Assembly (NCBI GenBank): GCA_030834095.1
Contig: JAURGA010000007.1
Coordinates: 1-54,114, forward strand
Reading direction: 5' to 3'
DNA: 54,114 bases
Source of the DNA: Candidatus Nanopelagicales bacterium
Lineage (GTDB): Bacteria; Actinomycetota; Actinomycetes; Nanopelagicales; Nanopelagicaceae
Positions within the stretch are counted from its first letter, which is position 1, and every line of letters starts with the position of its first letter. Shown here piece after piece: positions 1-54,114 of the stretch. The translations under genes were made by a program, and so were the position numbers. The notes under the pieces are model-generated. The model saw only the letters and a program-made list of their open reading frames with translations. It was not told the DNA's origin and ran no database searches.

Positions 1-225
1 CCACTTCATTCCTAGTTCGTGAAATGGTTCAAATTGAATCTGTCCATGCAAGCTTCCTGCATTTCTACCTGAGGCCTGGGTATTCAAATCATATTTCTCT
101 AAAAGTGCGACATTCGCACCCTTGATTGCAAGGTTGTATGTAGTTGCACAACCCGCGGCTCCACCGCCAATAACAATTGCATCAAAATTTCTCTGCTCAA
201 GAGATTGATGCGAATTAGTTAACAC
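1..225 (-). CDS. FAD-dependent amine/amino-acid oxidoreductase (N-terminal part, runs off the left edge)
   Basis: Only about the first 75 residues are present. Translation from a GTG at 225 gives a 14-residue lead followed by DAIVIGGGAAGCATTYNLA, a dinucleotide-binding fold (GGGAAG loop, then a strand ending in LLEKYD, the acidic end of beta-2), then TQASGRNAGSLHG. That pattern fits the DAO family (D-amino-acid, glycine, sarcosine or D-hydroxyproline oxidases). A TAG in frame at 235-237 limits how far upstream the start can lie. The gene diverges from the DapA-family lyase at 276 with only 50 bp between the starts, so the two probably share a control region. The substrate cannot be read from this fragment. 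Confidence 0.8.
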   Translation of the reverse strand, partial: MLTNSHQSLEQRNFDAIVIGGGAAGCATTYNLAIKGANVALLEKYDLNTQASGRNAGSLHGQIQFEPFHELGMKW

Positions 226-275
226 ATTAATATACTAACTTACGAGTTAATATTTAAGTAGTTGATTGGGGAGAA

Positions 276-1208
276 ATGTCTAAAGAATTCCGCGGTAGTT
301 ATGGTGTCTTAGTAACACCATTTACAGAGGGTGGAAAATCCGTAGATACTGCTGCACTAAAAAATCTTCTTGATTGGCAGATCAAATCTAATTCTCCCGG
401 AGTTATTGTTCTTGGAACAACTGGTGAGTTTCTAACGATCAGCGATGATGAACGCCGCACCATCATAGAAACAACAGTGAAGCATGTTGATGGCCGAATT
501 GATGTTTTGGTTGGCACAACTAATGCATATACCCCAAATGCCGTTAGATACAGCAAAGAAGCCCAAGAGCTTGGCGCAAATGGCCTGATGATTCTGCCGC
601 CTTACTATTACAAGCCAACACATGACGAGATCTACAACTTTTACAAGGCAATTTGTTCTGTGGTTTCGATTCCAATCATGATTTACAACAATCCTTTTAC
701 TTCAAATGTTGATATTCCAGCTGCCCTGGTTGCAAAGATTGCAAGATCATTCGAGCAAGTTAGATATATCAAAGAGGCGAGCCAAGATATCGCTCGGGTT
801 CGAGATGTAATTGAAGAGTCTGATGGTCTAGTCAATGTCTTCGCTGGTGAGCGTGTAGTCGAGTCATATCAGTTGGGCGCTGTCGGATATGTGAATCCTT
901 ATGCGAATTACATTCCTGAAGCCTCAACTATTATCTGTGATTTTCTTGCGGCTGGCCGAATCGAAGATGCCAAGAAGATTGATCGATTCATTACAAAGAT
1001 TGATCATGTAATCGCCGAAGGTCATCCGCTATATGGTCATCAGTGTTATTCAAAGGCACTTGCAGCCGTTCGCGGTTATCCAGTGGGAGATGTCAGACCG
1101 CCAATTACAACTTTCGCAGACCTTGGCCAAGAAGGTAAAGATCGCGTCGCAAAGATTTCAAAGATGATGGATGAACTAAACGCGCTCTTGGTTCAACTAG
1201 CTAAATAG
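276..1208 (+). CDS. DapA/DHDPS-family class I aldolase or lyase
   Basis: A 310-residue TIM-barrel protein of the dihydrodipicolinate synthase / N-acetylneuraminate lyase superfamily. Visible signatures are the GTTGE loop near residue 47-51, the catalytic tyrosine in IMIYNNP (Tyr137), and the Schiff-base lysine in YIKEAS (Lys166). A GGGGAG Shine-Dalgarno at 268-273 supports the ATG at 276. The superfamily covers dihydrodipicolinate synthase, sugar-acid dehydratases and pyrroline-4-hydroxy-2-carboxylate deaminase of hydroxyproline breakdown. The divergent FAD amine oxidase and the convergent peptide-uptake operon make a catabolic role more likely than lysine synthesis; this is inference. It ends 10 bp from the stop of the convergent DsbA-like gene. 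Confidence 0.8.
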   Translation: MSKEFRGSYGVLVTPFTEGGKSVDTAALKNLLDWQIKSNSPGVIVLGTTGEFLTISDDERRTIIETTVKHVDGRIDVLVGTTNAYTPNAVRYSKEAQELGANGLMILPPYYYKPTHDEIYNFYKAICSVVSIPIMIYNNPFTSNVDIPAALVAKIARSFEQVRYIKEASQDIARVRDVIEESDGLVNVFAGERVVESYQLGAVGYVNPYANYIPEASTIICDFLAAGRIEDAKKIDRFITKIDHVIAEGHPLYGHQCYSKALAAVRGYPVGDVRPPITTFADLGQEGKDRVAKISKMMDELNALLVQLAK

Positions 1209-1218
1209 CTTTTTTGGC

Positions 1219-1827
1219 TCAATCGAAGATTGGTTTTACGTTTCTGGTTCTCTTTATTTCAAAGAATCCAGGATAACTAGCAACGCCTACTACCCCGTCG
1301 AATAACTTTCCTGCTTCTTCGCCCTTTGGGGCAGGTGAGATAACTGGGCCAAAGAATGCAACTTCGCCAACACTGATAATTGGTGTTCCGACATCTTCGC
1401 CAACTTTGTTGATTCCGCGGTCATGGCTTTCGATAATCTTTGCATCTAGTGATTCATCTTGCGCATACTTCATTAGATCTTCTGAGAAAGAAAAGTTAGA
1501 TAAAACCTTTGTAGTCATTTCATCTGAGATTTTGGTTTTATTCAAATGAATCTCATTGCCAAAAGCTGTGTATAAATCGCCTTTGATCTTCTCTCCGTAT
1601 AAAGCTTCTGCAGCCACAACTACTCGAAGTGGGCCAAGTGCTTTCTTGGCATAATCTAAATACTCAGTGGTTATTGATGGGCGACCTATATTTAAATAAT
1701 AAAGACTCATCGGATTCCAGGTAATTGAAATGTCGCGAACTTTCTCTACTTCAACCAACCATCGCGATGTCATCCAGGCCCAAGGACAGAGCGTGTCAAA
1801 CCACATTTCAACTTTCTGGGTAGCCAT
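1219..1827 (-). CDS. DsbA-family oxidoreductase, mycothiol-linked nitroreductase Rv2466c-like
   Basis: A 202-residue thioredoxin-fold protein with the DsbA helical insertion. The N-terminus reads a strand, then FDTLCPWAWMTSRWL, with the active-site cysteine at residue 14 in a CPWA context and no second CxxC cysteine. This layout resembles actinobacterial Rv2466c-type proteins, which use mycothiol as resolving thiol. A cis-proline candidate is GTPIISVG near residue 147. No signal peptide, so cytosolic. It is the last gene of the peptide-transport operon, 5 bp after the amidohydrolase stop. Substrate unknown; 2-hydroxychromene-2-carboxylate isomerase-like folds are a weaker alternative. Confidence 0.7.
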   Translation of the reverse strand: MATQKVEMWFDTLCPWAWMTSRWLVEVEKVRDISITWNPMSLYYLNIGRPSITTEYLDYAKKALGPLRVVVAAEALYGEKIKGDLYTAFGNEIHLNKTKISDEMTTKVLSNFSFSEDLMKYAQDESLDAKIIESHDRGINKVGEDVGTPIISVGEVAFFGPVISPAPKGEEAGKLFDGVVGVASYPGFFEIKRTRNVKPIFD

Positions 1828-1832
1828 TTTTT

Positions 1833-3023
1833 CTACAACCTATTCGCTATCACTCGTCCGCCTTGCACAACCAAATCTAGCTCACGAAGATTTTGCGGAT
1901 CATCAAGTGGATTTCCACGCATTGCAATTAAATCTCCAAAGAAGCCCTTATTGATCTGACCTAATTTATCTTCTTGCTTAATCAAACTTGCAGCCGTCGA
2001 AGTTATGGACTGAAGTGAATTCAGAGTACTTAGACCAGCGCCATGCATCAAAAATAGTTCGTGCAGAGCTGCGCTTGTGCCATCTACTAAATCTCCTGGC
2101 GGATAATCAGTTCCGTTTGTCATCTTGATACCCGCGCCTATTGCAAGTTTTACGCTCGCTAAGTGCCGATCGGCAACTGCTAAACAATTCTGAATTGATG
2201 CTTCTTCGAAGCCCTTCTCGCGCATCCAACTTTCAGATCTAGTTACACAGAGAGTTGGGGAGTAGAAAACATCTTTTGCTGCCATTGCATCTACGGTGGC
2301 TTGATCCATTACGTAACCATGCTCAAAGGAGCGAACACCAAGTCGAAGTGCCTGTTGGATTGCGGCTGATTCGCCAGCATGTGCAACTACATAAGAATTT
2401 CGTTCTTCGGCAGCCTTTACGACTCCCCTGATTTCATCATCAGTCATCTCTGGATCTTCTGGTCGCTCACCTGCTCGGGCAAGGCCACCGGTAATAAATA
2501 TCTTTAGATGATCTGCGCCATCATCCAATTCACCAATTGCTGCTTTGTAGAAGCCATTGAAATCTTTTGCATAACTACAGGCCGAACCCGCGCCGTGTCC
2601 ATCTGGAGTTGATAGCGCACGACCAGCGCCAAAAATTCTTGGTCCTTGAAACCATCCAGCCTTGGCGGCTCGTCGCAGATAAAGATCTACCTGATTCTGC
2701 TCATGAACCGAGCGCAGCGTTGTGATTCCTGAAGCAAGTGCTTCATGGGCCCGTTCAGCGGCTCGAAAGGCGGTAAGTGCCGGATCTTCATTTGGATCCG
2801 TTAGCGAAAATGGAAATACAACTGAAAGATGCGAATGACAGGAAATCAAGCCCGGAAATAAGTAACGACCATCTAAATCAATGACAGTTTCATCGCCACT
2901 ACGATTTAAAGTGGAGGATTTTCCTAATTCAGTAATTTCACCGTTCGCAGAAATTCGCACTGCATCTTCGCTCTTTATCTCGCCAGCTAAGACATCAACG
3001 ATTTTTGCATTTGTGATTAGCAT
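1833..3023 (-). CDS. Metal-dependent amidohydrolase (Xaa-Pro dipeptidase / imidazolonepropionase type)
   Basis: A 396-residue amidohydrolase. Metal-binding landmarks are HSH at residues 63-65 after the FPGLIS strand, the carboxylated-lysine candidate in DHLKIFITGG, histidines in VVAHAGES and SFEHGYV, and the aspartate in TNGTDYPPG. N- and C-terminal beta-sandwich segments (ITNAKIVDVLAG and LVVQGGRVIANRL) close the fold. The family includes enzymes that hydrolyse Xaa-Pro and Xaa-Arg/Lys dipeptides. Its position directly after an oligopeptide ABC transporter fits cleavage of imported dipeptides. The exact specificity is inference. It starts 15 bp after the oppF-type ATPase stop. Confidence 0.75.
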   Translation of the reverse strand: MLITNAKIVDVLAGEIKSEDAVRISANGEITELGKSSTLNRSGDETVIDLDGRYLFPGLISCHSHLSVVFPFSLTDPNEDPALTAFRAAERAHEALASGITTLRSVHEQNQVDLYLRRAAKAGWFQGPRIFGAGRALSTPDGHGAGSACSYAKDFNGFYKAAIGELDDGADHLKIFITGGLARAGERPEDPEMTDDEIRGVVKAAEERNSYVVAHAGESAAIQQALRLGVRSFEHGYVMDQATVDAMAAKDVFYSPTLCVTRSESWMREKGFEEASIQNCLAVADRHLASVKLAIGAGIKMTNGTDYPPGDLVDGTSAALHELFLMHGAGLSTLNSLQSITSTAASLIKQEDKLGQINKGFFGDLIAMRGNPLDDPQNLRELDLVVQGGRVIANRL

Positions 3024-3038
3024 TTTTTATCCGCCAAA

Positions 3039-4010
3039 CTAATTTAAAGTTAATGTTACAGGTTGGCTGCCCGCGGTCTGAAGAACGCAAGATACATCTC
3101 GGCCATCAGCTAATCTGCGTAATTCTGGCTCGTTGCCTGAACATTCAGGTTTTGCCAATGGGCATCTTGGATGGAATCGGCAACCACTTGGTGGGCTCAT
3201 TGGATTTGGAACATCGCCTGGCAAATCTTTTGGCATAAATGATGTGCCATCTGCATGCGGAATCGCAGAGATAAGCGCACGGGTATAAGGATGTGAAGGA
3301 TTATTCCAAATCTGATCCACAGTTCCGACTTCAACAATCTTACCTAAATACATAACTGCTACTCGGTCTGAAATTCGACGCACAATTGATAAGTCATGAG
3401 AGATAAAGACCATTCCCATATCAAATTCATCTACAAGATTTACCAGCAAGTTGGCCACTTGTGCTTGTGAAGAGGTATCTAAAGCTGAAATTGGTTCGTC
3501 GGCGATAATTGCAGTTGGTGCAGCTGCAAGTGCACGCGCAATTGAAATACGTTGGCGTTGGCCGCCAGAGAATTGGTGAGCAAATCTATCTACTGCATTT
3601 CTAGGCAGACCAACTTTTTCAAGCAAATCTGCAGCCTTGACCAAAGCTAATTTCTTAGACATACCCGCAACGATTAAGCCATCAGCAATCTGCATTCCAA
3701 TTTTGCGTCGTGGGTTTAGTGAGCCATAAGGATCTTGGAAAACCATCTGCAAGTTACGGAAATGATCTGGGCGCTTGCCTCTGGTTAATTTCTTAACCTT
3801 CTGGCCATCGAAAACTATCTCGCCAGTAATAGGACTCAATATTCCAACGATTGCTTTCCCAAGAGTAGATTTTCCGCAGCCGGATTCACCAACAAGCCCG
3901 AGGATTTCACCAGAGTTAAGAGTTAGATCTACACCCGCAACCGCACGCACCTTGCGACCATGACGATCGTATTCCACCGCTACATTCTTAAGATTTAAAA
4001 TCTCCTTCAT
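3039..4010 (-). CDS. Dipeptide/oligopeptide ABC transporter ATP-binding protein (OppF/DppF type)
   Basis: A 323-residue ABC ATPase of the peptide-uptake class. Walker A GESGCGKST lies at 41-49, signature FSGGQRQR near 148, and Walker B AIIADE near 167-172, followed by the switch histidine in VFISHDLS. The C-terminal oligopeptide/dipeptide extension with a CRFHPRCPLAKPEC cysteine cluster is present, as is usual for OppD/OppF proteins. Its start overlaps the stop of the upstream ATPase by one base, so the two are translationally coupled and should form a heterodimer on the cytosolic face of the permease. Confidence 0.9.
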   Translation of the reverse strand: MKEILNLKNVAVEYDRHGRKVRAVAGVDLTLNSGEILGLVGESGCGKSTLGKAIVGILSPITGEIVFDGQKVKKLTRGKRPDHFRNLQMVFQDPYGSLNPRRKIGMQIADGLIVAGMSKKLALVKAADLLEKVGLPRNAVDRFAHQFSGGQRQRISIARALAAAPTAIIADEPISALDTSSQAQVANLLVNLVDEFDMGMVFISHDLSIVRRISDRVAVMYLGKIVEVGTVDQIWNNPSHPYTRALISAIPHADGTSFMPKDLPGDVPNPMSPPSGCRFHPRCPLAKPECSGNEPELRRLADGRDVSCVLQTAGSQPVTLTLN

Positions 4011-4999
4011 TAGTTACTCCCGGAATTAGAGAGTTCGCTAAATGGATTTACTGGACAGAAAATTCGGTGGTTCGAAGTTAAATTCAGAACCTCTGGCAAA
4101 GTTTCTTTGCAGCTAGCCTTTGCAAACTTGCAACGCGTATGAAATGCGCACCCAGTTGGGAAATTGCCAAGTTCTGGCGGCATGCCATCAATAGAGAGCA
4201 AATTCTTTGAATTAACTTCGGAGTTACCTGGAAGAGCAGCGATGAGCCCCTTGGTGTAAGGATGGCGAGGATTCTTCAATAAATCTGATGTTGCACCAGA
4301 CTCTACTTCAGATCCTGCATACATAATCATGATTCGGTCAGTTAACGAAGATAGAACTCCAAGGTCATGTGTAATAACCATGACTGAAAGATTTCGATCT
4401 GTGCGAAGTTGGTGGAGTAATTTCAAAATTCCTGCTTGCACTGTAACATCAAGAGCGGTGGTTGGTTCATCGGCAATAAGTAACTTTGGTTCACAAGCTA
4501 GCGCCATTGCAATCGCAATACGTTGGCGCATTCCACCAGAAAACTGACTTGGATGGGCGCTTAACGCAGCTGCTGGCTCTGGAATCTTTACTGTCGCGAG
4601 AAGTTCTAGCGCACTATTTCTGGCAGCAGCCTTGCTGACTTTACGGTGATGGCGCAGATGCTCGGTCAATTGCACTTCAACGGTAAGCATCGGGTGCAGC
4701 GAAGTCATTGGATCCTGGAAAATCATGGCGATCTCTTTACCGCGGATATCGCGATATTCGCGCTTTGTGCTGGTCAGAATTTCACGACCATCAAACATAA
4801 TTGAACCACTGGCTTTGCCCTTATATGGCAAGAGGCCCAGCATGCTTAGCGCAGTCATGGTTTTGCCGCTACCACTCTCACCAGCTACTCCCAGAATTTC
4901 ACCGCGCCCGACGTTAAACGAAAGGTTGCGAACAGCCTGAGCCTCGCCGCTTCCAGTCGCAAGAGTTACCGTCAAATTTTCAACAGTTAGTAGGTTCAT
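4010..4999 (-). CDS. Dipeptide/oligopeptide ABC transporter ATP-binding protein (OppD/DppD type)
   Basis: A 329-residue ABC ATPase. Walker A GESGSGKT lies at about 40-47, signature FSGGMRQR at about 153-160, and Walker B LLIADEP at about 173-179 with the H-loop VITHDLG. The C-terminal peptide-transporter extension is present (CAFHTRCKFAKASC). It overlaps the permease gene upstream and the second ATPase downstream by one base each. The tight coupling supports one transporter complex. Confidence 0.9.
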   Translation of the reverse strand: MNLLTVENLTVTLATGSGEAQAVRNLSFNVGRGEILGVAGESGSGKTMTALSMLGLLPYKGKASGSIMFDGREILTSTKREYRDIRGKEIAMIFQDPMTSLHPMLTVEVQLTEHLRHHRKVSKAAARNSALELLATVKIPEPAAALSAHPSQFSGGMRQRIAIAMALACEPKLLIADEPTTALDVTVQAGILKLLHQLRTDRNLSVMVITHDLGVLSSLTDRIMIMYAGSEVESGATSDLLKNPRHPYTKGLIAALPGNSEVNSKNLLSIDGMPPELGNFPTGCAFHTRCKFAKASCKETLPEVLNLTSNHRIFCPVNPFSELSNSGSN

Positions 5000-5862
5000 T
5001 AGTCGCGCAGCGCCTTTGCAGTTCTTGGATCGAGCGCATCACGAAGTGAATCACCGATAAAGTTGAATGCCAATACCGCAGTCAAGATTGCGAGTCCTGG
5101 GAAGAGTCCTACCCACCAACGATCGAAGTTAACAGCGCCCATAGAAACCATCGAACCCCATTCAGCAGCAGGTGGTTGAGCTCCCAGTCCTAGGAATGAA
5201 AGTCCCGATAGAAGTAGAAGGGCATTACCAACTTCAAGAGATGCTAAAACAAAGACCGGTCCAGATAAGTTTGGTCGTAGATCAACCACCATCGTTCGTA
5301 GCGCAGAAGATCCGAGAAGCGCAGAAGCAGTTACATAATCATTCTGCTTAGCGTTAAGAATTAATCCGCGCACTAGGCGCGCATAAACCGGCCACGCAAC
5401 AATAGTTACCGCAATGACCGCATTTCTAATCTGTGGTCCAAGAGCTGCTGCCACTGCCATTGCAAGAACAATTCCTGGAAATGCAAAGAAGACATCTGTG
5501 ACGCGCATAATGAATGAGTCAATTTTTCCACCGGCATATCCTGAAATGGCACCTATGATTGAACCAATAGCTGCAGATAAAACTACTAAAAGAAGTGAAT
5601 ATGGAAGCGAAATTCTGGCACCGTGAATTATTCGGCTCCAAATATCTCGACCTAATTCATCGGTTCCCATCCAGTGCGCTGCTGATGGAGTTAAAAACTT
5701 ATCTGCATCTTGTGCATTTGGGTTATAAGGAGCAATCCAAGGAGCAAAAATCGCAAGAAAGGTCCAAATTGCAATGATTGAAATGCCAACAACAGCAAGT
5801 GGTTGGCGCCAGATTGAGTTAGCGTTCTTTGATCGCTTTAACTTTTTTAGGATTGTAGACAT
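4999..5862 (-). CDS. Dipeptide/oligopeptide ABC transporter permease (OppC/DppC type)
   Basis: A 287-residue inner-membrane permease. A cytosolic N-terminus of about 20 residues is followed by a first membrane segment (LAVVGISIIAIWTFLAIFA), the family-typical GTDELGRDIWSRIIHGARISL loop near residue 66, and further hydrophobic helices. The EAA-like coupling loop sits around ASALLGSSALRTMVVDLRPN, and the C-terminus reads FIGDSLRDALDPR. These are typical of the second permease of peptide/nickel transporters. It overlaps the neighbouring genes on each side by one base. Confidence 0.9.
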   Translation of the reverse strand: MSTILKKLKRSKNANSIWRQPLAVVGISIIAIWTFLAIFAPWIAPYNPNAQDADKFLTPSAAHWMGTDELGRDIWSRIIHGARISLPYSLLLVVLSAAIGSIIGAISGYAGGKIDSFIMRVTDVFFAFPGIVLAMAVAAALGPQIRNAVIAVTIVAWPVYARLVRGLILNAKQNDYVTASALLGSSALRTMVVDLRPNLSGPVFVLASLEVGNALLLLSGLSFLGLGAQPPAAEWGSMVSMGAVNFDRWWVGLFPGLAILTAVLAFNFIGDSLRDALDPRTAKALRD

Positions 5863-6941
5863 TATGCAGAATCTCTCATCTGTGGATCAATTATTCTGTA
5901 GAGAATATCTACGATTAAGTTCATCGTGATGTAGACCGTTGCAACGACCATACTTACACCCATAATGCCTGGAAGATCCAAGCCAACTGCAGCGCGATAT
6001 GCATATTGACCCAGCCCTGGCCATGAGAAGACGTTCTCAACTAAAACTGAACCCGCCAATAAGCTTGAAAATGCAACACCTGCAACGGTAATGATCGACA
6101 AGAGAGCTGGACGCAGAACATGGCGCGTGATTACTGTGAATTCTGGAAGGCCTTTTGCTCGAGCCGCCCTTACATAATCATTGCCCAGGATTTCAAGCAT
6201 TGATGCACGGGTAAAGCGCGTTAGGACACCGACTGCGTAGATTGCAAGAACTATCGCTGGCAGTAGTAAGTATGAGAATGCCTGTCTGAAAGTTGAGAAG
6301 TCGCCAGCAATCAAGGCATCAATCGTGAAGAGACCCGTAACTGTTGGAGGAGGTTCCCCACCTGGTTCAAGTCGGCCAGTTCCTGGTGCCCAACCTAGAA
6401 CGAAGAAGAAAATATAGAAGGCAGTTAACGCGGTCCAAAATGCTGGCATTGATACGCCGGTCAAACTAAAAACTCTAATTATTTGATCAGGTAAACGATC
6501 TCTTGTTACTGCAGAAATGATTCCAAGAAGTAATCCAACAATTAACGCAAGAAATACTGCGATTAGCGCAATCTCTAGTGTTGCCGGGAAGTATTCCTTC
6601 AAATCTTCAGCTACTGGGCGCTTACTAGAGAGCGAGACACCAAAATCACCTTGAAGTAAATTCGTGACATATCTGAGATATTGAACAGGCACTGGCTGAT
6701 CGAGACCGAATTCTTTTTCGAAGGCGGCGACAATTTCGGGATCGCTATATGCGCTCTGACCTAAATTTGCAGCTACCGGATCGCCCGGAACTAACTGAGT
6801 AATTGAGAAAGCAATAAATGTAACACCGAAAACTAAAATAATGCTAGTAAGCAACCTTCGGATTATAAAAGGAGCGAAGCCAGTTCCGGAGAGAGGTCGC
6901 TTGCGCGTTTTCCTCTCACCTGAAACTGGCCTCACCTTCAC
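5862..6941 (-). CDS. Dipeptide/oligopeptide ABC transporter permease (OppB/DppB type)
   Basis: A 359-residue permease. The N-terminus is basic (KTRKRPLSG), then FIIRRLLTSIILVFGVTFIAFSITQLVPGDP, the usual first helix and loop of DppB. Later the chain shows DYVRAARAKGLPEFTVITRHVLRPALL, the EAA coupling loop. The N-terminus is about 25 residues longer than typical DppB. The start is GTG at 6941, which has a TAAGAT hexamer exactly 6 nt upstream and no Shine-Dalgarno. This suggests a secondary leaderless promoter inside the operon, just after the binding-protein gene. A start further inside (near the FIIRRLL helix) would look more canonical but lacks such a signal. Confidence 0.88.
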   Translation of the reverse strand: MKVRPVSGERKTRKRPLSGTGFAPFIIRRLLTSIILVFGVTFIAFSITQLVPGDPVAANLGQSAYSDPEIVAAFEKEFGLDQPVPVQYLRYVTNLLQGDFGVSLSSKRPVAEDLKEYFPATLEIALIAVFLALIVGLLLGIISAVTRDRLPDQIIRVFSLTGVSMPAFWTALTAFYIFFFVLGWAPGTGRLEPGGEPPPTVTGLFTIDALIAGDFSTFRQAFSYLLLPAIVLAIYAVGVLTRFTRASMLEILGNDYVRAARAKGLPEFTVITRHVLRPALLSIITVAGVAFSSLLAGSVLVENVFSWPGLGQYAYRAAVGLDLPGIMGVSMVVATVYITMNLIVDILYRIIDPQMRDSA

Positions 6942-6947
6942 CTATGT

Positions 6948-6953
6948 ATCTTA
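6948..6953 (-). promoter_or_regulatory. Putative leaderless -10 (TAAGAT) for the permease/ATPase genes
   Basis: TAAGAT on the minus strand lies 6 nt before the GTG at 6941, the same geometry seen before many starts in this window. It would give the permease-ATPase part its own transcript in addition to read-through from the binding-protein gene. Confidence 0.5.
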
Positions 6954-6960
6954 ACTAAAT

Positions 6961-6979
6961 TTAAGTATTAACTACTTAA
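6961..6979 (-). terminator. Intercistronic stem-loop between the binding-protein gene and the permease genes
   Basis: A perfect 7-bp inverted repeat, TTAAGTA ... TACTTAA, with a 5-base loop that covers the stop codon of the binding-protein gene. The stem is AU-rich and no good U-run follows, so complete termination is unlikely. Partial attenuation or 3'-end stabilisation is more plausible. Such hairpins often raise the level of binding protein relative to the permeases. Confidence 0.45.
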
Positions 6980-8558
6980 GTTCAGTGAGATTTACCTTCC
7001 AGATTGGGTGGTCTTGAACACCTACTACTGACTTGTTTGCAACAAGAATTGCTGCTGGCTGAACTAGTGGAATAAGTGGACTGCGCTTATTCATCTCCTT
7101 CTGCCATGATCTAAAGAGAGCTGCGCGCTTCTTTGGATCAGTTGCTGTAGCTGCCTTTGTTTGAAGGTCAGTAATAACTGAATCTTGGCCAGCGAGCCAG
7201 CCCATACGTAGACCAACTTTTGTACCTGGGCTAAAGCTTTCGGTGTAGTTGGTTGAATCTGGCCAGTCTGGACCCCAGAGCCATAGACCCATTTCTTCCT
7301 TATTGTCGCGGTATAGCGGTAGTGAAACCGCAATTGGTGCACCAACGAGTTTGGTCTTGAAGCCAATTGCACGTAGATCTTCATCTACAAGAGCTGCAAG
7401 TGAACCGAAGTTGAGGCCGTTTACTGCGCCACCGTCACCCCAATAACCAATTGAAACTGGTGTGTCTTTGATTCCACAAGCATCAAATGCTGCCTTTGCA
7501 CGAGCAGTATCTTGCTTGATTGCAGCCTTCTTCTTTAGAGCACCTGAGAAGAAGCTTGGGATAATTCCTGGAGCTTGGATAGCGCCAAATCCTGCGTAAC
7601 GAACTATCTTGTTGTAGTTGATTCCGTAACGAGCTGCTTCAACACACTTTGGATCAGATGTGAACTTAGTAGCTGGTGAGAACTCGCTGTTCTGGCTTAG
7701 GTAGAAGAAGAAGACGTTAGATGCCTTACCGGTAACAACATTTACCTTGCTGCCTACACCTGATGCTTGATCTGGTGAAAGGTCAACTGCGATAGATGAA
7801 GTTCCCTTAATAACATTTAGACGTTGAACGTTTACAGGGACGTTTCTGACAATAATCTTGTCGTATCCGGCCATGCTCGCGCCCCAGTACTTTGTATTCT
7901 TCTCTAAAACAACTTCAGTTGTTAGGTTGAATGACTTTAGTACGTATGGTCCGCTACCAATTGACTTGGACTTGAGAAACTCAAGTGCCTTATCGGCTGT
8001 TGCGGCATCTGCAGCGTCAGATGCGCCGTTAGCTTTTGCAACCTTGCTGTTCAAGATTCCAAGAGCAGGTGATGTAACAATTGCTAATACTTGTGGGGTT
8101 GCCTTCTCAGTTGTCAGAACAACAGTTTTAGCATTTGGAGCTGCAACTGTAATTCCGTTCATGAGTGAAGAAGGGTTGCCCTTTACATTCTTTAGTCGGT
8201 TTAGTGAGAAGACAACGTCTGCAGAAGTTACCTTTGTGCCATCAGCAAACTTTGCCTTTGGATCAATTGTGAAAGTAAATTCTGTTGCTCCTGCATTAAC
8301 TTTCCACTTTGATGCAATACCAGGAACTGGAGTTGAAGCGTCTCCACCCTTGTATGTAACTAGTGTTTCGTAGAGCGCACGGTTAATCATGTTTCCAGTT
8401 TGTTCGAATGAACGAGCTGGATCTGTCGATGTTAACTGGAATACAGTTTCAACAGTAAGATTTTTAGTTGCAGCATTAGCTGGCAATGCAACCAAGCCAG
8501 CAGTTACTACTGCTGATGAAAGTGCAATGCTGGCAATACTTTTAAAGTTCAACTTCAT
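6972..8558 (-). CDS. Extracellular peptide-binding protein of the ABC transporter (SBP_bac_5 / DppA-OppA type)
   Basis: A 528-residue solute-binding protein. A Sec signal peptide is visible (KLNFKS, hydrophobic core, ending ALPANA|A near residue 29). The mature part has family hallmarks: an early segment TSTDPARSFEQTGNMINRALYETLVTY-like, split here as DPARSF and NRALYETL, the KFADGTKVTSADVVFSL motif near residue 105, and a C-terminal domain with NYTESFSPG. There is no lipobox cysteine at the cleavage site, unlike most Gram-positive binding proteins. The first gene of the operon, with a strong AAAGGAAAGG Shine-Dalgarno before the ATG. It should be the most highly expressed component. Confidence 0.9.
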   Translation of the reverse strand: MKLNFKSIASIALSSAVVTAGLVALPANAATKNLTVETVFQLTSTDPARSFEQTGNMINRALYETLVTYKGGDASTPVPGIASKWKVNAGATEFTFTIDPKAKFADGTKVTSADVVFSLNRLKNVKGNPSSLMNGITVAAPNAKTVVLTTEKATPQVLAIVTSPALGILNSKVAKANGASDAADAATADKALEFLKSKSIGSGPYVLKSFNLTTEVVLEKNTKYWGASMAGYDKIIVRNVPVNVQRLNVIKGTSSIAVDLSPDQASGVGSKVNVVTGKASNVFFFYLSQNSEFSPATKFTSDPKCVEAARYGINYNKIVRYAGFGAIQAPGIIPSFFSGALKKKAAIKQDTARAKAAFDACGIKDTPVSIGYWGDGGAVNGLNFGSLAALVDEDLRAIGFKTKLVGAPIAVSLPLYRDNKEEMGLWLWGPDWPDSTNYTESFSPGTKVGLRMGWLAGQDSVITDLQTKAATATDPKKRAALFRSWQKEMNKRSPLIPLVQPAAILVANKSVVGVQDHPIWKVNLTELK

Positions 8559-8720
8559 TTATAATGCCTTTCCTTTTGCAATCGGAATCGCACAGTAATG
8601 CAGAAAACCTGCTGCAGCATTGCGCGACTTTGTGGATTAAGTCTGCCTAAATTGCTCATCTTAGTCAACGCAGCTTCAAGTGGTTTCCTCAAATTCTCAG
8701 CGCAAATAGTGCGAATCTCG

Positions 8721-8758
8721 AACAAAATTTATTACATTTTGTTATGTAAAAATTTGTT
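8721..8758. repeat. Nested AT-rich inverted repeat in the 223-bp spacer before the peptide-uptake operon
   Basis: The spacer 8559-8781 has no gene. It holds TTACAT (8732-8737) and ATGTAA (8744-8749) as a perfect inverted repeat with a 6-base centre, flanked outside by AACAAAATTT (8721-8730) and AAATTTGTT (8750-8758), which pair apart from one extra base. On the minus strand it lies 24-60 bp past the M24 peptidase stop and about 160 bp before the binding-protein start. It could be an operator for a peptide-responsive repressor or an inefficient terminator. The ribosome-binding site of the binding-protein gene is at about 8568-8577. Confidence 0.5.
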
Positions 8759-8781
8759 ACAAAGTATTCGCCAGCGCTTTT

Positions 8782-9915
8782 CTAGTTAGCGACTAGAGCA
8801 GTTGGGTGCTGGTTAATCTTTCGACCACCAGTCTCCTCAACCACAATTACATCTTCAACTCTAACTCCAACTTTGCCAGGCCAGAAAACCGAAGGTTCAA
8901 TTGTGAATGTCATACCAACCTCTAAGGGCGTGTGATCCTCCTCGGAGATGAATGGGAATTCATGTACATCTAGGCCAATGCAATGTCCGGTTCGATGTCT
9001 AAACCAGTCACCATAACCACCCTCGATAATTACATCTCGAGTTGCCTTATGAACTTGCGATGCTGGAACACCAGGAGCTACTGCAGCTATGCCTGCAGCT
9101 TGTGCCGCCATAACTAATTCGTAAACTTTCTCGTATTCACCAGATGGATCGCCGACAAAAACTGTTCTACCAAAGTCTGCGCAATAACCATTGATGACTG
9201 AACCGAAGTCGAAGGAGACTCCCATTCCACCAACAATTGGATTGCTGCTTCTGCGATCCGATGCATCACGATTATTCTTTGGACCCATCGACCAGACTGC
9301 AGTATCAAATGATTCGGTCTTTGATCCGCGTTCATTCATCTGGAAGTTAACCTCAGTCTTTAGATCAAGTTCAGTGACACCGATATTTACTCGGCCTTCA
9401 ACCTGAGCCAAAACATCATCTACCAAGTGGCAGGCCGTTGTCATTTGTTCAATCTCTTCAGCTGACTTAATTCGTCTTAACTTGTTTACTAATTCTTCAG
9501 CATTAACGATGGTCGCATCAGGGAAAATCTGCATAATATGCATGATGGTCTCGCCCCAAGTTCTAGAGCTAACAGCAATCTTCTTGACCTTGCCAAAGCT
9601 CTCGGCAACCTTCTTGAACTTTGCATGAGCATCATCAAGTTCGCTCACTGTTGTGGTGTTTGGGTCAACGCCATTTGGTGAATCAAACTCAACAATCATC
9701 CGTGGAAACACAAATTTCGGTTCGTGCTTTGGGTGCAGAAATGCTCCTGCCACCCAGTGGTGGGTATATTGAACATTTCCGAATGTGACTACGCGACGTT
9801 CGGTCCCGGTTAAATAATCGAGGTCAGCAGTATGTTTTGGAAGAAAAACTAGATCTACGCCTTCTGCCTCCATAAGGGCATAAAGCTTCTCTCTACGCTC
9901 TTTGTAATTAAACAT
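8782..9915 (-). CDS. M24-family metallopeptidase (Xaa-Pro aminopeptidase / prolidase / creatinase fold)
   Basis: A 377-residue protein with the creatinase-like N-domain (about 1-150) and a pita-bread C-domain. All five metal ligands of M24 enzymes are visible: Asp236 (SFDFGS), Asp247 (YCADFGR), His311 (RTGHCIGLDVHE), Glu340 (FTIEPSV) and Glu354 (VRVEDVI). It would cleave peptides with proline in the second position; the creatinase fold is shared by non-peptidases, so substrate is open. Its ATG overlaps the stop of the SnoaL-like gene. With the upstream transporter and amidohydrolase it suggests use of proline-rich peptides. Confidence 0.85.
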   Translation of the reverse strand: MFNYKERREKLYALMEAEGVDLVFLPKHTADLDYLTGTERRVVTFGNVQYTHHWVAGAFLHPKHEPKFVFPRMIVEFDSPNGVDPNTTTVSELDDAHAKFKKVAESFGKVKKIAVSSRTWGETIMHIMQIFPDATIVNAEELVNKLRRIKSAEEIEQMTTACHLVDDVLAQVEGRVNIGVTELDLKTEVNFQMNERGSKTESFDTAVWSMGPKNNRDASDRRSSNPIVGGMGVSFDFGSVINGYCADFGRTVFVGDPSGEYEKVYELVMAAQAAGIAAVAPGVPASQVHKATRDVIIEGGYGDWFRHRTGHCIGLDVHEFPFISEEDHTPLEVGMTFTIEPSVFWPGKVGVRVEDVIVVEETGGRKINQHPTALVAN

Positions 9916-10307
9916 TAGAGCGGAAGTTCATCTTCATGGTTATGAATTATCTGCCAACCAACGGGAAACTTCTGCCAAATTCCGGTGTTTCGCACTTCGC
10001 GTGTTGGCGAAGCCCCATCTTTAAAAATAACTTTGAAGTAGTGGCGAGCAATTGCAAAATCTCCGTGCACTGTAATAACTGGATCAGTTGCATCGATTCG
10101 CTCAACTTGTGGGGCGCTAGGGTCAGTTGGGCGGCGTCCGCGAACTTCATTTAGCCCCTTAATTCCAAAGGCCATATCCCGTTCGGTTGAATCCCAGACG
10201 GTGCAATCTTCATTTATGAATTTATCAATCTTTGGACGGTTCTTCTCGATGAAGCCTTCATACATGGTGAGAACACCATTCCAGATATATTCCTGATCTG
10301 CATTCAT
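9915..10307 (-). CDS. SnoaL-like / NTF2-fold protein of unknown function
   Basis: A 130-residue cytosolic protein. The pattern EYIWNGVLTMYEGF ... DEDCTVWDST-like acidic segment, GDFAIARHYFKVIFKDG, and WQKFPVGWQIIHNHED matches the SnoaL/DUF4440 cone fold, in which small enzymes or binding proteins hold a hydrophobic ligand. AAGGAG with 6-nt spacing precedes the ATG. It is coupled to the M24 peptidase by a one-base overlap, so the two are probably made together. Catalytic role not recognisable. Confidence 0.65.
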   Translation of the reverse strand: MNADQEYIWNGVLTMYEGFIEKNRPKIDKFINEDCTVWDSTERDMAFGIKGLNEVRGRRPTDPSAPQVERIDATDPVITVHGDFAIARHYFKVIFKDGASPTREVRNTGIWQKFPVGWQIIHNHEDELPL

Positions 10308-10335
10308 TTTATTCTCCTTCTTGCCTGGGGCTCAT

Positions 10336-10355
10336 TTAGGTTTTATTAGGTTTTG
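10336..10355. repeat. Two tandem copies of a 10-bp unit (TTAGGTTTTR)
   Basis: TTAGGTTTTA is followed immediately by TTAGGTTTTG, one helical turn apart, in the 53-bp spacer between the DUF885 gene and the SnoaL-like gene. It may be a short regulator-binding repeat or chance in an AT-rich spacer. Confidence 0.4.
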
Positions 10356-10360
10356 GAAGT

Positions 10361-12022
10361 TTAATTCTTTGACTTTGCGGTTTCGATAGCTGCAATCTCA
10401 CTTGCATCATCTAAATACTCGAAGCGCAAAAGTGATAGCGGCACATTGCCATTTAGCCAGAGATAATCATGGAATTTCTTCATGTCGAAATCTTTAGAAT
10501 TTGCACGTTCTTTAGAGACGGCATCTGAGAAGAGCTTAATTATCTGGGTCTTACCAATTTGATAGGTAAGGGCTTGTCCTGGGCAGGAAGAGAAGAAGAC
10601 CGCCTCTTCATACGCAGTTCCGTGATCCATTGGGACTTTGCGCTCTAGATATGCTGTTGCGGTAGGTATATCAATCTCGCCCGTCGCAAGGGCCACATCA
10701 ACAATCACGCGCATTGCGCGAAGCTTCATAAAGTTATACATAACTGTCTTTGAATGAACCGCGTCATCGAATAAGCCAGCGGCTAGTAGAAGCTCTTCGT
10801 TGTAGAAAGCGATTCCCTCATTTACGCCTGAGTCATAGTAATGGCGGCGTAATTTGCGCTCGTGTCGCCACGACATTGCTAGTTGTTGGTAGTGCGCACC
10901 TTCATGAACGATTCCTGCTCTTGTGTCACGGGCATTTGCAGCATAAAAATAAGGAAGTTGGTTGTGAGGTTTTGGAACATATGAATATCCATCTTCATCA
11001 ACGCGAGATTGTCCAGTTAAATCATCTGTAACGCCTAACCATCTAATTGGTTCTAGGTATTTTGGAAGTGGCGCAGTCAAATAGTGCTTCAGTGAATTTG
11101 GCTGAGATAGAATTCCTTCTTTCTCATAGAAACCACGAACTTGAAGTTCAGCTTTTGCCTCGTTCGCAACCTGCTCTACATCGGTCGTAGGAATTGGTGG
11201 AACCGCAACACTGCGATACTTATTGGCAGTTAAATGTTCAAGCGTTACTGCTCGATCCCATTCAATTTCACCAATCAAGCGAAGCTCGCTGGTAGAAAAT
11301 GGAACTAGCGCTATGTTGTTAAAGAACCACTGATATTTCTCTTTTCCAATGGCCTTAATCGGCTTCATTGAATCGAGGTTCTTCTTCAACCATTCTCTGA
11401 AATCAACAAAGGCTGTAATCGCTGGAGCAGCAGCACCCTTTAATTCAGCAGCAAGGCTATCTCCCACTAATTTTCCAAGTTCGTTGACCGTTGTCGTTAT
11501 TTGTTCTTCAATGTTTTCAAGTAATTCAATTGCCACCGTGGCATACGGGCCAACAGAATTACCCTCTAGATTTGCGCGACCGTGGTCCAAAATTTCTTTG
11601 GTATTGCCCAGAACAAATATCGCTTCCTTAACTTCCTTCTCGGTAATTTTTAGCGGAAGCAACAAATCGAAGAGCACGCCGATTGTTTGGTCGATATAGA
11701 ACCTTGGTTGCTCTTGCCAAATCTTTATATAGTCAAGCTCCCAGTAAACGCGGTGGATTGCAGTCCCAATTAATTGATGATCAATCCAACTAGCCTTATC
11801 AACTTTTAGTGAAGTTGAAGTTCCGACATCAAGAGCGCGCCAGCGGTTCTCAAAATCTTTTATCTCAGTGCGATATTTCGCAACATCACTTGGTGACCAA
11901 GCTGGTTTCCAATTCGCAACTCTTTCAAGTCTAGGAATGTCATCGTGCGATCTTGGTTGTTGCAGAGTTCGCCAGTTCCAGAAATCTGAACCAAGTTTCT
12001 CGATTTCGATAGCTAAACTCAT
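10361..12022 (-). CDS. DUF885-family zinc peptidase-like protein
   Basis: About 553 residues from the ATG at 12022, or 559 from the GTG at 12040. A GGGGGAG Shine-Dalgarno lies just before 12022. The zinc motif HEGAH (HExxH class) sits near residue 380 in GIVHEGAHYQQ, followed by GVNEGIAFYNEE, where the glutamate is a likely third ligand. Architecture and length fit DUF885 proteins, predicted metallopeptidases. No signal peptide, so it is presumably an intracellular peptidase. The family motif usually reads HEAxPGHH, so this is a divergent member. It lies within the peptide-use region, but its substrate is unknown. Confidence 0.75.
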   Translation of the reverse strand: MSLAIEIEKLGSDFWNWRTLQQPRSHDDIPRLERVANWKPAWSPSDVAKYRTEIKDFENRWRALDVGTSTSLKVDKASWIDHQLIGTAIHRVYWELDYIKIWQEQPRFYIDQTIGVLFDLLLPLKITEKEVKEAIFVLGNTKEILDHGRANLEGNSVGPYATVAIELLENIEEQITTTVNELGKLVGDSLAAELKGAAAPAITAFVDFREWLKKNLDSMKPIKAIGKEKYQWFFNNIALVPFSTSELRLIGEIEWDRAVTLEHLTANKYRSVAVPPIPTTDVEQVANEAKAELQVRGFYEKEGILSQPNSLKHYLTAPLPKYLEPIRWLGVTDDLTGQSRVDEDGYSYVPKPHNQLPYFYAANARDTRAGIVHEGAHYQQLAMSWRHERKLRRHYYDSGVNEGIAFYNEELLLAAGLFDDAVHSKTVMYNFMKLRAMRVIVDVALATGEIDIPTATAYLERKVPMDHGTAYEEAVFFSSCPGQALTYQIGKTQIIKLFSDAVSKERANSKDFDMKKFHDYLWLNGNVPLSLLRFEYLDDASEIAAIETAKSKN

Positions 12023-12147
12023 TGCTCCCCCAAAATTCACTAATCCCTAATTCCGAAATCCTAGTTCAAAGTTCGAAAGTTATGAAGAGCCTGGAGTCGT
12101 GGAATTCCTTGCGCAATGCGAACACCTAAAAATAGTTTGCCGAGAAA

Positions 12148-13227
12148 TTAGTATGGCAGAACTTTCTTTGGCTTGCCCTGTTTGTATTGATTTAGCCATT
12201 CCAAATCAAAGCCAAGAGCTGTAGCCGCAGTTAAGACCCAGTTGGGATTTCTAAGCATTTCACGACCCAACATAACTGCATCAGCTTTTCCGGATTCGAC
12301 AATATCTTGTGCAAACTTTGGATCGGTGATTACGCCGACTGCACATGTCAGCATCTTGCTGCTTGTCTTAATATCTTCGCTAAACCGAACTTGATATCCA
12401 GGTGCTACCGGATATGTAATATCCGCTTTGATTCCACCGGATGAACAATCAATTAGATCAACACCTAATGGAAGCAGGATTTTTGCTAGCTCACTGTTCT
12501 CGCTGGTATCCCAACCACCATCAACCCAGTCGTGGGATGAAGTCCGCAGAAACAGTGGCATTCCTGCAGGAATAACACTTCTAATTACTGCGACAACTTC
12601 TAGTAAGAATCGAATTCGGTTTTCGAAACTTCCGCCATATTCATCACTTCTCTTATTTGAAATAGGAGATAAGAATGAATGGATCAAATAACCATGCGCC
12701 CCATGAATTTCAATGACGTCAAAACCAGCCGCAACCGCTCGGACTGCAGCGTTTCGGTAATCTTCAATAATTGATTTAATCTCAGCTGTTGTAACGGCTC
12801 TTGGGGTTGGTAACTTTCCGAATGCAACTTCACTTGGGGCAACTGCCTGCCATCCGCCTTGTTCTGGCGAGACATAATCTTGACCCTGCCATGGCGCAGT
12901 AGTTGAACCTTTCTGACCTGCATGCCAGAGTTGAATTCCAATTTTCGAACCCTGTTCGTGGACGAAATCTACAATTGGCTTCCAAGCCGCAACCTGTTCG
13001 TCATTCCAGATACCGGTGTCGCGAAGTGTGGATCTAGCGCCAGCAGAAATTCCAGAAGCCTCAGTCATTACTAAGCCAACTTTGCCCATCGCATACTTGC
13101 CGAGATGAATCAGATGCCAGTTGTTCGGCATCCCATCGACGGCAGAGTATTGGCACATTGGTGAGAGCCAGATTCGATTAGGAATTAAAAGATCTCTTAT
13201 TTGGATTTCATCAAAAATACTAGGCAT
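12148..13227 (-). CDS. NADH:flavin oxidoreductase, Old Yellow Enzyme family (YqjM-like)
   Basis: A 359-residue FMN-dependent TIM barrel. Signatures are LSPMCQYSA with Cys25 (the cysteine that tunes FMN in the thermophilic-like OYE class), IQLWHAGQKG, the conserved EIHGAHGYLIHSFLSP block with SNKRSDEYGGS, and the FMN-phosphate region VMLGREMLRNPNW. It should reduce activated alkenes with NAD(P)H; the natural substrate is not deducible. The ATG at 13227 lacks a Shine-Dalgarno and is preceded 6 nt upstream by TACGAT, so a leaderless transcript is likely. It diverges from the DinB-like gene with 51 bp between starts. The 107-bp spacer that follows (12041-12147) holds no gene that I can see. Confidence 0.88.
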   Translation of the reverse strand: MPSIFDEIQIRDLLIPNRIWLSPMCQYSAVDGMPNNWHLIHLGKYAMGKVGLVMTEASGISAGARSTLRDTGIWNDEQVAAWKPIVDFVHEQGSKIGIQLWHAGQKGSTTAPWQGQDYVSPEQGGWQAVAPSEVAFGKLPTPRAVTTAEIKSIIEDYRNAAVRAVAAGFDVIEIHGAHGYLIHSFLSPISNKRSDEYGGSFENRIRFLLEVVAVIRSVIPAGMPLFLRTSSHDWVDGGWDTSENSELAKILLPLGVDLIDCSSGGIKADITYPVAPGYQVRFSEDIKTSSKMLTCAVGVITDPKFAQDIVESGKADAVMLGREMLRNPNWVLTAATALGFDLEWLNQYKQGKPKKVLPY

Positions 13228-13233
13228 TTGCGA

Positions 13234-13239
13234 ATCGTA
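13234..13239 (-). promoter_or_regulatory. Putative leaderless -10 (TACGAT) of the OYE gene
   Basis: TACGAT on the minus strand ends 6 nt before the ATG at 13227. No Shine-Dalgarno lies in between. Confidence 0.55.
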
Positions 13240-13264
13240 TATCTTTGCGCATCCAAAATATGCA

Positions 13265-13270
13265 TATATT
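13265..13270 (+). promoter_or_regulatory. Putative -10 (TATATT) of the DinB-like gene
   Basis: TATATT ends 8 nt before the ATG at 13279. This leaves room for a leaderless or near-leaderless transcript and fixes the start at 13279 rather than at the upstream TTG at 13201. Confidence 0.5.
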
Positions 13271-13278
13271 GTTCGGGC

Positions 13279-13875
13279 ATGGAAAATTCTTTGAGCGCAG
13301 GTAAATGGGTCACAAAAGTTGCAGATGAGCTTGCAGAGGTGTTGCAGCCCACAGTTAATTTGGATTGGGAGATTAAAACTCCAGATTTAGATTGGACACA
13401 ATCTCAGACTGCGATTCACACCATGCGCGCCTGCCTCGAATATTCATATCAAGTTGTTGGTAAGCGAATCGATACCTACCAACCAGTTCTCTTTGAAAAG
13501 AAAGAGAAGGCAACCCCTGCTGAGTATCTGCCAATGATTGCAACCGCAGCAAGAGTTCTTGAAAAAGTTGTGAAAGATGCAGAGCCAAGTGACCGTGCCT
13601 GGCATGCATATGGAATTTCAGATGCAGTTGGTTTTGCAGCTATGGGTGTCGTGGAAGTAAGTGTTCATACTTATGACTTAGCAAAGGGATTTGGGATTGA
13701 TTTTGTTCCGGACAGTCAAGCGGCAGAGTTTGCAATCAATCGAATCTTCTCTGGGACTACTGAATACCCAGCGCATAAATCACAGGGCGAACTTTTGCTC
13801 TGGCTTGCAGGAAGAATCGAACTATCTGGTGTTGCAAGGCGAACTGGCTGGAAATGGAATGGCGTTCCTAGATAG
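13279..13875 (+). CDS. DinB-fold protein, mycothiol-dependent maleylpyruvate isomerase N-domain-like
   Basis: A 198-residue protein with the pattern of the actinobacterial TIGR03083/MDMPI-N family: an N-terminal helix (SLSAGKWVTKVADELAEVL), WTQSQTAIHTMRACLEYSY with the conserved histidine, later AFAAMGVVEVSVHTYDLAKG-type segment with a second histidine, and a C-terminal RTGWKWNGVPR tail typical of these proteins. These four-helix bundles bind a metal and often act with mycothiol. I chose ATG 13279 over the in-frame TTG at 13201 because of the promoter signal and family length. The substrate is unknown. Confidence 0.7.
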   Translation: MENSLSAGKWVTKVADELAEVLQPTVNLDWEIKTPDLDWTQSQTAIHTMRACLEYSYQVVGKRIDTYQPVLFEKKEKATPAEYLPMIATAARVLEKVVKDAEPSDRAWHAYGISDAVGFAAMGVVEVSVHTYDLAKGFGIDFVPDSQAAEFAINRIFSGTTEYPAHKSQGELLLWLAGRIELSGVARRTGWKWNGVPR

Positions 13876-13901
13876 CTGTTCTAGATAGCGAATAAGTTGG
13901 A

Positions 13902-15050
13902 TTAGCCTCGCCAAAACTTATAGCTATAAGTAAATGATGCTGCAGATAACCCGAGCAACGTTGCAAGTGCAATCAAGAAGCCATTGATTCCACCCATTTC
14001 CAGAATAAAACCAAGGATCGGTGGGAAAATAAATGCTCCTGCCATTATTGAAATCATTAGTACCGTTGTTGCAAGAGGAAAACCCGGAGTTTTACGTGCA
14101 ATCCAACTGGAAGAGTTAGGGAAAATTGGCCCTAAAAAGAATCCGCAAAGCGCAAGACCCAAGCCCATATGATCTCTGCTAATCATTGCGAAGGAGAATG
14201 GCAGAAGAGTTGCCAGAACCCCAACTAAAATTATTGCGTGTGGTTCAAGATGTCTTGCGATAAAGACACCAAAGAATCGCCCAGCCGAGAAGAATAGATA
14301 GAAAAATGCACTACTCAATGCTCCTGATTCTAACGACCCATTTGAAGTTTTGATTATTGTTGGGAGCCACACTCCGATTGAGTTTTCAAGTCCTGAATAA
14401 AAAATTACTGCCAACAAGATTATTAATAACTGAAATTGATTCTGCTTGGTCTGTGAATAATGTTTAAATTTTTCGACTCGCCAATCAGCACCCGTTAGGA
14501 ATCTGGTTGCTATAAGTGATGTGCCGATTGCAAAAAAGATAATCGCAGGGATATTTGAAGATCCAAGCATGCCGATAGTAAATGGACCAGCTAGTGCCCC
14601 AAAACCTGTTGCGGCACTTGCTAAATTCATTCGAACATGTGAGGCGTTACTACTTCTAGTAAAAAGCTGTAACAGTGCAAGTCCGGTAGCGCCATATCCA
14701 ATGCCTGCGAAACAACCCGAGAGAGTTAGCAGAACAGCGTCATTTAACGTTACAACGCCCATCAAGCCAATAAATGCAACAACTATTCCGCGTCTGATGA
14801 ACCAAATTAAATCCATCTTTGGGCCGAATACTTGGACCAAGATTGTGCCAATTAGAGTGTGTAGAGCGAATCCCGCCAAGACCAGACCTGATGTCGAGAT
14901 TGATAAATTATTTCGCTCTGCAATCCATGGCAACATCGGGCCCCAAGAAGTCGAGGTAAAGCCCATCATCGCAAATGCAACTGTGGCACAGAAAAAACCC
15001 CGAGTAGTTAGTTCGCGCTCTCCTGGTTGCACTAACTTCTCAGTGGACAT
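13902..15050 (-). CDS. Major facilitator superfamily transporter
   Basis: A 382-residue membrane protein with about 12 hydrophobic segments. The first reads FFCATVAFAMMGFTSTSWGPMLPW, and the N-half ends in a basic loop (KFKHYSQTKQNQF) before helix 7. The layout fits sugar- or drug-type MFS carriers; the substrate cannot be read. TAGGCT lies 6 nt before its ATG with no Shine-Dalgarno. It converges with the DinB-like gene (26 bp apart) and lies downstream of the SDR gene. Confidence 0.85.
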   Translation of the reverse strand: MSTEKLVQPGERELTTRGFFCATVAFAMMGFTSTSWGPMLPWIAERNNLSISTSGLVLAGFALHTLIGTILVQVFGPKMDLIWFIRRGIVVAFIGLMGVVTLNDAVLLTLSGCFAGIGYGATGLALLQLFTRSSNASHVRMNLASAATGFGALAGPFTIGMLGSSNIPAIIFFAIGTSLIATRFLTGADWRVEKFKHYSQTKQNQFQLLIILLAVIFYSGLENSIGVWLPTIIKTSNGSLESGALSSAFFYLFFSAGRFFGVFIARHLEPHAIILVGVLATLLPFSFAMISRDHMGLGLALCGFFLGPIFPNSSSWIARKTPGFPLATTVLMISIMAGAFIFPPILGFILEMGGINGFLIALATLLGLSAASFTYSYKFWRG

Positions 15051-15056
15051 CTGCGT

Positions 15057-15062
15057 AGCCTA
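15057..15062 (-). promoter_or_regulatory. Putative leaderless -10 (TAGGCT) of the MFS gene
   Basis: TAGGCT on the minus strand ends exactly 6 nt before the ATG at 15050. Confidence 0.5.
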
Positions 15063-15075
15063 GACTTATTCATAA

Positions 15076-15876
15076 TCATTTCCCAGGAAGAATTACCGGA
15101 ACTTGGATACTTAATCCACCGTCGATGACAATGGCTTGACCAGTGATAAAAGCTGATTCATCTGAAACTAAGAAAACTGCTAAATCTCCAATTTCTGAAC
15201 TTTTTGCAATTCTTCCAAGTGGGTGTCCCGCACCCCAATCAGCGAGAACTTCTTCAATGCTCTTTTCACCACGATGCATTTCAGCAGATGTCCGCAACAT
15301 TGGGGTATCTACAGATCCGGGAAGAATCGCATTCACTCTGACGCCACTTATTGCAAGGTCAATTGCAGTAGCTCGAGTCAGCGCGTTGATTGCACCTTTA
15401 GATGCTGCATAGGCAACAACGGTTTTCTGACTCATAAGTGATTGAACGGAAGAGATGTTTACTATCGAGCCTGCTTTTTGGGTAATCATAACGGGAGCAA
15501 CATGTTTGGCAGTTAAGAACATGGATTTAACATTTACGTTGAAAGTTTTATCCCAAATTTCTTCTGTGGTATCCGTAACGCTGCCATAAGTTTGAATTCC
15601 AGCACAATTAATTAAGCCATCAATACGGCCATATGTAGATAAAACTTTAGCAATCGCATCTTCTACTTGTGCTTCATTGCTTACATCTACTACTTGAGAA
15701 CTAAACTTAGATTCAAAATTTGCATATTTTGTATTCTGATTCGCTAGTGAAGAATTATCAAGGTCAAAAGAAATTACGGTGGCGTTTGAATCAAGAAATT
15801 TCTGGACACAGCCTTCGCCGATACCTTTGGCTCCACCGGTAACGATTACAACTCTGCCGCTAAGGTCGATGCCCAT
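15076..15876 (-). CDS. Short-chain dehydrogenase/reductase (SDR)
   Basis: A 266-residue classical SDR. Cofactor motif TGGAKGIG near residue 14, NCAG, catalytic serine in VNISSVQS, and YAASK (Tyr/Lys), followed by a C-terminus ending VIDGGLSIQVPV. An acidic residue after beta-2 (ISFDLDN) points to NAD(H). The ATG at 15876 has GGAG 5 nt upstream; the longer frame reaching 15924 lacks a signal. It is divergent from the glcD-like gene and upstream of the MFS gene. The substrate is an unidentified alcohol or sugar-like compound. Confidence 0.88.
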   Translation of the reverse strand: MGIDLSGRVVIVTGGAKGIGEGCVQKFLDSNATVISFDLDNSSLANQNTKYANFESKFSSQVVDVSNEAQVEDAIAKVLSTYGRIDGLINCAGIQTYGSVTDTTEEIWDKTFNVNVKSMFLTAKHVAPVMITQKAGSIVNISSVQSLMSQKTVVAYAASKGAINALTRATAIDLAISGVRVNAILPGSVDTPMLRTSAEMHRGEKSIEEVLADWGAGHPLGRIAKSSEIGDLAVFLVSDESAFITGQAIVIDGGLSIQVPVILPGK

Positions 15877-15928
15877 TTTTGCTCCATATGATTGAAATCC
15901 CAGACAAATCGAAGGATAGGGCATTTAG

Positions 15929-15934
15929 TATGCT
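15929..15934 (+). promoter_or_regulatory. Putative leaderless -10 (TATGCT) of the glcD-like gene
   Basis: TATGCT ends 6 nt before the ATG at 15941, with no Shine-Dalgarno between. The same hexamer at the same distance precedes lexA. Confidence 0.55.
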
Positions 15935-15940
15935 TAGCAA

Positions 15941-17323
15941 ATGTCAGCATCAGATTTAGTTGCCAAGTTAACCACCCTTTTGGGCAGTGATGGTGTCCGC
16001 AGCGATGCGGTATCACTTCAGGCCTACAGTCGTGATGCGACTCCGATGTTTGAAGGACTTCCTGAAGTAATTGTGGCCCCTAGAAATACCCAAGAAGTTT
16101 CCAAAATTGTAAAATTTGCTCACGATACTAAAACACCGATAATCGCTCGAGGTGCAGGCAGCAATTTGTGTGCGGCGACAGTTCCGCTAAATGGTGGAAT
16201 TGTGATGAGCATGACAAGTATGAATAAGGTTTTAGAAGTCGCTAAATCTGAAATGATCGCAATCGTGCAGCCAGGTGTAACAAATTTAGATTTAGATCAA
16301 TTGGTTGAAAAAGAAGGTCTGCGCTTTGTGCCAGATCCAGGGTCACGAAATGTTTCAACAATCGGTGGAAATGTCGCAACAAGCGCTGGTGGATTACGTG
16401 GGCTTAAATATGGAACAACCCGAAATTACATTTTAGGATTAGAAGCAGTTCTTGGGACTGGCGAAATTATTCGCACCGGTGGCCGCTTGGTAAAGGATGT
16501 TGCTGGATATGACGTAACAAGGTTGTTGGTTGGAAGTGAAGGAACTCTTGCCGTCTTTACGGAAATTACAGTTGCTCTTGCACCTCGACCCGAAGCATCG
16601 AAATACGGTGTTGCTTACTTTGAAGATTTAGCTGCAGCCGCTGACGCTGTTGAGAAAATAATTACATCTGGAATTTTGCCAGCAACGTTGGAATTTCTAG
16701 ATAACACCTGTCTTGTCGCAGTAGAAGATTTTGCTCATCTTGGTCTAGATACTAAAGCCGGAGCGCTTTTATTATTTGGCGATGATGGCGATTTAGTTTC
16801 GATTGAGCAGAGCGTTGGCAAAATGGCAGAGATTGCCAAGTCATCTGCTGGTTGCCGAGGCGTAACTCTTGCTGCAGATATCGCGGCAGCCGAAGCTCTT
16901 CTGTATGCACGTCGATGCTCACTGCCGGCACTTGCACGTTTAAGTTCGTTATCAATCTTGGAAGATATTGCAGTGCCAAGAAAATCTATGGCTGAAGCAG
17001 TTAAGCGAATTGAAGCAATTGGAGTCAAGCACGGACTTCGAATCGGAACCTTTGGCCATGCTGGTGATGGAAATCTGCATCCAACTATCGTTTTGGATAA
17101 AGACAATCCTAAAGAAGTTGCTGCAGCTGAAGCGGCACTTGCTGAAATATTTGCACTCCCCCTTGAATTTGGTGGAACTATCACGGGCGAACATGGTGTT
17201 GGTTCGGCGAAGTTGCCATATCTTGAAGCAAAAATTGGTCCGGCAAATATGCAACTGCAACGCGATATTAAAAAAGTTTTTGATCCAGCCGGAATTCTAA
17301 ATCCAGGGCGGATCGGTTCATGA
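15941..17323 (+). CDS. glcD: FAD-linked 2-hydroxyacid oxidase subunit (GlcD-like)
   Basis: A 460-residue VAO-type flavoprotein. The FAD-binding PCMH domain covers about residues 35-215, with ARGAGSNLCA and PDPGSRNVSTIGGNVATSAGG. The C-terminal FAD-oxidase domain ends in the signature GHAGDGNLHP, then GTITGEHGVGSAKLPYL and FDPAGILNPGR. This matches GlcD of glycolate oxidase and related D-lactate dehydrogenases. It is coupled to the Fe-S gene by a 4-base ATGA overlap, so the two form a membrane-associated glycolate or D-lactate oxidising complex feeding electrons to the respiratory chain. No glcE is adjacent. Glycolate from phytoplankton is a likely substrate in fresh water (inference). Confidence 0.88.
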   Translation: MSASDLVAKLTTLLGSDGVRSDAVSLQAYSRDATPMFEGLPEVIVAPRNTQEVSKIVKFAHDTKTPIIARGAGSNLCAATVPLNGGIVMSMTSMNKVLEVAKSEMIAIVQPGVTNLDLDQLVEKEGLRFVPDPGSRNVSTIGGNVATSAGGLRGLKYGTTRNYILGLEAVLGTGEIIRTGGRLVKDVAGYDVTRLLVGSEGTLAVFTEITVALAPRPEASKYGVAYFEDLAAAADAVEKIITSGILPATLEFLDNTCLVAVEDFAHLGLDTKAGALLLFGDDGDLVSIEQSVGKMAEIAKSSAGCRGVTLAADIAAAEALLYARRCSLPALARLSSLSILEDIAVPRKSMAEAVKRIEAIGVKHGLRIGTFGHAGDGNLHPTIVLDKDNPKEVAAAEAALAEIFALPLEFGGTITGEHGVGSAKLPYLEAKIGPANMQLQRDIKKVFDPAGILNPGRIGS

Positions 17324-18369
17324 GAGAAAAATTCAGCCAAGATAAATTAGACCGCTGTATTTCTTGCGGTTACTGCTTGCCAGCATGCCCAACTTATAAA
17401 TTAACTGGAAATGAAGAGTCATCGCCTCGTGGGCGAATTACTTTGATGCGAGCTGTCCAGAACGACAAATTACCAGCGCTCGACTTGTTGCAGGAATCTT
17501 CTTTCTGTCTTGGCTGCCGTGCTTGCGAGCCGGTCTGTCCTGCCGGTGTCGAATACGGCGTATTGCTTGAAGAGATGAGAGACATTACCTGGCAAGGAAA
17601 GAACCGCCCACTAATTATTCGTGGCCTCTTTGCAATTGTTGATTCAAAAATAGGAATGTGGGGGCTTGGTTTATTTTCACCGATGGCCCGTCGACGTGAA
17701 GCTAATAAGGATCTTCATCTTATGTATGGCTGTTTTGAACGCCGACTCTTTCCCTCAGTAAGTCGCGCAGTTGCGAAGTTGGCGCCAGAGGTTTCTTGCT
17801 CATCTGATCAAGGTTGTTGTGGCGCACTTCATGCACACAACGGCGAACTTGAAAAGGGTAAGGAGATGGCGAAGGCTTTGGGAGCCAAGCTTCCTGGAAC
17901 GATTCTTACTACCGCCGGTGGCTGCGCTGCACATCTATCTTCTGTTATCGGCGCTGACCGAGTTCAAGAATTTTCACAGTGGTGGTTCAAGCGTGATATC
18001 GAATTAAAGCCAATCACAAAAGCTGGACGCAAGATTCGTGTCGGCCTGCAAGATTCTTGTCACCTACGAAATGGCATGGGAGTTTTTGTCGAACCCCGAG
18101 AAATTTTGAAGCAGTTGGGTGATCTTGTTGAGGTCCCTGGTGCGGCTGATTGTTGTGGGGCTGCTGGAAGTTATGCACTGCTGCAGAAGAAAAATAGTCG
18201 CAAAGTTGTTAGTCAGAAGATTGCTGATATCAAAGCCCTAAATCTTGATTACATTGCAACTGTAAATCCCGGATGCACTAGACAATTAGTGACTGAACTT
18301 CGCCGGGCTCGAGTAAAAACTAAGGTCATTCACCTTGCTGAATTAGTTGCGAATTCACAGATTCAATGA
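17320..18369 (+). CDS. glcF: Fe-S subunit of 2-hydroxyacid oxidase (GlcF-like, two CCG domains)
   Basis: A 349-residue protein. Two 4Fe-4S clusters are bound by Cys13/16/19/23 and Cys63/66/69/73. Two cysteine-rich CCG domains follow, with CCGALHAHNG near residue 165 and CCGAAGSYALL near residue 285, as in GlcF and heterodisulfide-reductase-type electron-transfer subunits. It is shorter than E. coli GlcF (about 407). It accepts electrons from the GlcD-like subunit. Its stop overlaps the start of the next gene by 4 bases. Confidence 0.88.
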   Translation: MREKFSQDKLDRCISCGYCLPACPTYKLTGNEESSPRGRITLMRAVQNDKLPALDLLQESSFCLGCRACEPVCPAGVEYGVLLEEMRDITWQGKNRPLIIRGLFAIVDSKIGMWGLGLFSPMARRREANKDLHLMYGCFERRLFPSVSRAVAKLAPEVSCSSDQGCCGALHAHNGELEKGKEMAKALGAKLPGTILTTAGGCAAHLSSVIGADRVQEFSQWWFKRDIELKPITKAGRKIRVGLQDSCHLRNGMGVFVEPREILKQLGDLVEVPGAADCCGAAGSYALLQKKNSRKVVSQKIADIKALNLDYIATVNPGCTRQLVTELRRARVKTKVIHLAELVANSQIQ

Positions 18370-18638
18370 ACTCAGAATTCTCACTGGAAACGCTAAAGTC
18401 ATCTTGGAATCAAGTTCTAGATACAGTATTAGAAGTTGATCGCGTCGCCTGGCTGCTCTGGTTTGATGCCAGATTAGTAAATCTTGAGGGCAACGTTTTG
18501 GAGGTGAGCTTTGCCGATAGTGAAAAATTTAGTGGCGACCACAACTTCAAATCAGCACGTAAACCCGAACAAACTGCCAAACTAGTGTCCGCAATATTGG
18601 AAGTTACTGGACGGAAGTTGGAGGTTATCGAATCTTGA
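18366..18638 (+). CDS. Small protein resembling the C-terminal domain of DNA polymerase III gamma/tau (DnaX)
   Basis: A 90-residue protein with no signal peptide. The pattern is WNQVLDTVLEVDRVAWLLW, then short strands (ARLVNLEGNVLEVSFAD), a helix-rich middle with HNFKSARKPEQTAKLV, and a final AILEVTGRKLEVIES. This follows the spacing of the actinobacterial DnaX C-terminal module: W..VL..V...R..W.LL, ..V..L.G..L.L.F, LG...V. It is overlapped by glcF (ATGA) and by the lysozyme gene (TTGA), so it is co-translated in an unrelated operon. The similarity is from memory of the family pattern. Alternatives are a detached tau domain, or an unrelated alpha/beta protein. Confidence 0.55.
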   Translation: MNSEFSLETLKSSWNQVLDTVLEVDRVAWLLWFDARLVNLEGNVLEVSFADSEKFSGDHNFKSARKPEQTAKLVSAILEVTGRKLEVIES

Positions 18639-19924
18639 AAAAACTATTTATCCTCCTGACGCTCTGCCTAACCTTAGTAACAAATAATGTGGTTGCTTTG
18701 GGGCCACTACCTCTTACTGCGGCGGGACCTGGAAATCGCATTCATGGCGTTGATATCAGTTTGTGGCAACGTCCATACGGCAAACCGATTAATTATCAGA
18801 AGATGGCGAAAACTGGTGTCCGCTTTGTAATGATTAAGGGTGCAGATTCTCAACCAACCGCTGATTCAATTGCTCGAAAGTATCTGATTGAAGATCGAAA
18901 AGCAGCCCAGGCTGCTGGTTTATATACCGGCTTTTATTACTTTGCATATATTCCTGATACCAAAGTTAGAGCTGAAATAATTGCTGATGCAAAAACGCAA
19001 GCCCAGAAAGTTATTTGGCGACTTGGTGAAATTGGTGGCTATACCGAACAAGATTTACCTGTTGCGCTGGATTTAGAAACGAACTGTGTTCGCAGAATTT
19101 CAGGGGTCTGTCAGAAGTATGCAAGTCGTGCCCACGTTTCATTGTGGGCGAAAACTTGGTTAAAGGAAATAACTTTCAAAACTAAGCGTCTGCCCTTTAT
19201 TTATTCATACCCAAATTTCTTACAGAGCGCAAAGGCGCGATCAAAGCACTTTGCAAAGTATCCGTTATGGATTGCCGCATATGGGATTGATCCTGCAGAA
19301 CCAACAAATCATCCAGGGATGAAGAGCGTTGGTTGCTTCGTGCACTCGTGGACAAAGTCCGATTGCACCGCTGATTACACTATTTGGCAATACTCATCTT
19401 GCGGTAAAGGTTCGAAATATGGTGTTGCAAGTTCAAGAATTGATTTAAATGTGTTTAATGGTGGGGAAGAGAAGTTTTATGCGTTGACTAAAGGTATTTG
19501 GAGACCAGATGAAGTTGATCTCCTTCCTTACAATGAAACTACGACGGCAACCTTATTATCAAGTTCTAGTTTGATAACGACAAACGACAGTGCGAATTTT
19601 GTGGTGGATGCAGTTCGTCCAAATGGCACCCATGTTGTAACCGGTAGCGTGCGATTTGTTTCAGCTGATACAACTGTTCAAACTGGAGTTCAACAAGTAA
19701 TTCGATCTGCATCGGGAAGATGGACACTGAAAGTTTCTGGATTGACTGCCGGCAGCTATGTTGGATTTGTTGAATATTTTGATAAATCAAAAACTCATGC
19801 AAGTGCGGTCGTGCCGGTGATGTTCGAGGTGACCCAGGGCCCAACCCCAACGCCTCAGCCATCACCAACAAAGAAGCCAGTACCTAAGCCAGTAGATAGC
19901 TGCGCGGGGCAAATTCGTTATTAG
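18635..19924 (+). CDS. Secreted GH25-family lysozyme with Ig-like domain
   Basis: A 429-residue protein starting at TTG, preceded by GGAGG at 18620-18624 (10 nt). Signal peptide about 1-22 (KKLFILLTLCLTLVTNNVVA). The GH25 domain spans about 35-275: HGVDISLWQR with the N-terminal aspartate, FVMIKGADS, GFYYFAY, the catalytic ALDLE near residue 149, and YTIWQYSS. An Ig-like/Big3-type domain covers about 300-405 (ATLLSSSSLITTNDSANF ... YVGFVEYF), followed by a Pro/Thr/Lys tail ending in a short Cys-containing end. It hydrolyses peptidoglycan outside the cell, either for wall turnover or against other bacteria. It is coupled to the small DnaX-C-like gene. Confidence 0.85.
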   Translation: MKKLFILLTLCLTLVTNNVVALGPLPLTAAGPGNRIHGVDISLWQRPYGKPINYQKMAKTGVRFVMIKGADSQPTADSIARKYLIEDRKAAQAAGLYTGFYYFAYIPDTKVRAEIIADAKTQAQKVIWRLGEIGGYTEQDLPVALDLETNCVRRISGVCQKYASRAHVSLWAKTWLKEITFKTKRLPFIYSYPNFLQSAKARSKHFAKYPLWIAAYGIDPAEPTNHPGMKSVGCFVHSWTKSDCTADYTIWQYSSCGKGSKYGVASSRIDLNVFNGGEEKFYALTKGIWRPDEVDLLPYNETTTATLLSSSSLITTNDSANFVVDAVRPNGTHVVTGSVRFVSADTTVQTGVQQVIRSASGRWTLKVSGLTAGSYVGFVEYFDKSKTHASAVVPVMFEVTQGPTPTPQPSPTKKPVPKPVDSCAGQIRY

Positions 19925-19938
19925 AAGATAACCAAAGA

Positions 19939-19944
19939 TAGAGT
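19939..19944 (+). promoter_or_regulatory. Putative -10 (TAGAGT) of the gal operon
   Basis: TAGAGT ends 8 nt before the ATG at 19953. There is no Shine-Dalgarno, so a leaderless galT message is plausible. Confidence 0.45.
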
Positions 19945-19952
19945 TGCGTATT

Positions 19953-21086
19953 ATGACTAACAAAAATGTGAGCAACGAAAAATCGATCCCGCTTAGCCAC
20001 GGCATCGTGCGCCAAGATCGAAAGTTAAGCGATGGCCGAACAATTTCTTATTACGACTCAAAAACAATTATGCGTGAAGCTATCGACACTAGACCAGTCG
20101 AGAAACGTCCAGGACTTGGTGAACTTAGGCTAGATGCACTTACTAATGAGTGGGTTGTTATGGCGGCCCATCGCCAAGCCCGAGCGTTCTTGCCACCAAA
20201 GGAATTATGTCCGCTCTGCCCAACCAAACCAGGTTTGCAATCTGAGATTCCAGAATCTAGTTATGAAGTTGCGGTGTTTGAAAACCTCTCACCTTCACTT
20301 GCACTTGCCCAATCTGATTGGAAATTGCCGGAATACGACGGTTTGACTACCCCGATTGTTGATGCGGCTGGCTTCTGTGAAGTTCTTTGCTATACCGATA
20401 ACCATGAAGCACACTTTGGAACTCTTTCGCTAGAACAAATCCGAATTGTTATGGAAGCCTGGCGCGATCGCACTCGCGAGATTTCGAAGTTGCCTAATAT
20501 CGCTCACATCTTTGCCTTTGAAAACCGCGGAGTTGAAGTTGGAGTAACTCTTCATCATCCACATGGCCAGATTTACGCTTATTCATATCTGCCGCCAAGA
20601 GTTGAAAAGATGTTGCAAATCGCAACAGACCATCTGGCAAAACATTCGCGTCCGCTAATAACCGACATTATTGCTCGTGAAGTGCAGGATGAAGTTCGGA
20701 TTGTTGCGCAGAACGTTGACTGGATTGCATACGTGCCTTTTGCTTCAAGGTATCCCTTTGAAATTCATATCGCACCAAAAGTATTTACTTCTGATCTTGC
20801 AGAACTTACAGATACTCAGGCAGATTCCTTCGGCGCGGTAGCTAAAGAATCTCTACAACGGCTAGATGGGGTATTTGGAATTGAGATGGCATATATGGCA
20901 TCTTGGCATCAAGCACCTGTTCATGTCGGGCGAAGCGCACTTGGTTTACATCTACAAATCACAAGTATTCGCAGAGCCCCCGGAAAGTTAAAGTATCTTG
21001 CAGGATCAGAATCTGCGATGCAGGCTTTTATTATGGATCTGAAGCCGGAGCAATCTGCCGCACAACTGCGCGATGTAAAAATCTAA
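19953..21086 (+). CDS. galT: Galactose-1-phosphate uridylyltransferase
   Basis: A 377-residue HIT-superfamily enzyme. Zinc-type CPLC at residues 86-89, catalytic HPH at 202-204 in HHPHGQIYAYSYLPP, and the C-terminal HxH region in FGIEMAYMASWHQAP and LHLQITSIRR. It transfers UMP from UDP-glucose to galactose-1-phosphate in the Leloir pathway. I place the start at ATG 19953, three codons inside a possible TTG at 19944. Its stop shares one base with the galE start. Confidence 0.93.
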   Translation: MTNKNVSNEKSIPLSHGIVRQDRKLSDGRTISYYDSKTIMREAIDTRPVEKRPGLGELRLDALTNEWVVMAAHRQARAFLPPKELCPLCPTKPGLQSEIPESSYEVAVFENLSPSLALAQSDWKLPEYDGLTTPIVDAAGFCEVLCYTDNHEAHFGTLSLEQIRIVMEAWRDRTREISKLPNIAHIFAFENRGVEVGVTLHHPHGQIYAYSYLPPRVEKMLQIATDHLAKHSRPLITDIIAREVQDEVRIVAQNVDWIAYVPFASRYPFEIHIAPKVFTSDLAELTDTQADSFGAVAKESLQRLDGVFGIEMAYMASWHQAPVHVGRSALGLHLQITSIRRAPGKLKYLAGSESAMQAFIMDLKPEQSAAQLRDVKI

Positions 21087-22051
21087 TGCGCGTTCTGGTC
21101 ACAGGTGGCGCTGGCTATATTGGTTCAGTCGCAACTGGGATGCTCTTGGAACGTGGTTTCGATGTAACTGTTCTGGATGACTGTTCAACTGGTCACCGCG
21201 ATGCAGTTGTGGCTGGTGCAAAGATTATTGAAGGCTCAGTTTTAAGCGAGGAATCTCTTGCATCAGCGCTATCCGGTTGCGAGGCAGTCTTTCATTTTGC
21301 CGCAAAATCTTTAGTCGGTGAGTCAGTCGAGAAGCCTGACCTTTACTTTGATGTAAATGTGAACGGAACCAAGAATTTACTTAGGCAGATGTCCCTGGCA
21401 AAGATTTCAAAACTAGTTTTCTCATCAACAGCAGCAACCTATGGCGAACCAGAAGTAATCCCAATCAGTGAAAGCGCTAAGACCGAACCAGCTAGTCCAT
21501 ATGGTGCGACTAAATTGGCAGTAGACAAACTAATCACCGAAGAGGCCAAATCTGGCTTAGCAGCAATAAGCCTTAGATACTTCAATGTGGCTGGCGCATA
21601 TAAATCAAAGTTCGGGTGGTTGGCTGAACGCCACAATCCAGAGACCCATCTGATTCCAAATTTATTACGATCTGCGATTGATAATCCAATAAAAATTTTT
21701 GGCGACGATTGGCCTACAAAAGATGGCACCTGTATCCGAGATTATATTCATGTGGCCGATTTAATCAATGCTCATATTCTTGCCCTAGAGAACTTGGTCG
21801 CGGGTCAACACCAGATAATTAATCTCGGCAGTGGCAGCGGATATTCGGTGGCCGAAGTTATTAGCGCGGCAACCAAAGTTTTAGGAAGAGCTATCCCGGT
21901 TGAAATTGCCTCTAGAAGATCTGGTGACCCAGCGGTTTTGGTTGCAGATATTTCACTGGCCGAACAGGCTTTAAAGTGGAGACCGAAATTCGATATCGAA
22001 AAGATGGTTAGCGATACCTGGGAATCGGCCAATGCACAATATCGCAAGTAA
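21086..22051 (+). CDS. galE: UDP-glucose 4-epimerase
   Basis: A 321-residue extended SDR. NAD-binding TGGAGYIG near residue 6, catalytic SSTAATYG, and the Tyr-Lys pair in PYGATKLAVDK; the substrate region has RYFNVAGA and GTCIRDYIHVADL, all standard for GalE. Its ATG overlaps the galT stop (TAATG), and its end overlaps galK by 20 bp. The frame could be extended upstream into galT, but family alignment fixes the start at 21086. Confidence 0.93.
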   Translation: MRVLVTGGAGYIGSVATGMLLERGFDVTVLDDCSTGHRDAVVAGAKIIEGSVLSEESLASALSGCEAVFHFAAKSLVGESVEKPDLYFDVNVNGTKNLLRQMSLAKISKLVFSSTAATYGEPEVIPISESAKTEPASPYGATKLAVDKLITEEAKSGLAAISLRYFNVAGAYKSKFGWLAERHNPETHLIPNLLRSAIDNPIKIFGDDWPTKDGTCIRDYIHVADLINAHILALENLVAGQHQIINLGSGSGYSVAEVISAATKVLGRAIPVEIASRRSGDPAVLVADISLAEQALKWRPKFDIEKMVSDTWESANAQYRK

Positions 22052-23162
22052 ATTTCAGGAAGTTTTTGGCACCGCTCCAGAAATCATCGCAAGTGCACCT
22101 GGGCGAGTAAATCTGATTGGCGAGCATGTCGATTTCTTAGATGGCTTTGTCCTCCCCTTTGCAATCTCGGACTCAACCACTGTCGCAATAGCTAGAACAT
22201 CTAACAATAAAATTCGATTAGCTTCAGTTCAAAAACGAGGCACGGTTTCGACAATCGATTGTGCGGATATTGAGCCAAAGAGTGGCGAGGCTTGGACGCG
22301 TTATCCAATTGGCGTTCTCTGGTCACTTGGAATTACATCTGGAATGGATATCTTGATTGATGGCCAAGTGCCATTGGGCGCTGGGCTCTCTTCCAGTGCA
22401 GCTCTTGAATGTGCTGTGGCTACCGCAGTTACCGAACTATTTGATTTGGGTTTATCACTTCCAGAATTAGCACTGGCCGCCCAACGTGCTGAAAATGTCT
22501 ATGTCGGCATGCCCTGCGGAATTATGGATCAATCGGTTTCTCTTATGGCAACAGCCGGAAATGCGCTGCTCTTAGATACCCGTGACCTTTCTATCGAACA
22601 TATCCCCTTTGATATCGCACCACTAGGTCTCGAACTTTTAGTGATTGATACTCAAGTTCATCATGCGCTAGTTGATGGTGGATATGCCGAACGCCGAGCA
22701 TCTTGCGAAAAAGCTGTTGCTGATTTAGGGATTACTTCGCTGAGAGATATTTCATTGGTTGACTTTGTTTCCAGAAAATCCAAGCTTGATGAGAAAACTT
22801 ATCTGCGTGCTTTCCATGGTGTTACTGAAATGCAACGCGTTTTAGATGCCGTTGCACTTTTAAAGAGTGGAGATTTTCTTGGCTTCGGCGAGATTGTAAC
22901 TGCGGCTCATGTTTCGCTCCGTGATAATTACACCGTCTCATGCCCAGAATTGGATTTAGCTGTTGATACCGCACTTAAATTTGGTGCTCTTGGTTCGAGA
23001 ATGATTGGTGGCGGTTTTGGCGGCAGCGCAATTGCACTTATAAAAGCTAAAGATGCTGAACTCATTAAAAGTGAAATAAAGAGTGCTTTTATGAAGTCCA
23101 GATATAAGAGCCCTAGATTTTTCTCTGCTCTGCCGAGTTCTGGCGCTGCAGTAATAGATTAA
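22032..23162 (+). CDS. galK: Galactokinase
   Basis: A 376-residue GHMP kinase. The galactokinase signature GRVNLIGEHVDFLDGFVLP lies near residue 24, the ATP loop is PLGAGLSSSAALE near residue 114, and GGGFGGSAIAL forms the third motif near residue 320. It phosphorylates galactose to galactose-1-phosphate and completes galTEK. The TAA stop overlaps the stop of the convergent Rieske gene. No sugar transporter is adjacent. Confidence 0.93.
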   Translation: MHNIASKFQEVFGTAPEIIASAPGRVNLIGEHVDFLDGFVLPFAISDSTTVAIARTSNNKIRLASVQKRGTVSTIDCADIEPKSGEAWTRYPIGVLWSLGITSGMDILIDGQVPLGAGLSSSAALECAVATAVTELFDLGLSLPELALAAQRAENVYVGMPCGIMDQSVSLMATAGNALLLDTRDLSIEHIPFDIAPLGLELLVIDTQVHHALVDGGYAERRASCEKAVADLGITSLRDISLVDFVSRKSKLDEKTYLRAFHGVTEMQRVLDAVALLKSGDFLGFGEIVTAAHVSLRDNYTVSCPELDLAVDTALKFGALGSRMIGGGFGGSAIALIKAKDAELIKSEIKSAFMKSRYKSPRFFSALPSSGAAVID

Positions 23163-24037
23163 ATCTCAGCGATATTGATGCCGAGTATCGCAACTCTTAT
23201 CTTAGGCAAGGCAATCTTGGTTGGTCCACTAATTACCGAAGCATCGTTAGTTGGATCATATTGAGCATTGTGGCAAGGACAAATCAGAAGATTTTTGGTG
23301 GCATCGTAATTTACAGTGCAGCCCTGGTGAGTGCAGATCCTTGAATACGCAAAGACTCCGGCTCTAGTTCTAAAGAGCACCGCAGGAGTTCCGTCAAAAG
23401 AGGTGAATTCTTTACTTGAGCCAATTGGGAAATCAGCTACCTTGACGATTGCGGTTCCGGCTTCTGGAGTTGGATTTGAAGTTTCAAATCTCCGTCCCAA
23501 AAATACTGCGGCCACTGAGGCTGTTGCAACACCAAAGATTCTCATAACTTCGCGGCGATCCCGAAGATCAGGTATCAACGCCACGATCTTTCTCCCCTTT
23601 GTATTTTGACGAACTAAGAAGAAGAGTGCGAGCCAGAGAACTGCATACGCTGTATCGCTTCCAAGAAAGTAGGGTCTAATGGTCCAAGTTGCGGTGAGCC
23701 ACAAGGTTATTGAAATAAAGAAACCACCAAGTGCTGCTAGTTGGAGTGCAATTCCGGAGAGCACTGCGATTCCAATTGCAAATTCCGTAAGTATTATCAT
23801 CCAGCCAAACGTTGTTGCATTGTCAATCATGCGTTCGAGTAAAAACGAGATTGGCGATGTTTCAAGATAGCTTGAGATTTGAGCACCGATATAGCTCGGT
23901 GACTTTGGATTTAGGAATCCGGGATCCGTAGCTTTATTCCAACCGCCATAAATAAAGGTAACGCCAAGGAATAAACGGATGACTCGGGCAGCCACCGGGA
24001 GGTTCTGCCATGACTTTGCAAAACTATAACTTGCCAC
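23159..24037 (-). CDS. Membrane protein with DoxX domain fused to a Rieske [2Fe-2S] domain
   Basis: 292 residues from GTG 24037, which has AAGGAG 8 nt upstream. Residues about 15-150 form a four-helix DoxX/DoxD-type domain (IRLFLGVTFIYGGWNKATDP, FGWMIILTEFAIGIAVLSG, FISITLWLTATW, AVLWLALFFLVRQ). DRREVMRIFG with a twin arginine precedes a fifth helix (VATASVAAVFLG), then a Rieske domain with CTHQGC and CPCH cluster motifs. The topology places the Fe-S centre outside the membrane. It is probably a quinone-linked electron-transfer protein; the partner is unknown. The longer reading frame runs through the tRNA and is rejected. Confidence 0.82.
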   Translation of the reverse strand: MASYSFAKSWQNLPVAARVIRLFLGVTFIYGGWNKATDPGFLNPKSPSYIGAQISSYLETSPISFLLERMIDNATTFGWMIILTEFAIGIAVLSGIALQLAALGGFFISITLWLTATWTIRPYFLGSDTAYAVLWLALFFLVRQNTKGRKIVALIPDLRDRREVMRIFGVATASVAAVFLGRRFETSNPTPEAGTAIVKVADFPIGSSKEFTSFDGTPAVLFRTRAGVFAYSRICTHQGCTVNYDATKNLLICPCHNAQYDPTNDASVISGPTKIALPKIRVAILGINIAEI

Positions 24038-24066
24038 CGTTATTACTCCTTGACCACCTAAAGAAG

Positions 24067-24139
24067 CTCCCTCACTTGGACTCGAACCAAGAACCTGCCG
24101 ATTAACAGTCGGCTGCTCTGCCAATTGAGCTATGAGGGA
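24067..24139 (-). tRNA. tRNA-Asn (anticodon GTT)
   Basis: A 73-nt cloverleaf on the minus strand. The acceptor stem TCCCTCA pairs with TGAGGGA; D arm AGCTCAATTGGCAGAGC; anticodon stem GCCGA/TCGGC enclosing loop CTGTTAA with anticodon GTT; T arm TTGGTTCGAGTCCAA. The discriminator is G, and no CCA is encoded. It lies 30 bp before the DoxX-Rieske gene. Confidence 0.97.
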
Positions 24140-24183
24140 TTATGTAGTTATTGAACGTGCGAACTATATCTGAAGCGCCAGGA

Positions 24184-26019
24184 CTAGCCCAATTCGCCTA
24201 AAGCGGCATCCTTCTGAACTCGGCGCTCAGCTTCCATGGCTACCAGAGCCGAGAACGTCTCGTTGTATTGCGCCTCATTCTCAGTTGGATTCAGGCGTTG
24301 TAACGTTGATTTAATTTCAGCAATTGATCTACTCAAAGCAACTTCACGGAGCCGTGCAAAAATCGCAGCAATATATCGTTCGGAGATTTCTCGGTCGGTG
24401 CGTATTGGCTCGACAGTAAGTTCGGTGATTAGCGCACGAATATCTTCGCTCTCGCTGCTCTCTAATAAATTTTGGATGTTTAGTTCTGGCGAAGAATCTA
24501 TCTGAATCCGAAGTTGGTGGTAGGCCCAATATGAGAATGCATTCTTCTCTAGTAGCGCCCAATCCTTCGCCATTTCTGGAAACTGCAACTTAATCTTTAA
24601 GACTTCGCGTTCCATCATCAAGATTGGGTCGCGAAGGTTTACTTCAGATTGAACTGCAGGTTCGAGGTTCTGTGATGGCACACTTCTTGTCGAACTCTTC
24701 TTAATTGCACTTGTAACAATATCTACTTCGAGTCCCAGCCAACCTGCAACCAAGCGTGCATATTCTGGACGAAGTGAAGCATCGCGAATTTTGCCAATAA
24801 GTGGGGCAACTTGGTTTAGAGCAGAAACTCGACCTTCTGCCGCATTAACATCATATTTTGCGATCTCGCTCTTTATCGCGAACTCAAATAGTGGAACTCG
24901 ACGCGCAATTAAATCTCGCACAGCTGCATCACCCGATGCTATTCGCAAATCACATGGATCCATTCCTGATGGTTCAACCGCAACGAAAGTTTGGGCAACA
25001 AATTTTTGATCGTCACCAAATGCGCGAAGTGCAGCTTTCTGTCCCGCAGCATCACCGTCAAAGGTAAAAATTACTTCGCCACGAAAAGCATCGTCATCCA
25101 TTAATAATCTACGGATTACTCGGATGTGATCATCACCAAATGCGGTTCCACAAGTTGCTACCGCCGTGGTAATCCCAGCTAGATGTGCCGCCATAACATC
25201 GGTATAGCCCTCGACAATTACAACCTGGCGCTTCTTTGCAATCTCTTTCTTGGCCACATCTAAGCCGTAAAGAATCTGGCTCTTCTTGTATATCGGGGTC
25301 TCAGATGTATTCAAATACTTAGGACCCTGATCAACTTCATCACTGGCAAGTTTGCGCGCACCAAAGCCAACAACGTCGCCGGAGATATCTTTGATTGGCC
25401 AGACTAAACGATTTCGATATCGATCAATCGGGCCCTTGGTGCCTTCTTTACTTAGACCGGCAAGTGAGAGTTCGCTATCGGTAAAACCTAAATTCTTTAG
25501 GCGCTTATAAAGCGCATCCCACTCATCTGGCGCATAACCAACTCCAAACGTTTCGGCGGCGGCTTTATCAAACCCACGCTTCTGCAAGAAATCTCTTCCG
25601 ATTTGGGCGCTGCCTGGAAGATTTAACTGCTCGCGGTAGAAATTCATTGCTGCAACATTTGCTGCTACTAAACGTGAGCGATTAATGCTTGGGCCAGTGT
25701 TTGTGTTGGTTCCGTCGTAACGAAGTGTGTAACCCATGCGGTCGGCTAGTCTTTCGACCGATTCTGAAAATGAGAGATGGTCCATCTTCATCAGAAATGC
25801 AATTACATCGCCACCAACACCGCATCCGAAACAGTGAAAGTAACCTTTGCTCGGTGTTACGTGAAAGGAGGGACTTTTCTCGTCATGGAAAGGGCAGAGA
25901 CCTTTTTTCTGTCCCCCACCAGCGCTCTTTAATTGAACGAAATCACTGACTACATCATCGATTGAACTGTTATCGCGGACATGACTGACATCTTCATCGC
26001 GAATTCGACCGGAAGCCAT
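24184..26019 (-). CDS. dnaG: DNA primase
   Basis: A 611-residue bacterial primase. The CHC2 zinc finger uses Cys42, His45, Cys63 and Cys66 (CPFHDEK ... HCFGCG). The catalytic core has KKSQILYGLD and the Toprim acidic motifs VIVEGYTDVMAA and FTFDGDAAGQKAA. The C-terminal helical helicase-binding region follows. It makes RNA primers at the replication fork. Its start lies 5 bp after the dgt stop, and TAAGAT 6 nt before the ATG, inside the end of dgt, suggests an extra leaderless promoter. Confidence 0.96.
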   Translation of the reverse strand: MASGRIRDEDVSHVRDNSSIDDVVSDFVQLKSAGGGQKKGLCPFHDEKSPSFHVTPSKGYFHCFGCGVGGDVIAFLMKMDHLSFSESVERLADRMGYTLRYDGTNTNTGPSINRSRLVAANVAAMNFYREQLNLPGSAQIGRDFLQKRGFDKAAAETFGVGYAPDEWDALYKRLKNLGFTDSELSLAGLSKEGTKGPIDRYRNRLVWPIKDISGDVVGFGARKLASDEVDQGPKYLNTSETPIYKKSQILYGLDVAKKEIAKKRQVVIVEGYTDVMAAHLAGITTAVATCGTAFGDDHIRVIRRLLMDDDAFRGEVIFTFDGDAAGQKAALRAFGDDQKFVAQTFVAVEPSGMDPCDLRIASGDAAVRDLIARRVPLFEFAIKSEIAKYDVNAAEGRVSALNQVAPLIGKIRDASLRPEYARLVAGWLGLEVDIVTSAIKKSSTRSVPSQNLEPAVQSEVNLRDPILMMEREVLKIKLQFPEMAKDWALLEKNAFSYWAYHQLRIQIDSSPELNIQNLLESSESEDIRALITELTVEPIRTDREISERYIAAIFARLREVALSRSIAEIKSTLQRLNPTENEAQYNETFSALVAMEAERRVQKDAALGELG

Positions 26020-26023
26020 GGCG

Positions 26024-27259
26024 TTATCTTAATCGCGCAGCTAGCGCGATCGCCCCTGGATCAGTTAGTGAAGCCACTTGATCAATAACTACGCGCAATC
26101 TTGCGCTATCTGTTGTTGCACGTTGCCAATCTTGCAGAAAGAAAGATTCCAAAGTATTTGGTGCACCTTTTAAAACTGCCGCCACGAGTTCATGAATCAA
26201 GGTTTGCTCGTTGTCATAACGCTTAACCGAACGCTCTGAATTAATAATGTAGAAACCTGCAAGTGACTTTAGGAAAGCAACCTCAACATGTTGAGCCCGA
26301 GGCACCACTAAATTGGCGTTATATCGGGTTAATTGACCGGGCCCATATTGCGCTCGGGTTGCTTCTTCGGCGGCTAAGGCAAATCTTCCGACTAACTGGC
26401 TGGCTAAATCTTTTAATCTGGCAAGTGCACGATGACTGCCATCATATTCTTTTGGCCAGCAGGAAAGTTGTTGCAAATTCTCTAACGCAATTCTGGCCTC
26501 ATCGATTGTGATATCAGCTAAATTATTTGATTGCGCATCTCTGTAAATATCGGCAAAATCATTAGTTAAATCATGTAATTTCACTTGGCCGGAAACTAAG
26601 GCATCTTCTAAATCATGAACGCTGTATGCAACATCATCTGACCAGTCCATAATTTGCGCTTCAAATGATTGACTGCCGAGTGGCGCATCTTTGCGAACCC
26701 AATTGAAGATATCTAAATCATCATCGTAAACGCCAAACTTATGTGCATTTGTTGCGCGCGGCCAAGGATATTTAGTAGCCGCATCCAGGCTGGCCCGAGT
26801 TAGATTTAAGCCAAGTGAGATTCCATCTGCATCAACAGTTTTAGCTTCCAATCGGACAAGTAATCTAAAGCTCTGAGCATTTCCTTCAAATCCACCACAA
26901 CTCAGTGCCGTCTGATTTAAAGCTTCCTCGCCATTATGACCAAAAGGTGGGTGGCCGATGTCATGCGCTAAACATGCGCCCTCCATTAAATCTGGATCAG
27001 CACCGAGTGCAGCGCCAAGTTCGCGACCAACTTGTGCACATTCGAGTGAATGCGAGAGTCTGGTTCTTGGAAAATCTGTTGCCCACGGTACTGCTACTTG
27101 AGTTTTTGCAGCAAGTCTGCGAAGCGCAAATGAATGAATGATTCGGGCGCGATCACGAGCAAATTCCGTGCGACCTAAACGTTTTGCTGGTTCATCTAAA
27201 AAGCGGGCGCGATCAAACTCGTTATATCCCGAGTGTTCAATCGCAGCTCTTAAAACCAT
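26024..27259 (-). CDS. dgt: Deoxyguanosinetriphosphate triphosphohydrolase-like protein
   Basis: A 411-residue HD-domain protein. His70 in TRLSHSLE, HD at residues 99-100 in CLAHDIGHPPFGHNGE, and the later aspartate in MDWSDDVAYSVHDLED make up the metal site. It matches the dGTPase-like family, which splits dNTPs to deoxynucleosides plus triphosphate. Adjacent to dnaG, as in many actinobacteria. A TAGGGT hexamer lies 9 nt before the ATG, a weaker version of the leaderless pattern. Confidence 0.9.
   Translation of the reverse strand: MVLRAAIEHSGYNEFDRARFLDEPAKRLGRTEFARDRARIIHSFALRRLAAKTQVAVPWATDFPRTRLSHSLECAQVGRELGAALGADPDLMEGACLAHDIGHPPFGHNGEEALNQTALSCGGFEGNAQSFRLLVRLEAKTVDADGISLGLNLTRASLDAATKYPWPRATNAHKFGVYDDDLDIFNWVRKDAPLGSQSFEAQIMDWSDDVAYSVHDLEDALVSGQVKLHDLTNDFADIYRDAQSNNLADITIDEARIALENLQQLSCWPKEYDGSHRALARLKDLASQLVGRFALAAEEATRAQYGPGQLTRYNANLVVPRAQHVEVAFLKSLAGFYIINSERSVKRYDNEQTLIHELVAAVLKGAPNTLESFFLQDWQRATTDSARLRVVIDQVASLTDPGAIALAARLR
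26026..26031 (-). promoter_or_regulatory. Putative leaderless -10 (TAAGAT) of dnaG
   Basis: TAAGAT on the minus strand ends 6 nt before the dnaG ATG and overlaps the dgt stop codon region. Hexamer and distance are identical to the permease promoter at 6948-6953. Confidence 0.45.
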
Positions 27260-27283
27260 AGTGAGGTAACCCTAACTCCTTAA

Positions 27284-27913
27284 CTAATTCTTAACTTGGT
27301 CCGTTAGGTGGATACCCTGCCGGCCAAGGGTGACATACGCGAGATAGGCCCCGGTTTCACGCACTAAATAGCGGAAACTCGAATTTGAAGTCGAAGCTGG
27401 TCCAGTGCGAGTTGGTGCACAAGTAGCAGATATTCCTAGATCGGATGCCATGGTCACAGCACGTAAGCAATGGTATTGATCAGTAACAATAATTGCCGTT
27501 TTTAGATTTAATTTTTTCATTACATCCACATAGCTCTTAGTGCTAGCAAAAGTATCTCTTCCATAAGGTATTGAATCTACAAATTTCTTTGAAACACCTT
27601 GATCAACCAACCAAGAAAAACCACTGGCTGCCTCAGTTGTCCGATCCCCTGGTGCTCGTGATCCAACTGTAAGAATTTTTGGCGCTAAGCCTTTTTCAAA
27701 TATTCTCTTAGCTTCCAACAACCTAGCCTCTAACACTGGGCTCGGCACGCCATCAAATTGTGCAGCGCCCAAGACCACAATTGCATCGCTCTTTACTGGA
27801 TCAGTATGATTGGCGGTATACCAAACTCGGCCACCAACATATGTCGGCAGAACTATTACCACTAATAAGACTGTGGCGATTACGCGCTTAATTATCTTAA
27901 AAATTAGAAACAA
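27284..27913 (-). CDS. DUF218 (SanA/YdcF-like) membrane-anchored protein
   Basis: A 209-residue protein starting at TTG 27913, with AGGTGG 6 nt upstream. One N-terminal membrane helix (IIKRVIATVLLVVIVLPTYVGG) is followed by the DUF218 domain: DAIVVLGAAQFDG, ARLLEAKRIFEKGLAPKILTVG, and IIVTDQYHCLRAVTMA. Family members act near envelope integrity or vancomycin exclusion, but biochemical roles are poorly defined. It starts 2 bp after the dusB stop. Confidence 0.82.
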   Translation of the reverse strand: MFLIFKIIKRVIATVLLVVIVLPTYVGGRVWYTANHTDPVKSDAIVVLGAAQFDGVPSPVLEARLLEAKRIFEKGLAPKILTVGSRAPGDRTTEAASGFSWLVDQGVSKKFVDSIPYGRDTFASTKSYVDVMKKLNLKTAIIVTDQYHCLRAVTMASDLGISATCAPTRTGPASTSNSSFRYLVRETGAYLAYVTLGRQGIHLTDQVKN

Positions 27914-27915
27914 AA

Positions 27916-29085
27916 TTAGCCACCTGAAACTGAATCATCAATTGTGATTTCTGGTATTTCGAATGGATCGTTTAGCCAACCATCTGGAAGATGCACTGGA
28001 CGGCCATGACTGGTTCTGCCTCTTGGTGATTCGCCTACTTCAACGGGATATGGTTGATCTTCAAGTTGGCCAAGTAAATATTCCAACTCGCCTAGCGAGG
28101 CAACCATTCCAAATTTGCTCCGAAGCTCGCGCGGCACACGGAAGCCCTTTAAATACCAGGCCATGTGCTTGCGCAGATCTCGCATTGCGCGGCCCTCGGC
28201 TTCGAAGAACTCGACTAGTAATTGACCATGTCTAAAGATCACATCACGAACTTCAAAGAGTGTCGGTGTGATTCGCGAATCCGAACCGCTAAATGCCGCA
28301 ACCAAATCTCCAAATAACCAGGGCCGTCCTAAACATCCGCGGCCTACAACAACGCCAGCGCACCCGGTTTCAATCATCATCCGAACCCCATCAGCGCCAG
28401 ACCAAATATCACCGTTACCTAATACCGGAACACCAGTTGGGGCAAGGTGTTCTACAAGTCTAGAAATTGCAGACCAATCAGCTTGGCCTTCATACATTTG
28501 TGACGCAAAGCGCGAATGCAGTGCAACCCAAGCAACTCCAGCATCTGCTGCAGCCTTGCCAGCAGTTAAATAAGTTTCATTATCCGGGTCAATTCCGATT
28601 CGCATTTTTACCGTAACTGGAACACCAAATGGCTTTGCTGCATTTACTGCAGATGTAACAATTTGGGAGAACAATTTCTGTTTGAATGGCAGCGCCGATC
28701 CACCACCACGTCTTGTTACTTTCGGAACTGGGCAACCAAAATTCAAATCAATGTGATCCGCTAAGTTCTCTTCCATCAATAACTTTACGGCTAGTCCAGT
28801 TACATTTGGATCCACTGCATAAAGTTGAACCGATCTTGGTGTTTCACCAACCCCTGGCGTGATCAATCGCATCGTCTCTGGATGTCTTTCGATTAAGGCG
28901 CGTGCTGTGACCATTTCGGAAACAAATAAACCAGCGCCTTGTTCGCGACAGAGCGTGCGGAATGCCGAGTTTGTAATGCCCGCCATTGGCGCAAGAACAA
29001 CCGGTGTATTTAAAACCACCTGATTATTCTCGAATTGGCCATTGGCAATTGGAAGAACCAGTGGTTTATGAGATGTGGTTAACAA
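27916..29085 (-). CDS. dusB: tRNA-dihydrouridine synthase (DusB type)
   Basis: About 389 residues. The FMN TIM barrel starts with [17 protein letters not shown]. The catalytic cysteine sits in [20 protein letters not shown], followed by [18 protein letters not shown] and [14 protein letters not shown], then the C-terminal helical tRNA-binding domain. It reduces uridines in tRNA D-loops with NADPH. The start is uncertain: TTG 29085 gives a 7-bp overlap with glyS, and TTG 29109 a longer one. Neither has a clear ribosome-binding site. Confidence 0.9.
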
Positions 29086-30458
29086 CCCAACAACCGTGGC
29101 GCAAGCCAATTTTGAACTTGATCAATGCTGATTCGCTCTTGTGCCATTGAATCGCGTTCGCGGATTGTGACTGCGTTATCTTCTATAGTTTCGAAGTCGA
29201 TTGTTATGCAATATGGAGTTCCGATTTCATCCTGACGGCGATAACGTCGACCAATCGCACCAGCATCATCGAAATCAACTGACCAGTTCTGGCGAAGTTG
29301 TGCAGCTAAATCACGTGCTTTAGGCGATAGATCAGCATTTCTAGATAGTGGAAGAACTGCAACCTTGATTGGAGCCAAGCGGTAATCCAATTTCATAACG
29401 GCCCGCTTCTCCATTTCGCCTTTAGCATTAGGAGCTTCATCTTCAGTAAATGCATCCATCATGAAGGTGAGTGCGCAACGATCGACACCGGCCGCTGGCT
29501 CAATAACAAATGGCACCCAACGCTCGTTCTTCTCTTGATCAAACCACGAGAGATCTTTACCGGATGCAGCGCCATGCGCCTTCAAATCAAAATCAGTACG
29601 ACTTGCAATACCTTCGAGCTCGCCCCATTCGGTTCCGTTGAATTCAAATTTGTATTCGATATCAACAGTACGCTTTGAATAATGCGATAACTTCTCTTTT
29701 GGATGTTCAAATAAGCGAAGTCGATCCGGATTGATTCCTAAATTCTTATACCAATCGAGACGAGTATCAATCCAATATTGGTGCCAATCTTCATCGGTGC
29801 CTGGAACTACGAAAAATTCCATCTCCATCTGCTCAAATTCGCGAGTACGGAAAATAAAGTTTCCTGGCGTAATTTCATTTCTAAAAGACTTACCGATTTG
29901 ACCGATACCGAAAGGTGGCTTCTTCCGTGAAGTTGTCGCAACATTTTCAAAGTTAATAAAAATTCCCTGTGCGGTCTCTGGACGCAGATATGCCAGACCA
30001 GATTCATCTTCAACTGCTCCGAGATAAGTTTTGAGTAGACCAGAGAATTGTTTTGGCGCGGTGAACTTGCCTTTATTGCCGCAATTTGGGCAATTAACTT
30101 CAGCCATTGATTCTGGCCTGCGCTTATTCTTGGCTTCGAAAGCTTCTTCTAAATGATCTGCGCGATATCGCTTGTGGCACTCGGTGCACTCGGTTAGCGG
30201 ATCGGTAAATGTTTCAACGTGGCCTGATGCTTCCCAAACTTCACGGGCAAGAATTACGCAAGAATCTAAACCAACAACATCTTCGCGGCCTTGAACCATT
30301 GCACGCCACCATTGGCGCTTCACATTGTTCTTTAACTCGACTCCCAGTGGGCCATAATCCCAAGAGGCGCGAAGTCCGCCGTAAATTTCTGATGAGGGAT
30401 AAACGAAACCTCTACGTTTTGCGAGGCTAACTATTGTTTCTAAACGATCTGCGGCCAT
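29079..30458 (-). CDS. glyS: Glycyl-tRNA synthetase (single-chain, alpha2 type)
   Basis: A 459-residue class II synthetase beginning [22 protein letters not shown], the usual eukaryal/actinobacterial-type GlyRS start. Motif 2 ([25 protein letters not shown]) and motif 3 (AAGVDRC) are visible, as is a C-terminal anticodon-binding domain. Start ATG 30458 has GGAG 6 nt upstream; a longer frame to 30578 has none. The leader shows no T-box. The spacer to the ZIP gene (30459-30598) holds divergent promoters. Confidence 0.95.
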
Positions 30459-30555
30459 TATTTTCTCCATCCGGCTGGCTGTCGGCGAAAGGCAACGAAT
30501 GTTGCAATCGTGCGCCAAGTTTAACGCCCCAATATGCCTGATTCTGGCCTTTGAT

Positions 30556-30578
30556 ATGGAAATGATAATCGTTTCCAT
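30556..30578. promoter_or_regulatory. Zur-like operator in front of the ZIP-zur operon
   Basis: A 23-bp near-perfect palindrome: ATGGAAA (30556-30562) and TTTCCAT (30572-30578) are exact inverted arms around TGATAATCG, whose core GAT-A-ATC is also symmetric; only one base pair breaks the symmetry. The TGATAATC core with AT-rich GAAA/TTTC flanks is the look of actinobacterial Zur boxes. It ends 8 bp before the -10 hexamer, so a bound repressor would cover the -35 region. Confidence 0.7.
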
Positions 30579-30586
30579 TTTCGTGA

Positions 30587-30592
30587 TATTGT
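30587..30592 (+). promoter_or_regulatory. Leaderless -10 (TATTGT) of the ZIP-zur operon
   Basis: TATTGT ends 6 nt before the ATG at 30599. No Shine-Dalgarno lies in between; the first base of the mRNA is probably the start codon. Confidence 0.55.
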
Positions 30593-30598
30593 CCCGAC

Positions 30599-31450
30599 AT
30601 GAACATAGCCATCGTCCTCGCAGCCCTTACCGCATTATCAACTTTTGCAGGCGGGACCTTGGCCCTGAAAGCAAAGGATCGCCTTCATCTAGTCCTTGGA
30701 CTATCAGCCGGACTTTTACTTGGTCTTGTTGCATTTGATCTATTACCTGAAGTTTTTGAACTTGGGAGCCAAGAATTCTTACATGCCCCTGTAGTTTCAA
30801 TTGCTCTGATTGGTGGCTTTTTACTACTTCACTTCTATGAGCGAATCTTTGGCTCACATGAACCAGCTGAATCAGATTACGGTCATGATCACGAGCATTC
30901 ACATAACTTTGCAGGAGCCTTTGGCGCAATCGCAATGGGCGGACATGTTTTCCTTGATGGCCTGGCTCTTGGTGTTGCATTTAAAGTCAGCTCTGATTTA
31001 GGGCTTGTTGTTTTTGTAGCTCTACTTGTTCACGCATTTAGCGACGGACTCAACACGGTTTCCTTTATGATCAAATCTGGCCTCTGGGGAAAGAAGAGTG
31101 TTGGCTTACTCGGTATCGATGCCTTGGCTCGCATAAGCGGCGCCGCTCTTGGTAGCACCGTAGTCTTAAGTGACAATGTAATTGCAATTTATCTAGCAGC
31201 ATTTTCCGGAATTGTTATTTATCTCGCGACATCACATATCTTGCCTGAAGCCCACTCTCGTCATTCATCACGACTGACAATGGTTGCAACTATTTCAGGT
31301 GTATTAATCATGTGGGGCTTAGTTGCATATCTGCATTCCGAAGATACTCATAACCATGGCGCTGGCCAAGAGATACACCAAGAAGATAAGCACGACCATG
31401 AAGAAGAACACGCTGATGAAGTTGAGCGCGGCCACGAAGAGAATGAATAA
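30599..31450 (+). CDS. ZIP-family metal (zinc) transporter
   Basis: A 283-residue membrane protein with about eight helices, starting [20 protein letters not shown]. Helix 2 ends LLPEVFELG. The metal-binding helix pairs are [12 protein letters not shown] and [12 protein letters not shown], in place of the HxxxE motifs of classical ZIPs. An internal loop carries HDHEHSH, and the C-terminal tail is rich in His/Glu/Asp (HSEDTHNHG, then repeated His-acid clusters). Metal import is likely; zinc is supported by the Zur-like box and the coupled Fur-family regulator. The gene end overlaps the regulator by 8 bp. Confidence 0.88.
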
Positions 31451-31808
31451 ATCTGATCTTAAATTGATAGCAGTTCTTGAGCGAACTGGTGGATTTGCAA
31501 GCGCTCAAGAACTGCATCAAATCCTGCGCCGAGAAGGCGATGGGATTGGATTAACAACTGTTTATCGCGCTCTGCAATCACTTGTAGATGACAAGATTGT
31601 GGATCTTCTTCGTCGCGAGGATGGCGAAGCAATTTACCGTCTCTGCGGAGACAACCATCATCATCACTTGGTGTGTAAGAGCTGTGGCGATACCGTTGAA
31701 ATCGAAGGCGGAGCTATTGAAAAGTGGGCGAAGACAATGGCTGAAGAATTTGGTTTCCGCGAAGTTGGGCATACAGCGGAGATCTTCGGAATCTGCTCCA
31801 AGTGTTGA
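31443..31808 (+). CDS. zur: Fur-family transcriptional regulator, probably zinc uptake regulator
   Basis: A 121-residue Fur protein. The winged-helix domain carries GIGLTTVYRALQSLV near residue 34-48, then RLCGDNHHHHLVCKSCGD with His72-75, Cys78 and Cys81. The structural zinc site is completed by Cys118 and Cys121 (CSKC at the C-terminus). The start is ATG 31443, overlapping the ZIP gene end, which couples translation. Co-transcription with a ZIP transporter behind a Zur-like palindrome argues for Zur rather than Fur. It converges with uppS with one base between the stops. Confidence 0.85.
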   Translation: MNKSDLKLIAVLERTGGFASAQELHQILRREGDGIGLTTVYRALQSLVDDKIVDLLRREDGEAIYRLCGDNHHHHLVCKSCGDTVEIEGGAIEKWAKTMAEEFGFREVGHTAEIFGICSKC

Positions 31809-31809
31809 T

Positions 31810-32532
31810 TTAAGCCTTGCCGAATCTACGATCGCGTTCCGCATAAATTTCAATTGCTTCCCAGAGTGTATTTCGGTCAACATCGGGCCAGAGCACATCC
31901 ATGAAAACCATCTCGGCATAAACCGATTGCCATGGCAAGAAGTTAGATGTTCGCTGCTCGCCTGAAGAGCGCAAGAACAGATCAACATCGCTCATCTTAG
32001 GATTATATAAATGCTTGGCAATCAATTTTTCAGTTATCTGACCTGGCTTTAATCTCCGTTTAGCTACTTCGGCTGCAATCTCGGTAACAGCATCAACAAG
32101 TTCGGCTCGCCCACCATAATTCACACACATGTTAAGTGTTAAAATCTCATTCTTCTTGGTTAGCTCTTCCGCCTCTTGTAATTCATTTATTACGCTTCCC
32201 CACAATCGCTGTGGCCGACCGACCCATCTAATCCGAACGCCGAGGTCATTCATCTCATCGCGTCGCCTGCGTAATACATCGCGATTGAAACCCATTAAGA
32301 ATTTAACTTCTTCGGGTGACCTACGCCAGTTCTCAGTTGAAAATGCATATGCACTTAACTCTTTAACCCCGATTTGAATTGCCCCTTGCACAACATCAAA
32401 GAGCGCCGCTTCGCCTGCTTCATGCCCAGCAGTTCTTGGTAACCCACGTTTCTTCGCCCAACGACCATTGCCATCCATAACGACAGCAACATGGTTTGGA
32501 ATTTGTTCGGGCTTCAACTTTGGGATTGCCAT
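31810..32532 (-). CDS. uppS: Isoprenyl transferase (undecaprenyl/decaprenyl diphosphate synthase)
   Basis: A 240-residue cis-prenyltransferase. The pyrophosphate-binding motif [13 protein letters not shown] has catalytic Asp20; [11 protein letters not shown]-like segment ([13 protein letters not shown]) and the C-terminal [19 protein letters not shown] motif follow. It makes the lipid carrier for peptidoglycan synthesis. It follows recO with a 2-bp gap, a common actinobacterial order. Confidence 0.95.
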
Positions 32533-32534
32533 AG

Positions 32535-33266
32535 TTAAATTCTCTCAACAAGGGGCAGGCTTCGTAAACCCCGCTCAATGTGCCACTGCAAATATGCAGC
32601 AATCAAACCCGAAGCTTCACGGCGCGAACGGAGATCACTTTCAACCGCGTTGTTCCAATCTCCGGTCATCAGGCTGGACATTAGTTCTAGAGTTTCTACA
32701 GATGGCGTCGCTGCGGCTGATGGTTTGCATGCTGCACAAACACTGCCACCACCGACAAGCGAGAAATACTTGTGTGGGCCGGGTTCGTCGCACTTAGAAC
32801 ATGTAGTCATCGATGGTGCAAAGCCAGCGACGCCAAGTGAGCGAAGCAAGTAGGCATCCAAGATAAGTGAGGAATCATATGTTCCGTGCGCAAGGGCGCG
32901 AAGTGCGCCAACCACCAAGTTGAATTGTTGAAGTGCAGGTTCGTGCTCATTTTCCGTAAAGCGCTCTGCTGCTTCAAGAATTGAATTCGCAGTAGTCCAA
33001 TTTTTATAATCCATGGCAAGTGCGTCGCCAAAGTTCTCGATACCTTCGGCCTGCGTGACAATGTCGAAAGTCTTGCCGGAATAGAGCTGAAGATCGACGT
33101 AAGAAGTTGGTTCTAGACGAGCTCCAAATTTGGATTTTGTGCGGCGAACGCCCTTTGCAACGGCGCGAAGTCGGCCATGTTCTTTTGTGAAGAGCGTGAT
33201 TATGCGATCTGCTTCCCCAAGTTTCTGGGTGCGCAGCACAATTGCTTGATCACGATAGACGGCCAC
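32535..33266 (-). CDS. recO: DNA repair protein RecO
   Basis: A 243-residue protein. The N-terminal OB fold reads [24 protein letters not shown], with [23 protein letters not shown]. The C-terminal zinc site uses CSKCDEPGP and CAAC. It loads RecA at gaps during recombinational repair. The GTG at 33266 is preceded by TACGGT 7 nt upstream and no Shine-Dalgarno. leuA ends 20 bp upstream. Confidence 0.94.
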
Positions 33267-33273
33267 GGTGGTT

Positions 33274-33279
33274 ACCGTA
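33274..33279 (-). promoter_or_regulatory. Putative leaderless -10 (TACGGT) of recO-uppS
   Basis: TACGGT on the minus strand ends 7 nt before the recO GTG, in the 20-bp leuA-recO gap. Confidence 0.45.
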
Positions 33280-33286
33280 GCGATAA

Positions 33287-35023
<1,737 letters not shown>

Positions 35024-35033
35024 TTACCGCAAG

Positions 35034-36347
35034 TTATAGGACTGGCAGATACCGGTTTAATTCGTAGGCGCTTACTTGGCGGCAATAATCGGCCCACTCG
35101 GCCCGCTTATTGCGCAGCACATATTCAAATACATCCGCACCCAGAGCTTCACGAACCAGCGAACTTGTCTCCATCGCGATGATCGCTTCCTCCAGGTTTG
35201 TTGGAAGCAATTCTGGATTCTGCGTTGATTTAAGTTCGTATTTCTCTTCAATTCCTTTTAGACCAGCGGCTAAGATAACTGCGAATGCTAAATATGGATT
35301 GCATGCCGAATCTGGTGAACGAACTTCAACTCTGGTGCTGTTCTCCTTCTTCGGTTTGTAAGCCGGAATTCGAACTAGTGCACTTCGGTTGTTATGGCCC
35401 CAATCAACAAGTGCTGGCGCTTCACCGCCGCCACTTAAACGCTTGTAAGAATTGACCCACTGGTTTGTGATCGCGGTAAATTCGCGTGCATGCTTCAAGA
35501 TTCCTGCAATGAATGATCGACCTTCTGCCGAAAGTTGAAGGTCTGCACCCTCTTCATGAAAGGCATTCTCTTCACCTTTAAATAGTGAGAAGTGAGTGTG
35601 CATTCCAGAACCAGCATGATCGGTAAATGGCTTTGGCATAAACGATGCATGGAAGCCTTGATCAAGTGCAATCTCTTTAATTACATGGCGAAATGTCATG
35701 ATGTTGTCGGCAGTAGTAAGTGCATCGGCATCGCGCAGATCAATTTCTTGTTGTCCAGGTGCACCTTCGTGATGCGAGAACTCAACTGAGACACCCATAG
35801 CTTCTAGCATTGTGATTGCTTGGCGACGGAAATCATGTCCGACTGCAGAAGGTGTTTGGTCGAAGTAGCCAGCTGAATCAACTGGGATTGGGGCTACGTT
35901 ATCTTCTGGTGCATTCTTAAATAAGAAGAATTCCATCTCTGGATGTGTGTAACAGGTGTAACCCATATCTGCGGCTTTGCGCAGAACTCGCTTCAAAACA
36001 TTTCTTGGATCTGCTGCTGACGGGCTTCCATCAGGCATTGCAATATCGCAGAACATTTTGGCGGCGCCGGGGTTAGCAGTGCGCCATGGAAGAACTGTGA
36101 AACTTGCAGCATCTGGTTTTGCCAACATATCTGATTCAGTTATGCGGGCGAAGCCTTCGATTGATGAGCCATCGAAACCGATTCCTTCTTGAAATGCGTT
36201 CTCTAATTCAGCTGGTGCAATCGCAACTGATTTTAGGAAGCCGAGAACATCGGTAAACCAGAGTCGGACAAATCGAATATTGCGCTCCTCGAGGGTGCGC
36301 ATTACAAATTCTTCTTGCTTGCTTATTTCATCACTGTGGGAAGTCAT
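35034..36347 (-). CDS. glnA: Glutamine synthetase, type I, GlnA2-like
   Basis: A 437-residue glutamine synthetase. The N-terminus (VMRTLEERNIRFVRLWFTDVLGFLKSV) and GIGFDGSSIEGF are those of the shorter GlnA2 class. The catalytic metal region is MEFFLFK, EFSHHEGAPGQQEID, and FMPKPFTDHAGSGMHTH. The adenylylation tyrosine loop is not evident near the C-terminus. GlnA2 relatives in Streptomyces act as gamma-glutamylpolyamine synthetases, so ammonium assimilation is not certain. No Shine-Dalgarno or exact -10 signal is seen before ATG 36347. Confidence 0.9.
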   Translation of the reverse strand: MTSHSDEISKQEEFVMRTLEERNIRFVRLWFTDVLGFLKSVAIAPAELENAFQEGIGFDGSSIEGFARITESDMLAKPDAASFTVLPWRTANPGAAKMFCDIAMPDGSPSAADPRNVLKRVLRKAADMGYTCYTHPEMEFFLFKNAPEDNVAPIPVDSAGYFDQTPSAVGHDFRRQAITMLEAMGVSVEFSHHEGAPGQQEIDLRDADALTTADNIMTFRHVIKEIALDQGFHASFMPKPFTDHAGSGMHTHFSLFKGEENAFHEEGADLQLSAEGRSFIAGILKHAREFTAITNQWVNSYKRLSGGGEAPALVDWGHNNRSALVRIPAYKPKKENSTRVEVRSPDSACNPYLAFAVILAAGLKGIEEKYELKSTQNPELLPTNLEEAIIAMETSSLVREALGADVFEYVLRNKRAEWADYCRQVSAYELNRYLPVL

Positions 36348-36382
36348 GCCACAGATACTGCCAAAGCCGTGTTACGGGATTG

Positions 36383-37465
36383 TTACAAACCGTGTGCGGT
36401 AGCCACTGCCTCATACATAATCTTGCCTCCGTGCACGTTCAATCCCTTAGCTAGGCCGGCATCATCTGCGCAAGCTTTCTCCCAACCCTTATTTGCAAGG
36501 GCTAGTGCATATTTGATTGTGGCGTTGGCTAGTGCAGCGGTAGAAGTTGCTGGCACAGCACCTGGCATATTTGCAACGCAGTAATAAAGTGAATTGTGGA
36601 CCTTGAATGTTGGGTCAGAGTGAGTTGTCGCCTTTGAACCTTCAAAGCAACCGCCTTGATCGATTGCGACATCGACAAGAACTGATCCTGGCTTCATCTT
36701 TGCAACAAGTTCATCGCTTACTAATTTTGGAGCTTTCGCACCATGAACTAGAACGGCACCGATTACTAAATCTGCAGCCATGCATTGCTCTTCAATTGCA
36801 AAAGCAGATGAGGCGATTGTTCGAACCTGGCCATTGAAAAGATCATCTAGATAGCGCAGACGATTTAGGTCTAAATCCAAAATTGTTACATCAGCACGCA
36901 TGCCATGTGCGATTGTCGCTGCTGAAACTCCAACGACTCCGCCGCCAAGAACTACAACCTTTGCAGGTGCAACTCCAGGAACGCCGCCGAGTAGAACGCC
37001 GCGGCCGCCTTCTGGCTTCTGTAGCGCAGTAGCACCGACTTGTATCGACATCCGGCCAGCAACCTCTGACATCGGAGCAAGAAGTGGGAGCTGACCATTT
37101 ACTTCAACAGTTTCGAAGGCGATCGCAGTTGTGCCAGATTTAATAAGTGCATCTGTGCATTCGCGTGAAGCCGCCAGGTGTAGATAAGTGAAGAGTATTT
37201 GGCCCTTGCGCATCTTTGGATACTCAGGAGCGATTGGCTCTTTTACCTTAAGAATTAAATCGGCTTTAGCCCAAACTTCATCTGATGTTGAAATAATTAT
37301 TGCACCAGCGGCAACATAATCAGCATCAGTAATTGCTGAACCAAGACCGGCAGATGTTTCAACTAAAACACTGTGTCCCGCTTTCACAAGTGCGTGGACT
37401 CCAGATGGAGTAGCAGAAACGCGGAATTCATTGTTTTTAATCTCTTTAGGAACACCAATAATCAT
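36383..37465 (-). CDS. ald: Alanine dehydrogenase
   Basis: A 360-residue NAD enzyme. It starts [15 protein letters not shown] with the family's KE-R pattern, FTYLHLAA with the catalytic histidine, the Rossmann motif [13 protein letters not shown], and [13 protein letters not shown]. It interconverts alanine with pyruvate plus ammonium. Its promoter hexamer TAACCT includes the TAA stop of the gene upstream and lies 6 nt from the ATG. Confidence 0.95.
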
Positions 37466-37471
37466 GGAAAT

Positions 37472-37477
37472 AGGTTA
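37472..37477 (-). promoter_or_regulatory. Leaderless -10 (TAACCT) of ald
   Basis: TAACCT on the minus strand ends 6 nt before the ald ATG; its first three bases are the stop codon of the DUF4192 gene. Confidence 0.5.
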
Positions 37478-37990
37478 CTCGCTAAAGAGGGCGGCACAAA
37501 CCTTTGGATGTAAATCTTTTCGCATTGTGGCAAAACTCTCAGGCGGCCAATTTGCCGCATAAACCCGATGTAAAAGTAAGGCCAGCGGATAACTCCTCTG
37601 ATCTTCAAAGGCCTTCACTAATGAGGCTGATGCGAGTTCGCCTTTACCCTGTTCGTAACTTATTGCAGAGTGCAGCGCAGCAACCGGTGCGATTTGTCCG
37701 CTTGGCGCAATTTCTAGCAGCCATCGCCACATTGAACTAACGGTTTCAATGTTTTCAGAAGTTGTAAATCCCATTGCATAATCCCTAACTTGTAAGTCCG
37801 CCAAGCGCACAAAAACTAGCGCTAGCAAAGCTTTGTTCTTACAAGTCCCAGTTCGCGTGAACTCTTCTACTAAATCATTAAAGGCTAAGGCCCCGGCTCT
37901 TTGTAGTAGTTGAAAACCATCGCTCTCATAATCAATTTCAGAAACCAGTGAGACCAATTCGTTTAATTCAACATCCATTAGCTCGTTCAT
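37475..37990 (-). CDS. DUF4192-like actinobacterial protein (short form)
   Basis: A 171-residue protein that matches the C-terminal half of DUF4192: KNKALLALVFVRLADL, SSMWRWLLEIAPSGQIAPVAALHSAISYEQGKGELASASLVKAFED, and SYPLALLLHRVYAANWPPE. Full DUF4192 proteins are about twice as long, so this is a short or divergent form. The function of the family is not known. A purine-rich AGAGAGAAG stretch precedes the ATG. Confidence 0.6.
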   Translation of the reverse strand: MNELMDVELNELVSLVSEIDYESDGFQLLQRAGALAFNDLVEEFTRTGTCKNKALLALVFVRLADLQVRDYAMGFTTSENIETVSSMWRWLLEIAPSGQIAPVAALHSAISYEQGKGELASASLVKAFEDQRSYPLALLLHRVYAANWPPESFATMRKDLHPKVCAALFSE

Positions 37991-38014
37991 TTTTCTTCTC
38001 TCTTTTCAATAGAT

Positions 38015-38710
38015 TTAATTTGAATATTTTGAGGGCGCGCTTACGACATTAACTTTGGTATACAAGGTCTGAACTATTGCGCCGCCGCTAACTTCACTTG
38101 TTGTGCCAGATGCTTTCCAAGTGCCGCCCCAAGTTATTTGTAGCGAAGCTAGATAACTTCCGCTGCGGGTATAGGTGTGCGTAATACTCTGATTTGGGAA
38201 TGGCGCTCCCCTGGTTGTGGAAGAAAGTTCTGTTCCATCACCGAAATTCCAGAGATAAGTTGGTGATAAGTAAACAGTTATCGGAACACCAAGCATTACG
38301 ACTGAAGTTTTGAAATTGGGTGGTGTTGTTGTCCAGAAATTAACCGGGACTTGAACTAAGGCGCTTGTTGCAGGTTGATGATGAATCTCTTTCATCGGTA
38401 TTAGCTGAGCCAATTGATCTGATAGCGAGAGTTTTACAACAGGCTTTGGAGTGTATTTCTTTGGAACGATTGCAGTTGCTACTGGCCGAGGTGTATATGG
38501 CCGTGGCGTCCAAGTTCTAGTTGGAACTGGTTTTGGAACTGGTTTTGCTGAGGCGCTACTGCCATTTTGTTTGGCGGTAATGATTAATTTGCCAGTTTTA
38601 GGATCGGTATAAACCTTTACGCAGACTTTGGTCTTGCAATTTGGTGCAGCGCTGGCCGGAGTTACGGATATTAAAAGCAGTAAGGCTATGAGTATTTTAA
38701 GTAAAGGCAC
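38015..38710 (-). CDS. Secreted PKD-domain protein
   Basis: About 231 residues from GTG 38710. A signal peptide (PLLKILIALLLLISVTPASA) precedes a short Cys pair (NCKTKVCVKVYTD), a Pro/Thr/Arg-rich linker, and a PKD domain with YLWNFGDGTELSS and SITHTYTRSGSYLASLQITW. PKD domains mediate protein or polysaccharide contacts outside the cell. GTG 38710 has TATCTT 6 nt upstream; a longer frame to 38743 would put 11 residues ahead of the signal peptide. Role unknown. Confidence 0.7.
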   Translation of the reverse strand: MPLLKILIALLLLISVTPASAAPNCKTKVCVKVYTDPKTGKLIITAKQNGSSASAKPVPKPVPTRTWTPRPYTPRPVATAIVPKKYTPKPVVKLSLSDQLAQLIPMKEIHHQPATSALVQVPVNFWTTTPPNFKTSVVMLGVPITVYLSPTYLWNFGDGTELSSTTRGAPFPNQSITHTYTRSGSYLASLQITWGGTWKASGTTSEVSGGAIVQTLYTKVNVVSAPSKYSN

Positions 38711-38781
38711 CTGCGCAAGATAGAACTCCTGAGAATTAAGCAAGGGATAGGTATTTCTAAATTGTGGAAAGTGCGCAGGTG
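38708..38781. repeat. Perfect 10-bp inverted repeat flanking the PKD/NUDIX divergent promoter
   Basis: CACCTGCGCA at 38708-38717 and TGCGCAGGTG at 38772-38781 are exact reverse complements, 54 bp apart. Each arm contains a GTG start-like triplet in the same context (GCGCAGGTG) for the divergent genes. Confidence 0.6.
38717..38722 (-). promoter_or_regulatory. Leaderless -10 (TATCTT) of the PKD-protein gene
   Basis: TATCTT on the minus strand ends 6 nt before the GTG at 38710. Confidence 0.5.
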
Positions 38782-39258
38782 TGTAAATCTAGAGCCGTGG
38801 CACATAGAGATGGTGATGGTTGGGTCGAGTGTGTCTGTGGCAATCGTCATTGGGGCTTAAATGGCGCAGCAGGTTTAATGCTAGTTCGTGACCGCACAAT
38901 CTTGATGCAACATCGTGCACCCTGGGTTCATAACGGTGACACTTGGGGTATTCCTGGTGGCGCACGTGATTCGCATGAAACCCCCACTGAAGCCGCGCTC
39001 CGTGAAGCCCATGAAGAGATTGGAATTTCTACAAAGTTAGTGGATCCGATTGAAATCTATAGCGACAAACACGATAGCTGGTCGTATGACACTGTCATCT
39101 CAAAAGCCCATAAAGATTTAGTTGCTCACGAGCAGAACGATGAATCACTTCAAGTCGAATGGGTTGCTTTCGAAGATGTGGTTAGTAAAAACTTACATCC
39201 CAGCTTTGCAAAAACTTGGCCAATTTTACTGGCCCGCCTCGAGATAATCTTTATTTAA
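38764..39258 (+). CDS. NUDIX hydrolase
   Basis: A 164-residue protein. The NUDIX box GGARDSHETPTEAALREAHEEIG is complete (G at start, REAHEE core). The N-terminus WVECVCGNRHWGLNGAAGLML, with two cysteines, matches an actinobacterial subfamily. The start is GTG 38764 (TATTTC lies 6 nt upstream) or GTG 38779. It hydrolyses some nucleoside-diphosphate-linked compound; the substrate is not deducible. Its last 33 bp overlap the convergent dinG-like gene. Confidence 0.85.
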   Translation: MESAQVCKSRAVAHRDGDGWVECVCGNRHWGLNGAAGLMLVRDRTILMQHRAPWVHNGDTWGIPGGARDSHETPTEAALREAHEEIGISTKLVDPIEIYSDKHDSWSYDTVISKAHKDLVAHEQNDESLQVEWVAFEDVVSKNLHPSFAKTWPILLARLEIIFI

Positions 39259-41235
39259 TCGCTTCAAAGAATCGCGGATTACTGCGCCATCACTTGTGCG
39301 CCAAAATGGTGGCATCGAATTTAACAATACCGAGCCATATCGTTTTGTAACAATACGCGAATCTAAAATTGCAACGACTCCGCGATCATCAACTGATCGA
39401 ATCAATCGCCCAGTTCCTTGCGCCAACAAGAGCGCAGCGCGTGGCAATGAGACTTGCATGAATCCACTTCCACCAGCGGCATCTGCTTCAGCAGCGCGCG
39501 CACTCATGACTGGTTCGTCGGGTCTTGGAAATGGAATTCGATCAATTGCTACAAGTGTGCAGGATGGACCTGGAACATCGATTCCTTGCCACAACGAAAT
39601 TGTGCCGAGCAGGATTGATTTTGGATCCTTTGCAAATCTTTCAACCAAAGTTCCGACACTGTCACCACGTTTCTGCGTGATGATTGGAATCTCGAGTTCA
39701 GCCAACACTTTGCGCAAATATTCATCGGCCATCTCGACTCCGCGCCAAGATGAGAAGAGTGCGAGGGTGCGGCCACCAGCTGCATCAATTAGCTCTGCAA
39801 GTTCGGTGAGTGCCTCTTTACTTGGACCATCTCGACCTGGTTCTGGAATATGTTTTGGGAGATAGAGCGCACCTTGTTTTGCAAAATCAAAGGGCGAACC
39901 AACATCCAACATCTGCACATTAGCGGGATCGATTTCGCCCGCTTCAAATTCAGCTTCCGAATCTTCATCATCAGATCCACCGACAACAAAGCCAATTGAT
40001 TTAGCAATTGCATCGAATGATTTACCAACCGACAACGTTGCACTTGTTGCAATGACAGGTGTATCAGTTAATAAGTTGGCTCGTAATACCTGCGATACCG
40101 ATAGCGGTGCCAGATAGAGTGTGGAAAAAATTGGCTCAAACCACATAACTTGATGGCCACTTGGCTTCAACATCTTGGTTGCAGTTTGTTGAACCTCATT
40201 TGTTGCACCCTTTACTCGGGCTCGCTCGGCCATCGAATCTGGATCAATCACATCAGAATCAGCATTTATAAGTGCAACCACTGCAGCGGATGCCTCTTTA
40301 ACTTTACGAATAGGTGCTTCTAATTGCGCAGGTAGTTCTGGCAACCGACCAGCTTTTGTAGGATCATTTCGAACATCGGCAGCAAAATCATTTAACGCAT
40401 CAGCAAAATTGTCAGCCGCCTTGGCAAATGCATCGGATGCTTTGCCAGGTAAATGTTTCTTCGCCATCTTGGCTGCGCGTTCGACCCTTGCGACTGTAAG
40501 TTCTTCAGTGACTGCTTGCGTAGTGCGATCCATAAATTCGTGAGCTTCATCGAGAATCACCGCATCGCGTTCGGGCAAAATTGGATGTGAATCCACAATT
40601 TCAATTGCCAATAGCGTGTGATTTGTTACGACCACATCAGCGGTCTGAGCTTTGGCTTTTGCATTTACCGCAAAACATTGAGATCCATAAGCACAATCAT
40701 CTTTACCAATACATTCACGCCCTGAAACTGAATTTGCATACCAAACCCGGCGATCAACATCTGGTGCATCATCGCGGTCACCAGATACTCCTGGTGTTTC
40801 GGCCCAAGCCCGCAGACGCTTTGCATCTTTCTCAAGAGTCCCGATTTCTAGCAAGACTTCACCATCTGGATCTGCTTCTGCGCTATTCATTTTCTGCAGA
40901 CATAAATAGTTTCCGACGCCCTTATAAACTGCAAAAGTTAATTCGCGTCCAAGTTCTTTCTCTAGGGCGCCTTTTATTCTTGGTAAATCTCGCTCAACCA
41001 ATTGCCGTTGCAGGGCAAGTGTTGCTGTTGCAACCAAAACTTTCTTGCCATGGACAAGTGCAGGAACTAAATAAGCAAGTGATTTTCCGGTGCCGGTGCC
41101 AGCTTGAACCAATAAGTGATGTCGATCAGATAACGCATTTGCGACAGCTTCGGCCATTGTAATTTGACCTTCGCGAGGTTGGCCACCAATTGCGTCAACG
41201 GCAGCATCCAAGGCTTTGCGCATCTTTTCAAGCAT
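39226..41235 (-). CDS. dinG: DinG-like ATP-dependent DNA helicase (XPD family)
   Basis: A 669-residue superfamily 2 helicase. Walker A AGTGTGKS near residue 45, DEAH in VILDEAHEF, and C-terminal motifs (LFSSWRGVEMAD, LGTISLWQGIDVPG, QGTGRLIR). Four cysteines between motifs I and II (LCLQKM, then GRECIGKDDC and CFAV) fit an XPD-type 4Fe-4S domain. It should unwind DNA 5' to 3' in repair. No SOS box is apparent near its start. Confidence 0.9.
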   Translation of the reverse strand: MLEKMRKALDAAVDAIGGQPREGQITMAEAVANALSDRHHLLVQAGTGTGKSLAYLVPALVHGKKVLVATATLALQRQLVERDLPRIKGALEKELGRELTFAVYKGVGNYLCLQKMNSAEADPDGEVLLEIGTLEKDAKRLRAWAETPGVSGDRDDAPDVDRRVWYANSVSGRECIGKDDCAYGSQCFAVNAKAKAQTADVVVTNHTLLAIEIVDSHPILPERDAVILDEAHEFMDRTTQAVTEELTVARVERAAKMAKKHLPGKASDAFAKAADNFADALNDFAADVRNDPTKAGRLPELPAQLEAPIRKVKEASAAVVALINADSDVIDPDSMAERARVKGATNEVQQTATKMLKPSGHQVMWFEPIFSTLYLAPLSVSQVLRANLLTDTPVIATSATLSVGKSFDAIAKSIGFVVGGSDDEDSEAEFEAGEIDPANVQMLDVGSPFDFAKQGALYLPKHIPEPGRDGPSKEALTELAELIDAAGGRTLALFSSWRGVEMADEYLRKVLAELEIPIITQKRGDSVGTLVERFAKDPKSILLGTISLWQGIDVPGPSCTLVAIDRIPFPRPDEPVMSARAAEADAAGGSGFMQVSLPRAALLLAQGTGRLIRSVDDRGVVAILDSRIVTKRYGSVLLNSMPPFWRTSDGAVIRDSLKRLNKDYLEAGQ

Positions 41236-41273
41236 TTGAAATCACTAGCGAACCATATCGGCAAGCGCTGAAG

Positions 41274-42227
41274 TTATTTGAGATGGTGTTCGGTTTCCAC
41301 AAAACGTATGGTGCGAGATTTTCCACGCATCACAAGTGATTGGCTGACCGCACCAAATTGTGAATATTTCACGCCCTTAAGCAATTCGCCATCGGTAATT
41401 CCAGTTGCGGCCATGAAAACATCTTCAGAATTCACCAGATCTTTAGTTGTATAAACCTGATCTAACTTATATCCAGCAGCAATTGCGCTCTGCTTTTCGG
41501 CATCATCTTTCGGGCGTAATAAGCCTTGGATTACTCCCCCTAAACAGATCATTGCCGCCGCAGTGATTACGCCTTCTGGTGTGCCACCAATTCCCATCAA
41601 TAAATCAACCGAGGTATTTGGCCGAGCCGCTTCAATTGCAGCAGCAACATCGCCATCTTGAATGAATTTAACTCGGGCACCCGCATCGTGAATATCTTTT
41701 ACTAATTGATCGTGTCGAGGCCGATTCAAAACTACAACTGTTAAATCGCTGATGCTGCGATTCTTAGCCTTGGCAACTGCCTGCAAATTAGCTTTTACTG
41801 GAGCCGTGATATCGATTTTATCTGCAGCCTCTGGGCCAGTAACAATCTTGTTCATGTAGAAAACACCAGATGGATCAAACATTGTTCCCCGCGGCGCAAT
41901 TGCAATAACACTGATTGCACCATTAGAACCATTTGCAGTTAGTGAAGTTCCATCAATTGGATCTACCGCAACATCGCACTTTGGTCCAAGGCCATTTCCA
42001 ACTTCTTCGCCGTCATGCAACATTGGAGCGTTATCTTTTTCGCCCTCACCGATTACAACTACACCGGCCATATCAACTGTGTTTATCAGAGAGCGCATTG
42101 CTTTTACTGCTGCGCCATCAGCGCCATCTTTATCACCGCGGCCAATCCAAGGTGCCGCAGCAAGCGCAGCTGTTTCAGTAACGCGAATTAGCTCTAACGC
42201 TAAGTTGCGATCTGGAACCTGAGTCAC
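41274..42227 (-). CDS. glpX: Fructose-1,6-bisphosphatase, class II
   Basis: A 317-residue GlpX-type phosphatase. Metal and substrate motifs are [27 protein letters not shown], and [14 protein letters not shown]. It catalyses the gluconeogenic dephosphorylation of fructose-1,6-bisphosphate. The ATG overlaps the ppdK stop by 4 bases, so the two gluconeogenic/reversible-glycolytic enzymes are co-translated. Confidence 0.94.
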
Positions 42228-44938
42228 TGAGTTGAACTCTCCTTGGCTGATTTGGCATTAGCTTTCATCGCTACTGCTCTTCCAGATTCCAATCTAGCAA
42301 CCGGAACTCTAAATGGTGAGCAAGAAACATAATCCAGACCAATTCGGTCGAAGAAGTGAATACTTGTTGGGTCGCCACCATGTTCACCGCAGACCCCGAG
42401 TTTGAAATTCTTGCGGATTGATCGCGCTTGATCGGTCGCAGTCTTAACCAAAATTCCTACACCGGCTTGATCAAGGGATTCAAAGGGGTTGAATGGAACA
42501 AGTTCTAGATCCAAATATCTTGGCAAGAATGAAGATTCAACATCGTCGCGGCTAAAGGCCCAAGTAAGTTGGGTCAAATCATTTGTTCCAAAGGAGAAGA
42601 AGTCGGCATATACCCCAAGACGTTCTGCAGTAATTGCCGCGCGCGGAGTTTCGATCATTGTGCCGATTGGAATATTTTCACTCTGGCCAGTGCCCTTGAA
42701 GGTTCGTTTGATTTCTTCTTCCAAAGTTTCGCGCAAGTAGAGAAGTTCGCGCTGGGTTGCGACAAGTGGAATCATAACTTCTGGTTTTGGATCATGGCCA
42801 AGTTTTTTAACTTCCAGTAGCGCATGCACAAGTGCACGAACCTGCATCTTGTAAAGTTCAGGAATCAAAATACCGAGTCGAACCCCGCGAAGGCCGAGCA
42901 TTGGATTTGATTCGTGCATCCGCTTTACTGCAGCAAAGACTGCAATATCGCGTGCCGGAATCTCTTCATTTAAAGCTTCGGCTCGCGCCATATGTGCCAT
43001 AAGTTCGGCAAGTGGTGGCAAGAATTCGTGTAGTGGTGGATCGAGTAACCGAACTGTCACGGGCAAGCCAGACATCGCCATCATAATTCCAACGAAATCT
43101 GCACGTTGCAAAATTTCCATCTCACCAATAACGCCGCGCTGAACATCCTCGTTTTCAGCCAAGACTAGACGTTCTACATAAGAGCGACGTGGTCCCAAGA
43201 ACATATGCTCGGTGCGACACAGGCCAACACCTTCGCCACCCAAGATGCGCGCCTTTATTGCATCTTCTGGCGTATCCGCATTTGCGCGAACATTTAATCG
43301 ACGAATCGAATCAGCATGAGTCAACAATCTATCAACAGCCTTAACAACTGGAGAAGCTTCATCACTCTTTGAATCGAGCAGGCCTTCTAGATAAGTTGTT
43401 ACTGGAGATGCAACAACTGGAAGTTCACCTAAATAAACTGCGCCACTTGAACCATCGATTGAAATAACTTCACCGGCATAAACGCTCTTGCCGCCAACCG
43501 TAAAGAAGCCACCGGCTTCATCAACAGTAATACTTTCAGTTCCGCAAACTGCAGTCTTTCCCATTCCGCGCGCAACAACTGCAGCATGTGAAGTCTTGCC
43601 ACCACGGCTAGTCAAAATTCCTTGCGCAGCAACCATTCCACCTAAATCATCTGGGCTGGTTTCGCGCCGCACCAAAATAACTTTGCGACCACTCTTTGAT
43701 GCTTCATACGCCTTCTTTGAATCAAAGACCACTTCGCCTACTGCGGCACCTGGTGATGCCGGAATTCCGCGAGCAATTTCATTTACCTGGCCGCGCAAAT
43801 CAAATTGCGGGAACATAAGTTGAACAAGTTGATCTCCGCTGACTCGAATCAAGGCTTCATCAATTGTGATTTTTCCTTCTTCAACCAATTGCACTGCAAT
43901 TCGAAATGCCGCTTCTGCGGTTCGCTTTCCGACACGAGTCTGCAGAATCCAGAGCTTGCCTTTTTCAACGGTAAATTCAATGTCGCAGAGATCGCGATAG
44001 TGCTTTTCAAGTTTGGCCATAACATCATCAAGTTCAGTTGCAATGCGTGGAATCTCGTTCGCTAAATCAGCTAAAGACATTGTGTTTCGGATACCCGCAA
44101 CAACATCTTCACCTTGGGCCCGGACTAGATAGTCGCCATAACTTCCACTCTCGCCAGTTGCCGGATCTCTTGTGAAGGCAACACCCGTGCCAGATTGATC
44201 ATCAAGATTTCCAAAGACCATTGATTGCACATTTACTGCTGTTCCTAAATCAGATGGAATCCGCTCACGTTGTCTATACAACTGAGCGCGTTCAGAGTTC
44301 CAGGAATGAAATACCGCTTCAACAGATTTCGCTAGATGCTCGCGTGGATCAGTAGGAAAATCTTCACCAGTAACCGCTTCGGTCTCTTTTATATAACCTT
44401 CGGTCAAAGCTTTTAGGCCATCGACATCTAAATCTGCAATCGATTTCGCTTTAAATTGTGTCAGGACTCGAGCGGCAATCTTGTGGAATTCTTCATTTGG
44501 AACATCGCAGACGATGCGACCATACATATCAACAAAGCGGCGATAACAATCCCACGCAAATTTCGGATTACCTGATTGCTCGCCCATTGCTTGCGCAACT
44601 TCTGGCGTCATTCCAACATTTAGAACGGTCTCCATCATCCCCGGCATTGAAAACTTTGCACCAGAGCGAACTGAAACTAAAAGTGGTTTCGTTGGATTGC
44701 CGAACTCTTTTCCAAGTTCTTTCTCTAAATTAGCTAGCGCTGCTTCTAACTGCGCAGGAAGTGCTTCTGGAATTTTCTCGTTAACTAAAAATTCGCGACA
44801 AGCTTCAGTTGTAATTGTGAATCCAGGAGGAACTGGCAAACCAATTTTCACCATCTCGGCAAGGTTTGCACCTTTTCCGCCAAGTAGATCAGACTGCGTG
44901 CGATCGCCAAATGTGAACGGGTGAATAAAAGTAGTCAT
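42224..44938 (-). CDS. ppdK: Pyruvate, phosphate dikinase
   Basis: A 904-residue enzyme. The N-terminal nucleotide domain begins [20 protein letters not shown]. The phosphohistidine loop is [21 protein letters not shown] near residue 450, and the C-terminal PEP/pyruvate barrel includes GLCRTEHMF and [10 protein letters not shown] (catalytic cysteine near 848). It interconverts pyruvate and phosphoenolpyruvate with ATP and phosphate. AGGAGGG lies 6 nt before the ATG, and a stem-loop abuts that site. Operon with glpX. Confidence 0.95.
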
Positions 44939-44952
44939 CGTTGACCCTCCTG

Positions 44953-44978
44953 ATTAGGCAAGAGCCTAATTGTTTTTT
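44953..44978 (+). terminator. Hairpin plus T-run in the ppdK leader (terminator-like on the plus strand)
   Basis: ATTAGGC (44953-44959), loop AAGA, GCCTAAT (44964-44970), then TGTTTTTT. On the plus strand this is a standard intrinsic terminator shape, but no plus-strand gene lies upstream. On the minus strand the same hairpin ends one base before the ppdK Shine-Dalgarno and could affect its translation. Confidence 0.55.
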
Positions 44979-45005
44979 CGCTTTCCTCGCCAGTAATTAA
45001 GGCCT

Positions 45006-45045
45006 AAATAAAACGAGCCCCGGGTGATTTCTCACACGAGGCTCG
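45006..45045 (-). terminator. Intrinsic terminator of the nrdR-nrdJ operon
   Basis: On the minus strand, CGAGCCTCG pairs with CGGGGCTCG (one G-U), extended by GTGA/TCAC closing a GAAA tetraloop, followed by TTTTATTT. It lies 26 bp past the nrdJ stop. Strong stem and U-run. Confidence 0.8.
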
Positions 45046-45070
45046 CTCTAATTAGTAACTTTTATTCGGA

Positions 45071-47902
45071 TTACGAACATCCAGAAGTATTGCCACAACC
45101 TTCGCAGACGAAGCATGAACCAGCCATTCGCATCTTTACTCCACAGGTCATGCAGAGAGGTGCATCTGATTTAACGCCGCTCATCTTTTCGAAGAGTTCC
45201 ATTGATGAACCAACTCCGTTGCCTTCTGCAGGCGCACTTTCAATCTTTACCGCAACCGGTGCTTTCGCAGCTGGCTTGAAAGATGCTGATTGCGCAGCAG
45301 CTGCAACGATCTCTTTGATTGCAGATGGATCTGGAGTGTATTCACCAGTGTCTAGTGCACGTTGGCGTTCTGATGATGTGTAAAGACCCATCGCGCTACG
45401 TGATTCGAATGGTAAGTAATCAAGTGCTAAGCGACGGAAGATGTAATCCATCATGGATTGCGCCATGCGGATATCTGCATCATCTGTCATTCCTGCTGGT
45501 TCGAAGCGCAGGTTAGTGAACTTCTCTACGAAAGTTTCTAGTGGAACTCCGTATTGCAGACCGATTGATACTGCGATTGAGAAGGCATCCATCACACCGG
45601 CAAGAGTTGAACCCTGCTTGCCAAGCTTTAGGAATACTTCACCAAGTGCGCCATCTGCATATGCACCAGCTGTCATGTAACCCTCGGCGCCGCCAACCAT
45701 AAATGATGTTGTGATTGATGGACGTGACTTAGGTAGACGCTTACGTGTAGCAGTTGGGTGCGCTGCTTCTGCAACTGCATCTGTTGGTGCACCCTTTGAA
45801 TCAGATAGTGGTTGACCGACCTTACAGTTGTCGCGATAAACCGCGAGCGCCTTTAGGCCAAGCTTCCAACCTTCGTAGTAAACCTCTTCGATTTCGGCAA
45901 CTGTTGCATCTGAAGGCAGGTTAACTGTCTTTGAGATTGCACCAGATAGGAATGGTTGACATGCAGCCATCATCTTTACGTGGCCCATTGCTGAGATTGA
46001 GCGGATACCCATTGCACAGTCGAAGATGTCATAGTGCTCTGGCTTTAGGCCAGGTGCATCAATGATGTTTCCGTTCTCTGCGATGTATTCAACGATTGCT
46101 TCGTTAGTCTCATCTGAATATCCAAGCTTCTTAAGTGCTTGTGGAATTGTCTGGTTCACGATCTGCATTGAACCGCCACCGACAAGCTTCTTAAACTTAA
46201 CTAGAGCAAGGTCTGGCTCGATTCCTGTTGTATCGCAATCCATCATCAAGCCGATAGTTCCGGTTGGTGCAAGAACTGATGCTTGCGCATTGCGCCAGCC
46301 ATTCTTATCGCCAATCTCGAGGCACTTCTCCCACTCTTTATTCGCTACTTGCCAGACATCTTGATCTAGTGAAGTAACGCTCTTTGCAGATGCTGAGGCA
46401 TTTGCATGCTTCTTCATTACGCGAGTGTGTGCTTGTGCGTTGCGAGCGAAACCAGCATACGGTCCAACGATTCCGGCAAGTTCTGCAGAGCGTCGGTATG
46501 AAGTTCCGGTCATGAGAGATGTGATTGCGCCAGCGAGTTGGCGGCCGCCATCTGAATCGTAAGCAAGACCTGAAGCCATAAGTAGCGCACCAAGGTTTGC
46601 ATAACCGATACCTAGTTGACGGTAGTTGCGAGTTGTCTCACCGATTGGATCTGTTGGGAAATCTGCGAAGCAGATTGAGATATCCATCGCAGTGATGATT
46701 AATTCAACTGACTTTACAAAGTTCTTTGCATCGAATGAGCCATTTGATTCTAGGAACTTTAGAAGGTTAAGTGATGCCAAGTTACATGATGAGTTATCAA
46801 GTGACATGTATTCAGAGCAAGGGTTCGATGCATTGATGCGACCGGTCTCTGGGTTTGTATGCCAATCATTGATTGTGTCGTCATATTGAATTCCTGGATC
46901 AGCACATGCCCAGGCTGCTTCTGCCATCTTGCGGAATAGTTCGCGAGCTTCGACAGTTTCGATAACTTCACCTGAAGCACGAGCAACTAGGCCAAACTTT
47001 TCGTTGTTCTCATATGCGCGCATGAATTCATCTGATACGCGAACTGAGTTATTAGCGTTTTGATATTGCACAGAAATAATGTCTTTTCCGCCGAGATCCA
47101 TGTCGAAGCCAGCATCGCGAAGTGCGCGAATCTTGTCCTCTTCACGGACCTTGGTCTCGATGAATTCTTCGATATCTGGGTGGTTTACATCTAGAACAAC
47201 CATCTTTGCTGCGCGACGGGTTGCGCCACCTGACTTGATTGTTCCTGCTGATGCATCTGCACCGCGCATGAATGAAACTGGACCAGAAGCTGTTCCGCCA
47301 GACTTTAGAAGTTCTTTTGCAGAACGAATACGTGAAAGGTTTAGACCAGCGCCTGAACCGCCCTTGAAGATCATTCCTTCTTCGCGATACCAGTTAAGGA
47401 TTGAATCCATTGTGTCATCGACAGAGAGGATGAAACATGCAGAAACTTGTTGTGGTGCATTAGTTCCGACGTTAAACCAGACTGGTGAGTTAAATGAGAA
47501 GACCTGGTGCATAAGCATCCAAGTTAATTCGTGTTCGAAAATTTCAGCATCTGCATCTGTTGCGAAGTAACCGAAATCTTTTCCGGCCTTTGTGTAGGTA
47601 AGAACTACGCGGTCAATTACTTGCTTTAGTGACCATTCGCGATTGTCATGTCCTACTGCGCCACGGAAGTATTTTGTTGTAACGATGGTTGAAGCATTTA
47701 CTGACCAGAAGTCTGGATACTCGACACCCTTCTGTTCGAAGATAACTTCGCCTGATTTCCAGTTGGTCTGCACAACATCGCGACGTTCCCAAGTCACTTC
47801 GTCATATGGGTGCTTTCCAGCAGTGGTATAGATACGTTCGAGAGTAAGGCCCTTGCCTAGGGTTTTCTTATTTCCCGCTGCTGGCTTATTGACGATAGAC
47901 AT
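45071..47902 (-). CDS. nrdJ: Adenosylcobalamin-dependent ribonucleotide reductase (class II)
   Basis: A 943-residue class II reductase. Landmarks: SACFILSVDDTMDSIL, GSGAGLNLSRIR, the catalytic NPCSE with the radical cysteine near residue 362, LAPTGTIGLMMDCDTTGIEP, and a C-terminal region MCTCGVKMRMAGSCFVCEGCGNTSGCS-type cysteine cluster (CMTCG, CFVCEGCG). It makes deoxynucleotides without oxygen dependence but needs vitamin B12, a known dependency of streamlined freshwater actinobacteria. AAGGA precedes the ATG. No B12 riboswitch is evident in front of the operon. Confidence 0.96.
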   Translation of the reverse strand: MSIVNKPAAGNKKTLGKGLTLERIYTTAGKHPYDEVTWERRDVVQTNWKSGEVIFEQKGVEYPDFWSVNASTIVTTKYFRGAVGHDNREWSLKQVIDRVVLTYTKAGKDFGYFATDADAEIFEHELTWMLMHQVFSFNSPVWFNVGTNAPQQVSACFILSVDDTMDSILNWYREEGMIFKGGSGAGLNLSRIRSAKELLKSGGTASGPVSFMRGADASAGTIKSGGATRRAAKMVVLDVNHPDIEEFIETKVREEDKIRALRDAGFDMDLGGKDIISVQYQNANNSVRVSDEFMRAYENNEKFGLVARASGEVIETVEARELFRKMAEAAWACADPGIQYDDTINDWHTNPETGRINASNPCSEYMSLDNSSCNLASLNLLKFLESNGSFDAKNFVKSVELIITAMDISICFADFPTDPIGETTRNYRQLGIGYANLGALLMASGLAYDSDGGRQLAGAITSLMTGTSYRRSAELAGIVGPYAGFARNAQAHTRVMKKHANASASAKSVTSLDQDVWQVANKEWEKCLEIGDKNGWRNAQASVLAPTGTIGLMMDCDTTGIEPDLALVKFKKLVGGGSMQIVNQTIPQALKKLGYSDETNEAIVEYIAENGNIIDAPGLKPEHYDIFDCAMGIRSISAMGHVKMMAACQPFLSGAISKTVNLPSDATVAEIEEVYYEGWKLGLKALAVYRDNCKVGQPLSDSKGAPTDAVAEAAHPTATRKRLPKSRPSITTSFMVGGAEGYMTAGAYADGALGEVFLKLGKQGSTLAGVMDAFSIAVSIGLQYGVPLETFVEKFTNLRFEPAGMTDDADIRMAQSMMDYIFRRLALDYLPFESRSAMGLYTSSERQRALDTGEYTPDPSAIKEIVAAAAQSASFKPAAKAPVAVKIESAPAEGNGVGSSMELFEKMSGVKSDAPLCMTCGVKMRMAGSCFVCEGCGNTSGCS

Positions 47903-47929
47903 GACTTGTTTCCTTCTTCCGGCTAGTAA

Positions 47930-48469
47930 TTAATTGACTAAAGATTTTCTTGCGTTATTTGAATTGCTTGAACTTGTTTCACTTTTTAAATCATTTGCTA
48001 CAGCTTGGGAATTCGCTGTATTTGAAGGAGCGGCGCGGAGAAGAGCAATCTCACCTTCGAAATCTTCAAGAGTGGAGAACGAACGATATACCGAGGCAAA
48101 GCGTAAGTAAGCGATTTGGTCTAATTCTCGGAGTGGCGCGAGGATTGCCATTCCAACTTCTTGTGCTTCTACTTCTGCCTGGCCATCAGAGCGGAGTGTC
48201 TCTTCAACTCTCTGGGCCAATAGTGCTAGGTCGTCATCATTTACTGGGCGTCCTTGGCAGGCCTTGGAAACACCAGAGATAACTTTCTCGCGGCTAAATG
48301 GTTCAGTCGCTCCTGATCTTTTAATTATCATCAGAATCGAGGTCTCAGAGGTTGTAAAGCGGCGATTGCAGGTCGTGCATTCGCGGCGGCGGCGAATCAG
48401 GGTTCCGTCTTGCCCAGAGCGTGAATCGACGACTCGAGAGTCCTCGCTTCTGCAAAATGGACATAACAT
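47930..48469 (-). CDS. nrdR: Transcriptional repressor NrdR
   Basis: A 179-residue protein. The zinc ribbon uses Cys3, Cys6, Cys31 and Cys34 (CPFC and CTTCNRRF). The ATP-cone domain covers about 47-137 ([23 protein letters not shown]). The C-terminal tail after residue 150 is low-complexity, Ser/Asn-rich, longer than most NrdR. It represses ribonucleotide reductase genes when dATP is high. It lies 27 bp before nrdJ, and its own upstream region carries paired NrdR-like boxes. Confidence 0.95.
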
Positions 48470-48531
48470 TGCTGGTTTTCCCCTTTATATTCTCCGTTTA
48501 ACCGTAAGTGGCCTAATATAATGGAAAACCA

Positions 48532-48572
48532 CAACTTATGGAACTTATTCGTGGTCTGACCCCTATATGTAG
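48532..48572. promoter_or_regulatory. Paired NrdR-like boxes upstream of nrdR-nrdJ
   Basis: CTATATGTAG at 48563-48572 matches 9 of 10 core positions of the NrdR box as I remember it (CWATATATWG). CAACTTATGG at 48532-48541 matches 7 of 10. Their centres are 31 bp apart, the usual three-turn spacing of NrdR box pairs. The surrounding spacer (48470-48658) also holds TGGTCT/AGACCA arms at 48552-48557 and 48583-48588. Confidence 0.55.
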
Positions 48573-48658
48573 TAGGAACTGTAGACCAAAACTCGAGGGT
48601 TTAAAGGAGGCTGTGCGGCGTGTCGGGGGTTAGATCTTATTTATCAACTATTTAAAGG

Positions 48659-48970
48659 TTATTCAGCAGGCACCCAGAGCTTGGTTCCAGGCTCGAGGTC
48701 TGTTGAATCCAGCCCATTGGTTGAAACGATCTGATCCACGACGGATGAGAGATCAGATCGGCCACCAGTATTGATTGAAGAGGCGATAGACCAGATGGTC
48801 TCGCCACTTGTGACAACAACCTGCATGTAACCAGCTGTACCGGTCTTAACAACTTCTGATGATGCAACACCGTGGTCGCTGAGAGATGCGCTAAAACCAG
48901 CGCCAATTACTATCAATAGCGATGCGCCAACAAAAGTTCTGGCTAGCTTCTTGTAACGGTTCTTGCTCAT
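48659..48970 (-). CDS. LysM-domain membrane protein, SOS cell-division-suppressor-like (ChiZ/DivS position)
   Basis: A 103-residue protein. Basic N-terminus (SKNRYKKLAR), one membrane helix about 13-30, then a LysM domain (MQVVVTSGETIWSIASSI ... LEPGTKLWVPAE). AGGAG lies 6 nt before the ATG. Divergent from lexA, next to nrdR: this is the position of Rv2719c/ChiZ in mycobacteria and DivS in corynebacteria, SOS-induced proteins that delay division. A LexA-type box lies 64 bp upstream. Sequence is too short to assign orthology firmly. Confidence 0.72.
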   Translation of the reverse strand: MSKNRYKKLARTFVGASLLIVIGAGFSASLSDHGVASSEVVKTGTAGYMQVVVTSGETIWSIASSINTGGRSDLSSVVDQIVSTNGLDSTDLEPGTKLWVPAE

Positions 48971-49033
48971 TTACTTCTCCTACTTAACCTTGTTTTCAAA
49001 AGCTGAGGGGATTCAGCCTTTGTCGAATTAGAT

Positions 49034-49049
49034 TCGAACAAGTGTTCTA
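49034..49049. promoter_or_regulatory. SOS (LexA) box, LysM-gene proximal
   Basis: TCGAAC-AAGT-GTTCTA, matching the actinobacterial TCGAAC-N4-GTTCGA pattern except for one base near the end. Positioned to control the minus-strand LysM gene. Confidence 0.75.
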
Positions 49050-49091
49050 AAAGGAACTATAGGTCAAGCCACTGACACATGCAAGTGAAAA

Positions 49092-49107
49092 TCGAACAAA
49101 TGTTCGC
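49092..49107. promoter_or_regulatory. SOS (LexA) box of lexA
   Basis: TCGAAC-AAAT-GTTCGC, one base from the full palindrome. It ends 19 bp before the lexA -10 hexamer, so LexA would block its own -35 region. Confidence 0.85.
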
Positions 49108-49126
49108 TTTTTTTGGAAATCTGGTT

Positions 49127-49132
49127 TATGCT
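49127..49132 (+). promoter_or_regulatory. Leaderless -10 (TATGCT) of lexA
   Basis: TATGCT ends 6 nt before the ATG at 49139, with only T and C in between. It sets the lexA start at 49139 rather than at the upstream ATG 49079, which lies ahead of the SOS box. Confidence 0.6.
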
Positions 49133-49138
49133 TTTCCC

Positions 49139-49813
49139 ATGACCAATCCAACAGGCAAAAAGAAGGTATCCGAGCTGCCAGATGGCCCAGCCAACGAGCA
49201 AGGCCTGACCCCTCGCCAAGCCAAGATCCTCGATGTTATCCGCACCGCCATTGAGACCAACGGCTATCCCCCTTCAATGCGCGAGATCGGCCAAGCTGCC
49301 GGCCTGGCCTCACCAGCCTCAGTTTCCTATCAATTAGAGACCCTGGTTGAAAAAGGATTTATCCGCCGCGATGCCACCAAGGGGCGCGCACTAGAAATTA
49401 CCTACCCAAGCGAGGGCGAAGCAATTACTCCAGAGAAGACCCGCAATGTTCCACTACTTGGTTCGATTGCTGCTGGTTCACCAATCTTGGCGGAACAGAG
49501 CTTCGATGAAGTCTTCCCACTTCCAGAGTCACTGGTCGGCAAGGGCGATATTTATATGCTCAAAGTTAAGGGCGATTCAATGATCGATGTTGCGATCTGC
49601 GATGGCGATTACGTTGTTATCCGCGCCCAGAAGGATGCAAATAAAGGCGAGATTGTTGCCGCAATGATTGATGGCGAGGCCACTGTGAAAACTTGGTCGA
49701 AGAAAGATGGCCACTACTGGCTGCTTCCAGCTAACGATAATTACGCACCAATCCCAGGTGACGGCGCCGAAATTCTCGGAATCGTTACTGCAGTGCTGCG
49801 CAGCATTCGTTAA
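49139..49813 (+). CDS. lexA: SOS repressor LexA
   Basis: A 224-residue repressor. The N-terminal winged helix (LTPRQAKILDVIRTAIETNG, PSMREIGQAAGLASPASVSYQL) is followed by the self-cleavage site Ala112-Gly113 (SIAAGSP) and the S24 protease domain with Ser147 (KGDSMID) and Lys184 (ATVKTWSK). It represses DNA-damage genes until RecA triggers cleavage. The upstream SOS box shows autoregulation. Confidence 0.96.
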   Translation: MTNPTGKKKVSELPDGPANEQGLTPRQAKILDVIRTAIETNGYPPSMREIGQAAGLASPASVSYQLETLVEKGFIRRDATKGRALEITYPSEGEAITPEKTRNVPLLGSIAAGSPILAEQSFDEVFPLPESLVGKGDIYMLKVKGDSMIDVAICDGDYVVIRAQKDANKGEIVAAMIDGEATVKTWSKKDGHYWLLPANDNYAPIPGDGAEILGIVTAVLRSIR

Positions 49814-49831
49814 ATTTTAAGGTTCGAGGGT

Positions 49832-49837
49832 TAACCT
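49832..49837 (+). promoter_or_regulatory. Leaderless -10 (TAACCT) of the small membrane-protein gene
   Basis: TAACCT ends 6 nt before the ATG at 49844; the same hexamer and distance as ald. Confidence 0.5.
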
Positions 49838-49843
49838 TTCGCC

Positions 49844-50206
49844 ATGACAATCGCACGCAATATTCTTCTAGTCCTTCACATCATTGCATTCCTCGGAATC
49901 CTCGGCACGCTACTTTCGCAAATCCCTAAGAATCCGAAGCGCATTCTTGGTGGAGCGATGCACAGCGCACTGCTTGCACTTATTACCGGAATCGCCTTAG
50001 TCGGAGTCCGCACCTCTCTGCATTCTTCAGATCCAGCAATGTGGGATGAACCAGATCATATGAAGGTTGGAATTAAGTTTTTGATTCTCGCAATCATCCT
50101 GATTCTTGGGTATAAGAATCTAAAGAAGCCAGCGGTTTCAACAAAGGTTTGGGCGATCATGATTGCACTTGCTGTGGTGAACTTGGTTATTGCGCTAGCT
50201 CCTTAA
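49844..50206 (+). CDS. Small integral membrane protein, four helices, unknown function
   Basis: A 120-residue protein with four hydrophobic stretches: NILLVLHIIAFLGILGTLLS, ALLALITGIALVGV, GIKFLILAIILILGY and VWAIMIALAVVNLVIAL. A short polar loop (HSSDPAMWDEPDHMK) separates helices 2 and 3. Families of this size and layout occur in actinobacteria with no known role. Monocistronic between lexA and a convergent nuclease gene. Confidence 0.75.
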   Translation: MTIARNILLVLHIIAFLGILGTLLSQIPKNPKRILGGAMHSALLALITGIALVGVRTSLHSSDPAMWDEPDHMKVGIKFLILAIILILGYKNLKKPAVSTKVWAIMIALAVVNLVIALAP

Positions 50207-50214
50207 TTAGCTCC

Positions 50215-50829
50215 TCAATCAATAAGAACGTTAGTTATCTTGCAGGAAGCTATTTTGGTTTTCAAGAATTCGCCTTCAATCGGATCTACCGTTAAATCAA
50301 AGCGCCACTTAACTGCAATCCAATTTGAAATGTACTTGCACTGGGCCCTCGTTGGAAGCCAGCCTGCAACATCCCGGTCACCTTTCGAACGGTTTAATCG
50401 TGCAGTTACAGCTAATAGCGAGCGTGGATCCTCTAAATCGTTTGCAAAATCCATTCTCTGTGTGGCGGTCCATGCCCAGGCGCCAGAGCGCCAAGCCTCA
50501 GCCAGCGGAACCATGTGGTCGATATCTAAACCAGTTGGATTCGTGAAAATTTTTCCATCATACGAACTTCGCCATCTGCCGCCAGTTAAATAGCATCTGG
50601 CACCTACTTTAGGCTTCACAATCGCTTCGGCAAGCAGAACTTCGTATCGGGTATTGCAACCATTCTTATCGGCATCTATCCAATGTTTAAATAGATTGCG
50701 CGAATATCCGCCAATCTGATCCGCTGCGATGGTGAGTGTAATTTTCTCTGCGGCCAAAGCTGGAGCAAGATTTAACGGATAAATCAGTATCGAGCAGAGT
50801 CCCAGGGCAATCCGCTTAGATGTATTCAC
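50215..50829 (-). CDS. Secreted HNH-family endonuclease (DUF1524/GmrSD-type)
   Basis: A 204-residue protein from GTG 50829. Signal peptide about 1-27 (KRIALGLCSILIYPLNLAPALA). The catalytic region reads GLDIDHMVPLAEAWRSGAW (the DH pair of the HNH beta-beta-alpha fold), then FANDLEDPRSLLAVTARLNRSKGDRDVAGWLP with the asparagine and final basic part, and CKYISNWIAVKWR. Extracellular DNA degradation, for nutrient scavenging or defence, is likely. Confidence 0.82.
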   Translation of the reverse strand: MNTSKRIALGLCSILIYPLNLAPALAAEKITLTIAADQIGGYSRNLFKHWIDADKNGCNTRYEVLLAEAIVKPKVGARCYLTGGRWRSSYDGKIFTNPTGLDIDHMVPLAEAWRSGAWAWTATQRMDFANDLEDPRSLLAVTARLNRSKGDRDVAGWLPTRAQCKYISNWIAVKWRFDLTVDPIEGEFLKTKIASCKITNVLID

Positions 50830-50835
50830 AACATC

Positions 50836-50841
50836 AGATTA
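50836..50841 (-). promoter_or_regulatory. Leaderless -10 (TAATCT) of the HNH nuclease gene
   Basis: TAATCT on the minus strand ends 6 nt before the GTG at 50829; the divergent SDR uses the identical hexamer. Confidence 0.55.
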
Positions 50842-50885
50842 CCGAGAGTAAGTCCGGAAGAATAGAAAAAATGAATTTATCGCAC

Positions 50886-50891
50886 TAATCT
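50886..50891 (+). promoter_or_regulatory. Leaderless -10 (TAATCT) of the SDR gene
   Basis: TAATCT ends 6 nt before the ATG at 50898; the gap is pyrimidine only. Confidence 0.55.
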
Positions 50892-50897
50892 CTCCCC

Positions 50898-51629
50898 ATG
50901 ACTTATCAATTGCGTGACCTAACCGGAAAAGTTGTAATCATCACTGGCGCTACCGCAGGTATTGGCGCAGCCGCCGCTAGGGCTCTTGTCGAGAAGGGCT
51001 GCAAGGTCGTTCTAAATGCCCGAAGTGAAGAGCGTCTAAAAGGAATGGTCGCCGAACTCGGCGCAAATGCGATTTATGTCGCCGGAGATAGTTCAAATCC
51101 AGATATCGCTCGTAAAGTTGCAAAAGCTGCAATCGATACTTTCGGGACCATCGATACCATCGTTCCAAATGCTGGTATCGGTTATTACGGTTCAATCCTT
51201 GATCACAGCGATGAAGATGTAAATCGTATGATGCGCACAAATTACGAAGGCACCGTCCATATTATTCGCGCCGCTCTTCCAACACTGCTTGCAAAGAAAG
51301 AGGGCGATGTAATTATCGTTGCATCAGTTGCCGGATTCCGTGGTGGCGATAACGAAGCTATTTACACCGGAACCAAGCATGCCCAAGTTGGTTTCGCAGG
51401 TTCACTAGATCGCGAACTTCGTTCTAAAGGTGTTCGAGTTGCACTTGTTTGTCCTGCCGGTGTCGAAACCGAATTCGCACTTGGCTTTGGTCGCACCGCT
51501 GGTGAAGAAAAGCTAAAAACTTATCTGCGCCCCGAAGATGTCGCATTCCAAATCACAACAATAATGAGCCAACCACGCACTGTTCGATCACATATCTGGA
51601 CCTTGTGGTCAATGGGGCAAGACTCTTAA
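50898..51629 (+). CDS. Short-chain dehydrogenase/reductase
   Basis: A 243-residue classical SDR. Cofactor loop TGATAGIG near residue 17, NARSEERL after beta-2 (the arginine suggests NADP(H)), NAGIG, catalytic serine in VASVAG and YTGTK. Compatible with 3-oxoacyl-ACP reductase-like or sugar-alcohol enzymes; the substrate is unknown. It converges with the unknown membrane-anchored gene 7 bp away. Confidence 0.87.
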   Translation: MTYQLRDLTGKVVIITGATAGIGAAAARALVEKGCKVVLNARSEERLKGMVAELGANAIYVAGDSSNPDIARKVAKAAIDTFGTIDTIVPNAGIGYYGSILDHSDEDVNRMMRTNYEGTVHIIRAALPTLLAKKEGDVIIVASVAGFRGGDNEAIYTGTKHAQVGFAGSLDRELRSKGVRVALVCPAGVETEFALGFGRTAGEEKLKTYLRPEDVAFQITTIMSQPRTVRSHIWTLWSMGQDS

Positions 51630-51636
51630 TCAAGAA

Positions 51637-52044
51637 CTAGCCCTTAACTACCGCTTTCACAATCGCCTCGGGAGTTGCATGCTCGCCAACTTTTGCATCA
51701 ATGTTTGTTGGGATACCATTTTTCTGTGCAGCTGCTAAAAAAGCTAACTGTGCCGCAATATCAGTCATCCAATACATCGCTGATGGTCCAGCTCTATCTA
51801 GGATTCGAGCGGCCTGTTCGATGCGTGCATCTGAAAATTTCTCTAGATCATTCTTGTCATCTTCAATAATTGCCAATAAATATTGCTTGATCTCAAATGC
51901 AATTCCGGTTTTATCGCCATCATTTTCAATCAGTGACTTGAGTTCGGCATCGAGGCCACGCATCCGTCGGCCCTCACGCTTTTTGCGCGCCCGACGCTCC
52001 AAATATAAATAGACCAGCGCTGCGATAAATAGGAATTCGAACAT
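51637..52044 (-). CDS. Unknown protein with N-terminal membrane anchor, divergent from heliorhodopsin
   Basis: A 135-residue protein I do not recognise. It begins with a short hydrophobic segment (FEFLFIAALVYLYL), then a dense basic stretch (RRARKKREGRRMR), predicting the rest on the cytosolic side. The soluble part is helical: LDAELKSLIENDG, FEIKQYLLAIIEDDKNDLEKF, ARIEQAARILDRAGPSAMYWMTDIAAQLAFLAAAQ, and a final TPEAIVKAVVKG. AGGAG lies 8 nt before the ATG. It shares a 107-bp divergent promoter region with the heliorhodopsin gene. Confidence 0.7.
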   Translation of the reverse strand: MFEFLFIAALVYLYLERRARKKREGRRMRGLDAELKSLIENDGDKTGIAFEIKQYLLAIIEDDKNDLEKFSDARIEQAARILDRAGPSAMYWMTDIAAQLAFLAAAQKNGIPTNIDAKVGEHATPEAIVKAVVKG

Positions 52045-52138
52045 TTAACTGCTCCTCTCGATGCCTTCAACCTAGACCCAATCCATGACATTGAGCCCTG
52101 ACATCTCAGTAATCCCCCTAATCCCAGGCCATCACGGC

Positions 52139-52144
52139 TACCCT
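52139..52144 (+). promoter_or_regulatory. Leaderless -10 (TACCCT) of the heliorhodopsin gene
   Basis: TACCCT ends 7 nt before the ATG at 52152; no Shine-Dalgarno is present. Confidence 0.5.
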
Positions 52145-52151
52145 CTTACTC

Positions 52152-52916
52152 ATGAGCAAAGAGATCACATCCCAAAGTCTTCGTAAAGTAAATATCTTCG
52201 CGGGCATCCTGCACCTGGCACAGATGGTGGCAGTCCTCGCACTCAGCAGCGATTTTTCATTGCCGATCAATGCAACTTATATGACTGGTCCACCTGGAAC
52301 TACCTTTGCCGAACCAGTCACACTCTTTGAGACTCCAATTGGTTTAACAGTTGCAATTTTCCTTGGTCTCTCGGCACTGGCACACTTCATCGTTGCAAGT
52401 CCACAATTTTTCCCACGATACAGCGCCGGCATAGCTGAGAAGCGAAATTATTTCCGCTGGGTTGAATATTCAATCAGCTCTTCAGTAATGATTGTTCTAA
52501 TTGCTCAAGTAACTGGTGTTGCCGAAATTTCAGCAATTATCTCAATCTTCGGCGTTAATGCATCAATGATTTTATTTGGTTGGCTGCAAGAGAAATACGA
52601 GAACCCAGGCAGTGGCGGTTGGCTTCCATTCATCTTTGGTTGCATCACCGGAATCGTTCCATGGGTCGCACTTCTCTTCTACGTTTTTGCAATTGGTGGT
52701 CCTGGTGATGCCTCTGCCCCCGCCTTTGTTTACGGAATTGTTTTGACCATCTTTATCTTCTTCAACTCATTCGCACTCGTGCAATGGTTGCAATACAAGA
52801 AAGTCGGAAAGTGGTCAGAATACATTCGCGGCGAACGCACATACATAACGCTCTCGTTGATTGCTAAATCTGCGCTTGCTTGGCAGATCTTTGCAAACAC
52901 TTTAATCCCGGTTTAG
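52152..52916 (+). CDS. Heliorhodopsin
   Basis: A 254-residue seven-helix protein, the usual length of heliorhodopsins. The retinal Schiff-base lysine is Lys239 in LIAKSALAWQIF. The counterion is Glu105 in FRWVEYSISSS. His21 (ILHLAQM), His78 (LAHFIV) and Asn136 (GVNASMILFGWLQEKY) match conserved residues of the family. From memory the whole chain closely parallels HeR 48C12, found in a freshwater actinobacterial fosmid. Heliorhodopsins have slow photocycles, no ion pumping shown for 48C12, and inverted topology (N-terminus in the cytosol). No retinal-synthesis gene lies in this window. The stop overlaps that of ribH. Confidence 0.95.
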   Translation: MSKEITSQSLRKVNIFAGILHLAQMVAVLALSSDFSLPINATYMTGPPGTTFAEPVTLFETPIGLTVAIFLGLSALAHFIVASPQFFPRYSAGIAEKRNYFRWVEYSISSSVMIVLIAQVTGVAEISAIISIFGVNASMILFGWLQEKYENPGSGGWLPFIFGCITGIVPWVALLFYVFAIGGPGDASAPAFVYGIVLTIFIFFNSFALVQWLQYKKVGKWSEYIRGERTYITLSLIAKSALAWQIFANTLIPV

Positions 52917-53365
52917 TTCAAAACACTAAGCGCTGCTATCGCGCTATCAAAGCCTTTATCCTCAAAACTGTCGGCGAAACCGGCGCGTGCATTTGCCTGT
53001 TCGATGGTGTCGCACATAAGAACCCCAAAACCGATTGGCTTAGAACGACTTAGCGAAACATCCATGATTCCTGCTGTTACACCTTGGCAGACATAATCGA
53101 AGTGGGGGGTTTCTCCGCGAAGAACAAGACCGACAACTACTGCAACATCAAAGCCAGAATCCAAGGCAAGCTGCGCCGCAAGTGGAAGTTCGAATGAACC
53201 AGAAACTTTGCGAACTTCAACGTTAGTGATGCCAGATTTTTCAAAACCACGAACTGCCCCATCGATTAACGATTGGCAAATCTCTGGATGCCATGATGCA
53301 CTAATAACTATAGCTTTTAGATTGCTGAAATTCTTCATCCCTAAATCTGGGGACTTTCCGGCCAT
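52913..53365 (-). CDS. ribH: 6,7-dimethyl-8-ribityllumazine synthase
   Basis: A 150-residue protein. Substrate motifs: ASWHPEICQSLIDGA near the N-terminus, VSGSFELPLAAQLAL, and VVGLVLRGETPHFDYVCQGV with the catalytic histidine (His in PHFDYV). It condenses 3,4-dihydroxy-2-butanone-4-phosphate with the ribitylaminouracil to lumazine. AGGAG lies 8 nt before the ATG, which shares one base with the ribBA stop. Confidence 0.95.
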   Translation of the reverse strand: MAGKSPDLGMKNFSNLKAIVISASWHPEICQSLIDGAVRGFEKSGITNVEVRKVSGSFELPLAAQLALDSGFDVAVVVGLVLRGETPHFDYVCQGVTAGIMDVSLSRSKPIGFGVLMCDTIEQANARAGFADSFEDKGFDSAIAALSVLN

Positions 53366-54114
53366 TAGATTTCTCCTAACGAGTGACTCAGTAAATCGCG
53401 CTTGGTTTCTAGATACTTACGATTAAATTCATTTGCAACAACCTGAAGTTTGCGACCCTTGTAGTTGATTCCAGAACCCTCGAAAGCCGCTAACTTATCG
53501 GGATTATTTGTAAGCAATTCAACTTCGGTGATTCCAAGTGCTCTAAAGATTTCAATCGCATCGCCATACGATCGCTCATCGACGCCGTGGCCAAGAGATA
53601 TATTTGCTTCCAAAGTATTCTGGCCAAGATCTTGTAAGGCATATGCGCGAATTTTTTCGCTAAGCCCAATTCCTCGGCCTTCGTGATCTCGCAGGTAAAC
53701 AACCAATCCAGATCCACGTTCTTCAATCTCGCTGATTGCCTGCATCAATTGTGGGCCACAATCACAGCGCAGCGAACCGAAGGCATCGCCGGTTAAGCAT
53801 TCAGAATGAATACGGCTTAATAAGTTTGTAGCGCTCAATTCTCCAAGTGCCAAGATTGCATGTTCGGCGCCATTGCGAGATGTAAAAGTTGTGATTCGCC
53901 AATCTTGATCGCTCATTGGCAATTTGGCCCATTGGAAATCAACTCTCTTTTTCACGCTCTTTTTCTCAACATGCGCCTTAATATCTTCAATAGTTATTTT
54001 CTTAATCGCGTGCTTTGCTGCAAATTCTTCTAGTGCTGCTCCCCGCATCATCGAACCATCGTCATTTACAAGTTCTGAAATAACTGCGACTGGATATGAA
54101 CCAGTTAATTCGCA
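53365..54114 (-). CDS. ribBA: Bifunctional DHBP synthase / GTP cyclohydrolase II (C-terminal part, cut by right edge)
   Basis: 250 codons are present; the 5' part lies beyond the window. The segment at the edge reads ELTGSYPVAVISELVNDDGS then MMRG, the end of the RibB domain. The RibA domain follows with the zinc cysteines in CLTGDAFGSLRCDCGPQ, the YLRDHEGRGIGL motif, and LLTNNPDKL. The two activities supply both early branches of riboflavin synthesis. Coupled to ribH by a one-base overlap. An apparent ATG start at 54051 is internal. Confidence 0.95.
   Translation of the reverse strand, partial: CELTGSYPVAVISELVNDDGSMMRGAALEEFAAKHAIKKITIEDIKAHVEKKSVKKRVDFQWAKLPMSDQDWRITTFTSRNGAEHAILALGELSATNLLSRIHSECLTGDAFGSLRCDCGPQLMQAISEIEERGSGLVVYLRDHEGRGIGLSEKIRAYALQDLGQNTLEANISLGHGVDERSYGDAIEIFRALGITEVELLTNNPDKLAAFEGSGINYKGRKLQVVANEFNRKYLETKRDLLSHSLGEI

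Follow-up and report, generated by a model that had tools for sequence, protein, structure and literature searches.

The heliorhodopsin locus

The DNA analysed here, referred to below as the window, is a stretch of 54,114 nucleotides that forms one whole contig of a Nanopelagicaceae genome (1.36 Mb in 53 contigs, 98% complete), and near its right-hand end it carries the heliorhodopsin (HeR) gene whose surroundings are listed in Table 1. On its 5' side HeR is divergent from a gene designated cl2, with 107 bp between them, and on its 3' side it runs into a convergent riboflavin operon. Both kinds of neighbour had been named in the original prediction, and both are found: the stop codon of ribH overlaps that of HeR and is followed by ribBA, while cl2, the predicted membrane-anchored gene of no known family, encodes a hydrophobic segment and matches no Pfam model.

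Table 1. Genes and elements of the heliorhodopsin locus; positions are those of the window unless contig C24 is named
Feature	Position	Strand	Remarks
leuA	33287..35011	-	directly after glutamine synthetase
glutamine synthetase	35034..36347	-	orthologue (75-80%) of the HeR-adjoining gene of Planktophila-type genomes; no HeR here
secreted-looking protein, GmrSD_C domain	50215..50829	-	conserved at this locus within the genus
short-chain dehydrogenase/reductase	50898..51629	+	HeR strand, cl2 in between
cl2	51637..52044	-	135 aa; N-terminal hydrophobic helix; no Pfam match; AGGAG ribosome site
TACCCT, putative -10 element	52139..52144	+	7 nt before the HeR ATG; leaderless-type start
heliorhodopsin (HeR)	52152..52916	+	254 aa, ATG to TAG; K239 retinal lysine, E105 counterion
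ribH, lumazine synthase (makes DMRL)	52913..53365	-	convergent with HeR; stop codons overlap
ribBA	53365..54114	-	GTP cyclohydrolase half; cut by the contig end
ribE	C24 585-1187		beyond the window, after ribBA
ribD	C24 1187-2212		beyond the window, after ribE
FeS-BCP photolyase	C24 3835-5307 (window 57808-59280)	+

The end of the window at 54114 falls inside ribBA, and its last 141 bases are an exact overlap with the first 141 of another contig of the same genome, C24; once the two are joined, ribBA reads through without a break and encodes 397 aa. The join is supported by two relatives (G156 and G138) in which the same order, ribH-ribBA-ribE-ribD followed by a photolyase gene, is found unbroken on one contig. 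Beyond ribD, C24 encodes a 360-aa protein that matches no Pfam model and then, on the plus strand, a 490-aa protein with a DPRP domain, which is the photolyase of Table 1. From the HeR stop codon to the start of this photolyase gene is a distance of 4.9 kb; the two genes lie on the same strand, and the rib operon between them is read in the opposite direction.

The heliorhodopsin gene and its product

The HeR protein matches the Pfam family PF18761 (Heliorhodopsin, the type 3 rhodopsins) with 327 bits (E 6e-98, cut-off 26.7) over positions 1-242 of the 242 in the model, and in a phmmer search of the PDB it matches the crystallised HeR 48C12 (entries 6su3 and 9ljj, E about 1e-110), to which it can be aligned without gaps at 164 identical residues in 246 (67%). 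In this alignment H21, H78, R102, W103 and E105 correspond to H23, H80, R104, W105 and E107 of 48C12, and N136, E147, S235 and K239 to N138, E149, S237 and K241. All of these are invariant across 103 Nanopelagicaceae HeRs, and they include the two residues that mark the family, the Schiff-base lysine of helix 7 (K239, aligned with K241) and the glutamate counterion of helix 3 (E105, aligned with E107). Judged by its sequence, the window HeR is a complete heliorhodopsin close to 48C12 in which every residue checked for the binding of all-trans retinal is present; it would be expected to bind retinal, and an inverted topology with a cytoplasmic N-terminus is assumed from the gap-free 67% identity. 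The original prediction of an intact, single heliorhodopsin gene with these key residues, for which alignment with 48C12 had been proposed as a check, thus holds: the protein falls inside the family, and the gene occurs once in the whole genome. An antisense reading of the region was rejected because it has stops throughout.

The comparison set consisted of 201 Nanopelagicaceae (acI lineage) genomes, 99 of which were classed as good. HeR is present in 119 of the 201 and in 66 of the 99, and since it is so common in this family the window gene must be regarded as an ordinary member of a known group. Elsewhere in the set a C-terminal remnant of HeR with a stop is found about 1.4 kb away from an intact copy (G167:C10:16591-16728), and a second HeR class, about 44% identical, was found at L038 (G019:C9), L092 (G008:C14), G012:C18, G049:C27 and G121:C17; in some genomes it shares a contig with the class-1 HeR. 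Four genomes have this second class near their FeS-BCP photolyase or ribH genes, with a distance to the photolyase of no more than 2.4 kb in G019 and G121. HeRs 67-97% identical to that of the window also occur in public metagenome-assembled records titled "Bifidobacterium breve" (loci L169, L184, L198, L216, L241, L242, L244, L245 and L247), which appear to be mislabelled lake actinobacteria.

Promoter and translation start

The hexamer TACCCT upstream of HeR, which had been read as the gene's own leaderless-type promoter, is identical in all eight same-locus orthologues of the genus, the window included, and is accompanied by no Shine-Dalgarno sequence. More generally, a TANNNT element 5-8 nt before the start codon is found in 60 of the 80 Nanopelagicaceae HeR genes that were scored, compared to 9 of 31 window genes. 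This pattern supports leaderless transcription of HeR from its own putative promoter.

The HeR genes linked to glutamine synthetase in another genus show the same pattern: all 16 that were scored (L041, L042, L081, L084, L088, L089, L091, L096, L097, L100, L102, L104, L106, L108, L109 and L110) carry a TANNNT element 6-7 nt before the ATG, which suggests that they are transcribed from their own promoters as well as from an upstream operon promoter of the kind proposed for AbHeR.

Retinal supply

A search of the genome for beta-carotene dioxygenase and carotenoid genes, which the original prediction had proposed, was productive. Genes for actinorhodopsin and Blh lie about 1 kb apart on another contig of the same genome (C40), with two lycopene cyclase halves between them, and a phytoene synthase gene is also present, adjoined by an ORF that was named as CrtI-like by eye from its sequence. 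The source genome therefore encodes most of the retinal pathway and, given its Blh, phytoene synthase and lycopene cyclase genes, probably makes retinal. Blh was undetected in 30 of the 66 good Nanopelagicaceae genomes that carry HeR, and these may consequently need retinal from outside or another enzyme. At one locus (L067, G133:C33), the sole case in the set of HeR beside retinal genes, HeR lies less than 1 kb from Blh and adjoins a pair of ORFs akin to the lycopene cyclase halves.

Heliorhodopsin neighbourhoods across the family

Neighbour genes were clustered and compared across 100 HeR neighbourhoods. At the eight loci of the window's own genus HeR adjoins cl2 while its 3' side varies, and on the HeR tree the window protein groups with the cl2-linked HeRs of its genus; contact with ribH is found in few relatives. 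Elsewhere in the family the recurrent neighbours are SOUL, DCC1, OYE, TspO and glutaredoxin proteins and the FeS-BCP photolyase. HeR adjoins glutamine synthetase and NAD synthetase at 17 of the 31 loci of one genus, where it is placed after glutamine synthetase and before leuA, and at none of the 72 elsewhere. The window carries the orthologous glutamine synthetase-leuA-recO-uppS run without HeR; its glutamine synthetase gene is joined directly to leuA and lies 16 kb from HeR, so that HeR is not adjacent to it. Linkage to glutamine synthetase requires four changes of state on the HeR tree, only one of which is forced by strongly supported branches, and the HeR alleles of these 17 loci fall at several places on the tree.

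In one published survey HeR is found in the company of redox genes, glutamine synthetase, DUF393 and GSDH, and zinc-finger HeRs adjoin photolyase or carotenoid genes (Bulzu et al., PMC8612252); another lists ten groups of neighbours, photolyase and SDR among them (PMC11109279). Neither of these two surveys mentions riboflavin. One paper that covers both heliorhodopsin and riboflavin presents them as two separate light-responsive gene sets. Within the part of the literature that was covered, the arrangement of HeR, rib operon and FeS-BCP photolyase may be previously unreported.

The FeS-BCP photolyase and the riboflavin genes

The C24 photolyase matches the FeS-BCP (6-4) photolyase PhrB (4dja) over its full length (E 7e-109) and also matches CryB (3zxs); it has the DPRP N-terminal domain and, as read off the PhrB alignment, the four Fe-S cysteines. 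Photolyases of the FeS-BCP (6-4) class use FAD, and DMRL is made by RibH. DMRL, the last intermediate before riboflavin, serves as the antenna in PhrB and CryB (PMC4619345), while other FeS-BCP members use other antennas (PMC9178010). The presence of rib genes beside an FeS-BCP photolyase therefore makes sense without any involvement of HeR, and the photolyase and ribH do co-occur among the 99 good genomes (genus-stratified P 0.004).

Among the same 99 genomes ribH was not found in 39, which suggests patchy riboflavin auxotrophy in Nanopelagicaceae, and within genera ribH tends to be absent where SOUL is present and vice versa (P 0.002). At one locus (L034, G176:C9, 2-2692) a SOUL heme-binding gene is part of the rib operon, where it follows ribH with a 4-bp overlap and lies between ribH and HeR, and at another (L162, 1692-3753) a SOUL gene overlaps the photolyase gene.

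Which neighbours track heliorhodopsin

Because proximity can be inherited, the association of HeR with its neighbours was evaluated both by distance and by presence or absence stratified by genus. Of the 82 genomes with both HeR and the FeS-BCP photolyase, 13 have the two genes no more than 10 kb apart, a count that includes the source genome after the window-C24 join; about 1.3 would be expected, and the cases are spread over six genera. The corresponding control counts are 0 of 93 for the class I photolyase and 1 of 54 for Blh; urease was rejected as a neutral control, being too rare (8 of 201 genomes). Close linkage is nevertheless a property of some genera only, since in 14 of the 16 single-contig genomes with both genes the two are 28-174 kb apart. 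Proximity to cl2 is stronger, with 24 of 48 genomes within 10 kb in seven genera.

Presence and absence rank the neighbours differently. The 99 good genomes divide 49/17/10/23 into those with HeR and the FeS-BCP photolyase, with HeR but no photolyase, with the photolyase but no HeR, and with neither (genus-stratified P 0.0012, or about 0.02 when corrected for 15 pairs), which is the strongest association among five HeR pairs, in tests that stratify by genus and not by full phylogeny and to which gene absence in draft genomes adds noise. In the same genus-stratified tests on the good genomes, no association with HeR was found within genera for ribH (P 0.81) or cl2 (P 0.24), and no co-occurrence with SOUL. 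Riboflavin synthesis and SOUL were accordingly rejected as partners, and cl2 was rejected as a dedicated one, since its strong proximity comes with no within-genus co-occurrence. The genes that touch HeR are thus likely to be passengers, and the photolyase is the better candidate. The proposal that the neighbourhood is a clue to function survives in part: it is upheld through the photolyase, beyond the end of the window, and fails for ribH and cl2, the genes in contact with HeR.

Proposed role and alternative explanations

The favoured mechanism, which is unproven, gives the window HeR a role in light-dependent repair. HeR would serve as a green-light membrane photoreceptor rather than a pump, and light would change its conformation so that it acts through a positively charged loop (K216, K217 and K220) on a soluble cytoplasmic partner. 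That partner would be the FeS-BCP (6-4) photolyase encoded downstream, for which the intervening rib operon would supply FAD and probably the DMRL antenna; on this reading the genes would make up a light-repair neighbourhood in which HeR helps photorepair, as has been reported for TfHeR and a CPD photolyase. In that precedent a class II CPD photolyase is bound by TfHeR and its repair increases about 3-fold (PMC9769723). We infer the partnership in Nanopelagicaceae from co-occurrence and proximity, and it has to be weighed against the organization of HeR and the photolyase as separate transcription units with the rib operon oppositely read between them, and against the different HeR neighbours of other relatives (glutamine synthetase, GSDH, OYE and TspO). 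HeR as a green-light photoreceptor or helper of photorepair, with this photolyase as its best-supported partner, is therefore advanced tentatively, at somewhat less than even odds. A further proposition is rather doubtful when taken as a whole: across Nanopelagicaceae, HeR would belong with the photolyase and the flavin/lumazine operon to a loose gene cluster that works as a light-repair module, and the green-absorbing HeR would control the action spectrum of a blue-light photolyase with a lumazine antenna, or widen it. If true, it would pair retinal with flavin in a way that is absent from the papers searched.

It is about equally possible, and likewise short of probable, that HeR is a general light sensor with another partner or partners, that light-related genes accumulate in a flexible, reshuffled region, and that the photolyase link reflects a shared ecology of sunlit water. 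HeR does occupy many sites in the family, with flanks that change even within one genus, its redox- and light-related neighbours are many (SOUL, DCC1, OYE, TspO and glutaredoxin), and the photolyase co-occurs with Blh as well (genus-stratified P 0.0095), as shared ecology predicts. What this explanation does not readily accommodate is the specificity of the proximity excess, which is shown neither by the near-universal class I photolyase nor by Blh, together with the lack of HeR-SOUL co-occurrence in the good genomes.

Regulation of glutamine synthetase, as by AbHeR of strain IMCC26103 and with adjacency not required, is unlikely to be the role of the window HeR. Glutamine synthetase is the one tested HeR partner in this lineage, in a context with NAD synthetase (PMC9529153); an orthologue is encoded 16 kb away, and the lysines by which AbHeR binds the enzyme (K216, K217 and K220; PMC9529153) are all present in the window protein. 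Every one of the 86 HeRs that are not linked to glutamine synthetase, however, has K or R at position 216, so this residue is no marker of such a role, and the loop lysines were rejected as a sign of this partnership; in addition, the adjacency is confined to the one genus described above, and the reported activation by AbHeR is modest (PMC9529153).

That cl2 is a dedicated HeR transducer is very unlikely: its adjacency to HeR in eight members of the genus and its proximity across seven genera are offset by the loss of co-occurrence within genera, by 14 genomes with cl2 and no class-1 HeR and 62 with HeR and no cl2, by several Planktophila-type genomes in which cl2 is remote from HeR and has the photolyase 2-3 kb away, and by differing translation starts (Shine-Dalgarno-led for cl2, leaderless for HeR). 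An AlphaFold model of cl2 (pLDDT 56, from 16 sequences) was too poor for a fold search. Light-driven ion transport like that of the viral V2HeR3 is most improbable, and no support was found for a pump: a marine algal virus heliorhodopsin transports protons, according to one report (PMC9448325), but the window HeR is highly similar to 48C12, the cellular heliorhodopsins studied do not pump ions (PMC9529153), and the source genome already has an actinorhodopsin pump.

The job of heliorhodopsin is still argued over, and the partners proposed for it have come mostly from the reading of single operons. A comparison of about 200 related genomes, made with controls, makes it possible to rank its neighbours. 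In Nanopelagicaceae the link to glutamine synthetase belongs to one genus, and the genes that touch HeR do not track it within genera, while the FeS-BCP photolyase does. HeR and this photolyase, from a group of highly abundant lake bacteria, are therefore the pair to test first. The window HeR gene is itself ordinary; it is its neighbourhood that yields a ranked and testable partner hypothesis.

Comparison with known systems

The closest characterized relative is 48C12, which has the same kind of host (freshwater actinobacterial) and which the window HeR resembles in all checked functional residues as well as in its gap-free identity; the window gene differs in being flanked by cl2 and the rib operon. 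The nearest glutamine synthetase of 48C12 is distant and of another type (PMC9529153). AbHeR, from Actinobacteria bacterium IMCC26103, shares with the window HeR its numbering (E105, K216) and the conserved charged loop, and an orthologue of its glutamine synthetase is encoded in the source genome; AbHeR, however, lies within the glutamine synthetase-leuA run, a site that is free of HeR here.

The Trichococcus flocculiformis locus resembles that of the window in having a photolyase gene encoded nearby. There, however, TfHeR and a class II CPD photolyase share one operon, whereas at the window locus the photolyase is of the FeS-BCP class and lies in a transcription unit separate from that of HeR; the precedent thus concerns another photolyase class, bound with a Kd near 22 uM. 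The C24 photolyase, known here from its sequence, resembles PhrB and CryB in its full-length match and its Fe-S cysteine motifs, and the rib operon that adjoins it makes DMRL, the known antenna of both.
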